The notes under the pieces were generated by a model. The model made no database searches, was not told the origin of the DNA, and worked only from the letters and a program-made list of their open reading frames with translations. Of a stretch of 64,000 nt of DNA, positions 1 through 64,000 are shown one piece after another. The stretch covers positions 20,536-84,535 of the forward strand of contig VCJN01001186.1 of NCBI GenBank assembly GCA_006384855.1. The letters run 5' to 3'. Positions within the stretch are counted from its first letter, which is position 1, and each line of letters opens with the position of its first letter. Source of the DNA: Tetraselmis striata. Taxonomy: Eukaryota > Chlorophyta > Chlorodendrophyceae > Chlorodendrales > Chlorodendraceae. Both the position numbers and the translations under genes were made by a program.

Positions 1-734
1 TGCAAGTATGTGCTCCTTGGCGATACGGGAGGCTGCAATAATAAAGCAAAATGGTTATCGAAAGGGACACATTGAGAAATAAAATTATTCGTATTTCCGT
101 CCCTTGCCGTCATTGATCTTAGCACGAGTTAATCGATTGTTGATTGTTATGAGTATTAAGCATAGATTATTAGCGCATTCCAAGTTTTGCGCTCGAAAGA
201 CATTCAGCATTTTTGTCGTATTTTGAATAGAAGCATAAGATCTACTCTGGACTAAATAACCAACTACCTGTAAGCCACTACAGGAGGCTTGTTGCAGCCA
301 TGAACTCGTACATTCAAAGGGCCATGAACTTGTAACCCGGCCGAAAGCGAGTGTTTTACTGCAAAATAATCAAAAGTATGGTACCCGTACCGTACCTTGC
401 CTAAAAAGCAGTACGATTTACGGTACCCCGGTCCCGTACATGAAACCGAAATTATTTGCAGCATGCTGACAATACCTGCTGCTCATCAGAGCCCGAATTT
501 CGAGTTTCGCTCTGCTTATTTTTTACTTTTTAGTGTAATTACGCTATCGCCAATATGCTTGTCATACCGTAAAATGAGTGAGTGCATACATAAATAGCGC
601 AAAAAACCCGCAATGCGCCGTCATCATGATTAAATTCAATGAAGTTTCACTAGTCACTACTATTACTAGAAAGTACCGTAAAAGACGAGTACCGATACGG
701 TATTCCGGCATATTAATCGCTATACCAGTACAAA
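1..734. other. Gene-free left edge
   Basis: No reading frame here looks coding. The stretch is AT-rich with scattered GTACC/GGTAC-rich words. From about 735 it passes into the diverged tandem repeat described next. Confidence 0.5.
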
Positions 735-1690
735 GACCGGGCCGCTGCTAGGCGGCTTGATGTGTTGATTTTCTAGGACTACTCTTAGCATTTAGCAGTA
801 CTGTAGGTGGATTTCTCACTGCTGCCCTTTTATTATTACTAACACCAGTACAAAGAAAAGTGATAATGTGCCACGCTGACTACGCGGGGGCCCATCATCC
901 GTAGTAGGATGTAGGCATTCTATGGATGGACGCATGCGTCCACCCACAGCATGGGATGCATATACAGGTACCGTACCTGTAGCCGGTTGGGTACCGGATG
1001 CGGGCCGCCTTTAGTAGGCGCTAAGATAGATCAAATAGATTTGGACGATTGCGTCCATCCACACATGCTTCCATCCACAGGATGGACACATGCGTCCATC
1101 CACAGCATGGACGCATAATGATACAGGTACCGACGTACCGTACCGGTAATCGGCATACTTACTACCGAGTACAAATAAATGCGACAATGTACTACGCTGA
1201 CTACGCGATGGTCCATCCAAAGGATCGACGCATGCGCCCATCCACAGGATGGACGCAAGCGCCCAACCATAGGATGGGCACATGTACCGGTACCGGTGTG
1301 AATTACAAAAAGGACAGTTCCCCAGAATTAGAAAATCAACCGGTAGGGTACTCGCTGGATACGGGCCGCCTTTAGGCGCTAAGATGGATCAAATAGATTA
1401 GGACCATTGCGTCCATCCTGTGGATGGACGCATGCTTCCATCCACAGGATGGACACATGCTTCCATGATGTGGATGGACGCATCCATTGCGTCCATCCTG
1501 TGGATGGACGCATGCTTCCATCCACAGGATGGACACATGCTTCCATGATGTGGATGGACGCATGCGTCCATCCACATCATGGACGCATGCTTCCATCCAC
1601 AGCATGGACGCATGCTTCCATCCACAGCATGGACGCATGCTTCCATCCACAGGATGGACGCAGGCAAACAGGCTACTACAAAACCAAATA
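735..1690. repeat. Diverged tandem units of about 350 bp
   Basis: The phrase GGGCCGCCTTTAG followed by GCGCTAAGAT and a GATCAAATAGATT block occurs near 1,002 and again near 1,366. A weaker relative starts near 735. Each unit then carries copies of the palindromic CCATCC/GGATGG word. The middle unit ends in a GTGAATTACAAAAAGGACAG word (about 1,299) that recurs near 4,283 and, as its complement, in the macrosatellite. Short ORFs across this stretch come from the repeat and are not considered genes. Confidence 0.7.
1394..1668. repeat. Palindromic minisatellite (CCATCC-NNN-GGATGG)
   Basis: A run of closely spaced copies of a hairpin-forming word. The arms are GCGTCCATCC and GGATGGACGC around a 3-nt loop (TGT or ACA), and copies are joined by ATGCTTCCAT or ATGCG spacers. 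Single or paired copies also lie near 1,043-1,125, 1,206-1,282, 3,614-3,640 and 3,752-3,792. Because the word is its own reverse complement, both strands show similar 90-108 aa ORFs, which are artefacts. Confidence 0.85.
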
Positions 1691-1699
1691 AATACCATG

Positions 1700-2948
1700 T
1701 ATTACCCCTGAGGAAATGAGATATTTAAAATGTCCATTAATATATGAAACCCGGCATCTATTGAAAGCAAGGGCTCTTGAAATACATATTTGGCTAAAAA
1801 AGATGGACGAGGCCTCTCTCACCTGCCGCGTTTCAGTTGCAGGTGGTTACGTATACTCTTGCCCCTAGCAGGGTGGGACTCCTATTCGCAGAGTAGAGCT
1901 GTCGATGGCGAGTTCCATATCTTCGATATCGAGGATTGCATGAGGCCGGGCGGCCGAGTGGCCGCCGTCTGCAGGCGCATAGCAGCGCCATCGGCACATA
2001 TTGGTCAGTACAACAACATAACAATGCGGAGACACAGAGAGCCCGAGGTTGCGTGGGTAGGCTAGCGGCGCAAGACTCGACTCTTGTCATTTGAGGTGGG
2101 CGAGGCTGGGCGAAGTGCGAAATTGTGGGTCCATGAGCGTTACATGGTGGTTGACCGATAGAGGCGTTGGGCAGATGGGATGAGCTGATCCCGCGCTTTA
2201 CCTGCTCGGTCGCAAAAATACCGCATTTATCCACATGTCAGGTTTAGGCAAAGGAAATGGCAAGGCTCGGTATCGTGAAAGCGGCGGATAGGTATCGGGA
2301 AGCTGGCGGTTCTCGGCGAGGTGCTAAGTTATGGGTTCATGGGCGTGACTTACCTGGCGGTTGACCGATAGGGCAGATGGGCGGGTGACATGATCCCGCG
2401 CTTGACCTGCTCGGTCGCGAACGATACCGCATCCAACCACATGTCAGGTTCAGGCAAAGGAAATGGCAAGGCTCGGTCCGTACCGGGAACGTGGCGGACA
2501 TGTCTGGGCAGGCTCGCGAGGAAGTAGATGGTGGTGTTGAGGGTGGTGGAGAAGTGAGCTGTGAACTCTCGTCAGCAGCCCTTGGTCAGCAGATTGGGCC
2601 CGATGGCGGCGGCGCCGCCACCGGGGTTTAGCACGAAGTACTGAAAGAGCGCATATATGATAATAAATATTATACCGATTAATATCGTTCGATGTATTAC
2701 GGAATGTATTGTATAGCATATCAATTCGTGTAGTTTTACAGTAGTACTGGTTCGATAGATAAATCCATACTGTACGATGTACTGCGATTGATCGGTATGT
2801 GATTTGCGTTGACCGGGTGCTTGCAACCACAGATATGGAGGGCAACCTTTGACCGACGAGTCAACATACAATCCGAAATACCACCCAAGGTTTGACTAAG
2901 GACGATCGTAGGGCGGTCCACCATCAAGGTTCTTCTCATTTCACAGTC
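1700..2948. repeat. Gene-free stretch with a diverged tandem duplication
   Basis: Two copies of a roughly 155-bp sequence lie at about 2,120-2,272 and 2,324-2,482. Both run from a GGGTCCATG/GGGTTCATG start to an AAATGGCAAGGCTCGGT end. They share GGTTGACCGATAG and CCTGCTCGGTCGC and differ by several substitutions and small indels. Flanking DNA on both sides shows no credible gene. Confidence 0.6.
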
Positions 2949-3511
2949 TCTCGCCGTCGCTCATCCCCACCTCCCCCTTCCTATCCGATGGCGCTCACTT
3001 CATCTTCCAAGCCGATTCACGCACTTGTGTCGTGCCAAATAAACCTCGCAATTCCGGTAAGCTTGGCCAAGCCGAGTATCGCTACATTCAACGCGATGGC
3101 GCGATTGGTGGAGGAAAGACCACCGGTTTGAGCTTTCGTCGCGATACCCAAGAGGGCATCCTCTCGTGCGCGTTTGTTGTTGACTCACGCCACCGCAAGG
3201 CCGTTCATCCTTGTTGCAAAAGCAACAAGTGCCTCTTTCGACTCATTGGCTCGCCCCTTGACCCATCGGCACCCACGATGGTGGAAGCACGTTGCCGCGA
3301 CGAATTCTTGTTTGATGTTCGCGAGACCCGTAAGGAGATGCATGCGGAGGGGCAAAATCGCTCACGCGATATCCTCGTTGCCCGACTCAAGCTCGCGCTC
3401 CAACCGGAGGAGTCTCCTCCATCCCCCGCTCAAGGTTATTCCTACCTTTACTCCCGCGAAGAGTCGAAGCAGGAATTGTGGTGGAAGAGGCCCAACGGAA
3501 CCTTGATTCGG
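2949..3511 (+). CDS. Exon of an unrecognised, probably transposon-type gene (5' part)
   Basis: An open frame runs from a possible acceptor (TTTCACAG, ending 2,948) to a GTGAGT donor after codon CGG at 3,511. It has no ATG near its start, so it reads as an internal exon. The product is rich in Cys and basic residues (a CCKSNKC cluster near 3,213-3,233) and ends in an NGTLIR stretch. No family is assigned with certainty. The Cys cluster, together with the later exons at 9.1-9.4 kb that contain KIPKAKRFTKCN, recalls N-terminal regions of putative transposases common in algal genomes, but that is memory of a style and was not searched. The next exons may lie beyond the inserted 4.1-kb transposon. 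The frame ends in phase 0 at the donor. Confidence 0.4.
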
Positions 3512-4264
3512 GTGAGTGCCTTTTCATTACTTTAGCCTTCTATTAGTTCAGCCGAGTGTGTCCATTCCTTTTCCGTTTCAAGCAAGGCTATTATTATCTG
3601 GCTGGAATATATTTGCGTCCATCCTGTGGATGGACGCATGGCACATTAAAAAATAACTGAGTACATCAACGAGTATATTCGCTTTGAGGTAAGGAGCTCC
3701 TTTCGTATCGAACATCGTATACGGATTTGGTATTCGTTTCCCTCCACAGTCGCCATGCGTCCATGCTGTGGATGGACGCATGGTGCGTCCATCGGTGACT
3801 CGAGGGGGTTGTGTTGCACATCATACCACACCACATACGCAATGAACAGATAAACAGATACACACCTGTGGATGAACAAATTGCGCGATCGAGCCACCCG
3901 ATCGTAGTTGCGTCGTCACACACAACTACGTTACATACACAGCGTTATATACAGCGTTATATACATATCATTCTATGCTGCGCGCCCGCGTAGTAGCGTC
4001 CGCTGGACCCGCCATCACAAAGTTGCAACTGCCCATCGCGACCCCGACGGCACCCGAGCCCCTAAGCTCCGAGAGATCATGCCCATAACAGTGCTTGCGT
4101 CTGAGCAGGCCGCTGCTGGTTGTCGTCAATGCCGCTAGTTGTGCGAAACTGCAAATACCTGTAGACGGACGAGACGCAGGTATCTGAAGACAGCCCCCGC
4201 GCACGCAGGTGACACGACGATGACCGCGTGTACTCGATCAGTACATGGTATGACCTCGCGAGCC
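3512..4264. other. Gene-free, with isolated minisatellite palindromes
   Basis: This stretch would be intron if the flanking exons belong to one gene. It holds two palindromic CCATCC/GGATGG copies (near 3,614-3,640 and 3,752-3,792), and no reading frame looks coding. Confidence 0.4.
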
Positions 4265-4430
4265 GTCCCTACCAGTACAGGTGTGAATTACAAAAAGGAC
4301 AGTAACAAATCCACCTGCTGCTAAAAGTAGTACTGTACTAGAAAAGTAGTGTACCAGTAGTCGCTTTTGTAATCCAAACCAGTAGTCGTAGTGCTCTTTG
4401 CAGCTAGCTCATGTAACTATTAGTAGTCGC
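4265..4430. repeat. Remnant of dispersed repeats
   Basis: Contains the word GTGAATTACAAAAAGGACAG near 4,283, also present near 1,299 and, as complement, in the macrosatellite units. Nearby is TTTGCAGCTAGCTCATGTAA near 4,398, which also marks 3' ends of a retroelement family near 8,925, 52,680 and 55,860. The stretch appears to be a patchwork of two repeat families. Confidence 0.55.
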
Positions 4431-4487
4431 TGCTACTACCGCCCGTAGGCCGTAGCTGGCGAGTATATTATTATGCTATTTCTGGTA

Positions 4488-4634
4488 TCCCCGGGGGTCA
4501 TCATACTTTCCCGCGGGCCCTTAACACCGTAAAACCGACACCTCGGATCGACCAAACTTTCCCGCGATCCGTCCATACTTTCCCGCGACCCGCCCAAACA
4601 TTACCGCGACCCGCCCATACATTACCGCGCTCAC
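4488..4634 (+). repeat. Left terminal inverted repeat
   Basis: Matches the reverse complement of 8,497-8,618. The outer 33 bp are perfect. Then comes a patch that differs from the right end (about 35 bp here, shorter on the right), then a subterminal block of short repeats (TTTCCCGCG, ATTACCGCGACCCGCC). Arrays like this often bind transposase, which is inference here. Confidence 0.85.
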
Positions 4635-4771
4635 AGAAAGTCACACAGGTCGCCGCGTGAGCTCCCCTCCGCCCCCACATATAGCCGAGCTTTGCGGCCA
4701 GGACCAGCTTGCTGCGCTGTGAAGCTCTCTACGCGGCCTGGCTCGCGGGGTAGGCGCATGCCGATCGCGTC

Positions 4772-4809
4772 GCACTATTATCATCAGCGTCGCTCGATGA
4801 TAATAGTGC
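4772..4809. promoter_or_regulatory. Perfect 14-bp hairpin upstream of the transposase gene
   Basis: The arms GCACTATTATCATC (4,772-4,785) and GATGATAATAGTGC (4,796-4,809) are exact complements around a 10-nt loop. It lies inside the transposon, between the left TIR and the first clear exon. A role in expression or as an internal transposase site is possible but unproven. Confidence 0.5.
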
Positions 4810-5558
4810 CATATATGGTCGGCTCATCGTCTGTCATACTGCCACGTTCTAATATAATCGTCCCCGCCGTGGTGTGCGAGCCCAGGTATGTAGCCAGTCG
4901 TGATGGCGAGGGGCAGTGGAAGCAGTAGGTTGACGACGGGCGGCACGGCCGGAGCTCGTGGCGGTCAGTTCGGTGGCGTGCGGAAGAAGAAGACGAAACA
5001 GCAGAAGCAGGTGGGGTGACCGTTCGGACCGCGCTGTGATGTTTATCTGTCCTGCTTGATTGACGTCCGGCTCGGCACACTGCAACCGCGTCGCAGTTCT
5101 GCCTACTTCTAGCTCAGCTAGCTCGCGTTTGTTCCATTTACGTCGCGTGTCTGCGTCCCTGCTAACATAGATGGTAATAACATAGAAAATACAGGAAATA
5201 CAGCACCATAACACTACATATAGGAAGTGCTAAGCCGCTAACATATGTCGCAGAACATGGTATATATGTATGTATATGTATATATGATTGTCACTGCATA
5301 CATGGCCCAATGAACTTGGGAGTGACACAACCAGGTGTGCTTGTGACAGTTCATATGATGTAATAAATGTATATGTATGCTTGGCAGCCGGACGGTGCGT
5401 GTGGTAGTGCTACAGCAATCGTTACTTATGTATGTACTTGCTGCATCACGCCGACGATGAATATATATGTATTGAATCATGAATCTTTGGTAATATTACA
5501 GGCACCCAGCAGGACACGGGTGTACAACAGGGTCAACACCAAGAATCTGACTCTGGTG

Positions 5559-8128
5559 ATGTCCATGCTCGAAAAGGCTGAAGAGCTGACAATGCGCGGC
5601 TCGGCTGCTGCATATACATCAATTAATGCCGTGATGGCTGCCGGAGGTGTCACCCAAGCAAAGCTGCGTCAGCAGGAGAAGGACGGCAGCTTGGGAAAAG
5701 GGCCTGGTCTCAAGACGTGGCCTGTGCCTGCGGCGCCCATCAAGTTTGAGACCATCAAGCACTATTGGTCAAAGCCAAAGGACATGGAACAACGCAGATA
5801 CGTGCAAGTCATCCAAGCCGGCGAGGGCATCCGAGCCCCGGGCAGGCCCCCACTCTGCCCTGAGGCAGAAAAGTTCATAGCTGATGTCGTCAGCACAATG
5901 ATTCTGCGGGATGAGCCTCTGCATCATCGAGAGATCAAGAAGATGGCCAGAGCTGTATTCATTGAGTTAGGGTTGCAGGATGTGTGTGGTCGCCCCTACA
6001 CCAACGACACAAACATGGACAATTGGTACAAGGCATGGGTCCAGCGTTCAAACATCGAAGGCATTGATTTCTCGCACCGCAAGGGCTATTCCAAGGGTGC
6101 ACAACGTGGCTATGCACTGACCAAAGACAATGTCAAATGGTTTCACGAGAATGTGAGGGCACCACATACATAACATCTGTTTCTTATTGTAGCTTGCTGA
6201 GGGCACATTGCTGTGTAGCTGCGGCTGTTGCCTCGGCTCTCTCAAATATAATGCAACACTAACTTTCATATTGTGGTAACGCAGCTTTGGCATCATACAT
6301 AGATAGCGTTCTTCACTTATACCATATATATGGTGGTCTCTAGCTATTGATTGCCCGCTAGCATTCAAGGCATAACATCGATATACATTCTAGTACTGAC
6401 ATGTGATGTTCATGTTGTTGCATATATATAGGTAATGTGGCCTGCTATGGAAAGCCTGCGCAAGCTCACAATTGAGTGGCACAGTGCAAAATATGGACCA
6501 GATGTCGAGATACCTCGACCCTTGCTAACATTTGATGTGGTCATCAACTACGATGAGACTGTGATAGACATCAACGTCCTGCTCACTCAATGTGCTGGCA
6601 CAAAGAAAGGATTTCTCACCCTGAATGGCTATAAATCTAACATCACAGTGCCTAAAGAGCGCGCGGAGCATGTCACAGCCATCTTGGCTACCATCGGTGG
6701 GAACGCAGCCACTGGCAGAATGCCCGCATCGGGAGGGGCAAGTGGCAGCCGCCCTGCCGCCCCTGATGTCTTTGACCCCACAGCTGCTAAGGAGCGGGCG
6801 ACCCTGGTTTCGGCGGCTGCGCGGCGAGCCTTGGAAGGATTGTTCAACGATCCACTTGCCTATCGCACCCAGGCAGGGCATTCCCGACGGATGACAAGCT
6901 CCATGTCCCGGCGGGGAGCGCTCATTACTGGAAAGGATTTTGGGGATCACCTGGCGGTATGCCACCTGCCTGAATTAAAAGTGACATGACCGATGCAGCG
7001 GATAATGGCTGCCCTATTGTAATGATGCGATGCTGAAATTGTATATGTTTTGTCTGCAGGACAAGGAGCTTGCAGAGGAACTTGAGAATGCCATCGCCGA
7101 TGCGAAAGAAGAGGTTGATGAGTTGAAGGAAAAAGTCAAGGTGCTGATGAGCCCCTCTTCGTGGCTGCTAGCAGTGAATAACATAGCATCATGAATTGTG
7201 TGATGCGCAATTGAAAGTAGAGGCGTAGCAGCCGCCCTAACATTTTCGCCATCTACATGATGAGCAAGCATGATTGCAGTGCGTGGTTCAGACCGTGTAG
7301 CATAATCAATCCCATTGGTAGCTTGCTCATGCTCTTTATTCATTGCACTGCCACACGCAGGCTGCAACTGCGGCTGAAAAGAAAGCACTGCAAAGCAAAC
7401 ATAAAGCTGAGAAGGAGCTCAAGGTCAGCCGCGATCAGCTCGCAGAGGTCAAGGCAGCTGAAGCTGATCTTGAGGCCAGCCTGAGGAAGGCCAACGGCGA
7501 TGTCGCCAGGGCGTTGAAGTCACTCCGCTCCATGACAGCTTTGAAGGTTGATCTCGCTCGCCATGAGTGGTGCTGTGACATGCATATATGTGGATGTTGA
7601 CTGTCATGTTTCTGTGCGGCTTAGACCTTTGTCTACTCCCGCCAAGATGCCCCACCGCGTGTAGCGCTGCGGACAATCTCCAAGGCTGAGCTCGGCGACA
7701 AGTGGGCCTCGCAGCTTAATGCACCCCGCGCAGAGTACGACACCGGCATTGCCGCTAAGGCTTCCGCGGTGGAGCGGGTGCAGAAGGAGCATGAGGAGGC
7801 GGAGAAGGAGTTGGAGCTGCAGCAAGGTCTCCTCGAGCATGAACAAGAGTGGCACCACGAGTACTCAAGGCAGCTCAATGAGGTGAAGGAGCGCATGGCA
7901 GAGCGCCAGAACACTGCATCGCATGGTTAAGCTAATTATCAATAAATGTGGTGAGCTGAAAACAGGTAGAGCTGAAAACAAAAAAAGGCCTTTTTAATAT
8001 TGATGATTGTTTGGAATGCAGCCATTCATAACCAGATGATGACTGGCCGCATGTCGGATACCGGGCTGCCGCGTATCATGGCTGGCATGGGTATGCAGGC
8101 GCAGCAGATGCAGGGCATGCCCCGCTAG
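5559..8128 (+). CDS. Transposase-like protein with C-terminal coiled coil (six exons)
   Basis: Predicted exons: 5,559-6,152 (first exon open back to an acceptor at 5,501), 6,432-6,956, 7,060-7,140, 7,361-7,546, 7,625-7,925 and 8,022-8,128. All donors are GT, all acceptors AG, and phases agree at every junction, giving about 597 aa. Residues ~90-180 resemble pogo-type helix-turn-helix DNA-binding regions: a GRPP start, a PLHHREIKKMA helix and MDNWYKAWVQR. At ~237-243 lies NYDET, like the first catalytic Asp motif of DDE transposases, followed by an EHVTAILATIGG strand. The expected second and third acids are not visible. A low-complexity linker and charged heptad-rich coiled coil (~375-560) follow instead, then a Met/Gln-rich tail. 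The start codon is uncertain. It may be a truncated transposase fused to a coiled coil, or a repressor or accessory protein. Confidence 0.65.
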
Positions 8129-8496
8129 GGGCGGTACGGGAAGCACGGCATGCAGCAGCAGATGCCACAAGAGGTGAGCCGTCCCGCGCATAGTGTGCCC
8201 TAGCAGAACCGTATCGCTGCCCTGTGCAGCCGCGCCCTGGGAGACGGTAGCTGGACGCATGTCATCCTTACACCGTAGAAGTTGCATCCATGCCACACTG
8301 CCGGGGTCGTTGGCATCGGGTCGGCTGACGTGACCCACTCGAACAGCGCCAGCTCGCATCCGCGCCATCGCCCGCCGCACACCGCAGCCGCTGCCGTCGC
8401 CGGCCCTCCGGGACCACGTGTGCCTCTCCCACCTTGCCTGGGACGCCGCAGTGGGGTCGCTATGGGCGGCCTGGGGAGGCAGGAGTGCTGGTTGTG

Positions 8497-8618
8497 AGCG
8501 CGGTAATGTATGGGCGGGTCGCGGTAATGTTTGGGCGGGTCGCGGGAAAGTATGGGCGTCCCGCGGGAAAATTTGGATGCGTTTTGGGCCCGCGGGAAAG
8601 TATGATGACCCCCGGGGA
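8497..8618 (-). repeat. Right terminal inverted repeat
   Basis: Inverted copy of the left end, finishing in ...CCCCCGGGGA immediately before TA at 8,619-8,620. It has the same order of GCGGGAAAGTATG and GCGGTAATGT words as the left end, and a small indel in the middle patch. Confidence 0.85.
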
Positions 8619-8879
8619 TACCGGGTAATCCTTACGGGTACCGCGGTCGGGGGCTATCTTGCCTGCGGAGCCGGTCCTGGTCTCCTGGATGCACCTCGTG
8701 GCGTTCTGCCCTGTCCTGGCCTGGCCTGGCATGTACGAGCGACTACATTATTATACTACTACAAGTGTTATACTACTACAGTAGTACTGGCGGCATCGCG
8801 GCTATAGCAAGTACTGTCGCGCTATTGTTAATGTCGAGCACTGTACGAGTATGCATGGGTAATGATGCTGGGTTCGGTT

Positions 8880-8960
8880 ACTTAGCGACTTTTTATGGTG
8901 ATTTTCTGATATCGCCTTCTGCTGCTAGCTCATGCTGTAAATATATAGTTACTTAGCGAC
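8880..8960 (+). repeat. Retroelement 3'-end fragment
   Basis: TGGTGATTTTCTGATATCGCC, then a GCTAGCTCATG word and TGTAAATATATA. This parallels the stretch after the stop codon of the retroelement fragment at 52.65-52.70 kb. TGTAA is the usual chlorophycean polyadenylation signal, which fits a 3' untranslated end. Confidence 0.5.
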
Positions 8961-9084
8961 TAGTAGTACCTACTATAGTTCGAGGTACGACAGTAGGTGA
9001 ATTTGTTATGATACCTACGCTAGCGGCAGGCTTGAGCATACATACTAAACCGTGTCTGGCGGGCAATCGCAATGCTAGTTGCCA

Positions 9085-9418
9085 TGCATGCTGGATGAGG
9101 AAGTCCCGAGTGTACAACTTGATGTATGTTGCCGACTGCAAGGATCGTAACAGTGAGTGTTTCCTTTCCGCGGGTCCTAGTAATGGGTATTTGACTTCAA
9201 TCGGCAACATACACTAACTTTCATTGTGTCCCCAAATTGATTTAGGGAAGCACGCATCAATTTCCTCCTTCCGCCGAGCGTGGCTTCAATTGTTTCCGCA
9301 TGTGAAGATTCCGAAGGCCAAGCGTTTCACCAAATGCAACTTGTTTGCCACTTTGCTCAACGACCACCGCTTCAATGTAGACGAGAAGAAGTGCGTTTTC
9401 GACATGTTGACAATATAA
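9085..9418 (+). pseudogene. Two exons of a putative transposase N-terminal region
   Basis: The first exon, ending with donor GTGAGT after 9,151, encodes MRKSRVYNLMYVADCKDRN. The second starts after TTTAG at 9,245 and encodes KHASISSFRRAWLQLFPHV, then KIPKAKRFTKCN, before a stop at 9,416-9,418. The phases match (A|GG codon). The pattern of a helical segment ending FPHVKIPKxxRFTKC recalls putative transposases in algae and oomycetes. No catalytic domain follows, so the copy is incomplete. It may be the continuation of the exon at 2,949-3,511, interrupted by the TA-flanked transposon. Confidence 0.45.
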
Positions 9419-9821
9419 TGATAGACAGTGGTGTTGTACGTACGTATCTGTAGGGGCCTTTGTGGGGGGCGGGAGGGGGGGGGGTGCGAGTGTTGGCTAC
9501 TCGTGCCCATTAGACAATGCGATTTGAGCACTGTAACAATTAGACACTTCAAGTATTTCCTCTCGCACGCTTGCCCCACGCACGATGTCAAACGCAATGA
9601 ATTGATGGGGTGGCGCGCGTCTTGACTTAGGTTTTTCCTCGCATCCGCTCTGCGCATGCCCAATTTTGCACGTTTTGCGCGGGTAAATAGTGAAATCGAG
9701 TGCAACCAAGGGGATTTTGTGCAATTGTGCCTCCAAAACATGCGTTTTGAGAATTTCGTGCAAAATGGCTCAAAAAAGGCAACTTTCACAAGTGAACAAC
9801 ATAACACTTTAAATGAACGAA

Positions 9822-10367
9822 TGTTCAAGGGCATACCTGGCATGGGCATCACCTACGGAGCCACTGAACCGGGGGGGAGGGGGGGGGACTCGCCTCGTAG
9901 TCTACTCAGACTCCGACTGGGCCGCTGACACCAGCAACCGGCGCTCTCAGTCCTGTGACATCAACATGCTCAATGGTGGTGCCATTGGATGGAACTCCAA
10001 ACAACAAGAGACCACAGCGCTCTCCACCACCGATGCTGAATACGTTGCCCTCAGCAAAGCGGCACATAACACCGTGCACTTCAAGCAGCTGCTGCAAGGC
10101 ATCCACCAATAGCAACAAGGGCCCACCGTTGTCTATGAGGACAACCAGGGAGCAGTCAAACTTGCCAACAATCCCATGGCTTCGCACAGAACCAAGCACA
10201 TCGACATCAAGCATCATTACACTCGAGACCTAGTGCATGCTGGAACGATCTCTGTCACCCCGATCGCTACAACAAAGATGCTGGCCGATGAGCTCACCAA
10301 AGCCTTGCCCGAACCCACTCACACACTGCTGTTTAGACAATGCATGGGCATTAAGTCAACTGTATGA
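9822..10367 (+). pseudogene. Ty1/copia Pol C-terminal (RNase H) fragment, broken
   Basis: Shows hallmark copia RNase H pieces: KGIPGMGITYG (connection before RNase H), YSDSDWAADTSNRRS, SKQQETTALSTTDAEYVALS and RTKHIDIKHHYTRDLV. Two lesions are visible. A G-rich tract at about 9,870-9,889 shifts the frame between the first and second pieces. An in-frame TAG lies at 10,110-10,112, and the frame resumes straight after it. The tail ends at TGA 10,365-10,367. A purine run (GAGAGGGG, about 10,381-10,388) follows and could be a polypurine tract. No integrase or reverse transcriptase precedes it, so the copy is 5'-truncated. Confidence 0.85.
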
Positions 10368-10619
10368 CCGGCCTATGCTTGAGAGGGGCTATTATAGTAC
10401 AGCAATACTAGCGCAGCGTCAGCAGTGTGCGAGTGTGTGCGAAGTGTGCAGTGCGCAGTGTGCGACAGCAGTGTGCAGTGTGCGATAGCAATATGCGCGC
10501 GCGCCGCTACATGGCGGCGCGGGCGCTGCGGGCGCTGCTCACTTCCTTTAACCTCACAGCATCCTCCTGCCCCTCCCCCTCGGCTGCCCCTCGTCAGGGG
10601 CCCACGCCCGTGCCCTGCA

Positions 10620-10890
10620 CCAGGGCTATAAGAACTACCAGTACTACGGCCTGTACTTTAAAGAAGTTGCCCGTAACGTTGTACTTAGCGGTAGTATCTT
10701 GTTGCTTGCGCTTTTGTAATTCAAACCAGTACGTCTCGGACTGCTGCTGCTTGTGTTGAGCTTTTTGTACTGCTTTTCGCAGTACCCGGTAGGTGGATTT
10801 GTTACTGTCCTTTTTGTAATTCACACCGGTACTCGTACAGGTACTACTGTACGAGCAGCATAGTCGCTATATATCAGACGCATGAAGTAA
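10620..10890 (+). repeat. Diverged solo relative of the macrosatellite
   Basis: Shares long stretches with units at 12,460-12,720: GAAGTTGCCCGTAACGTTG, GCGGTAGTATCTTGTTGCTT, TTGAGCTTTTTGTACTGCTT and the TGTAATTCACACC word. It differs by many substitutions. This suggests the tandem array grew from a dispersed element. Confidence 0.75.
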
Positions 10891-11084
10891 GGATTAGTTA
10901 CGGACCCCACCCCACCCGCCGCCTCGGCGGGCCCGAGGACCGTCCTCGGCCCTCGGAATCGCGGGCCCTTCCTTCGCCTCCACCCCCGGGAGGAAGGATG
11001 GGGATGGGGATCGTGCACGGGCGGCGCCTTGGTAGCCTTGGCCCTGCCCGTGCTGCCACTGTCGTGGAGGAGCAGTGTGAGTTG

Positions 11085-11690
11085 GAAACCGGCGTCATAG
11101 GTCGTTGCTGGTCCGGTCAACTCCCCGTTCGCTGTACTTTGATCACCCTCTCCCTTCCTATCCTGTCGGCGCCTCCACATTACATTCGGCCTAGTGCCGC
11201 CATTGGTGTGGCCCGGGATGTTGTGCTGGGGGTGGAGTTCTACGTTCGATCTGGCGGCGATCTGGCGCTGGGCGGTGCAACGCGCGCTGGAAACCGGCGT
11301 CATACGTAGTTGCTGGCCTGGCCGGTTCTCCATTCCCTACTCGTTGAGCACCCTCTCCCTTCCTGTCCTGTCGGCGCCTCCACATTACATTTGGCTCAAT
11401 GAAGCTATTGGAGTGGCCCAGGATGTTGTGCTCAGGAAGGCGTTCTACGTGTGGCGGAAAAGAACGCGGCCGAGCTGGCGGCGGATCTGGCGCTGGGTGG
11501 CCTGCGTCGGTTGCTCGCCTATGGCGCCCCGTTCTGGGTTAGACCCCCCCAGTTCCGCTTCTCGTTGCGAGACCTCTACTTCGAAGCTCCTTTCCTGTCA
11601 GCGCCTCCACATTAAATTTGGCCTAGTGCCGCTAATGGAGTGGCCCGGGTTCGTGTGCTGGGGAGTGGAGCGTCCCTACTGCGTGGAGCG
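11085..11690 (+). repeat. Tandem repeat of about 200 bp, about three copies
   Basis: GAAACCGGCGTCATA followed by CCCTCTCCCTTCCT and TGTCGGCGCCTCCACATTACA appears near 11,085 and 11,288. A third, more diverged partial copy starts near 11,587. ORFs through this region (103, 170 and 187 aa, both strands) follow the repeat and carry no recognisable domain. Confidence 0.75.
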
Positions 11691-11816
11691 GCGGCTGGCG
11701 GCTGGCGATGCCTGGTCGGTGGTTGCTATGGCGGTTCCCGCCTCTGGTGGCCCGTAGTTGGATTTTCTTCTGGATTTTCGTATGGATTTCTGGAATTTTG
11801 CATCTAGCACATGTAA
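11680..11816 (+). repeat. Dispersed repeat, inverted partner at 61.77-61.90 kb
   Basis: The run GGTTCCCGCCTCTGGTGGC, then GGATTTTCGTATGGATTTCT and CATCTAGCACATG, is found as its reverse complement at about 61,770-61,900. Identity is high but interrupted by small indels. Confidence 0.7.
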
Positions 11817-14800
11817 TCTCATCAGACGCATGCAACTATACCACACACGGGGGGGGGGGGGGGGGGGGGGGCTTTGATCACGAACCCCCGCGCGCCAGCT
11901 CGCTGATCCATCAGTTTTCCTGCGGGTACACCTACCGCGCGCTAATAAGCACCGATCGGCATGCCAGTTCTCGAGAAAACCGGTGTCAGCGAATCTTGGC
12001 CCTCATACAACCCCGCCTGTCCGCCTAAGAAGTCTATAGTCGTCCACCAGCAGCATGTCGAGAAGTATTTGTAACTGGGGATATGGGAGGATGAATGCAT
12101 TCACACGGCGCGACACGAGACGAATGCCGTATATTACTGTCGCCAACATAAAATAATCGGCAAGTACGCTCGTGCAGCCCAATAAGCGTGACGCTAAATG
12201 GCCCTACCACCAACCCCTCCGCCCCCGGGGCGTCTGGAGTCGGTAGCTGGAGCCGGGCAGTGACCTGCCGCTCCTGCGAGCAACGGGAGCACCTAATACA
12301 TTACATACAGTATCAGTATCGTTGTAGTATCATTGTATTCGAAGCTGGATTTTAGTCCGACGGCCGCGAGCGGTCCGCTGGGCGCAGCCCACTCGTCTCA
12401 AGGGTCAAATCGCCGGCTCCCGAATAACGGTCCCGGTCAAGCACCGCCCCCGCATCAATTGCTACAGTACTTTATAGAAGTTGCCCGTAACGTTGCACTT
12501 AGCGGTAGTATCTTGTTGCTTGCGCTTTTGTAATTCAAAACCAGTACGTCTCGGAGTGCTGTTTGTGTGATGTTGAGCTTTTTGTACTGCTTTTCGCAGT
12601 CGTACCCGGCGGGTGGACGATTTTTTACTGTCCTGTTTGTAATTCACACCAGTACTCGTACAGGTAATACTGTACGAGCAGCAGAAACGCTATCATCAGA
12701 TGATGGACGCGACGCATGCTGCTACTATACCACACAGCACCACCGCCGCGGTGCACGTGACGGGTTGATAGTCGCTGCTATCTACAGGTACTTGTACCCA
12801 AACGGTGAGGGCCATACGGATCTGAAACGTTACAACCACATACGACCCCCCCCCCCCCTCACCAACGACAGCGACCACCGCACGTACCCGAACAGACGCG
12901 CGTGGAGCGAGTCGAAGCATCAGAATCGTGCGGCAAGCGAGTACTACAGTCGTTGCCTATGTGACTACTACCGGTACTGCCTATCGCGGTGAGGTATAAC
13001 CTGCGCGGACGTGAAGACCGCGGCGTACCCGGTTCATGTGCGGTTCTCGTTCACGACCCTCACTGCAGTAGTCTGATGTAGTGATATCTCCAGCAGCTCC
13101 GGCACACGGGTTAAACTGCTCTGTGTTGCAGCAGGAGGATATCAGCGGGCTTCTTTCGTGGAACGGCGGTGGTCGTCGCCAAAGCAACTAGCGCTGCTGC
13201 AGCAATCTCAACAGTCAGCTACGCCATGGCGGCCGCTTCAACGCTGTCGCAGTTCGCGAACGACGTCGATATTAGGAGGTGCGCACGCTTTCACGCCTTC
13301 TGCCCTCCATCAACCTTCCGCCTTGCCAGTACCGGTAGGATCGACGGTAGCTCGACGCTGTGGACTGGCGCGATCAGAGGCTGCTACTGGCGGTACGTGG
13401 GGCCGATAAGATCATCTTCCGGCGGAAGTGCTGGCGGAGTGCACTCCTGACATTTTTCAATGATACACCTGATAGTACAAAAACAAAGGGCGTGGGGGAG
13501 CGGGGGGGGGGGGGGGGGAGGGGGGGGGGGGCTTTGATCACGAACCCTTGTGCGCCGGCTCGCCGATCCATCAGTTTTCCCGCGGGTACACCGCGCGCTA
13601 AGCACCGATCAGCAAGCCAGTTCCCGAGAAAACCGGTGTCAGCGAATCTTGGCCCTCATACAACCCCGCCTGTCCGCCTAAGAAGTCTATAGTCGTCCAC
13701 AAGCAGCATGTCGAGAAGTATTTGTAACTGGGGATATGGGAGGATGAATGCATTCACACGGCGCGACACGAGACGAATGCCGTATATTACTGTCGCCAAC
13801 ATAAAATAATCGGCAAGTGCGCTCGTGCAGCCCAATAAGCGTGACGCTAAATGGCCCTACCACCAACCCCTCCGCCCCCGGGGCGTCTGGAGTCGGTAGC
13901 TGGAGCCGGGCAGTGACCTGCCGCTCCTGCGAGCAACGGGAGCACCTAATACATTACATACAGTATCAGTATCGTTGTAGTATCATTGTATTCGAAGCTG
14001 GATTTTAGTCCGACGGCCGCGAGCGGTCCGCTGGGCGCAGCCCACTCGTCTCAAGGGTCAAATCGCCGGCTCCCGAATAACGGTCCCGGTCAAGCACCGC
14101 CCCCGCATCAATTGCTACAGTACTTTATAGAAGTTGCCCGTAACGTTGCACTTAGCGGTAGTATCTTGTTGCTTGCGCTTTGTAATTCAAAACCAGTACG
14201 TCTCGGAGTGCTGTTTGTGTGATGTTGAGCTTTTTGTACTGCTTTTCGCAGTCGTACCCGGCGGGTGGACGATTTTTTACTGTCCTGTTTGTAATTCACA
14301 CCAGTACTCGTACAGGTAGTACTGTACGAGCAGCAGAAACGCTATCATCAGATGATGGACGCGACGCATGCTGCTACTATACCACATAGCACCACCGCCG
14401 CGGTGCACGTGACGGGTTGATAGTCGCTGCTATCTACAGGTACTTGTACCCAAACGGTGAGGGCCATACGGATCTGAAACGTTACAACCACATACGACCC
14501 CCCCCCCCCCCCTCACCAACGACAGCGACCACCGCACGTACCCGAACAGACGCGCGTGGAGCGAGTCGAAGCATCAGAATCGTGCGGCAAGCGAGTACTA
14601 CAGTCGTTGCCCATGTGACTACTACCGGTACTGCCTATCGCGGTGAGGTATAACCTGCGCTGACGTGAAGACCACGGCGTACCCGGTTCATGTGCGGTTC
14701 TCGTTCACGACCCTCACTGCAGTAGTCTGATGTAGTGATATCTCCAGCAGCTCCGGCACACGGGTTAAACTGCTCTGTGTTGCAGCAGGAGGATATCAAC

Positions 14801-17627
14801 GGGCTTCTTTCGTGGAACGGCGGTGGTCGTCGCCAACTAGCGCTGCTGCAGCAATCTCAACAGTCAGCTACGCCATGGCGGCCGCTTCAACGCTGTCGCA
14901 GTTCGCGAACGACGTCGATATTAGGAGGTGCGCACGCTTTCACGCCTTCTGCCCTCCATCAACCTTCCGCCTTGCCAGTACCGGTAGGATCGACGGCAGC
15001 TCGACGCTGTGGACTGGCGCGATCAGAGGCTGCTACTGGCGGTACGTGGGGCCGATAAGATCATCTTCCGGCGGAAGTGCTGGCGGAGTGCACTCCTGAC
15101 ATTTTTCAATGATACACCTGATAGTACAAAAACAAAGGGCGTGGGGGAGCGGGGGGGGGGGGGGTGAGGGGGGGGGGGGGGGGGGGGCTTTGATCACGAA
15201 CCCCTGTGCGCCGGCTCGCCGATCCATCAGTTTTCCCGCGGGTACACCGCGCGCTAAGCACCGATCAGCAAGCCAGTTCCCGAGAAAACCGGTGTCAGCG
15301 AATCTTGGCCCTCATACAACCCCGCATGTCCGCCTAAGAAGTCTATAGTCGTCCACAAGCAGCATGTCGAGAAGTATTTGTAACTGGGGATATGGGAGGA
15401 TGAATGCATTCACACGGCGCGACACGAGACGAATGCCGTATATTACTGTCGCCAACATAAAATAATCGGCAAGTACGCTCGTGCAGCCCAATAAGCGTGA
15501 CGCTAAATGGCCCTACCACCAACGCCTCCGCCCCCGGGGCGTCTGGAGTCGGTAGCTGGAGCCGGGCAGTGACCTGCCGCTCCTGCGAGCAACGGGAGCA
15601 CCTAATACATTACATACAGTATCAGTATCGTTGTAGTATCATTGTATTCGAAGCTGGATTTTAGTCCGACGGCCGCGAGCGGTCCGCTGGGCGCAGCCCA
15701 CTCGTCTCAAGGGTCAAATCGCCGGCTCCCGAATAACGGTCCCGGTCAAGCACCGCCCCCGCATCAATTGCTACAGTACTTTATAGAAGTTGCCCGTAAC
15801 GTTGCACTTAGCGGTAGTATCTTGTTGCTTGCGCTTTGTAATTCAAAACCAGTACGTCTCGGAGTGCTGTTTGTGTGATGTTGAGCTTTTTGTACTGCTT
15901 TTCGCAGTCGTACCCGGCGGGTGGACGATTTTTTACTGTCCTGTTTGTAATTCACACCAGTACTCGTACAGGTAGTACTGTACGAGCAGCAGAAACGCTA
16001 TCATCAGATGATGGACGCGACGCATGCTGCTACTATACCACATAGCACCACCGCCGCGGTGCACGTGACGGGTTGATAGTCGCTGCTATCTACAGGTACT
16101 TGTACCCAAACGGTGAGGGCCATACGGATCTGAAACGTTACAACCACATACGACCCCCCCCCCCCCCCCCCCCCCCCCTCACCAACGACAGCGACCACCG
16201 CACGTACCCGAACAGACGCGCGTGGAGCGAGTCGAAGCATCAGAATCGTGCGGCAAGCGAGTACTACAGTCGTTGCCTATGTGACTACTACCGGTACTGC
16301 CTATCGCGGTGAGGTATAACCTGCGCTGACGTGAAGACCACGGCGTACCCGGTTCATGTGCGGTTCTCGTTCACGACCCTCACTGCAGTAGTCTGATGTA
16401 GTGATATCTCCAGCAGCTCCGGCACACGGGTTAAACTGCTCTGTGTTGCAGCAGGAGGATATCAACGGGCTTCTTTCGTGGAACGGCGGTGGTCGTCGCC
16501 AACTAGCGCTGCTGCAGCAATCTCAACAGTCAGCTACGCCATGGCGGCCGCTTCAACGCTGTCGCAGTTCGCGAACGACGTCGATATTAGGAGGTGCGCA
16601 CGCTTTCACGCCTTCTGCCCTCCATCAACCTTCCGCCTTGCCAGTACCGGTAGGATCGACGGTAGCTCGACGCTGTGGACTGGCGCGATCAGAGGCTGCT
16701 ACTGGCGGTACGTGGGGCCGATAAGATCATCTTCCGGCGGAAGTGCTGGCGGAGTGCACTCCTGACATTTTTCAATGATACACCTGATAGTACAAAAACA
16801 AAGGGCGTGGGGGAGCGGGGGGGGGGGGGGCTTTGATCACGAACCCCTGTGCGCCGGCTCGCCGATCCATCAGTTTTCCCGCGGGTACACCGCGCGCTAA
16901 GCACCGATCAGCAAGCCAGTTCCCGAGAAAACCGGTGTCAGCGAATCTTGGCCCTCATACAACCCCGCCTGTCCGCCTAAGAAGTCTATAGTCGTCCACA
17001 AGCAGCATGTCGAGAAGTATTTGTAACTGGGGATATGGGAGGATGAATGCATTCACACGGCGCGACACGAGACGAATGCCGTATATTACTGTCGCCAACA
17101 TAAAATAATCGGCAAGTACGCTCGTGCAGCCCAATAAGCGTGACGCTAAATGGCCCCACCACCAACCCCTCCGCCCCCGGGGCGTCTGGAGTCGGTAGCT
17201 GGAGCCGGGCAGTGACCTGCCGCTCCTGCGAGCAACGGGAGCACCTAATACATTACATACAGTATCAGTATCGTTGTAGTATCATTGTATTCGAAGCTGG
17301 ATTTTAGTCCGACGGCCGCGAGCGGTCCGCTGGGCGCAGCCCACTCGTCTCAAGGGTCAAATCGCCGGCTCCCGAATAACGGTCCCGGTCAAGCACCGCC
17401 CCCGCATCAATTGCTACAGTACTTTATAGAAGTTGCCCGTAACGTTGCACTTAGCGGTAGTATCTTGTTGCTTGCGCTTTTGTAATTCAAAACCAGTAGT
17501 CGCTACGTCTCGGAGTGCTGTTTGTGTGATGTTGAGCTTTTTGTACTGCTTTTCGCAGTCGTACCCGGCGGGTGGACGATTTTTTACTGTCCTGTTTGTA
17601 ATTCACACCAGTACTCGTACAGGTAGT

Positions 17628-17845
17628 TGTGAGGAGATCATGTTAGGGTCACAACCCTAGATCTCGACCTCACTGAATGCCCTCCTACGTTATCTCATTA
17701 GCACTGCTGACTAGATTACCACACGCTTGACAGCGCCGGCGTGGCATCATCCCGCCGACTGCTGAATATATACCGCAGCGCAGACCACCTTGTAAATAAT
17801 TTCACTTTCACCACCACCAACTCTGGAGCCGACCATCTCGCCACA
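17628..17845 (+). repeat. 5' LTR
   Basis: 218 bp, TG...CA ends. Carries a TATATA box at 17,767-17,772 and a TGTAA polyadenylation-type signal at 17,791-17,795, only about 24 bp apart, implying a very short R region. Confidence 0.92.
17767..17795 (+). promoter_or_regulatory. LTR TATA box and TGTAA signal
   Basis: TATATA at 17,767 and TGTAA at 17,791. The same pair is preserved in the 3' LTR. Transcription would be expected to start about 25-30 bp after the TATA box. Confidence 0.6.
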
Positions 17846-18603
17846 TTTGGTGCTTCTACCTACGTCGATCACGGAACTCTTTCGCGACCCAGCAATCTCA
17901 CCGACGACCACACCACCTGCTCGTGACTACGAGGACGGTATCTTTTGCCCGTATCACTTGCTTTTACTGTGTCGTCGACCAAACTCGTCAATTACCGCTG
18001 CCGACGAGCGGAAGTGCTGCCCGATCTGCTGCGCGATCCTCTTTTCTCAAAACACCAACTCGTCACACAATACCATACCATACCACCAAAACTCATACCT
18101 CCACTCGTGTAGGCTTGTCTGAGACTTGCCCACTCGTACTCGTAAACCTCACCACTGCGCTCGCGAGTTGATACACTCGCTTGTTGAGCTTTTCAGTGCA
18201 GTCGTCACTCGCACGTGTCGACTCGTCACTGACGAGTCGAGTCGTCACTTTTGAGAAAAACTTGGTCCACAGGTCGACAAGTTGTCGGACCAACGAGCCA
18301 CCACCAAACCAGTTAACAGCTTTCCCGTAGCAGAGTTGCACCAGTACTCACAATACTGCGTGTCGCTACGTGGACCGTTTCACAGTCGGCTTTTTGATTA
18401 CACGCACCAGCAGTCGCTGATAACGACTCGCTCGCAAACACGGTGCTTTGTAAGAAAAGGCTATCAAGCCTCTTGTTCTCAACAACGTTTGCCGACTCGC
18501 ACTTGCACATTACACTGTGCTTTTAAACACTCGCACATCACACTGTGACAAAGTCACAGACATTTCACACACGACTTTTTGTTTCCGACCTAAACTCATC
18601 ACA
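17846..18603 (+). other. Internal leader of the LTR element
   Basis: About 760 bp between the left LTR and the first gag ATG. It starts with the primer-site candidate at about 17,848 and has no convincing reading frame. Confidence 0.6.
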
Positions 18604-20281
18604 ATGAGCTGGTCGACCCCGCAAACTTTTACGACCTGGAGACAAGTTGTCGACAGGTATCACAGCACTGCCCACAGGTTGGGGCAGCTTGCTATCAAAA
18701 CCTGGGCTATATACGCTCTCAAACAGTGGAATATCTCTGAAAGTCATACAAATATACACACCACACTCGAGGCTAAAAGCCAAACATTCATTTCATACAT
18801 TCATTTCTCTCATTGCCGAGCAACAACGCCACCGTTCTGACGAGGCGGCAACCGATGCTACTGACATACTAACAAGTCCACAATATGTTATCGATATGTT
18901 GCCAGCAATATACCTGCGCTGGTTCATCGACTCTCAAAATCAGCATCTCAATGCCGATGATAGAGCACATGCCGATGTTTTGCTTACCACAGCAATTGTT
19001 CAATACAACACGGCATGTCATATCAGCTATCAAGCTGAAGTGTTTGCTGATGGTAATGCGTCCAACAACGTTGACACCATGGGCCTTCACCCTCAGCTGC
19101 AACCTTTGAAAGTCAGAAATGATTTCTTAAGTGATAACGAAAAGTTGCACCATGACACTGGTGCTTTACTCAACCCTTCAGACTATATGAAGTGGATTGA
19201 CATGCTGAAACCAATACTTACTGATATATTGTGGACAACTAGTGCGGAGCGTTACGCACTCAACAGCATCAATAAATCCTCCACCTCTTACAAAACTTTT
19301 GCCGACCTCATGAGTGAAAGGGCAATTTGCTCTCCTAACACTCAACATACCGCTTTCTCTGAGTTTGAGCAAATGGCAGCTGTATCGTTTCCATACTTGA
19401 TGAAAGAGACTAGCAAGTTGCCAGGCAACAACATTACTTTTACGGTGGACTGGGCAATGAATTTTCTGAAGCCCGCACAGAGCGGCACATACCCTATTTT
19501 CTTAAGATGGGTGCTTGCTCTCCACCCATGGAAGGGTGTCAACCCTCAGCCCATTGCCTTGCAGTCTTACATTTTAAACAAGCTGCCTAGAGCTCAGAAA
19601 ATACAGTTTGAGACATACATGTCAAGTAAAATTGATGATGATACAACCATCATTACCATACCCTTACTGAGTAAGGCAATGCAGCACATGCAAACGTTAC
19701 AGATGTTGCAAGACCCTAAGCAGCATCTTGTTCAATCATACATGCAGCAAGAGACTAATGCCGAGGCTCTCACGCCTATGCACTATGCTGCAACTACTAA
19801 TCGACCCAGAACTAACAAGAGGGGACGATACAATATCCAGTTTGATAAGACTGGCACTACTGACAGAGAACAATACCACAAAGCCCAGAAACCGAAGTTT
19901 GATTGGGTGTCACCTGATGGCACACCAATCTGTTCTTACTGTAAGGGCTTGGGCCACACATATCACAAATGTTTTGGCCTCCAAATGGACAGGGATAATG
20001 ACACAGAGGACCACAAAAACATACACAAACATGACCGGCCAACCGGCCAATTACCAGACACAATCAAACACAACACCAACAACCAAAAGACCCATTACAA
20101 CAAAACAATTGCTGCTGCTCGCAAGAGTGGTGGTATGTACAATGATGACAGTGACACAACAAACCTTAGGGCTGCTCTTAAAAATGCGCAAGAACAATTG
20201 ACTGCGCTGAGCAAACACATGGCACAGAAAGGTGCCCAATCAACCGCAGAGACCAACAACAAAACAACTACTACCCACTGA
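18604..20281 (+). CDS. Gag-like protein with CCHC zinc knuckle (apparent frame switch near the N-terminus)
   Basis: The long frame runs to TGA at 20,279-20,281 (about 540 aa). It ends with one zinc knuckle, CSYCKGLGHTYHKC (C-X2-C-X4-H-X4-C, about 19,931-19,972), a basic tract before it and an Asn/Thr/Lys-rich tail. The upstream helical part is as expected for copia-type Gag but is not otherwise recognised. The best start, ATG 18,604 (MSWSTPQTF...), is in a different frame that stays open to 18,840. The main frame is open from 18,608 but has no ATG until about 18,895. A +1 shift somewhere in 18,700-18,810 would join them. This is either a one-base lesion or programmed frameshifting. No protease or other pol motifs follow. 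Confidence 0.75.
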
Positions 20282-21443
20282 ATAATTTCAGAACAATCAC
20301 ACCTGCCCACAAAACAATCAATCACCACCTCAAAGATAATCCCTACTGCTTGAAAACACTAACTCATGCTGCTCAGGTGCAAGCTGGAGCTTGGTGATCC
20401 CCCCACCTTCATCATTTGATGTTACTACTGCTTGTACTCGTCACAACACTTCACAAAACAAACAAACAAAACAAAGAACACCAACTAAAACAAACAAACC
20501 AAACATACAAAACACACAAACAATTAAAACAAATAAACAAAACAATACACCACACAAACAATGAAAACAAACAAAACATACAAACCAACAAAACAAACAA
20601 AAATATATACTACCTGAAAACAGAAAACACATGAAACAAAACATTACTGATAACAACAATGAGAGACCGCGGTTGACAACACAACAAGCCCTAAACCAAC
20701 CTTCCGCAATCGAGCATATGCTCTTGTGATGTGTCACCATATGAATTCATGTGTGGTATACTCCTGCCATACTGGGTTCCGATGTGGTGGCAGCTTTAGG
20801 AATCAATGGTGTGGATTGTGCTCAGCCAGCCGTATCCCCTGGGGGACGCCCTAGGTGCGGGTCCTGGTCATGACTGCCACTTGTCTCAATAATCGGTTCC
20901 AACCCGGAGGCAAGATCCATTTGATTCTGACAAGCACCCGTCATGCTGAACCTCATGACAACCTACCGCCGTGGTGCCCTGTCTTCGGAGGGGTACTGGT
21001 TCACACGGTAGTACGGCTTTGAGAGTGCGCTTGCCTCTTAACAATGCTCAATGATCATTGCCCTTTACCAACATGTCCGCTCTGCTTTGCATCGGGCCAA
21101 CAACAGGCTGTGGTCTTTGGGTCTTCCACGGTCGCGCCATCAACGGCGTAACACACACTGTCATCAACACAAACATTGACCTCCAAAACACATACAAAAA
21201 CCTCAAAAACCCTTTTTGTGTCATTATTACTATCGCATTCTACCTGTGACACACCAAAGTTCCCTATCGTTGACAAACATCGCTTCGGAGTTTCAACTCT
21301 GAAAATCTGCCATGCTGATTTTTCAGCGTGTGATTGTCACCTGACAATGACATATGTTGCTGCTGCATTTGCTGACACACTGCGCTGCCATACACTTATC
21401 CACATATATCACCGCCAGTTGACACCTTTATGGCGGGGAGGAA
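20282..21443 (+). other. Non-coding 3' internal region of the LTR element
   Basis: No pol-type ORF. About 20,450-20,640 is an A/C-rich low-complexity run of ACAAA/AAAC words. The polypurine tract GGCGGGGAGGAA is at about 21,432-21,443. Confidence 0.7.
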
Positions 21444-21658
21444 TGTGAGGAGATCATGTTAGGGTCACAACCCTAGATCTCGACCTCACTGAATGCCCTC
21501 CTACGTAATCTCATTAGCACTGCTGACTAGATTACCACACGCTTGACAGCGCCGGCGTGGCATCATCCCGCCGACTGCTGAATATATACCGCAGCGCAGA
21601 CCACCTTGTAAATAATTTCACTTTCACCACCAACTCTGGAGCCGACCATCTCGCCACA
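21444..21658 (+). repeat. 3' LTR
   Basis: 215 bp, identical to the 5' LTR except for one T/A difference (CTACGTTATC versus CTACGTAATC) and loss of one CCA in a (CCA)n stretch. Confidence 0.92.
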
Positions 21659-21843
21659 GTAGTACTGTACGAGCAGCAGAAACGCTATCATCAGATGATG
21701 GACGCGACGCATGCTGCTACTATACCACACAGCACCACCGCCGCGGTGCACGTAGTGACGGGTTGATAGTCGCTGCTATCTACAGGTACTTGTACCCGTA
21801 CGGTGAGGGCCATACGGATCTGGAACGTTACAACCACATACGA

Positions 21844-21875
<32 letters not shown>

Positions 21876-22502
21876 ACCAACGACAGCGACCACCGCACGT
21901 ACCCGAACAGACGCGCGTGGAGCGAGTCGAAGCATCAGAATCGTGCGGCAAGCGAGTACTACAGTCGTTGCCTATGTGACTACTACCGGTACTGCCTATC
22001 GCGGTGAGGTATAACCTGCGCTGACGTGAAGACCACGGCGTACCCGGTTCATGTGCGGTTCTCGTTCACGACCCTCACTGCAGTAGTCTGATGTAGTGAT
22101 ATCTCCAGCAGCTCCGGCACACGGGTTAAACTGCTCTGTGTTGCAGCAGGAGGATATCAACGGGCTTCTTTCGTGGAACGGCGGTGGTCGTCGCCAACTA
22201 GCGCTGCTGCAGCAATCTCAACAGTCAGCTACGCCATGGCGGCCGCTTCAACGCTGTCGCAGTTCGCGAACGACGTCGATATTAGGAGGTGCGCACGCTT
22301 TCACGCCTTCTGCCCTCCATCAACCTTCCGCCTTGCCAGTACCGGTAGGATCGACGGTAGCTCGACGCTGTGGACTGGCGCGATCAGAGGCTGCTACTGG
22401 CGGTACGTGGGGCCGATAAGATCATCTTCCGGCGGAAGTGCTGGCGGAGTGCACTCCTGACATTTTTCAATGATACACCTGATAGTACAAAAACAAAGGG
22501 CG

Positions 22503-22533
<31 letters not shown>

Positions 22534-23052
22534 TTTGATCGCGAACCCCCGTGCGCCGGCTTGCCGATCCATCAGTTTTCCAGCGGGTACACCGCGCGCT
22601 AAGCACCGATCAGCAAGCCAGTTCCCGAGAAAACCGGTGTCAGCGAATCTTGGTCCTCATACAACCCCGCCTGTCCCCCTGAGAAGTCTATAGTCGTCCA
22701 CCAGCCAGCATGTCGAGAAGTATTTGTAACTGGGGATATGGGAGGATGAATGCATTCACACGGCGCGACACGAGACGAATACCGTATATTAATTACTGTC
22801 GCCAACATAAAATAATCGGCAAGTACGCTCGTGCAGCCCAATGAGCGTGACGCTTAATGGCCCCACCACCACCCCTCCGCCCCCGGGGCGTGTGGAGTCG
22901 GTAGCTGGGGCCGGGCAGTGACCTGCCGCTCCTGCGACCAACGGGAGCACCTGATACATTACATATCAGTATCGTTTTAGTACCATTGTATTCGAAGCTG
23001 GATTATTTAACGCCCCATCGCCCTGTTCTGCATCTGATCTCGCGCCCTGCAG

Positions 23053-26000
23053 CAAGCTCGTTGACCCAGAGCTCCATGGGCTACGGCCCAACCAAGTGAG
23101 ATGTGCTTTTGCTGGGATCGAATGGTGGAGATGGGCTCACAAGCTGGTTTCAACCAATTGGTCGAGCCGCGCCATCGGTATCAAGGCTACAGCTGTGCAA
23201 CGTGTGGAGGGCAGGGACGATCCTGAGGCTGGAGACTTCAAGCTTTTCTTCAGAAGATGCCAAGAGAACGCTGGCATCAGCATATGCAAGCGCTTCCCCG
23301 AGAAGCTGGCGGATGGCACACCTCTTCCAGACCATCTGAAGGAAAAGGAGTGCTTCACCTTGGTACCAGGAACACAGCATGATGAGGAGGGTGGAGAGGA
23401 GGAAATCTACAACGTCTCCTGTCCTCTTGCTGCAGAGGGCGCTGATCATGCAGCCCATTTCGCCAAGTTGCTGCTGGTGCAAAACAATCATGGCGCCTGT
23501 CAGGTCTGTAGCTTACTACCCCGCCTGTTAGGTCTTGTGGTTTGCCAGCCCCCTGGTCTTCCTCTAATTTTTCTTGCAAGATATGAGAGTAGTGTGGCTG
23601 AATGATCTGAATCAGTGCCCCGTGAACATGTGCTGTCGCACTTGCTGGGCTTACTGTACCGTGGATATGGTGCTGAATGTAGTCATGGTGCAGGTGTTCA
23701 CTGGCGGTGGCAAGTCTGCCCTAGAGGTAATGGACGCCCTGACCAAGCCCTGCCCTCCTGGGTTGGCCGACCAGTGTTGGATCTTTTCCAGCAGCACTGC
23801 CAGCAACGCGTCCATGCTTGAGGCGCTCTGCCTGACACCGCAGTGGAATGCGAAGAGAGAGGCTGTGATCAAGAACGCCTTGCAAAACAAGCTCTGCCGC
23901 TGGTTTGGCATCACAGTCGACCAGGCCTACAGTCTCCGCAGCCATGCTGTGACCTTCAAGGGCGACAAGACACCCCTCGCCATGGTTCAGGCAGCGTGGC
24001 TGGTGTTTGCCAGCTTCCAGCAGGTCGACACAAACGTCAGCAAAGACATCGAGCAACTGATCACCACGGCTGGGCGTGTAGTGATTGATGAGGGAGACGT
24101 CGGGACAGGCCTGAAACCAGACTCCAAGTGGGCGTGTCTCCTCAGCAAGTGCCGCGGCTATGTCACCTACTTCTCAGCGACGCTGGAGCGCCATGATAGG
24201 CTGCCGATGCCCAATCCCTACTGCAGAGTGACCTACGCTGATGTGTTCAGAGAGCGCTCCGCCAAGAAGCTACACATCATCAACTTGAAGCGCCAGTACT
24301 CAGTTTCGAAAGAGGACGGCTCAGTGATGATTTGTGATGGATCCAGAATCCCCAAGTAAGTGCCGCTTCTGATTGCAATTGGCCATGGCAGTCAGGCTGG
24401 CCGTTACCTGGCAAAGCACTCAACCTGTGTATGCACACAGTGTTGCCCAGTAGTCTTTGACTCCTTTGCACAGCGATGGTTTAAAGCTTCACGCATGACT
24501 GAGCCGTGTCGTCCCTTTTTCAAATACACAGGAAGCAGCGGGCAAAAGTGCTCACTTTCAAGTTTCAGTTACGGAAGGATCCCAAGTGCGGTACCTTCTC
24601 CAAGTACATGCTGACCATTCTGGAGTATCACTTTCAGCAGCGCCACACTTCAGGCTTCCCTGGTGTTCTGTTGGTGACCTGTCCACCGTCAAACTATCTT
24701 CAGGAGCACTTGCCAGCATTGAAGCGCATCATCGAGGGTCTAGTCAAGGACTTGGCAGCAAGGAAGGACTACCCACATCTCAAACTGGCTTCGCATGGAA
24801 CCATCGTGGAAGGGCAGCGCATCAGTCGGAGGGTTGCAACGTGCGCCCTTACGAACCAGCCCATCTGTACCACCTGCGTGTCCGGTGCCCTGACAGGTAC
24901 CGAGAGGCAGAAGTTCCTGGGCGACATGGAGCTGCACGAAATTGACATCGTGCTGCAGATCAAGATGCTGGGACGCTCTGCTGACTACCCCTTCATCACC
25001 GGCGTCGCAAACATGGGTGAAATCACGTCCTATGCAAGCAGCTTTCAGGGCAACGGTCGCGCTGCTCGCATTGTCAGCGGAGCTGACGATCGTACTTGGA
25101 CCAGACCAGAGTACGGGCCGTTCCTGTCGTCGGCTGGCTTCCAGCGTGCGGACGCCACCCACCCGAGGGGCTCGCAGCCAATCCAGGAGGCCTTCATCTA
25201 CGAGCTGGACCTCTGTGCCCCCATGCACCAGGACAAGCATCTTCAGAAGTTCCTGCAGGAGGAGCGCGCCGAGGAGCTAATCGATGTGATCGACCTCCTT
25301 GTAGGCGACCCTGGCAGCCCAGAGCCTGTTGATGTTGACGGGGACCTGGCTGCCGACCTTCAGCCCACTGATGCGGCTGCAGATGGCGATGTACCGGACA
25401 ACCAGCAATCCGAGCAACTGTTGGTGATGGGGCTTGAAGCATTCGAGGCGGCTGTCCCCTTTGTGGTGGGGGATGCCCTGCACATGGACATGACTGTCAG
25501 CTTGGCCCAAGACTATGGCCAGGCTCAGTACTCCGACCGCCTTGGATGCATTGTGGTAGAGAAACCAACATTCTTCTTCCAGGGTCAGACCACCATCTTC
25601 GGCGACCGTCAGCTGACAAATCTCACAGATGGGCGTACAGACAGCACGTCTGGCATGTACACGGTACAGGAGAATCGCGATCGGAATCTGAACAACAGGA
25701 TCGAGCGCGTGCGGGTGGTGCTGTGCAAGGACAACGGCGAGGCTTTGTGCTGCACAAAGTGGAAGGAGGTGCCAGTACACAGCCCAGAGCCAGGACCCTC
25801 GCCAGCAGGTGATGATGATGCCAATGATGACAACGACGAGACGGCTGATCAGCAGCAGGAGCAGGAGCAAGGAGGTGTTGCTGATGAGTTGGAGGAGGAG
25901 GAGGAGGAGGTGGTGGTGGTGGAGGAGGTTGTGGAGGAGCAACAGGGGCAGGAGGGTGGCAATGAGCTTGAGGACGGGGAGGGGGAGGGGGAAGACAGTC

Positions 26001-27133
26001 CCGGCACACACGCCCGGGCTGTGCCCCCACGGTCACGCAAGCGCTGCGAGGCCGTGCAGGAACACCAACCCAGTGAGGATGACACAGAGGATGAGGAATA
26101 CCAACCCTCCAGTGAGGATGACACGGAGGACGAGGAATACCAACCCTCCAATGAGGACGAGTCTGAAGATGACGGCGCTAAGAGCAATGATGACCCCCCC
26201 GGCAGTGAGGGCGACGGGGACAGTCAGGGCAATGATGATGATGGCGCTGGCACAAGTGCGCCGCGCGCGAGGAAGAGGAGACGCCGTGTTGTGGCTGTGG
26301 AGGACATTGGCACTGGCACCGGCTTTACGACAAACGTTGTGGAGGTCACTCCAACCGGCGAGCTGACCACGCGCCAGGACCCCCGGCGGACCAGCCAAGT
26401 CGGGAGCGCCAGTGAACCCACTCCGGAGTTGGTCCGACATGCGCTGGGCGCACTGCTGGCTGCCCCGGGTGATGAGCTCTCAAGTACTGAGCTCGAGGAG
26501 CACATGTTCAGCCAGATTCCTCGGCGTCCAGTTCCTGCGCATGGGGTCCGCGATGCGATGGGCCAGGTGTGGCAGCGCCTTCAGGATTACCCACAGGGAG
26601 ATCATCGGCGCAATTTGGAGGCTTTTCTGAGGCATGAATACGGCCATGGTTCTGGAGAGCAATATGTCAATGGGGAGCGCAACCCGGTGTGGGATGCCAG
26701 CCACGCATTCAATAATATTGTCAACAATGTAGACCGTGCCACCGCGGCGTATGGATTGCGCGTGATAAACAACCGCTACGGCGAGTCCACACACGCCCTT
26801 ATTGGCGCAGTCGGCAGCCAGTACCCCCCGGAGCAGGTCAGTGGTATCATTGAGCGGGTCAGGAGCGCCATTTTCCAGCTGCGCAGCGACCCGCGGTACC
26901 TCACAAACAATGGCCAGCTGGTGCGCAACATCACCAGGGATTATCATGCCCTCTATGTCGAGGACGGCAGGATGTGGCGGTGCGTTCCAGTTGAGCAGCC
27001 CCTCAGCAGTGGCGATATGCCCAGCGAGGAGGAGGAGGAGGAGCGAGACGGTGACAGCCTGGACTCTGACAGGCATGATCCTTCTTACACTGGGGACAGC
27101 GATGGCGAGGCGGAAGATTCAATTGAAGATTAA
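23053..27133 (+). CDS. SF2 helicase-like protein with acidic C-terminal region (5' end missing)
   Basis: Exons: about 23,053-23,503 (starts at an acceptor, so earlier exons are missing or lost at the array edge), 23,694-24,355 and 24,532-27,133. Phases agree. Helicase signatures in order: motif I FTGGGKS at the start of exon 2; motif II VIDEGD (24,081-24,098), where DEAD/DEAH is usual; motif III FSAT (24,171); motif VI QGNGRAAR (25,046-25,069). About 1,240 aa are visible. After the core lies an Asp/Glu-rich region with EDDTEDEEYQPS-type repeats (26,068-26,170), then a conserved-looking domain of about 230 aa that I do not recognise, and an acidic tail. It could be a nuclear host helicase or the helicase of a large mobile element. 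The nucleic-acid substrate cannot be told from sequence. Confidence 0.7.
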
Positions 27134-29278
27134 GAGATGACTGACTAGTCTTGCAATGGACGTAGTACAGACCATCACGCATGTATGAACTGCGTACCCC
27201 CCCCCCCCCCCCTGCCCCGCCCCCCTTTTCGGCTGTCCACGGAGGAACAGCTTCAGCGATGTAACTGGCATGGAAATCACCTGTTGAGCCCGGCCGCCAA
27301 TGCCACCTGCCATTGCTTGACCGTGATCACCATTCCACCCCCTTCTCTGCTCCCCCACACAGCCGCTAAAGGGGCAGATGCTGATGGCACCCGTCTCGGC
27401 AAATGCCGTCTAATCCACAGCACCCACGCCAGGAACAGCGCACTTTCATTTTTAGATCACGAGGCAGTGTTTTGGTAACCGGACAACGGGTGCTTACAGG
27501 GGTGTATAGGAGATGTCCTGCCACTGAGTAACAGCAGGGTCTGGTAAGGCGCCGCTGCACGCCCCAGTGTGGATGGGTGGGACATGCTGAAAAACTGGCT
27601 GTTGTGAGGCTGCCCCCCCGGTTTCTAACAAACACAATTCATTTCGTGATAGCACCGAGGCTGTTCCCAGGTCTGCTAGCACTTCGGATCCCTCACTGTC
27701 CCAGCTGCCACTTGCCAATCATCTGTAACTACATGTGAAACTAATTCGTGGTTTATATACTCTTTTGCCTCACCCTTCATGTCTGCATATAAAACCAGTG
27801 TGGCCCTGGCCCACAGGCCACCACAAGACATGCCCGACATTGCAAGGCAATGACACCCTATGCTGAAATGCTGATGCCCCTGCTCTACCTGTGACTACTA
27901 CCTAGGCGGTGATGCGCCGTGCTGCGTGGAGCGGCACATGAAAGTGGAATCGGAATTCTAGCTGAATTGTTCAAGGCTGCGAGTCAGCGCAAAAGGCGAG
28001 GCACTGGCCGTGTGTGAGTACTATTTTCATCTACCTGTACGACACTCTCTTTGTCTGTCTATATACCTTGATAGAGGCACCAGTCGCACCACACACATTC
28101 CTTTGGATATGCATACTAAATAAACATAGATAAACAGAAAGGATGCATTCATTCATCCCAGCAGCATACTTAGCTAGTTAATTAGGAGTCGCCATGCGAA
28201 AAGATATGCCGATATGCTGATATGCCGTGCATTACCATCGAGCATGGATAGGTTCCAGTGCATTCAAACACTGCACGGCAAATATGGGTTGTGCTGTACC
28301 GTCATGCGGGTGATATTTGACAAATACCGATGATGCAGCAGTATGTGGCGCTACTTCCAATTCACAAAGCGAACGAAAATAATCGCGTGCCTCATGATGA
28401 GAAATCACAGTACCACAGTACATCGATTACACATCAGGCGTTGAAAGCAAATACGGCAAAATATTCAGTAGAAATCACATCCACGCTTCCCATGTACCTG
28501 GAATATGCCTGACCATCAGCAATGGCCACACCCTACACCGGCCATGCAAAATAGCAATCATGTATTCCGCTGTCCCATAGCTAATGTTCAGCCCGTCACT
28601 ACTCGTGTATCTGTGCGGGCAGATTCATTGCTTAATATTTGGCGTCCCTGATACTTTTCTAAATCCATTGTCGGAAGGCGGAAAGGATTGCTAGTGGACG
28701 TCCCGGCTCAGCTCCACGGCCACGGATGTCCGGGTCGGAGCGCCTATATCAGCTCTATAGCACCGCCCCAGGATTTAAGCGGGTTTATAGAGGATTCATG
28801 AATAGATCGCCAGGCGTACCGACTATATATTGACACATTATGGCAAGGCCAGCATATGTGCGCAGTCCAACGGCAAAGGATGCACGCTGTAGCAGCACAT
28901 TGTAGCAGCTGATTGCGGCTTATGCCAGTCGGCAGCATTCGCTGCTCTCATGTCGGAGCTCATGGCATGCCCCCCCCCCCCCCCCGGCCAAATCGTCACT
29001 TGCGTTTTTGGACCCTGTGTGATGTGTGCATTATGCTCATGTTCGCGCCCATTTTGGCGCTGGCATTTAGTTCTGGCCTTGGGCGCCTCAGTCGCCCGCT
29101 GCTCCCTCAGCCGGTTTACATGGGATTCAGGAATATATCTCCAGACTTACGGACGATTCATTGACACATACTGGCGTCATCCATGCTGAGCTTCTACAAG
29201 CTGGACCTGCCTCCTGGACCGACCGTCATAGTGACGGATGCACCCCGTCACTGTGACGGATGCACACGGCCGATGTGT

Positions 29279-29309
<31 letters not shown>

Positions 29310-30729
29310 TCAATATGGATGACGTCGAATTCTCTTTATGCAGCAACACTCTACGCTCGATTTTGTGCTCGACCAGTGCTAGTCCTGTCCCGGGGGCTCC
29401 CCTCCCTCGGTCCCCTCAGCATCGATTCTCCACATCTCAGTCGCGGATGACTGGCCCGGCGCTACATTATTTGCTTGCTTGGATGATGGAATACTAATAA
29501 AGTAATAAACATCCAGATTCAAGCTGCAGCAGCTGATTGCGGAATGCCGCAGCCCTACTGCATTCTCATTTGTCGGCACTGAAGACACCTCTCCATCCAA
29601 GAGATTCACCACCGAAAGGCCGATATAGAGAGCACAGCTTGGCGAGACGTCACAGAGCCCCCGTCACTCCGCGTAGGGATCAATGCGTCGGTTGTATCAT
29701 CGCCTTCTTGTTTTTCCCCTGCATGTCACTGTGCCCATCACACTTGGACATCGTGGTATAATCAAATCTGGCACAAGTTGGCAGATGAATTCAATGATAA
29801 CCGTACACATGTGGATTTTAGCTACTTGCCGGATGCCAATAAGTGCTGCTGTACTACCAGGAGTGCTGGTTCATCAAGCAATGTCGGAGCGTGAACTGAT
29901 GCGTGACATTATGATGATGTAGAGGCAACGGGGCCCGAGCAGTAAGGCAAACACCAGTAACGCCTTACTACTGCGCCGGCCGCTGGCTTGCACGACATGC
30001 CTGATGCCACCGCCGTTCTTGTCATTTATTGAAAACCGTATTACAAATTGGCGATTACCCTGGATCAGTTCGAAATATAAGACCATTATTATACGGTCAC
30101 ACTCTGAACCGGCCACATATATAGCAATAAAATCAAGCCCTCCGCTGACCCATGACAGGCTTAACATACCCAATGGGCCAGCTGTCACCGCCGGTGTATC
30201 AATACCTGTACGGAGCGGCGATGATGATTATGGGCGCTCGTGTTTACTGCTTCCTCTACATATTCTTTCACTGCAAAGAGGCTCGGTTGCCGGTATCCCG
30301 GATCAGCTCCACGGCCACAGATGTCCAGGTCGGAGCGCCTGCAACTCGGCCTGTGACGAGAGGGCGGAACCGCCAAGAAGTCAGGCCTCGTTGCATCATT
30401 CGGAAACATGAGCACAAACAAGAAGGTATTTGTGGAGAATGAACCAAATAAGCATGTCTTGGCAACGATGCTGCCTCCCGGGCACCTGGGTGTGGGTGTG
30501 GGTGTGTAACTTGATTGTGATCGTGTACCACTCCACAATATATTAGCGTATATACAGAGCCCATTGAACGTTTCATCGAGAATGGAAAAAGCGGCACGGT
30601 CACGATGTACCCCAGGTAGAATATCCTCGGATGCCGCTTTCAGATTCTTCGTCCCATTTTCGACGGATCTCCCTGTACTTTCGTCGCGAAATGTACTGTG
30701 CAACGTACTGTTAGTTGTCGGATGTGTTT
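27134..30729. other. Gene-poor interval with duplicated repeats
   Basis: No convincing gene. It holds a poly-C tract near 27,197, a TGTAA at 27,724 possibly serving the helicase gene, poly-C near 28,970 and poly-G near 29,293. A diverged duplication relates 28,740-28,970 to 29,090-29,590 (shared CGGGTTTATAGAGGATTCA-like and GCAGCTGATTGCGG words). CAGCTCCACGGCCAC followed by GATGTCC and GGTCGGAGCGCCT occurs near 28,709 and 30,303. Confidence 0.5.
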
Positions 30730-33700
30730 CTACGACAGCCTACCACGGCCTCCTCCGCATGCTTCGCGCATGCCGGGGCGTGACTGGCCGACCTTGAGGT
30801 AGCGCCCCCGCTCCTCCGGCCCAATCAGCTCCTCCCAGGTCGCCAGCGGCACCGACAGCACCCGCCACCCGGACCGCCGCAGGTGGCGCCGCTTGAGCAC
30901 AGCGGAGCCGAGCAGCCGGCCCGAGGTGCGCGAGAAGTGGGACGGGCCATCCGCTTCGATCGCCAGGCTGTGCTCCGGCACCGTCAGATCCACCGAGTAG
31001 CTGCAGGTCGGGAGCGGTCCACAGCGATGCGGATCATCAGTATGAGTAGCAACCCAGCAAGCCGCCAGCCCAACAGATGCGGCAGCTTTGTTTGCGGGCC
31101 GCGTTACCCCCCCCCCCCCCCCCCCCCCCCACCCCACCCCACCACCACAACCACCACCAAGAGAGGGGAATACCTACAATGCGTATTCATAAAATAAAGT
31201 AGAACCGTGCAATATCTGCAGTATGCACCGGCACGAGCACGGGTACCGCAATATATGCGGTAGGCAATTCATTGCGACAGTAGCGATGCACTTTCAGTAT
31301 ACACTACGGTATCATAATATGATATAATATTATCATACTATGATATGATATCATATTATACCCAGACATGTACGGATTTAATTGGGCGCAGTGTACGAGT
31401 GCACGGATGTGGCTGCGCATCTCGGCGTGAGCTGACGTCATCATTACGACCATAGACATTTCTACGCCACGTGACAGGTGACATAAAACCTTTGCGGTAT
31501 TTCCTACGCCGTCAGCGGCACCCAGCGACTCGCTGAATGGCACCTTGCGTGTTCCATCTGTGATGACATGCATCTGCAGCCCGATCAGAAGAGCAAGGCC
31601 GCGACGGCACCAAGACGCTCGATTGCGGAGAATGCCACTGTCTCATTGACTCACACAATACCTGACAACAACCAACACATTTGAATGATGCATTGCACAA
31701 GCATATTAAGCATTTCTATAAGACAATGAGGCCTGCACTGTATTTAGCGCTAGATATACCGGCAAATAAATATTTATGTCTACAACAGTTAGGACTATAT
31801 CCACTTACTTTCCCGTAGTCGCGCAGCAGTACCGTGCAGTATCTGCAGTATACATCAGCACGAGCACGTATACTTCAATCTATGCGGTAATTGATTCATT
31901 GCAACAGTAGCAATGCACTTTCAGTATATACTACGATATGACACCATACCAATACAGTATACATCTACGGATTGAATTGGGCGCAGTGTACGAGTGCACG
32001 GATGTGGTTGCGCGTCTCGGCGTGAGCTGACGTCAACATTACGATCCAAAGATATTTCTATGTCACGTGATAGGTGACATAATATCCACTTGAAATACAG
32101 ACCCCGGGATACATGCTTTTAGGCGATATGTACTGATAGGTTACCCATTCATTTCGGCCTCATTGGGGCGATTGGGGCCTCGGCGCGCACCCGGCCACGT
32201 TGGACTCCTCCAGGGGGCTCAGCCCCAGGCTGGCCAGCGCGGCGCCCAGCTCGCGCTGCAGGTGCGACACGTGCTTGGTGCGCTTGTCGCCGCTGTCGCG
32301 CATCCAGCTGCGCCGAGCGGCTGCCATCACGTTGCGCCCGTGGGGGTGCAGCTCGCGCGGGTCATAGGCGGACTCCAGGTCCAGCGTCAGCGCCACCTGA
32401 AACAGTCCGCCGCCCGCCCGCACATTCAGTGGTGAGTGACATTCATCATTCCATGAGGTGCGAGATCGTCTGACAGAACTCACAGCAATCCATACTTTCT
32501 CATTTTAAAACACTTCAATGTAATTTTGCCGTTGCGGTTTTGGAGCAGTTGTTTCTTGGCACGATTTAAAGCAAGTGCTCCGAAACCATGTCTTCCTCAA
32601 ATAGATCACTGCATATACACCTGACCACATACAAAGCAACTTACACGCGGACGGCTCATCATTTCTCAGCCGACAAGCAATTTCAGGACTTGGAACAAAA
32701 ACCCAGATTCTAAAATTTGTCCAAGTTTGAGGTAGTTATACCTTCAGCGAAAATCTAAAGATTCCTAATGATCATTGGAGACCCATTGTCATATATACTT
32801 GTAACTATGGCAGCGCTATTATTACCATATGGCCCCATGAAAAGGTACATGTATATCCCCGCCCCCGCTTTTTCTTTAGAGATATACTCCTCCACAAATT
32901 CGCTGAGGCATTCGCCGAGGGCAAAGGGCGCACCTGGTGGATGCGCAGCAGGGAGAAGCGCGTCTTGGCGGCACCCAGGAAGGCGTCGCGTCGCTCGCAG
33001 ATCTCCTGCCACAGCCGGAGCAGCTGTGGCGACTCCGCGCCCGCCGCGCCGCACGCGGCCAGCGCCCACGCGGCCGTCGACAGCTGGTCGGTGGTGAGCT
33101 CTAGCGGCGTCCAGCCCCCGGCGCCCGCCCACGTGCGCGGACTGCTGGCCAGCAGAGCCGCCACCACTGGTTGCCGGGGGCGCAGAGTGGCGACCGCCCA
33201 CAGCACCGTGGTGATATCCTGCGGCAGGTAGGCAGGCAAACGAGCTCTCAGTAGCGGTTGCGGACTTTTTCGCAGTCGCGATGAGTTGCGACTGTTGTCG
33301 CTAGATACGGAGCAGCGGCCGCAGTACATGCCATCAGTTCATCGTGTCACCAGGCGGGCAGGCGGTAGCACGCGATGACTATCCGCTACATACGGTAAGC
33401 GAGATGCGATGAAACGAGTATCGTCCGCGACGACTGACGAGAGCGTATTTTACCGGAAGGTAGCGATCCATATTACGTACCTGTACGAGTCGCGACGCGT
33501 GCGATTAATTAAGTGTTGCATCGGTGCTTTAACATGTGCGCAGTAAGAGCAGTACTGCTTTTACTGGGAACTGGAAATAGTACCGGAAGCCGTGCGATCG
33601 ATTCGATTAATACACGGGTAGTCGCTGTCTCATGCTGCACGGGGCCTGCTGCGTTCATGATTATTGGTTGATGGTCGGATCGATGATTATTTTGCAATTA

Positions 33701-36700
33701 CACTCGCCCGTTGATGTGGAAATCAGTGGAAATCAACCCGAGTTTTTGGATGTAGGATGCACGGGTTTTAAAAATTGCAACGGCCCTTTACGGCGAGCCA
33801 CACAACACGCTCTTGTGCATGCGATCTCATCTGGGACTGTTTCCTCCCTCTCCCGACACTGGTCCACCCATCTAAACTGAACCTCGTACCATATATAGTC
33901 GCTAAATAACGGAGCGGTCACGTCTGGACATATGAACTGATCACACAGATGGGTGATATTGTTAGAGAAGCGGCTGTTTAAATCGGCTATACTAATAAAA
34001 AAGGTGTACTTACAAGGTCAGAATTATCACTGGGACAGCGACGGCCACCGGAATAAGACCGCGTCACCGCCTAACAAATTCGACGCCAGTCTTCGCAGAA
34101 GCAGTGTTGGGCAATCTTCTATATCAGATATTATAAAATATTATATATCTATATGATATCATATAATATAATATAGTATATTAAGATACTATATCAGATA
34201 CTATATAATATTGCAGTAGTCGCACGTGAGTGTGTCATCATCATTCGAGAGAGCCTTTCTGGGCCCATACCAGAAGCACTGCCCGCTTTCTGCCACAGTA
34301 GGCAGCATCATTTGCGAATTAATCGATCCAAACTTACAAAATGACAATGTCCGGGAACATGTGTTCGGAGAAATCGTTCAAATGACCCCAACTCTGAGAC
34401 GTTACCCGAAAAACAACATGATGTAATGCGTAGAATAGCCTCTGCTTACTGAGGTATACATATGGAATGTAATTGTCGTCGTGTACCGCCCACCGCCTCC
34501 ATCGTCTCCCAACATCACACACCCGTGAGTAATATACCTGAATTAAAGCACATTTATTTGCTATGCATCAATATATGAAAAGAGTTTAATTTCAACAAGG
34601 CATGGGCAGTGGTGGTGGTGGTATGTGTGTGGTTGCGGGGGGGGGGGGGGGGGGGGGGCTGCCCTCCGTACCCGGGGGCTGTACTCGCTGAGCCCGCTGT
34701 CTGTTGCTGCCACCACCTCCAGGAATGCGCCCAGCCTGCACCAGCACAAGCCACGATGATGCATTACAGTGGCTCAGGTGGCCATCCGACCAGGGCTCAC
34801 TTCCTCAGGGGAGACAACAGACAAAACAAAGACGATTCCTGGACAAAGCCGACTCATCAGTCGAGATTTGCGACTGCGTAGAATGGCAGTATGAAGTGAT
34901 GCGTTGCTGACAGCCTTCCGGAGGGCCCGTAGATGTGGGGCAACTCCACTCCAACTGCCATCTTACGCAGGAAGCGACTCGTGATGGCGGGGGTCATAAT
35001 GGAGATGAGAGGGGGGGGGGGGGGGGGGCTCGGACATTATTGAAGTTCGGTTGCCTTTTAAACGGCGCTGAACTGTTAGCACCGTTTGCGGCATTGCTTG
35101 CAAGCGCACTGTTGGCAACCTTCCCTGCAGCTCAGGCGCCGTGTGACCGGGCGGCCGATTCACAATGTTCGTGTACAGGTACAGGTGTGATGAGAACACT
35201 GTGAATCAGAACCCGCCCTGCCTGCCATAGGTCAAATGTAGACGAGGCCATGGCAGAAGTATGGCGGATGCTCCTCTAGGTTGCATGCAAGCCCAGTTAA
35301 TGCAAGGCTTCTCATAAAAGGGGCTTCGGCACCCGGTAGTACGTTTTGATACATTAGCAGGGCTGTATTTGGCCGGGCAACCAGCATTCCACCCAATGGG
35401 GGGCGCGGGGGGCCGGGGGGGGGGGGGGGGGGGGGGGTGGTCAGTGCTGGCTCACCGGGAGGGCTCATGCTGGCAGGTGGCCAGCCCCCAGAGCAGATCC
35501 GCCACCTGCGGCGGCTGGAAGAGTCCGCGCTCCAGGTTCACGGGCGTCTGCCAGATGGAGAGCGGAAGGGGCAGCGCCGCTCAGGCGGTGAACTACTGAG
35601 CGACACTCACGCCCTGGGTCCCCCGGCTTGGAGGGCAAAGGACCATCGATTCGTCGGCACAAGGCTACTGTCATTCTCAACTAGGGAAGCGGCGGCGTGG
35701 CGGTTCCCACGGCCGAGATTCACTGATGCCCGCCATCCATCCTTAGCTCCACCCCCTCCCTTTCTCTCTCTTAGCTCTGGAATTCCAGCACTTTGTTGGA
35801 TAGCGTTGCTTCGGGCAGTAGCCTCAGCATAATATGCTCAGCCCCTCATAACAATCCGCCATATCGGGCGAAAATGGATAAAGCGCAGTAGACATTCAAC
35901 ACAATTGGGGTATCCACAATGTCACAAGTTCATCAAGTGTGTGTGAGAGGGTCAGAGAGGGAGGGAGAGAAGGGCTTTGGGGGGGGGGGGGGGGAGGAGC
36001 ACACATTCAGCGCTTAACAACACACCGCAGTATAGAAGTACCATATAAGGTTCTTCCACAGTAAGGGTTCACGGTCGATTGATGACTGCACTCGTAAGTC
36101 TTGACGATACAGGCGGTAGGTACTAGACGCAGCGTGACAGTACTCATGACGATGATATCAATGGGCGATATGATACGCTGCTAAGTTTCATGCAGTGCGG
36201 GTACTCGAAGCCATAGATGACGGTAGATACAGCACTTGGGGATTTGGGGTGCTCGTATATGATGACGAAGTCACTGTGAATTGTCGCAGTCCAGGTGGGA
36301 GCTCGGTACCGCAAAACCGCAAATACTGCATGCTGACTGAGATCGCTGCCTGATGGCAACAACGATGAAGCGCAAATGCGCGGAAACAGCGCCCTATCAC
36401 ACCTGTTTGACCGGACAGGTGGGGTAATGGCAGAGGAGGAAAGCTGCAGAGCGGGACATCGCGATGTTTTGTATCCAACTGAGGCAACGGGTGCCGGCGC
36501 AGTAATAATAACGCTGCGAGCAAGTACCTGCCCTGCCTGCCAGAGTTCAAAGGTAGATGAAACCACACCGGAACTATGGCGGATGTTCTTATGGGTTGCA
36601 TGCGAGTCAAATTTGAGGCTTATCATAATGGTTGGTATTAGAGTTGGGCCGGCACCCATACATGATGATGAGCTATAACGATCTCGTGTTCGTCAAGGAT

Positions 36701-36722
36701 GCCCTCACTGCTCAGGCACAGG

Positions 36723-36767
<45 letters not shown>

Positions 36768-37635
36768 GGCGGCACGTTGAAAGATCCAGCAGCAACCAAC
36801 AAAAGGAACCGGGGGAGCGGGGGGGGGGGGGGGGGGGGGGCTTCAGGCCCATGTCACAGATGGGGCTCCGCGGGCGCGTGGCGGACGCACCTCCACGAGG
36901 GCCGCCATCTCCTCCGCGTACAGGTACGGCCCCGCCAGCACGCCCAGCGACCACACGGTGTCCGCTACCGCCTGCGGGACGAGGCAGCCGCCGCGGCGCT
37001 CAGCCTTTGCCGGCCTCATGTCAGCGCCCTTGGGGGTTCATTGAATCCATGTGCGAGGGAGGATCCGTGACAAGGACTGTAATCACAGGCGGTTCCCGAT
37101 CTGCGTGGATTATGGTGGGGGCTGTTGCAGAACGTTGCCTGTAGAAGATGGCAGCGTGCTGGATATGCAGCTGGACAGCGGGAAAGCAATATATGAAGCT
37201 ATGGACAAGAAGAAACCACATATGTACAGATGTGCTGCGCATATGGCGAATGTGTATGTGTACATGTGTGTTTATATGTTTATGTGCATGTGTATGTACG
37301 GGTGCCGGCGCGTTAATAAGAACCCTGCGAATAAGACCCTGCCCTGCCTGCCTGAGGTGTAATGTAGACAAAACTATACATAGGGGAATTGTACCAAATG
37401 GTGTTATAACTTGCATGCGAGCCCAATCCGAGGCTCACAATCAGGGTTTTTATAGGTGTGTCGGCACACCTGTATGTATGTGACTATGTTGACGAAGTTG
37501 GAGGAATCGCCTTTCAGCATGGTTTTGGAGCCGCGTACAAAATCATGAGCTGGACGGAGCCACAGCCCCAAAATATCATAGGCCGCTCAAAACCTGTGGC
37601 TATGTATATGTCTGATACACATATATTAAACATAC

Positions 37636-37682
<47 letters not shown>

Positions 37683-39537
37683 CAAATACATCTATATGTT
37701 TTAACGCAGTAGTTTACATGTATTTATTCTATCAATTATTGCTATTGGCCAACACTCATTGTGGATCAGCCCCACCCACCTGACTGCGCTGCTCCGCAGA
37801 GGTGACCCGCGCGGCGTTGGCGACCACGTGGCGCAGCAGGCCACGCACAAACGGCTCCCGCACCTACGCAGCCGGGCCTCAGCACACCAGTCCCGCCCCG
37901 CTTGCCCCCTAACCTTTCCCTCCCCCGCCCCAAATTTCCTCCCTCGCCGGCCAGGAGGAACTTTGTCAGTGCAATCATGCCGCTTCCGGTGTCCAGGGCA
38001 TACTCCGTGACAGTGCATAGAATGCGCTGTACATTCTTATTGTTGCCCCTCCCCTTCCCCCGCGCGCCGTTCCAAAGGAGTCGTTGCTTGTGAAGTCCCA
38101 AATCCAGCGGAATGGCGCGGGTGAGCCTGCCTACCTACCCCCACTTTGAGCATGTGTGTGGTGTTGCGGCGTGGTGGGAGGGCCCTGTGGTTTTGCTCCA
38201 AACAAGGGGGGAAGGGGCAAATGGGGGGGGGGGGGGGGGGGCACCAGTGAGCTGCGCTGCCCGCGCGGGCAGGGCGCTGCCAGGCTGGCCAGCCGTCGCA
38301 TCATGAAGGCGGCCTCCGGAGCAGTGGGGGCGGTGCTGTTTACCTGCCGCCGCATGGGGAGGCAGGGGTTGGGGGGGGGGGGGGGGGGGGAGGGTGAAAG
38401 TAGGTTTTAGGGTTAGGGTTCTTTTGCGCACTGGGGGCGGACGGCGGGTCCAGCCTCACGGGGCCTTAAAACCAATGGTCCGAACCGCAGCAGCCTCTCG
38501 CCAATGAGGGATGCGCACCTGCTGAGCACGGGTGCCCCGTGGCTGCGAATTCAGTGGTGGCTCAGACAAGAAGCATTAACCAGCGGAGAACAAAATAACA
38601 GAGAAAAGAGAACAGCAAGAAGGCTGAGTACAGGCATGAATTAACACGCTGTGAAGAAGGACCTATCAAGCCCACCAGAGCTAATGTAGACGAAACCATG
38701 TCGGAACCATGGCGAATGTTCTTACAGGTCGCATGCAAGCCCACTCAGAGGCTTATAATGAGGTGCGTTAGCACCCGTATAACAATATATGTGTGATACT
38801 GGTGTCATATGTAACCCCCCCCCCCCCTCCACATACACACAATTACTGGAGAGGCGGGGCATGGCAGTGCGGCTCACCTCGGGCGGGTGGCCCGCGCGGG
38901 CCCAGGGCATCCACAGCTCCTCGCAGCGCTGCAGCGCCTCCGCAGCGCTGCCCATCTCGAACAGCTCCTCCGCCAGGTCTGCGCAGGTGAGGACCAGGCA
39001 CCGCACGGTGAGCCTGTTGCCCCGGTGGCGCGCCATGCATGCAGGAGGCGTTGCTGCTGCTGTTCTGCGCCGGCAAGGGGGGGGGGGGGGGGGGGGGTGC
39101 ACCGCTGGGTCGCACAAACTCCGGCGTGGCGGGCGCCTTGTGATTTTGCGGTGCAGTCTTGCGCGGCGGCGATGTTCTGCCCGCGCCATCTGCTCCGCCT
39201 CGGCCGCCCCGGCCTCCCCTCGCAGCCCTGCCACCTCGGCCGCTCCGGCCGCCCCCGGCCCGGCTTTCCCCTGAGCGCCCAGCAGGGCTGGAGGACCGCC
39301 CTCCACCGGTGCCGCCGCCACGGCCGGCGCCTCCGCCGCGTCCGCGTCCCCCTTCCGCGCCCCCGCCGCCCCGCTGGCCGCGGCCCCCGCCCGCCTTCTT
39401 TCCTGCCGCCCTCGACCCAGGAGAGCTGCGCGCCTGCGCCTGCGAGCGCGCACGCGGCGAGGGGCACCGCTGCTTGGTGGCCAACCTCTCGCACGATGCA
39501 AGGAGGCAAGGGGAGTGCAGCACCCGGCTGCAGTCAT
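30730..39537 (-). CDS. OPR/FASTK-like protein with C-terminal RAP domain (about ten exons)
   Basis: Predicted minus-strand exons: 39,537-~39,130 (Ala-rich; both limits uncertain), 38,978-38,878, 38,343-38,245, 37,863-37,780, 36,971-36,891, 35,547-35,456, 34,735-34,672, 33,218-32,934, 32,396-32,191 and 31,000-30,730. From the second exon on, every junction keeps phase. Helical repeats typical of OPR/FASTK proteins are clear (AVADTVWSLGVLAGPYLY, VADLLWGLATCQ, DITTVLWAVATLRP, STAAWALAACG). The last two exons form a RAP domain: YSVDLTVPEHSLAIEADGPS across the splice, then GWRVLSVPLATWEEL. The family acts in chloroplasts and mitochondria, binding and processing or stabilising specific organelle transcripts. 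RAP resembles a PD-(D/E)XK nuclease fold. Target RNA and organelle cannot be told, and the N-terminal transit peptide is not secure. Introns are packed with repeats. Confidence 0.85.
31111..31130. repeat. Poly-C tract (about 20 bp) in an OPR intron
   Basis: An uninterrupted plus-strand C run ahead of CCACCCCACC. On the gene strand it is poly-G, about 110 nt before the RAP-exon acceptor. Confidence 0.9.
31204..32081. repeat. Direct duplication of about 250-290 bp inside an OPR intron
   Basis: Copy 1 is at about 31,204-31,487 and copy 2 at about 31,831-32,081. Both run from ACCGTGCA(A/G)TATCTGCAGTAT to a CACGTGA(C/T)AGGTGACATAA end, sharing GGGCGCAGTGTACGAGTGCA. Copy 1 carries an extra AT-rich palindromic stretch (about 31,310-31,360) that could form a cruciform. 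Confidence 0.8.
34120..34215. repeat. AT-rich palindromic stretch
   Basis: Nearly all A/T with overlapping ATATC/GATAT inverted words, inside the OPR gene's intron. It is likely to be secondary-structure-prone. Confidence 0.6.
34637..34658. repeat. Poly-G tract (22 bp) beside an OPR donor
   Basis: On the gene (minus) strand this is a C-tract that begins 13 nt after the predicted 5' splice site at 34,672/34,671. Confidence 0.85.
35182..35334. repeat. MITE-like intronic repeat, copy A
   Basis: Contains CCGCCCTGCCTGCC, AATGTAGACGA, ATGGCGGATG, GGTTGCATGCAAGCCCA and an end CGGCACCC. It is one of four related copies in introns of the OPR gene. Confidence 0.7.
35415..35437. repeat. Poly-G tract beside an OPR donor
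   Basis: About 22 G. It is a C-tract on the gene strand, starting about 19 nt after the 5' splice site at 35,456/35,455. Confidence 0.85.
36489..36657. repeat. MITE-like intronic repeat, copy B (with terminal inverted repeats)
   Basis: Starts GGGTGCCGG and ends CCGGCACCC, exact inverted complements. The interior carries CTGCCCTGCCTGCCAGAG, ATGGCGGATG and GGTTGCATGCGAG. About 169 bp and no coding capacity. Confidence 0.75.
36727..36765. repeat. CT microsatellite
   Basis: About 19 uninterrupted CT dinucleotides in an intron of the OPR gene. Confidence 0.95.
37291..37478. repeat. MITE-like intronic repeat, copy C, with possible 8-bp target duplication
   Basis: The element is at about 37,300-37,470 with ends GGGTGCCGG and CGGCACACC. 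TGTATGTA flanks it on both sides (37,291-37,298 and 37,471-37,478), which would suit a hAT-type element. The left flank is rich in TGTATG words, so chance is possible. Confidence 0.6.
37635..37682. repeat. CATATA microsatellite
   Basis: About eight TACATA hexamers in a row. Confidence 0.95.
38223..38241. repeat. Poly-G tract 4 nt from an OPR donor
   Basis: 19 G. In the transcript it is poly-C beginning just after the GTGC of the 5' splice site at 38,245/38,244. Confidence 0.9.
38402..38421 (+). repeat. Short telomere-like word
   Basis: GGTTTTAGGGTTAGGGTT: one TTTTAGGG (the Chlamydomonas-type unit) joined to TTAGGG. It lies next to a poly-G tract inside an intron and is too short to be a telomere. 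Confidence 0.5.
38631..38776. repeat. MITE-like intronic repeat, copy D
   Basis: Shares GCTAATGTAGACGAAACCATG, ATGGCGAATGTTCTTA, GGTCGCATGCAAGCCCA and an end TAGCACCC with copies A-C. Confidence 0.7.
39078..39098. repeat. Poly-G tract next to the Ala-rich OPR exon
   Basis: About 21 G. It is sense-strand C, shortly downstream of the end of the first recognised OPR exon. Confidence 0.85.
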
Positions 39538-39539
39538 GC

Positions 39540-41096
39540 TCGCCCCTCTCCCCGGGGCTGCTAGCCTGGACTCTACCGACTCTGCTATCCAATTATCCAG
39601 CAGGACAAGCCTGCAGCGACTAAAAGGTCACCATCCTACCGCCTTGCAGATAGGTACGGCAGAGACGCGTAATAATGATAATTCACATTGTAAGTAAATA
39701 AACTTTGAGGACGGCAACAACAACAGGAGCCCAGAAGAGAACAACCCGGGACGGCCCAACGGGCAGAACCATTTGGCCTAGATCATACAGCCAGGGGATA
39801 TGTTGGGCCCCGGAGCACATGGAGGCCAAGGACCAAGGTCCAGATGTGTAAATTCAATTGAAAGCCAAAACTATGTGTGGCGATCTGCCTGCCGCCGCGC
39901 GGCGCAGTCGGATAATCCTTTTTCTTGATCGGTCGCAGTCTACAAAAGTCGGAGGAATTTCGTTTCACGGCCCATAATTATGGGACGTCAACTATTATCG
40001 CCGTCCGTATCACCGATATGCTTTTTGGGCCGCCTAATATATACACCAACGGATATATGTTTCCGATGTTTGTGGCATCACACGCGCGCAAACCGCGGGC
40101 AAAGCCGACCTTATTTGAGCTGTGAGCCACGCTGTACAATCGCTTTATTATAAATTTGCTGCGAGTAGCCTGGAACTACCGTAGTCTGCGTGAGGCCAAA
40201 CGAGCGCTGGCAGTCGGGCGAGGCCAGGGTAAGCGTGGGTCGGGCTTGGGTGGGAGGGGCAAGCATTGGTGCACCGACCTTTGGCGCCTGATCCGCGGCG
40301 CTGCGCGTGGCACACGGCGTGGGGTGGCGGGCAGGCGGTGGCGGGGCCGATGAGGCCGCAATGGCGCGGTGGCTGGACGAGGGGCAGCATCGCGGCCGGC
40401 GGGGCGCTTAAGCGAGGCGCCGAGGGCACAGGAGCGGGGCCGAGCCTGACGCAGCGAGCAGGCCACTGTCAGGTCAGGCGTGGGGAAGGTGGATGTGGGG
40501 TTAGTGGCGGCAGGAGGAACCCGCGCCGCTCTTGCTACTGAAACGAAGTGAGCGAAACTGTCATCGTCGCGATGGAGAGCACGACGCGTAAATGATGAGT
40601 CGCGTCGGAGACTGGCTGTCATCGCCGCCCGACGACGTTCGTCGGGCCTGGAGGAAATGGCGCGCGCGACGCGCCTAGTCGCAATCAGCTAGCATATATC
40701 ATAACGAACTTATGACGTACAAAACCCGCAAAGATGCTGTCGGACTGTCTGATGTGTCCGTCATCTCGCGCGCCGCCGTCGTCGACGTCGCGGCGGCCGT
40801 CGAGCAGCCGTGTGCTGCGTGCCGCGGCCGACCGGCACGGCTCGCTGCGCCGCACCCAAGACGACACCCGCGTTATCCGTCCATCTCGGCAGTTCTCACA
40901 ACCCATCCTGCCCTTCACCTTACTCGCGGCACCGCTGGCCGCGTCACGCGAGCCACTCAGGGTTGCGCACCCTGCTGTTTTTCTGCGCCGGCAGTCTTAT
41001 TGGTCCAGCGTTGCTCCCCCCCTTGCGCGCCGACCCCATACCCTCGACCCCATACCCACCGACCTGTTCGCCACCTCCTCGTGCCGCCCCGAAACC
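39540..41096. other. Intergenic region between divergent genes
   Basis: Lies between the minus-strand OPR gene and the plus-strand REI1 gene, so it should hold both promoters. No clear TATA box is assigned. Antisense and sense ORFs (148 and 91 aa near 40.2-40.6 kb) overlap each other and have no domains. Confidence 0.4.
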
Positions 41097-42816
41097 ATGG
41101 CGCCCACCGACGACGCGATGCCCGGCGGCGGCTTCTACTGCAGCACCAGCGGCACCACCTTCGCCAGCAAGGAGGCACTGGCGGAACATTACCGCTCCGA
41201 CTTTCACCGCTATAACCTGAAGCGCAAGGTGGCGGGGCTGCCGCCCGTCACACGCGAGTGGTTCGACGCGCGCAAGGCGCAGCTCGCCAGCAGCGACGCC
41301 GCCAAGAGTGCGGCCGCGGAGCGGGTGCGACCCTCCCTCCCCCCCCCCCAACCTTGGCTAGCAATCTCAGCTAGCTTCCCCCTTCATATATGCCTTGATG
41401 GACACAGCCGACAAGGGCCTCCCCCAGATTATCGAGTATATACTCTGTACGTTCGCGAGTCGAACTCCCTTTCCTCTCCTCACGAAGAAGCCTCGCCGCT
41501 ATTCCACGACCCAGAAACGTCGCCGCTGGGCACAGAAAGGGCGACGGATTATGGGGTGTGCAGAGGCTGTCGAGACCACGACTGATTGTTGTATCGTGCA
41601 AGCAGATGGCAACAGAGAGGGTGGGCGCGGCGCATGGGGAGAGGTGTTCGCCCAAGGCAATGGGGGCTGACCAACTCGCCTGTGCCCCTCCACCCCCACT
41701 TCCTCCTTATGTGCCGCGCACCAGGTGTGGATCTGCCCGCTGACCAAGAAGAAGTTTTCCAGCGAGAAGACGTACGAGGCGCACACCCGCTCCCGCAAGT
41801 ACCGCGACCTGCTCAAGCAGCGCGGCATCAGCGGCGAGCCCCCCGCACCGGTGGTGGCGCTGCGCGGCGGCAGCGAGGCCCCCGCCAGCACCGCCGGCGC
41901 GGCCCCCGCGGCGGAGGCGGCCGCTGCCGCGCGCCCCGACGGCGCCGGCTACAGCGTGAAGCCCGTCGGGCCGGCGGCCGCCCCCAAGGCGGCGCCCGGC
42001 AAGGCGGCGGCGGAGGGCAACATGGACGCGGAGGGCGACGACTCGTCCGGCTGGGAGACGGCGTCGGACGAGGGCGGCGAGGGTGGGGAGGCGTGGGACC
42101 CGCGGCGCAGCCTGTTTGACAACCACATGAGCGCCAGCCTGGAGGACAACCTGGCGTACATGTGGAAGAACTACGGCTTCTACCTCCCCGACTCCGACAG
42201 CCTGGCGGACCCCGCCGGCCTGGTGGCCTACCTGGGCCTCAAGCTCACCGAGGGCCGCGTCCCCCTGTACACCCACGGCGACGACGCCTCCGCGCGCCAG
42301 TTCCCCAGCCTGCACGCGGTGCAGCGCCACATGGTGGACACCAACCAGTGCCGCCTGGCGTGGGAGGGCAACGCGGAGGAGTACGAGGAGTGGTACGACT
42401 ACGGGGAGGAGGAGGGGCAGGGGCAGGGGGAGGGGATGGAGGTGGACGGCGGCGCGGGGCCGCTGGCGGTCGCCGGCGGGCCGCCGCGCGAGGCGGGCCT
42501 GGGCGCGGGCGGCTACGAGCTGGTGGTGGGCGGCGACGGGGGCGGCGGCGGCGGCGGCGGCCGCAAGGTGCTCGGCTCGCGCGAGTTTGCGCAGTTCTAC
42601 CGGCAGCGCCACAGGCCCGCGGACGGGCGCGCCAGCGTGGCGGCGGCGGCGGTGGCGGCGCAGTACCGCGCGCTGGGGGCGCCCACCGCGCCGACCGTGG
42701 ACGCGGGCCAGGCGCGCGCGCAGCGCACCGCGCAGCACGCCTCGGGCAAGCACGCGCAGCTCACCTTCATGCGGGAGAACATCAACCGCAACCTGCCCAA
42801 AAACGTCCCGTACTAG
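41097..42816 (+). CDS. REI1: REI1/ZNF622-like cytoplasmic 60S biogenesis factor (two exons)
   Basis: Exon 1 is 41,097-41,324 (ATG in GAAACCATGG) and exon 2 is 41,725-42,816, joined in phase 0, giving 439 aa. Orthologues (yeast Rei1, human ZNF622, plant REIL) act late in cytoplasmic maturation of the 60S subunit, around the exit tunnel and Arx1 release. Signatures: HRYNLKRKVAGLPPVTREWF at the first finger, FSSEKTYEAHTRSRKY, DNLAYMWKNYGFYLPD, DPAGLVAYLGLKL, FPSLHAVQRHM, a WYDYG segment after an acidic stretch, and a C-terminal LGSREFAQFYRQR plus NINRNLPKNVPY. Zinc ligands are largely missing: finger 1 has C15/S18/H31/H37, finger 2 C80/T83/H96/Y102, and fingers 3 and 4 keep almost none. The linker is Ala/Gly-rich, as in algal proteins. 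TGTAA at 43,044 could be the polyadenylation signal. Confidence 0.92.
41339..41349 (+). repeat. C-tract just inside the REI1 intron
   Basis: 11 C, starting 14 nt after the GTGCGA donor at 41,325. Confidence 0.9.
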
Positions 42817-45800
42817 GCCGCCGCTCCCACAGGCCTCCCCCTATACCCCCCCGGCATGGTTGTGTCGTCCCATCCCTCCTAGCCATTGCCCGCTTGTCAC
42901 CGCGTTCAAGCCGACGGCCACCGGCTTAGCCACCATGATGACGGAGCCGGCTTGCCGGCCTGCCTCGCCGCATGACAGTGCGGAGGTGCAGCAAGCAGGC
43001 CGGGGGCGCCCCCTGTGCGGTTGATGCTCCGGCGGCAATGACATGTAATCGAGTCTACACCCCCTACCACGTGTGTTGCAATCTGGTACACTGCAGCTGA
43101 CCATTTCACATTGCTAGTAGTTGGCGGCCTTGGGAGATGAGCGGTCACTAGCAACCAATTGCGCGACCATCAGTGCGCGCGAGGCGCTGCCGTGTTGCCC
43201 TTTTTGCTGCCGGCGGCTTCCTCCAGCTCCTCCACTCTGAGCCACGCTGAGATCGTCAGGTTATGGACCCTCCAGCTCTGAGTGCTTAGCGAGCGTATAC
43301 CCATATTTCAGACAGTCCGTCCCGCCAAGCGCGGACGCGTAGTCTCGGCAAGACCGGGCGTTACCAAGTATGTTGCGGCGTTACAGTCGACCTTCGTTGT
43401 TCGCCGACAACTCCACCTGGATACCGGCCCTGTCCGCACTGAAAGCAGGCAGCCTTTGCGAGCTCGCACATCGAGTGGGCGGCTGCGATGACGCAGTGGG
43501 AGATGTGGAGCAAGTGGGGGGTATCGACGCAGTGGGGCCACGGCCTCCGCCGGTGGGAGAACGCCCCAAACCCAGCCGTTGGAAACCGGATCGACTGATT
43601 GCCTGCTCTCTGTCACTCTAGGCTCGGATGCGCTCTGGCCGAGTGATTGTGGAGTCTGTGCCCGTCTCCGGGGCAGTGGGAGATGTCAGGGAGCCGGTGG
43701 GGGTGCTCGATGATGGTTGAGCACAGACTGCGTGAATGGCAGTGCAGCCGACTAGGAGTGTGAGCACATCAGCATTGAGCGGGGGTGTTGAAATCCGGTA
43801 CACTGTTGATCATTTCACATTGGTAGCAGTCAGCAGCTTTAGGACCCGAGCGGGCACTAGCAACCAATTGCGCCAATCTGTGTGTGCCCTTTTTGCTGCC
43901 GGCGGCTTCCTCCGCCGGCCCACTTCTGGAAGCACAGCTCTTCCACCCTGAGCGCTTGCTGTCCCACACTGGCCCAGACCCGCGTTGGTGTTATCAATGC
44001 GAGGCCGTGCCAAGCCAGTCCGGGGCATGGAGGGTTACTGGCTACCCGCCTCTCCCAGCAGAAGGAAGGAAAGAAGCAAGGATCAACTCAATGCCTCAAC
44101 TACAAGCGGGCACCAGCGGCAACTCTTGCTAGCGACGCGAGGCGTGGTGTGAAGACACATCCACTACAGCGTTTTGGGGGGAAGCACTCGTTATCATAAC
44201 AGTGCAAAGCGGGGAGGGGTCAGAGCAACACGGCATGGCGGGGGATGGAAGCCTGGCGTGTGGCTGCTGGCTCATAATCACTTCAAGCGAATGGTTCAAG
44301 ATATCGCATCGAATCCCGATTCAAACGACAGTCATGAAGATCATGGCCGCTGATGAATCAAATGCAACGACACACCACTTCTGAACTACAGATATGGTGT
44401 GTCGGTAGGGAGGCCACACACACACACACACACACGCACATACATATGTATTTAAATGTATGCAAATATATATCTTTACATATATCTAAAAGAGAATCGG
44501 CGCCAAGAGACGACACGCTTGCCTGCCGCCTGCTTGCATAGCGGTACTGGTGCACGTCCATGCCGGTACTGTCGGCACTACTACTGCCCCAGCACTACTA
44601 CTCGAATGCAGAAAGGTATCATTGACCCCCAGAACAGCACTTGATAGACAATATGTATGCACACAGCATAATGTATGCGCAATGTATATGACAAAATGTA
44701 TGAGGCCAATATGGATGCATTCATCGTGACAGATAGGCCCTCGGAAAGGGTGCTTGAATGCTGACGTGAACATTGCGGCTCCATGTGAACATCATTATTT
44801 TCGAGGGGTTGTCAGAGTAGTGTATGCTGCGGATTGACTTGAAGGCCTCGGATATAGATGTCTGTGGTTATTTCCGTAGTGAGGTGAAGCTGGGTGAGGG
44901 TCGTAGCAGTGATACCCTTTGGGCGCCTCGCTGGAGGAACGCATGCGAGGCAGATAGTAGCCTCCTGTGAGACGAAATGACCGACGAGATGGCTAAATGG
45001 GAGGGCCATGGCTGGGGGACACCCTGTGTCAGCCGCGGGAAGGGAGTCTCTGTGGCGGCTCTGCAAGTGTGTATACATGCGAGTGCCCCGACATTGCTTA
45101 GCCTTCGGTTTGCCTCCTATGTTCGCCGTCAGCCGCAATTGCAATCACGGACTCATCGACTAATCATTTGGCGCTGTTGGGGTGCTATCACGCAGGCCCG
45201 ACCTCCCCGGGTTCTCCAGCGCTCGAGTTCCGGCAACGAGAACAAGAGCATTCATCATGCGTTACCGGCGAAATACTTGTTTTTCGGCCTTTCTTGGGCA
45301 TGCATATTCAGACATGTAGATTGATACGCCAGCAGATGTAGGTCTGCAGCATAATCAACCGCCTTATCTGTAGGACAGAACTGCCACAGAACTGCAAAGT
45401 GATGCTGCTTTTCTAGCACTATCTCGATGGGCACTAGCCGGAAGTTACTCGAAGAGCAATAACCCGCATATAGCAAGGGTTGTGGTCAGGCCAAGGCATC
45501 ATCGAAACATTATTCATTGGCTGTTCAATTACAAAGCAAGACGGGGTGGGAAACATACACTGACCGAATAAAAGGGGACAAATGATATCTAGCCTGACCT
45601 AACGCTGGGTCTACTACACTACTGGTATCCCTACCAAACTAGGTGTGACATGTCTACGGGGACTGCTTGTCTGGCTGGGCGGCAAAGGCCTCCCCATCAG
45701 TTTGGGAGGGGGGGGGCTTGCCACATGACAAGGCTGTTATTTGGGCACACGAAAGTCTCACTACCATGCAAGCACATGGCTATCTCATGGTCTGCTGGCA

Positions 45801-46137
45801 GTGCTACCTAATACTTTATCGAGCACGATGCTGCTGTAGACATGACTCTGACACGATCTTCGTAAAGAATCCCGCACTGACAGGTCTCATGGTTGAGTCG
45901 CTTGGGATCTGATTCTGTGGTTGCTTGAGGCAAAGTGGAGTCGTTGTTTCGTGTGATTTTATTGGGTGTTGCTGCTGCTGCTGCCAGCCCGGGACTGTGG
46001 TATGCTGATTGGCTTTTTATATGGACGGAGAATGTACGCCAGCCAGAGAACACAACGCTGCGAGTTCCGAAGAGCAGACCAGCATAGTAGTCAGAAGCAG
46101 TAGAGCTCATCGCCTCGAGCACGACGCGCCGCCGAAC
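42817..46137. other. Gene-poor interval downstream of REI1
   Basis: Apart from the duplication listed separately and a CA microsatellite (about 44,416-44,434), only domain-less short ORFs are present. A TGTAA for REI1 is at 43,044. Confidence 0.45.
43079..43930. repeat. Direct repeat pair downstream of REI1
   Basis: GGTACACTG..., then CATTTCACATTG, CACTAGCAACCAATTGCGC and CCCTTTTTGCTGCCGGCGGC, at 43,084-43,220 and again at 43,797-43,917. The copies are diverged, with small indels. Confidence 0.75.
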
Positions 46138-46836
46138 TCACACGAGGGCGCTGCGTGTCCTTGCCATCTTGTGCAGAGGTTTGATAGGCAGGATGTTGTT
46201 GCCAAGAGACGATTCCGTTCTGGTGATTCCAGCGCGGGGCGGGTTGCTGCTGCGGACAGGAGACGCTGTGCTGAGCCCCTCCGCCGCCTCATGGCCAGGG
46301 TCGGACTCCGCCGGCGGGTGGGGTTGAAGGCCGCGCCGAGAGCGCGTCCGCAGGAAGCTACGGCCTCGGGGAGCTCGTTGCTGTGCACGTCTGATGCCGA
46401 AGCGAACGCCGAGCTTCTCGCCAATCTCGCTGGAAGCCTGCAGCCGAATGTCCGTCTCCAGCTGAAAATCGATCTCTCGGGCGCCTCGGGCATTACGGGC
46501 GCCTTGCTCCACAACTCGACGCGTGGCGGACGGCCCGCGACTCTCCTCCTCGAAGCTGGAGCTCGCCAAGCAGGACGCCTCCTTGGCTTCGCGCGAGTCC
46601 CGGTGCTTGAAGAACTCGACGAGGCTGTGGTTGGGGAGGATGTCCAGCCTTAGCTGACCGAGGCTGGACTGCCGTGGCAGATCACCGCCTTCACCAGCTG
46701 ACACGCGTAGCGAATTACTGTCGTCGTCGGGAAGAACACACACCTGTCGCAAAAGCAGAAAGAGCGGCGACAACGTCACTCGAATTCCACCGTAACTTGC
46801 GTCAGCAAGGATAGAATGGAGTCTATAAGGTGGCAT
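46009..46836. other. Overlapping long ORFs on both strands, function unknown
   Basis: A plus ORF (46,009-46,653, 214 aa) and a minus ORF (46,138-46,836, 232 aa) cover the same GC-rich DNA. Neither contains a motif I recognise, and no splice pattern settles which, if any, is real. The minus frame would be co-directional with the ORF at 47.3-47.7 kb. Confidence 0.2.
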
Positions 46837-47282
46837 GCTTGAGCCGCGCTAGGCTCGGCTCAGCTGCAACGGGTCGTGCGGTGATCGTTGTTCAAAAGCT
46901 CGACAGCTAAGCGAACTTCTCGGGGAATAAAGAGATCGCAATTCTGGCAAATGAGTGCTGCGCCGCGAGGCCAGCCTTCTTGAGGCCGGCACTGCGGCGA
47001 GACGCCGACAGACTGGCAAGCTTTGAACAGCCATATCGCCCACTTAGCGGCCGCTAAAGACACTGACGCACGCCACTACTCGGGCGGAGTACGGTGGGGC
47101 GTCCGGTTGGATTTACGTCCGACACCACGGCGCAGTACTCGTTACTACAACTTCGCTTCCGAAACCAATGCGCGACATAGTTGGTAGTTAGGTAGGCGAG
47201 GAGGGCCGGACCGAGCTCTGAACGTTAGGACGCAGTCGGTTATCAGCTTATCGCCGTGTTTCGGAAGGCCTCGTCATCTCAC

Positions 47283-47720
47283 CTTGGTCGCCAGGAGGTC
47301 GGCGTGACCGGACGACAGCATGGCTCCAACCTCGGGGTCCATCGCCGCGTCCCCAACACAGCTGCCAGCTAACATAAAAGCGGCGATGCCGCCCATCGCC
47401 CTCCTCTGCACCTCCAGTGGCCAAGCCAGGCCACCGTCGACGCCACGGAGTTGCTTCGTTGACGGGATGTGCGCCTCCATACATAGCCTCGTCAAGCTGA
47501 TGGCGGGTGACCCCGAGCCGACAGGATGTGCTGGGTCGCCTGAGGCGTTGCCGGCCGCGGAAGATTTGTGTGCAGCGACAGCTGTCGCGTTTTCGGGCAA
47601 ATGGCGGCCCCGCTTTGCAGTCGCGGGTTTTGACTCATGGTGCCCCGCAAGGCTCGTTAGTGACTCGGCGCTGCGGACTTTTCGCATCTTAGCGCCCAGG
47701 CAGGCGTTTTGGCCCAGCAT
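47283..47720 (-). CDS. Hypothetical first exon, possibly Armadillo/HEAT-like
   Basis: The minus frame starts at ATG 47,720 (directly preceded by TAA) and meets a good donor (AAG|GTGAGA) at 47,283/47,282 in phase 0. The second half, GGIAAFMLAGSCVGDAAMD followed by GAMLSSGHADLLATK, has the alternation of small and Leu residues seen in Armadillo-type repeats, but this is weak. The next exon was not identified with confidence: a frame at 47,045-46,870 containing EVRLAVELLNNDHR is a candidate, but its phase does not fit simply. The opposite strand also has a 134-aa ORF. Confidence 0.3.
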
Positions 47721-50700
47721 TTAAACGGCTGCGGCACGGGCAAGGGCGCGGGATTGGCGGTGGGTAGAGTTACTGTCAATGTTGCGCACGGAGGGTTTAT
47801 TTTCGATCTTGTGGAGCGGGGGCGTCATGCGCTTTCGCTTTATTTTATTACGGCCGTCAGCACCAGCCGCCAGAGCACCATCAGCGCTGCCGGGCGCTGC
47901 ACCAGCCCCGACCTGCGCGCCCGAACGCGCGACAGATCAAGCAGCAGCGCATCATCAGCATCACATAGCGACATCATCATCATCATCGTGGGTCGCTATA
48001 TGTCGCTTTATTAATACCTTTTCTGTACATATGTGCAAAACCTCAGAAATAATATTTAATTAATGTACAGGTGCACAATAGCCCAGCGCAGCCGTGCAGG
48101 TGAGGGTGCGGGGCGGTTACATACTCATACATATAAGAAATTCCCGGCGTGTGGAAGATGGGTATTCTAAAAACGTAAACTCTGCGCTTGTAGTTCGTAA
48201 TGTTAGCAGACACTATCTGTGTTATTCCACGCAGGAATATGTACCCAGATATATTAGGCGCCCTGACTAGCGACTACTGTGCAACGATATTATTACACCG
48301 TCCCAGTACCGGTACATGTACCGGTACCCGTACCCATACCCGAACAGGACGATGGTGCTAGTACATTAATACTGAGTAGTACTAGCCGCCTCTGTACATA
48401 CTACAACCCGAAGCGAATATTTATAGCAGACGGTAGTATTTGTCATGCACCATGTCATCGTATATTCATTAATATACTACTATATGCTGATGGTGATGTA
48501 ATCATTTGCACGTACGGGTACTACTTCTGGATCGAAGTAAAAATATTATATACACGAAAGCATAAACTCTCTTGACGCCCTCCCTCTAACCAAAAAGTAT
48601 TAATAAAGCATAAACGACCAGAAACATAATGCTCGTATGTATATATGGAAGCCGGAGAAGAAAGACGTACATCGCCGCCCGCTTATGAATTGTTGTTTAA
48701 TAACGGCGTTTAACGAAATCATGGCGTAGTGTCACCGTCTATGTTTCCTGCGGGCACAGTGCACATGGTCGCTACACCAACAAATCCAGCGCTATTACCA
48801 TGCCGACAATCACGACTGGGCATAGGGAGAGTGCAAGGCGGGAGGAGCCTCAGTCGATACTAAGAGCCAGTGAGAGGTATCAATCAGCACCGCCTCGTCA
48901 CGTTTGGACAGTAGAACGCCGAGACCTGCTCACCGACTGTGCTCTCGACCGCGCCGTCTGTGTGCTCGACAGTCGTCACGGCCTTTCCGTCCGAGCTCGG
49001 GTGGTGGTGGAGTCATTCTTGCATAGGGCACGTTAGTGCGAAAGATACGGGTATTATACTGCACTCCATCTGCGAGTATCTTCCAGGAATAAAGTAGGAC
49101 TACGGACACCCTGCGGTGCAAGGTCCTTACTTAGATGTACCTTCTTACTACTTTTACTCGTATGCGCTGGCACTTTCGCTGCGCTACTGCCGCCTGGCAC
49201 GGCGCGGGCGGATGACCGGTGCGCTACGCTGCGCTGCGGTACTGCGCCCGCCCGCCGCGCATCATCAGCGATGCTGATATGAATATTTAGCGCCTATTTT
49301 TGCTACACGGGCTGGCTGCTGAACAAGCTGAGTACAGCAGGTACATTGTCGCTACATTTATCATATAGTAGTCGCTATTTATCGATGTCATGAGCTATAG
49401 CTGCATATATATCATGGTCATAAAATAATTATTAATATTCTACAGGGAGTCGCTACAGGTACAACCAGTATTAAGGATCCTTAGGCGCTACAAGTATGTG
49501 ACCAACTATCAGTATCATCGTCGCGTGCGTTGTCGCGCGTCATACCAGCAGCAGCATCACAGCACAACGAGTCAACGACTGCTACAGTGCTGCTACTAAG
49601 TACTCTAACTATCGCGGGTGGGGGTACGGTAACATGGTACCAGCACGTAGATCGCCCGCCATCAACCTCGGGCATGGATTTCGTGCACGTGGCATCGAGC
49701 CGTTGCCCACTCAGCATTAATATAAGTAGTCGCTATTAACACAGGGAAAGAGTGTTGACTCGATCGGTGCGAAGAAATTCCCCAATAAGAAAGTGTCAAT
49801 CTGTTTGCCCTGCTACTAGGTTTTCACGCATATTAGAACATATTCAAGAAAGTGCCCATCTTCCCCGGCCCGCGGGGGGGGGGGGGGGGGGGGGGGGCAC
49901 CGGTCGCCGTAGTACCTCAGCGCAACTTTTGGCGCGCGCGGGAACCAGGTACCGCGGGAGACGGCGGCCACAGGTGAGCGTCACTCTACGCATCTTGCCG
50001 CATTGCAACGCACGATATATTATGGGGCACCGCCGACTGCACATGGCCCCATTCACCGCCTTGCCGCTGTCAACCGTTGTGCCGTATCGTTATCCACGGG
50101 AAATCACGAACAACATGGACACCGACATGGAAAACTTAGCCTCTCCAATGTGCTCCATCCCCTCTATACTCCGCGTTATGAGGCGCAATGTAAGCTTTAG
50201 GCGCGGAACTTTAGCATAGACGAGGAAAATTGGAGCAAGGAAAATTGTTAAAGTATGCCAAGGCATACACGGCTTTTGTACCACTATCCGTTTGGCAGTC
50301 GGTTTGCATGTAGGCATTTAGGTTCATGTATGCAATGAATCTAGGCTTGTTGTCATCAGGGGGTCATCGGGTCGTCATGGTTGGTGAAAGTATGGCATGT
50401 TTCGAGCATGTGGCATGCGTGTGGTGAGCGTGTGGCGAGCATGTGACGGGCATGTGGCAAGCATATGTGTGTGGGCTGATGAGCAGCACCTTGGTTGCGT
50501 GTTCTTGTGTTAGTATAAGGGAGTGGTATGATGAGTATGACGGTATAGGTGTGTGGGTATAGATATATGCGGGCAGGGTTATGGTGGTAACCCTAACACG
50601 CAACCCTGTGCATCCTAACCCGGCTGCTATTGATACCAAGATGCATCAGTGCACGATGGTGCGGCTGTAAGCCGTCTGTGTAACGGTTTTCACATTATTG

Positions 50701-50737
50701 GAAAGCGTGAATGACGGTGCGCCGCCGGGGGGGGGGC

Positions 50738-50768
<31 letters not shown>

Positions 50769-51164
50769 ACCGATGCGTCCCTACGTCCGGGCGGAGACAT
50801 GGCAAGTTAAGCCGTGACTGCCAGTCCTCAGCGAGCCGATCATCCGCAGGCCTCGACGGGGCCGCTCGCGTGTGCTTCTCGTAGCGCTTGTGGGCGGTCG
50901 CTTATCGGGGGGCTCGCCGCTGGTCCGCCAATGTCCCATGCGCCCATGCGGTGAGGTCCCGTGCCGCCGCGTGCGCGCGCCGCGCGCTACATTGGTGACC
51001 ATTGGTAACCCATTGGTACCGTTCCCCGAAAGACGCATTTATAATGAAGTGCCATCAGACGGCCCAAAAACTAAGGGGTTCCGTGCTTTCTTATTGGTGC
51101 GTCGGCACCCGTATACAAACAATATGCATACCGCTTTGAAAAATGAAAAATCTGTGGGCTTCCG
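47721..51164. other. Gene-free interval
   Basis: Contains GGTACATGTACC-type palindromes near 48,310, several AGTAGTCGCT words, a poly-G tract at 49,877-49,897 and a longer interrupted G tract at 50,728-50,766. ORFs here (for example 155 aa at 49,752) run through the G tract and look random. Confidence 0.45.
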
Positions 51165-51275
51165 TGGCGATTGCAGCGGGCGGGGGCGGTGCTCGACTGG
51201 GACCGGTCGGGAGTCGACGACTTGACCCTTGAGACGAGTGGGCTGCGCCCAGCGCGGACCGCTCGCGGGCGTCAG
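51165..51275 (-). repeat. Diverged inverted copy of a macrosatellite segment
   Basis: The reverse complement reads GCGAGCGGTCCGCGCTGGGC, GCAGCCCACTCGTCTCAAGG and GAGCACCGCCCCCGC, matching array positions about 12,367-12,452 with several differences. It is another single copy outside the array. Confidence 0.75.
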
Positions 51276-52169
51276 ATTTGACGCTGGCCACAACACTAAC
51301 CCGTACGATATTGCGAAAACTATCCGAATATAAGATCCGATATGCGGTTCGCGCCGATAGTACGGTGTGCACCTGCGGCAGCTTGACGCGCACATCGCGC
51401 AGCCCATTACCCATGTTCTAGCATGTAGCAAGCCCACGACTGTCAACCACCGACACCGCGACCGCCCGTAGCGCCAAAAGTACCTCTTTATGCGGCGATG
51501 GTGGGCGGGTCGCGACCGCTACGGCCACTACGCAGGCGGCGTGCTTCGGGATCTCATCTGTGGCGAACCCGCAGCAACCAATATGAGCGCCGCCCCAACC
51601 ACAAACTTCGCACCGATGGCACATGCTCCGTCGGACCAGCTAGGGGAAAACGCACACTATTTATGCCTTCTATTTTGGCCAACCTGCCTTTCTATCCAAG
51701 CGGTTTTGACCCTAAAGGTGTATGGTGTCAGCAAAACGCGAATCCATGATGGGGGTGGCCAAGCGGGCGGCAGCCGCGAGGCGGGTGGACCTCGCGGCCG
51801 CAGTCCCGGGACATACACGCGTCCCGAGCCAGCCGTGATCGTCATGTGTCCTCGAAGAGGGCAGGAGGTAGGGCTGCGGAGTGGGCGGGAGCTGGTGGGT
51901 TGGACGGGGGTGTGCTAGTGGATGCATGATTCACCGCTAGCAGTGCCGGGCGGCTAATCGGGCGGCGCGACGAGGATCCCACGACGCAGGGGCGCGGCAC
52001 GCGCGGACAGATCATTCGTACCGTATTCGGATCGCGAAATGTCGTACGGGTTACCGCGGGAAGTGTTGTATGTGGCGGGGTGGGGTGGGGGGGGGGGGGG
52101 GGGCGGGGGGGCGTACGATTACATGATCGATTTCGCGTGCGTGTCCTCCACGAGCGACCCCCACTTACT
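51276..52169. other. Gene-free interval
   Basis: Contains a poly-G tract at about 52,086-52,110 and short overlapping ORFs on both strands without recognisable domains. Confidence 0.4.
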
Positions 52170-52700
52170 TGGGGCAACGACCCCCGCTGGTGCACCCCGG
52201 GGATCGCGGCGACCAAGGCGGAGCACAACAAGCAAGCGGCGGACCGAGCGTCTTCCGCCAAGTGCAGGGTTCCCCGGTTTTGTGGTTGAGGACCGCGGCC
52301 GCCTCGGAAAATCCGCTTTGACGGACGGGTGGTCAACATCTTCGCGGCGTTGATTGTTGTGCGCAACTTCCATGGCGATCCTTCCGCCCCGACTTCATGC
52401 TTCCTTCGTGGTCAGCTCGTCCTGGCTCTTCGGAACTTTGTCGCCAGCCAGCCCGCCGAGTTCCGCCATCACATGTCGCGCATGCGGCGGGGGTTGTTGC
52501 AGCGAGTCTCTCCTTGCGTGCATGGTACCTTGGACGGCATTATTCTCTCTGCCAAAGTGCATACCGCCAAGTCTGATGCTCATTCCGCTCCCTCTTATGC
52601 TGGTGTTGCTTCCACCTCGCAATTGTTGTAGTGGACGTTTCCTATTGCCTTTTCTGGTGATTTCCTAATTGCCTTTTTGCAGCTAGCTCATGTAAATATA
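52170..52700 (+). pseudogene. Retrotransposon 3' fragment, forward copy
   Basis: Encodes a C-terminal tail with VEDRGRLGKSAL, then VVNIFAALIVVRNF, CFLRGQLVLALRNF and RRGLLQRVSPCVHGTL, ending at TAG 52,629-52,631. A frame change is needed around 52,325. The inverted copy at 55.86-56.40 kb encodes a clearly related tail. P-F/V-V-E-x-x-G-R-L-G-K recalls the ends of non-LTR retrotransposon polyproteins in algae (inference). After the stop come GCAGCTAGCTCATG and TGTAAATATATA, a shared 3' terminus. Confidence 0.55.
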
Positions 52701-55700
52701 TACTATATACAAACCGGGTCTACATATAATATATGCAAACCGCCGCCAGCCAAACCCTACTCGTACTATCGTACTATGCCCGCGCCCGCCAGGCACGGTT
52801 GGAGGTTGTCGTTATTGGACAGCCGGACCAGCTGAACAGCACGGCCCGAGCCCCTGTCCGAGCGCGGCGACGCTGTGCGAACGGAGCGTAGCAGTAGTCG
52901 CTAGGTATACGAGTAGCACTGCCGATAAAATGTTCGCGACCGGGCCGATGATGATCGGTCCCACATCACCCACACCAGCACCGCATCCCGGTCGTCTCGA
53001 CACGCAGGCCCACCTACATCGACCCTGCCGCAGCGGCCCGTACAGCATTTGCCAAGCGACTAAGGTATGGCCAAACCGTCGTACCGTTGCTGCCCCGCGG
53101 AGTGCTCGCTGCGCAGCCCGTTGCACACACCCGCGCAATTAAACCCCCCGCCCGACGCCCCCCCCCTCCTTGCACGACGCCCGCCGTGTCAAACCTTGAG
53201 AATCGATGCGCACAACCCATACACTCTCCCGGACGCCGTAACTTGCGGTATGGGCCGTCGTCCGTTGTCGGTTTACTGTCGGCGCTTCGTGCTTGGTCCC
53301 TACTACACGCTCGGACCCAAACCGCCAGTAGAAACTTATGCTCGTCTTGAGATCTATGGGTAATGTGAACCCCGTCAACGGCAGAGTGGCGTCTCCATCG
53401 TCCAAAGTATCGAGTCGCTGCCTACACTGAGACGTCTCTGCGATGCATTGACGGTGTGCAACTAGACCCTACGTGTATATACGACACACCAGCGGATGCG
53501 TCGTTACTCTGCAAGCGGCGGTCGCGAGTGGGACGGGGGAGGAAGGGGGGGCTGACCGCATGTGTTAAATGAATGGCGCGCAGGGTGCCCGCGCACTGCT
53601 CGTAATACACAACAAATCTGGCCTTCAGAGGGCCTCATCACGCTACGCACTTTCAATAGTGGACCCTGCGAGTTCGCATGCACGGCGCACCCGCACAGTG
53701 TTTAAGATCGGCGATATAGCGCACGTACCTTGTATACGTACAAGAACCACCTCCATAAATCCCACCCCAGAATCGGCCACTAGCAGCTCACACGACATGG
53801 GCGAGAACCTCTACACCACCACCCATGGCCCCTTAGGGGGTAAGGGTGGGATATGGGCCGAGTGGTGTGGAATTTGGTGCGGCATGGGTGAAGAATCGTG
53901 CAATTCAGCATGTGTCTCACCTCCGCCCATCCATTAACCGTATTTCCGCTATTTTCAAAGATTGTCACAGCTACCCGTCACTCCATCGGCTCCCGGTGTA
54001 CCTACTACAGGCAAGCGAATCCACCCATATTGGTCTATATCGCTAGCATAATATGGGTATAGTGGCATTTTGCAAGCGTAGGTAGATGGGTGGCGCGTCG
54101 ACCACTCATCTACGGGTGCGTGATTGACGCCCCCCGCACCCCCCCCCCCCCCCCCCCCCCCCCATTAAGCCCATTTATCTTATCTCGGCTCAAAACTAAG
54201 GGGGGAGATGGGGCACCGCGCACCGACCACCTCATGGGCCACTCATGGGCTCTACCGCACCCCTAGGAGCTAGGCCATGGGGCGGTACATGTGCTTCGGG
54301 CTAAATAGAAAGCTGCGGGTTGCAGAGAATGTATATGCGGAAATCCGGGTTGGTCGGCCCCATCGGGCCGATATCGACCGATATTGACCGCAAACTTATC
54401 GCTAGCGGGCATCAGCCCTGTTTATGGGCCGCTACTAGCGCTCATATATACGATCGATAAGTATAGAGCTACCTCAGGCGCTCCCGCAGGAGGGGTTGAG
54501 GCCGGGAGTGTATTTCCGAAAACGCGACTTCCAAGATCGGGTGGTATCTTGAAGCGGGGGCACATGGGGCACCGTCCTTGGAGCCCCCGACCTCTACCTC
54601 AATGTTTGTACATTATCCCTATGAGATAGGCTATGGACCTATCCTATTTCCATGGCAGGTGGTGCCCGTTTCGGCTCGGGCATGAAACCGTGAGCATAGC
54701 CCCCCTCCGTGAGCAGCGTGCTAGTACGAGAGTACGAGACGTGGGACTGGATGAAATATGGTACGGGGACTTACAATGCCAATCGGTGTGGTCACATTGC
54801 TAATTATGTTATAGAGGTTTAGATTACACCGGGGCCTATGTCCTTGTACCCGCGCGTACGTTATGATCGCCGGACGCTTCGGCTTCTCACCCAACATGAA
54901 TATCCGAACGGGCACTGCCCGTCCGCAGTTGCGGCCGACAGGAGGCCGTTGTCGCGCATTGCTACACAGCACTTGAGCGAAATATTGTATATACACCTGC
55001 CCACAAAAGCCTTGCGCCCCCCTTGTCAAGCATAAACTGTAGATTGGCCCATTATGAGCCCTCACCTTCGTTTCCGGCCGAGCCCTTCCATGTATGTGTC
55101 ATACGTGAACACGGCATCATGCGTGGGGGGAGCCCTAAGTGGCGTTTGTTGGGCTCTCGTTGTAAAAGCCATACGTGTGCGTGTCATTGTTCAGGGTTAG
55201 TAATGAATTTGATAGCCCAATGTCACGAGGGCACGAATCTTTATATCGCACGTATATGCGTTCTATATGTACGGATGCACGCCAAGAGTTAGCTTTACCA
55301 TCGTAGAGCACATTCACAAAAGCGCGCTCTCCCCACCGTCGGCATGCAAGCAAGTGAGCAGTTCCCGCAAAACGGCCAATACTGCGATAAAGGCTTGCTC
55401 CAAAGCTAGCACACCTACCTACAGATGTTGTCTGCATTCAATGCGCCCTTGGCAGAGCCGGGCTTCAGCCCATACTGCGCAAGGGTGCAGCCCCCGAGTC
55501 AGCGGGTGGGTCCATGTGGTCACCTGCTAGGGAATCGTCTAGGGTATGTGGTAGGGCTGGCCATCAATACGCTCCCATAATCTGCTATTGGGCTGCGCCT
55601 AGCGGGCCCCTACGCGGGGAAAATCCGCCCGCGCGGGGCGAGTACATCGCCTTTTATCGGGATGCGGGTCGCGCGGTAAGCCACTGTACTAGGGTTTGTA

Positions 55701-55760
55701 GGAGAACCTAAAAATATTTGCATCGGGCCCCCCTACCCCCCTCGGTTATGTTTCCACCGA
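52701..55760. other. Gene-free interval between inverted retroelement copies
   Basis: Contains a poly-C tract at about 54,138-54,163. The many ORFs of 60-120 aa overlap on both strands and have no recognisable domain. Confidence 0.4.
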
Positions 55761-55768
55761 GGGGCCCG

Positions 55769-55785
55769 GCAGGGTTCGAACCTGC
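55769..55785 (-). other. tRNA T-arm/B-box-like word
   Basis: Reads GCAGGTTCGAACCCTGC on the minus strand: five perfect stem pairs around a TTCGAAC loop, matching the pol III B-box GGTTCGANNCC. No cloverleaf 5' half or A-box is evident, so it is not called a tRNA. It could be a tRNA-derived repeat fragment. Confidence 0.35.
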
Positions 55786-55805
55786 ACAGAGCGGAATCAC
55801 GAGCG

Positions 55806-55838
55806 TAACAAGCAGCCCCGCCCCCCCCCCCCCCCCCT
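55806..55838. repeat. Poly-C tract
   Basis: About 20 uninterrupted C after CCGCCCC, between the B-box word and the retroelement fragment. Confidence 0.9.
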
Positions 55839-55857
55839 TCCGCCACCTATATACGTT

Positions 55858-56401
55858 ACATGAGCTAGCTGCAAAAGGCGATCAAGAAACCACCCGAATA
55901 GGCGAGAGGAAACATCCACTACAACACTTGCGAGGTGGAAGCATCACCATAAGAGGGTGCGGAATGAGCACGCGCAAACGCATCATACTTGGCCGTCTGC
56001 ACTCCGGCAGAAAGAATGCCGCCCAAGGTACCATGCACGCAAGCAGAGACTCGCTGCAACAACCCCCGCCGCGTGCGCGACAGGGCGGGATGGCGAAATT
56101 CAGCGGGATGGCTGGCAACAAAGTTTCGAAGAGCCTGGACGGACTGACCACGAAGGAAGCATAAAGTCGGGGCGGAAGCACCGCAAGGGAAGTTGCGCAC
56201 GGCAAGTAATACCGCAAAGATGTAGACCACCGTTAAAGCGGATTTTCCGAGGCGGCCACGGTCCTCAACCACAAAAGGGTAGTACCGGTGAACATCATGC
56301 ACCGGGGCGGAAGACGCCCGGTCCGCCGCTAGCTTGTTGCGCTCCGCCTCGCTCGGTCGCCGCGATCGCCTCGGTCGCCTCCGCCACCTATCAAATCTCA
56401 A
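55858..56401 (-). pseudogene. Retrotransposon 3' fragment, inverted copy
   Basis: Minus-strand frame of 160 aa (56,401-55,919) with AERNKLAADRASS, YYPFVVEDRGRLGKSAL, FAVLLAVRNF, CFLRGQSVQALRNF and RRGLLQRVSACVHGTL. This is the uninterrupted version of the tail at 52.17-52.63 kb. GCAGCTAGCTCATGTAA follows its stop. Upstream sequence (reverse transcriptase) is absent, so it is a 5'-truncated copy. The two fragments face each other across 3.2 kb. Confidence 0.6.
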
Positions 56402-57077
56402 GCCGTTGAGGAATATTCTAAGTTAATTATATCATAAAAATGCGCCACTGAACCACTCGGCGGTCGGCGCCGCCGGTGTTGACGTGGCGATATGGACAGA
56501 TACGTACAGGTCAAGACATACGAGGGGAACGGTATATATTATTTTTCCTGGTAATTAATACCAGGGAAGAAGCGATAAATACGATACAATATTGTAGAGT
56601 ACAAAACACGTACCGCTAAATTAATACTTCGCTATATCTTCGATGAGGCACCCGCTGGGTGCGCCGTGCGAGGCCGGGCCGTAAGACAGCTGGCTTGTTT
56701 TGGCCTTGGAGAACGCATCAGCGCTCGGGCGGTTCAAATTTATAAAAACCGGCGGTAGAAGCGCTAAACTCAAAACGTTAACAATAACGGTGCTAGGCCG
56801 CTTGTTATTGCTTATTCGTACGAGGATTTTTTCCTTAATGGATAAGCGGGTACAGGTTTACCGTGCTTAATTATAACATCAGGGCTTTCACAAAATGGGC
56901 ACCCAAGCGGGTACCGGTTACCGTGCTATTCCGGATTTGGAGGCTTATTGTATTGCTCATCCTTATTATTCACCAACGGTCACTGTAATGTCGTGGCTAT
57001 CTCGTATGGCTTGACAATGCGCATTGTACTCTCTGTACCTCACGGCCAGGCTATCACCGCCGCGGCACGCTCCAATG
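56402..57077. other. Gene-free, AT-rich, with a palindrome
   Basis: TTCCTGGTAATTAATACCAGG near 56,546-56,564 is an almost perfect inverted repeat. Words such as GGTTACCGTGCT and CTTATTGTATTGCT recur across 56.8-56.95 kb. Confidence 0.4.
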
Positions 57078-57410
57078 GCGCGCGGGAAGGGCGAACGAGG
57101 AGGTGGAGGTCGGGTCCGTGGTACCTCAACTAGAGGCCGGGGAAGGGGGAAAGGGACTAGTGTTGCTTCCGGCGCGCCATTCCGCGCACCCGCGCCCGCG
57201 CGGGCAGCCGCACCGCCAGCCGCCGAACTGACTCCACTCGCGCCCCAGCCCCCCCCCCCCCCCCCCCCCCCCCCCCCCTTGCTTTTGACGAGGCCCCGGT
57301 CATGCATGCTGAGACTGATCGGGCATGCAAGGATTTCTTGCACGTCTTCGCGGATTTTGGCGGTGCTAGTCCGTGGGCGAGGGGGGCCTCGTTGCTATTG
57401 CTAGGAGTAA
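57078..57410 (+). CDS. Candidate first exon with RG-rich start and a C30 tract in the reading frame
   Basis: ATG 57,078 opens an Arg/Gly-rich segment (MARGKGERGGGGRVRGT...), then an Ala/Pro-rich segment running into a C30 tract (57,249-57,278, poly-Pro). After the tract the +0 frame continues for about 40 residues without obvious character. A different frame, FDEAPVMHAETDRACKDFL, looks more protein-like. The tract length therefore decides what is encoded. RG-rich starts are common in nucleic-acid-binding proteins and some retroelement Gag proteins. No family is assigned. Confidence 0.35.
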
Positions 57411-57540
57411 CACATACAGCCTAGTTCCGTTGTACTAGGTGTGTTGTCTACTGAGTACTTCGTGGCATGCACGGCAATTCCTGCAGCGATATATTTGACA
57501 GCGCAGAGCATCAAAACCTGGAAGTCACGTTCCATATATG

Positions 57541-59305
57541 TTGCAAGGAGCGGTCATCCGCTACCTAAGGAACTGTGAGGAGTGTGACGCTCCACCTGGC
57601 AATGAGGAGTGCCAGCGTGTCAGCGAGTACATCAAGAAGCAGCGGGACAAGGGCTTCAATTGCTTGCTGACCTATGCGCAGATGTGCACCATGCATTCGC
57701 CTGATGATATAATGATGAAATGAACCTGCACAATATGGTCTGCCGAGTCTGAGTCATGGAGGCGGCCAAAGGCAGCGCATTGCCCGCGACTCGGAGCTAT
57801 GGATGGAGCGTACATTGCACCCCCCCCCCATTGCCCTCATACGCACTGTGTCTAGGCTGCTGTCATATGAACACATATGCATGCCCGATGTCATATGCAG
57901 ATGCAGAACGTGAAGCGCGTGGCCATAGGCAGTGGCACCACTGATATGGAGCGGGCATACGGGCGGAAGTTCTTACTGGAGGCACGCATAAAGTTTCTGC
58001 GTGTAGGCTTGCCTCGACCCAGATTTCCCACAGCCAGTCTCTGTGGCGGCCGTGCTTTGTGGGACAGTGGGAGGCCGATGGCGCAGACGATGCGGTAGGG
58101 ATATGTTTGAGGGCACGGGACCATGCTGCAGGGGCGCCGCCGTGCAGCCAGGCACCTGCTCAGCCGCTCCCGCCAACTGGGCGGCCTGCGCAGAGGGTAC
58201 TGGATAAGTTCTACTGTCAAGGAACCGGCACACTTAAGCATGAGCCGGCCTGGAAGCACGCATATGAAATGGGGCTCGACCCCTATATGACATCAAGTGA
58301 CCCCCCTCCCCCCCCCCCCCCCCCGGCCCTATGCCCTCTCTACCCCCCATTTAGTCGGAATCGTAACGCAATAAGTCATAGGTCAGAATCTTAACGCAGC
58401 ATGTTTCGGGTATATACGCAACTTCCTACTAGACCGTGTGAACCGAATACTGCGTACCTTGCTACGCATTGCTACCATGCTGCGCGTTGGCGCCCCGCTG
58501 CCCTCGCGCCCGCGACGCATTGGCGCCCCATTGCCCCTGCCGCGCTAGCAAAAGTAATCGACGGACATGAGTCGATTCAACTCCTATCTGCGGTCAAAAA
58601 AGTATTTATAAAGATAGTAGATGATTATGATTAGTGAGGTTGTTGTACTACCCTGCAGGTACAACTTGTATCATAAGTGCAAGATAGGGGAGGGGCTACC
58701 TTTGTATCGTACACCAAGAGACAATGACGGAAGTGCAACTTCTGGATACAGGCACCCCCCCCCCCCCCACACCCGACTCCAAACTGCCTACATAATTAGT
58801 GTTGCCCAGCCATTGAGTTATGGTATACACACACTAAATGCAGGTTGTGCGCCCGAGACACGAAGGCATGTGGTCTTCATGGTTGGCATGTGGCACAAAT
58901 CATGGGACGAGCAGTGGGTGCCCACTGATGAGTACGGCAAGCATGCCATACTGCGAGACAGGATTGCCGAGGTGGAGCAGCATGACAACTAACTAAACCG
59001 CGTGTATGTTGGGGAAGTGCAGTTTTTTCTGAACAAGGTGACCAAAACTAGCCCTTCGGTGCCGGATCTCACCCTCGCTGTGTGCCGATCGCACGCAGCT
59101 GAGCGCATGGCAATACCCCCCGTCGACGACACTGGTGTGTGGCTGAGCAAAGCGCCCCTTCGTTCGGCCAAACATTCCCAGGGAGTATCACGCCTTCCCT
59201 GTCGCGATGAAGGACGTCGAGGAGAAACTGTGATGCTTCTATGCTGATCCGGACATAGTGACAGACAAGCACTTATGTTCACTTAAAGTGGGGCAGTGTG
59301 AGTGA
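57541..59305 (+). pseudogene. Multi-exon gene relic, unrecognised (transposon-type)
   Basis: Coding-like pieces: 57,549-57,720 (NCEECDAPPGNEECQRVSEY); 57,901-~57,992 (MQNVKRVAIGSGTTDMERAY); 58,034-58,296 (FVGQWEADGADDA...KHEPAWKHAYEMGLDPYMT); 58,844-59,305 (RRHVVFMVGMWHKSWDEQWV). The 58,296/58,844 junction agrees in phase. Three lesions follow in the last piece: TAA at 58,990, after which the same frame resumes (RVYVGEVQFFLNKV), a frame change near 59,150, and TGA at 59,231 followed by CFYADPDIVTDKHL. The VGEVQFF...LAVCR segment vaguely recalls C-terminal regions of large plant/algal DNA-transposon proteins, but I do not recognise the family. Confidence 0.4.
58301..58324 (+). repeat. C-tract immediately after a predicted donor
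   Basis: GTGA of the donor at 58,297 is followed directly by CCCCCCTCCC and a run of about 14 C. Confidence 0.85.
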
Positions 59306-59897
59306 TGCACATATAACACAATGACCCTGAACTACTAGCTGAATTTCCGTATAGCTAGTAAATTTAATCGTTCAAAGTTGTGATGCCCAGCAATTCCGCG
59401 CAGCGCCCCGGCCGCCGCAGCCTTGCGCACCCAACGCCCATCGCCCGAAACCTATCTAGCCCCCTTGCGGTTTTGATCAGCGGCGGCTGTGAGGTCTCCA
59501 CCATCTAAATCGACGGCGGTTTACAACCGCCCCTGATGGCAGTCTGATAAGTACGGGGGAGCGACTGCCAAGGGAGGTGACAGTTGGGACAACCATATGG
59601 GGAAACGCTTGTCGGACAGTTACACAATGCAAAAATTACATCACTTCTAAGTGATGCTACTCGTTACTTTACTGGCTATGGGCAGCTATGCCTCGTATGT
59701 ACCTTTAAGCACATTGGCTGGTGGCTCAAGTATGCCTAATCTGTCCGCATTGTACTCTGACTCCTAAGGGGGTGGAGCATCTCCTCAGTTGGCCTCACTG
59801 CAAAATTGTCGTGACTCGACTTGTATAGAACAAGGTTCTGGCTGCCGGTATATATCTACCCATTGCATGATGGGAGTCATTACGGAGGCCGCTGGCC

Positions 59898-60560
59898 CTA
59901 TGCTCTAGTCCACGCCCCAGCACGGCAAGTTGGGGTACGGTAAAAAGTTTGGCTGCCCTTGAGTGCTGCAGTTGGAATTGTTGGGTGCGGGTAATTAGGG
60001 ACGATGCCACCCGCCAGATCGGCTTCCCAATCTTTGGCAGCCTCTCTCGGTCTGCGCACATTGGTCGCCGTGTCATGTGGATGGTTCATGTACAAGTAGC
60101 GGGACATCAGGGCCGCAGCCGTGAGCGCCATTGCCATGAACAGCTTGAGCTGGTCGACGAAGGCTTCCCGCAGCTTGGGGTTCCCTAGTGGGTCCTTCGC
60201 GATGCACACATCCGAGGCGAGGTACAACCGACCCCGCGCTGCAACGAGCAAGGTCCCGTTGACTTCGGTATACATGCGTTCATTAAAAAACTTGGGTATT
60301 GTCCGGCGCGTCTGAGAGGAAGAACTTCCAGCCCCGGAGAGCCTTTGCCCCAACGGTGAGGATGCCCGGCCATGTATGTTCCTTGTCGAGAGAGATATAC
60401 ATGTTGTTGTCGTTCCTGCGGGTTGGAACCCACCCCGGCTCGAGATGGATGCACCCCCTCACGTCTAATTGCCGGCGGTCGAGGTAACGGTTGAACTCCG
60501 TAGCGACACGGTCGTACGCTGCGTGCAGCTAGTTGGCAATATTGGGCGAGGCGAGGAACC
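59898..60560 (-). pseudogene. Unrecognised minus-strand gene relic
   Basis: Two consecutive coding-like frames: AAYDRVATEFNRYLDRRQ, IHLEPGWVPTRRNDNNMYIS and KALRGWKFFLSDAPDNTQVF, then after a one-base shift FNERMYTEVNGTLLVAARGR, FVDQLKLFMAMAL and REAAKDWEADLAGG. The shift coincides with an A6 run (60,285-60,290 on the plus strand). An in-frame TAG lies upstream at 60,529-60,531. A Pro-rich stretch precedes it. No known domain recognised. The good amino-acid texture suggests recent decay, or a sequence error at the A6 run. Confidence 0.45.
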
Positions 60561-61239
60561 ATGGATATGGTGGGTAACGCTGGGTACCGGCGGCGGGTGG
60601 GTGCTGGTTGAGTAGCTGGGTTTGGGTTCGGTAGCTGGAAGAAACCGACAATTTTGTTGCACCGCCGTACCGTGTGCAAACCGGCCCCTTGCGTCGGCAT
60701 CCCCGACTTAGTCAATCGCTTGTCTCACTGTTTGGGCTTGTGCAAAGCGCACCGTCGAAGGTGAAGCTCATTACGTGACCCATTCTCCATAAAGGGGTAG
60801 CTACGGACGAATTACCACCACGTCTGTGTCATCCGGCGACACATGTGTCGTCATTTACACGCTAAATACGGTCGCCATACGGGATATACATGGCTCAGGG
60901 CTTAACACAATTACGCGGATATTACGCTGCGGATACGCAACAAGCAAGATACTCGCACGACTGCTACATCGTGCGCTATATACAATAGAGCGCAAACCAT
61001 CCAGGCGCGGCGACGCACTTAGTTTTGAATGTAGCAGCTACGCGTACCTGACGCACACTCGCACGCCCGCCAGACAGTACCGCAGCTGCTCATTCCCCAG
61101 CACTCTCTATCATGGCCACGCACACCAAGCTACATCCATCCACCCCAGTGGACAAAGCTGTGAGGCCTCAAGGCATGACCATATATACCACTCGGCGGTG
61201 GTATGTGCAGGACATGCCGCATCGTGGAGGATGTGCGGC
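60561..61239. other. No clear gene
   Basis: An open frame continues from 60,826 into the coding-like segment at 61,240, but its first part has no protein-like texture. Confidence 0.35.
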
Positions 61240-61497
61240 ACGCAGAGACTATTCCACGGCCGCCGGGCGACCAAGTTCCATATCCGCGTTCACCCAAAGC
61301 AACCCCTGGGCGAGGACGCTTTCGGCTTTGCTTCGGCGGACATAATGGACATCGGCATTGAGCGGAAGCAGTACAACGAAGCCGGGAAGAAGAACCCGCT
61401 TGCTGCAGGTTTTCAAGTGTCCCACGAGGGTGTCGTCTCGCTATATTTTGCCTTGTGCGTACCCGACGCGTTGCGTGCCCAGATCATGAACCTCTAG
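61240..61497 (+). CDS. Coding-like 3' exon, unrecognised
   Basis: Open frame (ORF reaches back to 60,826) whose last 85 residues look like real protein: FHIRVHPKQPLGEDAFGFAS, IMDIGIERKQYNEAGKKN and VVSLYFALCVPDALRAQI, ending TAG 61,495-61,497. It is followed at once by a long poly-C tract. No family recognised. It may belong with the decayed sequences on either side. Confidence 0.35.
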   Translation, partial: TQRLFHGRRATKFHIRVHPKQPLGEDAFGFASADIMDIGIERKQYNEAGKKNPLAAGFQVSHEGVVSLYFALCVPDALRAQIMNL

Positions 61498-61514
61498 CAT
61501 CCGAGGCGGCGCCG

Positions 61515-61549
61515 CCCCCCCCCCCCCCCCCCCCCCCCCTCCCCCCCCC
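61515..61549. repeat. Poly-C tract
   Basis: A C run of more than 20, interrupted once by T, 18 nt after the stop codon at 61,497. Confidence 0.9.
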
Positions 61550-61769
61550 AAGTTCACAACGCGAAGGCACTAAACAATAAGCAATAAGCAATAAGTAGCA
61601 CCAGTGAGAGTAACTCGATGAAAACGCAAAAGTTGTAGAACTCAAAAATCGCGCCAAGCAAATAGAAGGCGCGCTGAGCGCTCGCACTCGTCTCGTACCT
61701 GTATTGCTTTACGGTGGCTGTAGTACGCGCGCGCCTATTATTTACCCTGCTATTATGTATTACTGTGAT

Positions 61770-62040
61770 TGCATGTGCTAGATGGAACATTCAAGAAATC
61801 CATACAAAAATCCATGAAGAAACTTAGAAGGAAATCCAGCTAGTCGCGATGCGCCACCAGAGGCGGGAACCACCGACCACGCATCGCAAGCCGCCGCTCC
61901 ACGCCATTACGGGGTATTCGCGGCGAATTGGAGAGGATTTTGGAGTGGCACGTCAGCATCCCCGCGCAACGTAAGCGCGTATACCCTCGCGTACGCCAAA
62001 ATTGGAGAGATTGGCCTCTCCAATTTGGCGCAATATCGCA
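61770..62040. repeat. Dispersed repeat and hairpin
   Basis: 61,770-61,900 is the inverted relative of 11,680-11,816. Next to it, 61,994-62,009 and 62,016-62,030 form inverted arms (CGCCAAAATTGGAGAG / CTCTCCAATTTGGCG) with a 6-nt loop and one bulged base. Confidence 0.65.
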
Positions 62041-62221
62041 GAGGCGCAACCAAATTAGAGAGGCGTTATCAACCGGTAATTTCAAATTGGGCTGGCGGAT
62101 TCCCGTCATGCTGTCACGGCCCGCGCATCCTCCTTTGCGCGTTTCTAAAACCGACCCACCACCTCATCCTTGCATCGACTACCCTGTTCGCACGCCCCCT
62201 CCCGGTGCCGCGCGCCTGACT

Positions 62222-62892
62222 ATGGGGGGCATAGACGAAGTCATCCCCGCGATGACTGAGGGGGCGAAGGCTACCGCAATATCCCCGCTAGAATGGAAGC
62301 GCCGCTGGGAGCGGGACGTGGATTGGATCTCGGCGCTGATGCACGCGGCGGATGCCGCGGAAATCTGCGACTACTAGAAGGCGGGCAGTTAACAAGGGAA
62401 GAAGGGCAAGCTGCAAAACAAGCTGCGAAAGGAAATGGGGCAGTTTCGCCATGACTCCGGTACGGCGGTCTTGCCCGAGGGGCGGGTGCGGGTCAAGCGC
62501 GTCGAGTAGATCGTCCGCGCCTTGTCGGCTGGTGATGCTCGAAAGAGCAAGGACGGCATGAATTGCAACATGTGGCACGTGATGTTGCCGCACTCCCCAG
62601 GTGTGCGCGCAAGACGCGTTGCAGAAGAGCGAGGCCGGGTACAAGCAGTGGTCGCTCGGAGTTGCGGGAGTATCTTTTCATGATGGGCTGGGTCGGAGCC
62701 GATCTGCCGGACGGCCATCCGCTGCAGCCGGATGAGGCCGTAACCGAGACGGTGGAGGGATACCTGGAGCTGCTGCCCAAGTTTTCGGAGGCTCTCGCGA
62801 AGCTGGACAGCAACGCGGAGACCACGGACAAGGAGAAGAAGAAAAAAAACTACGGAGGGAGCTATGAAGGATGCTCACGGCTTGGCGATTAA
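62222..62892 (+). pseudogene. Decayed gene fragment, unrecognised
   Basis: Starts MGGIDEVIPAMTEGAKATA, continues through EWKRRWERDVDWISALMHA to TAG 62,375-62,377. The same frame carries on with further stops (KLQNKLRKEMGQFRHDS, VLPEGRVRVKRVE), then a different frame reads YLFMMGWVGADLPDGHPLQ and GYLELLPKFSEALAKLDS to a Lys-rich end at 62,892. Several disabling changes are needed to read it through. No domain recognised. Confidence 0.35.
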
Positions 62893-62978
62893 GCGGTGAG
62901 TTGTAGGTGCCGATGCAGTGTGTTGCTGTCTTCCCACACTTTCCGGTTCTTATTTACTGCCACTTCTCCCCCTTTGTA

Positions 62979-64000
62979 GACTGGCGCAAAGGCTTAGGCA
63001 ATCGCCGTAATAATTTGCAGGCTACGCGGGGCGCTGCAGATGGCCAGAGCATAGTCTGTAGCGCTGATGAGGCACCCAATGGCTATGATTCGGACGAGCT
63101 GCCGGACGAGCTTCCTGTGTCTCCGGACGTCGCTGACGTCATACAGCTTACTGCGGAGGAGAAGGAGCAGCGGGAGCTATGCACATTGCCCTCTTTTGCT
63201 TCCCTGCTCCTTCTATCTCATGGACTGCACGGAGCTGCCTGAGCCGTGGAGCTTTTCGGACTTCAAGGAGCTAGGTGAGGATGCTGAGGTCACCTCGGCG
63301 CTGGATGTGAAGAATGCTGATGGCGCGCAGCATCTTGCAACGTCGGGAGGGCGGCACCGGCGCAACGGACAAGGCTGGTCTGGGATGCCTCCATGACATG
63401 CCGGAGGCAGCAGAGCGGCTGCTGCATTTCCCCCACATGCATATGCTTGATGACGGCGGGCCGCCTGTGAGGGGGAATGAGGCCTCTGCCGACCGCCTCA
63501 GCATCTATTACTAAGCCCGCAGTAAGGAGGTGGAGCGTCTGATCAGAGTGCTAAAATTGAATATTGATGAGGAGCGGGTGCAAGCCGTGAAGCATGCTGG
63601 CATGGCCGTAGCCAGTAACGCCCTCCGCCTGCTCGACAAAAGGTGAGTCCCTGTGCCACTGCATGCGCTATGCATGGTAATTTAGGTGTATGGTAGCTGC
63701 TGGATATGTAATGCAAGTTTGCCCCCCCCTCCCCCCGATAGAGTGCTGTAGAATTATAAATAAAACTCCGGAGCGGGCACATCAGTACAAAGAAGCTGTG
63801 GATGCGGCAAATAAGGCTGAGCATGCGGAGAATGATGGTGCGTGAGGCACGCAGCAAGAAGCCAAAGCGGAAGGCTTCGGGGGGATCTAGCAGGCGCCCA
63901 TCAAGTAAGTATGACCTGTCCAATGTTGCTGTCATGCTGGAGTCAGAGATGCTGCCGAACGTGCGCAAGTGCAAATTGAAGAAGGATGAAGAGAGGGGCA
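62979..64000 (+). pseudogene. Decayed multi-exon gene running off the window
   Basis: Pieces: after an acceptor at 62,978, DWRKGLGNRRNNLQATRG and an acidic SDELPDELPVSPDVADVIQL; then ELPEPWSFSDFKELG; then in another frame DMPEAAERLLHFPHMHMLDD to TAA 63,512-63,514. The same frame resumes with ARSKEVERLIRVLKLNIDEE to a GTGAGT donor after 63,642. A last open frame from 63,832 (MMVREARSKKPKRKAS, basic) reaches the window end, while a competing frame (ERAHQYKEAVDAANKAEHAE) stops at TGA. Helical, charged, function unknown. Confidence 0.35.

Follow-up and report, generated by a model that had tools for sequence, protein, structure and literature searches.

A TA-flanked, probably internally deleted transposon of Tetraselmis striata whose relatives carry pogo-like catalytic motifs followed by a predicted coiled coil

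The window, by which we mean the whole 64,000-nucleotide stretch of Tetraselmis striata contig VCJN01001186.1 that was analysed, includes at positions 4488 to 8618 an element bounded by terminal inverted repeats (TIRs) with a TA on both sides. Its features, the exons being those of the predicted splicing, are the following.

4486..4487, no strand: left copy of the TA target site, from the empty-site comparison
4488..4635, plus strand: left TIR, 148 bp, its outer 33 bp matching the right end perfectly
4552..4629, plus strand: 21-bp tandem repeats, 3.7 copies, within the left TIR
4903..5010, plus strand: exon 1, 36 codons, basic, conserved in copies
5502..6152, plus strand: exon 2 of 217 codons, which presumably codes for the DNA-binding region
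6432..6705, plus strand: first part of exon 3, start of the catalytic core with NYDET (first Asp)
6705..6706, no strand: very probable deletion junction, about 1.17 kb with the second and third catalytic Asp gone, frame kept, 2-bp (GC) overlap
6706..6956, plus strand: rest of the fused exon (exon 3 as a whole, 6432-6956), linker, located after the core in full-length relatives
7060..7140, plus strand: exon 4, predicted coiled coil
7361..7546, plus strand: exon 5, predicted coiled coil
7625..7925, plus strand: exon 6, C-terminal domain, second helical stretch of weaker periodicity
8022..8128, plus strand: probable exon 7, Met/Gln-rich tail
8493..8618, minus strand: right TIR, 126 bp, outer 33 bp identical to the left end
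8499..8570, minus strand: 21-bp tandem repeats, 2.9-3.4 copies, within the right TIR
8619..8620, no strand: right copy of the TA target site, from the empty-site comparison

The original prediction had placed both ends of the element right to the base, and the inverted ends with a perfect outer 33 bp that it described are found as TIRs of 148 and 126 bp. The 21-bp repeats within them could be candidate sites for multiple transposase binding. The genome search with the terminus that had been proposed was carried out on 224 Mb in 2903 contigs using TA plus the terminus as the pattern and allowing up to two mismatches; it gave 17 matches, all of them perfect, on 11 contigs, while the reversed control gave 0 matches in the same genome, and the TIR/TA ends are therefore not due to chance. 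In the fetched copies a scan without the TA requirement found TA preceding 17 of 17 perfect termini. Both flanks of the element are found together at no fewer than 16 other places of the genome (40 of 55 candidates were scored), and empty sites were fetched from the 12 of these places where the two flanks abut; in the four left out (C548, C1399, C1815 and C458) the matches to the flanks are shorter, contain gaps or lie far from each other. Each of the 12 fetched sites has one TA (...CTGG-TA-CCGGG...) where the window has TA-element-TA, which directly demonstrates that the element inserted at a TA and duplicated it, in agreement with the TA predicted immediately outside both ends.

A dispersed repeat surrounds the element, comprising the left flank up to position 4487 and positions 8619 to 9700 on the right. 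The right flank has at least 11 other full-length copies, with 95-97% identity, among the 40 scored of 1098 first-look candidates, and a shorter part of it, starting at about position 9357, recurs in further places within the same scored set. Elsewhere in the window, positions 41671-42816 include a 381-aa ORF with a match to zf-C2H2_2 (E 8.1e-15), and positions 24503-27133 an 876-aa ORF with a match to Helicase_C (E 0.002) that is below the curated cut-off. The light-harvesting family gave 63 matches in the genome, which together with the introns fits a photosynthetic host.

The gene located between the TIRs has GT-AG exon borders and a single open frame of 652 codons without a stop, as judged from splicing predicted on sequence only. 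The six-exon gene initially proposed stands as far as its open GT-AG frame is concerned; the exons are six only if the Met/Gln-rich tail is left out and seven if it is included. The donor at 7547 (GTTGAT) is weak. Exon 7 is read to the same stop in six of the seven copies that have its start (the window copy included; 10 copies were scanned). Also recovered were the transposase-like N-terminal half, with the first Asp in NYDET, and after it the linker and the coiled coil. Exons 4 and 5 code for no proline and have a 3.5-residue hydrophobic periodicity of power 1.63 as compared to a shuffled mean of 0.24, a value as high being reached in 7 of 5000 shuffles; as a prediction, their sequence fits a coiled coil. 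The helical stretch of exon 6 has a less pronounced periodicity, equalled or exceeded in 166 of 5000 shuffles. Pfam gave no match for exon 2, HTH included, and an AlphaFold model built from the single sequence of this exon consists entirely of helices at low confidence (mean pLDDT 46.7); its best stretch, residues 171-180 with a pLDDT of about 80, is too weak for a fold search. Comparison of exon 2 with DDE_1 transposases from the same genome using hhalign yielded an E of 0.13 across 13 columns.

The catalytic core expected after the first Asp had been described as missing, and this is correct for the window copy but not for the family, since sister copies hold the segments with the second and third Asp. 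Among the nine close copies (L009-L017), six have a break at window position 6705/6706: L009 and L010 end there and L012 to L015 begin there, while L011, L016 and L017 lack this point entirely. Beyond the left side of 6705, L009 and L010 run on into the remaining catalytic region; the right part of the missing stretch is present in L012, L013 and L014, and its middle part in L016. Where the L009/L010 and L012-L014 stretches overlap, their identity is 95.8-98.5%. Parts of the first missing piece are found in six close loci (L009, L010, L012, L013, L014 and L016) and the second missing piece in three (L012, L013 and L014). In the close family the sequence of the missing exons is ...ALPMMLIFARSSMPTKLA and SELRGEFVAVTTTSNGWVTNDKKIAYLEFLQCHG... 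(L010), followed by DGHSTNMTAEVRALCLANRDEAIAGIAHSTGNTHGADASYHGIIH and RSFKLRLGDICRQRLRFN... (L012). The size of the deletion, about 1.17 kb, is the sum of 809 bp (L010) and 363 bp (L014) pieced together from two sets of copies, none of the close copies found spanning both breakpoints. At 6705/6706 the parental sequences have a 2-bp overlap (GC), and the reading frame across the junction is intact. The sister copies that retain one side of the lost stretch, either left or right, are 96-99% identical; the comparison points to a window copy that lost its core by internal deletion and to sister copies that still hold segments of it.

Two other origins of the gap were considered and set aside. A core concealed by a wrong exon model was discarded because genome searches with both missing pieces listed no match in the window's contig. 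An assembly error in the window copy appears unlikely from the assembly, in which the TIRs and flanking sequence are undamaged and other copies have deletions of a similar kind.

No locus among the 12 close ones found (the window and L009-L019) has the whole gene; L018 (fragment C30) is cut off by the end of its contig, and L016 and L017 have one terminus each. Eight deletion junctions were tested across 10 copies. Six of them, including that of the window, are unique, and two are shared, one by L012 and L013 and the other by L014 and L016, the flanks being different in each case. The same deletion junction at two sites with different flanks implies transposition after the deletion, and two deletion variants have thus clearly moved in their deleted form; the transposase for these copies would have come from elsewhere, in trans. 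A 282-bp copy (L019, 549-830) consists of two TIRs with almost nothing between them and TA on both sides, and may be considered the MITE-like form in which deletion within this family ends. Four deletions join exon to exon, in frame in the window copy and L015 and out of frame in L011 and L017, the chance of two or more in-frame joins of four being 0.41. The joins of L009, L010, L012/L013 and L014/L016 were left out of this scoring, their breakpoint being in an intron; in L009 the frame continues in phase across the former donor site, and this copy is also frameshifted in exon 2.

Longer family members with a catalytic domain, another of the checks proposed, were looked for, and two loci, L023 (C2337) and L020 (C2411), cover the whole gene. 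They belong to a sister subfamily with 65-67% identity to exon 2 of the window, and neither is flawless. Both include, in this order, NYDET, DGHYTN and AHSTHKxQSAD (the family motif is AHSTHxxQSAD), after which come the linker, coil and C-terminal domain known from the window gene. The spacing between the second and the third Asp is 35 residues in all five copies in which it was counted (L023, L074, L057, L010 and L012, the latter two being close copies). Since in the sister subfamily the coil comes after a full core, it is best read as the ordinary C-terminus of the family transposase, and the predicted coiled coil of the window gene as a native part of that protein. A gene that joins a partial transposase to a coil can then no longer be held to be the architecture of the family, and the suggestion of a divergent catalytic fold falls too, as sister copies have the missing Asp segments with the coil after the core. 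None of the five sister copies examined has an intact gene: in L020 Val replaces the second Asp and exon 2 contains a stop; L022 carries a stop as well as a broken frame; L023 is shifted by one base where two exons meet; in L057 the frame is broken and little remains of exon 2; and in L074 a splice acceptor is altered and exon 2 gave no match. A more distant relative (L075, 589-1436), with 30% identity over the exon 2 region and NFDEW in place of NYDET, suggests that elements of this kind make up a wider family in the host.

One account of the pogo superfamily (PMC7386202) describes TA (or TAA/TAAA) target-site duplications and terminal inverted repeats, a catalytic D-D-D in which 29 to 56 or 59 residues separate the second D from the third, lengths of 1.2-5.2 kb, elements from green algae, and a pogo family, Mover, whose DNA-binding motif is undetectable by hmmscan. 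The window element is similar in its TIRs and in the TA duplication seen against 12 of 12 empty sites. The similarity extends to the order of the family protein, an N-terminal region followed by D-D-D, with the 35-residue spacing found in relatives in a segment absent from the window copy, and to the third motif, AHSTHxxQSAD, which resembles the PPHSTHxTQPLD of same-genome DDE_1 transposases. On the other hand, the family differs from pogo in having no Pfam-detectable DNA-binding or DDE_1 domain, a full length of about 5.3 kb that was obtained by addition and is just above the published range, many introns, a long C-terminal coil, and TIRs of 126-148 bp containing 21-bp repeats.

Pfam gave no transposase or HTH match in either half of the window gene and no match in the sister-copy core, a DDE_1 scan of the genome gave 77 matches with 0 at fetched copies of the family, and when the sister core was searched by sequence against the PDB the best hit had an E of 0.24 and was unrelated. 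When compared by hhalign to two same-genome DDE_1 transposases, the family aligned NGW, DGH and HSTHxxQxxD in order with a score of 22.5, an E of 0.027 and a probability of only 1.8%. After the stray residues of two fragment rows were blanked the score was 26.4, which was reached by 0 of 150 column shuffles (mean 14.7, maximum 23.6); the unblanked score is below that of the best shuffle. Taken together the alignments lend moderate support to a DDE_1 relationship. On the basis of its motifs and ends we classify the family as putatively IS630-Tc1-mariner-type with pogo-like motifs and assign it to no narrower family.

The same-genome DDE_1 transposases (L064 and L066-L069) likewise have, by eye, a pogo-type core followed by a long charged C-terminal tail; they differ in their clear DDE_1 match and long uninterrupted ORFs, and are a separate sequence family from the window element. 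These five ORFs are 485-986 aa long and their tails appear Ala/Glu/Lys-rich; helical tails may be common on the pogo-type transposases of this host. The papers listed by a literature search for a coil in a pogo transposase were all unrelated. The literature searched contained no description of the window family, which repeat databases may already catalogue.

The window copy resembles the KP element of Drosophila, as described in one account (PMC12393704), in being internally deleted, with the ends and the N-terminal, presumed binding, part kept and the catalytic sequence lost; deleted P-element derivatives and, apparently, deleted copies of this family are alike in being mobilisable in trans. 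This raises the possibility that the deleted gene encodes a functional KP-like repressor, in which the in-frame binding region and coil would occupy the TIRs or poison transposase multimers. The window gene is open throughout and keeps both of these regions, L015 is an independent in-frame core deletion that retains the linker and the greater part of exon 2, and the differences between the window copy and L010 amount to 15 of 1028 positions without indels in exons 1 and 2 plus the beginning of exon 3, compared to 34 of 1180 with 24 gap columns outside exons. KP-type P-element products retaining the DNA-binding domain are described in that account as possible repressors (PMC12393704). However, the window junction was found in one of the 10 copies scanned and, being unique, the short form did not visibly spread; two in-frame joins of four are at chance level (P 0.41); and the 15 exon differences from L010 consist of nine nonsynonymous and six synonymous changes, which gives no indication of selection acting on the short form in particular. 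The window element also belongs to a different superfamily from KP, and its junction is a singleton; any repressor role would be putative. We regard a repressor as possible but unsupported, and as an unlikely function of this copy. Somewhat less likely still is the broader proposal that in-frame core loss is recurrent, having occurred in the window copy and independently in L015, and gives rise to self-made repressors composed of binding region and coil, with the native coil as the poisoning interface.

The window copy by itself has neither the second nor the third Asp, as would be expected if its gene coded for the binding partner in a native two-protein system whose catalytic subunit came from another gene. 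We consider this very improbable, because the N-terminal region, core and coil are found in a single gene in L020 and L023; what survives of the partner transposase originally envisaged is its weak form, the dependence common to any non-autonomous copy. Hardly any weight can be given to a domesticated host gene located by chance between TIR-like repeats, for although the gene is open and multi-exon, the empty sites are clean, perfect TIRs are common to 11 contigs and a dispersed repeat surrounds the element.

The element in the window is thus very probably a non-autonomous copy, shortened by internal deletion, of a multi-exon IS630-Tc1-mariner-type transposon with pogo-like catalytic motifs. 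Between its TIRs the family carries one gene for a protein composed of an N-terminal region, the D-D-D motifs, a linker, the coiled coil and a C-terminal domain. The full transposase would bind the TIR repeats, multimerise in part through its C-terminal coil, and cut and paste the element at TA. Incomplete repair of the donor gap could generate the internal deletions, a process with which the 2-bp overlap at the window junction may be associated, and the deleted copies would be mobile only with the transposase of another copy.

The presence of the core in sister copies means that the half-transposase does not represent a novel type of element, and the core-less architecture of transposase and coil that had been claimed is removed. 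What stays useful is a diverged, intron-rich, TA-inserting family that is invisible to Pfam, with 21-bp repeats in its ends, a coiled coil that appears to be the native C-terminus of its transposase, and a series of deletion variants.
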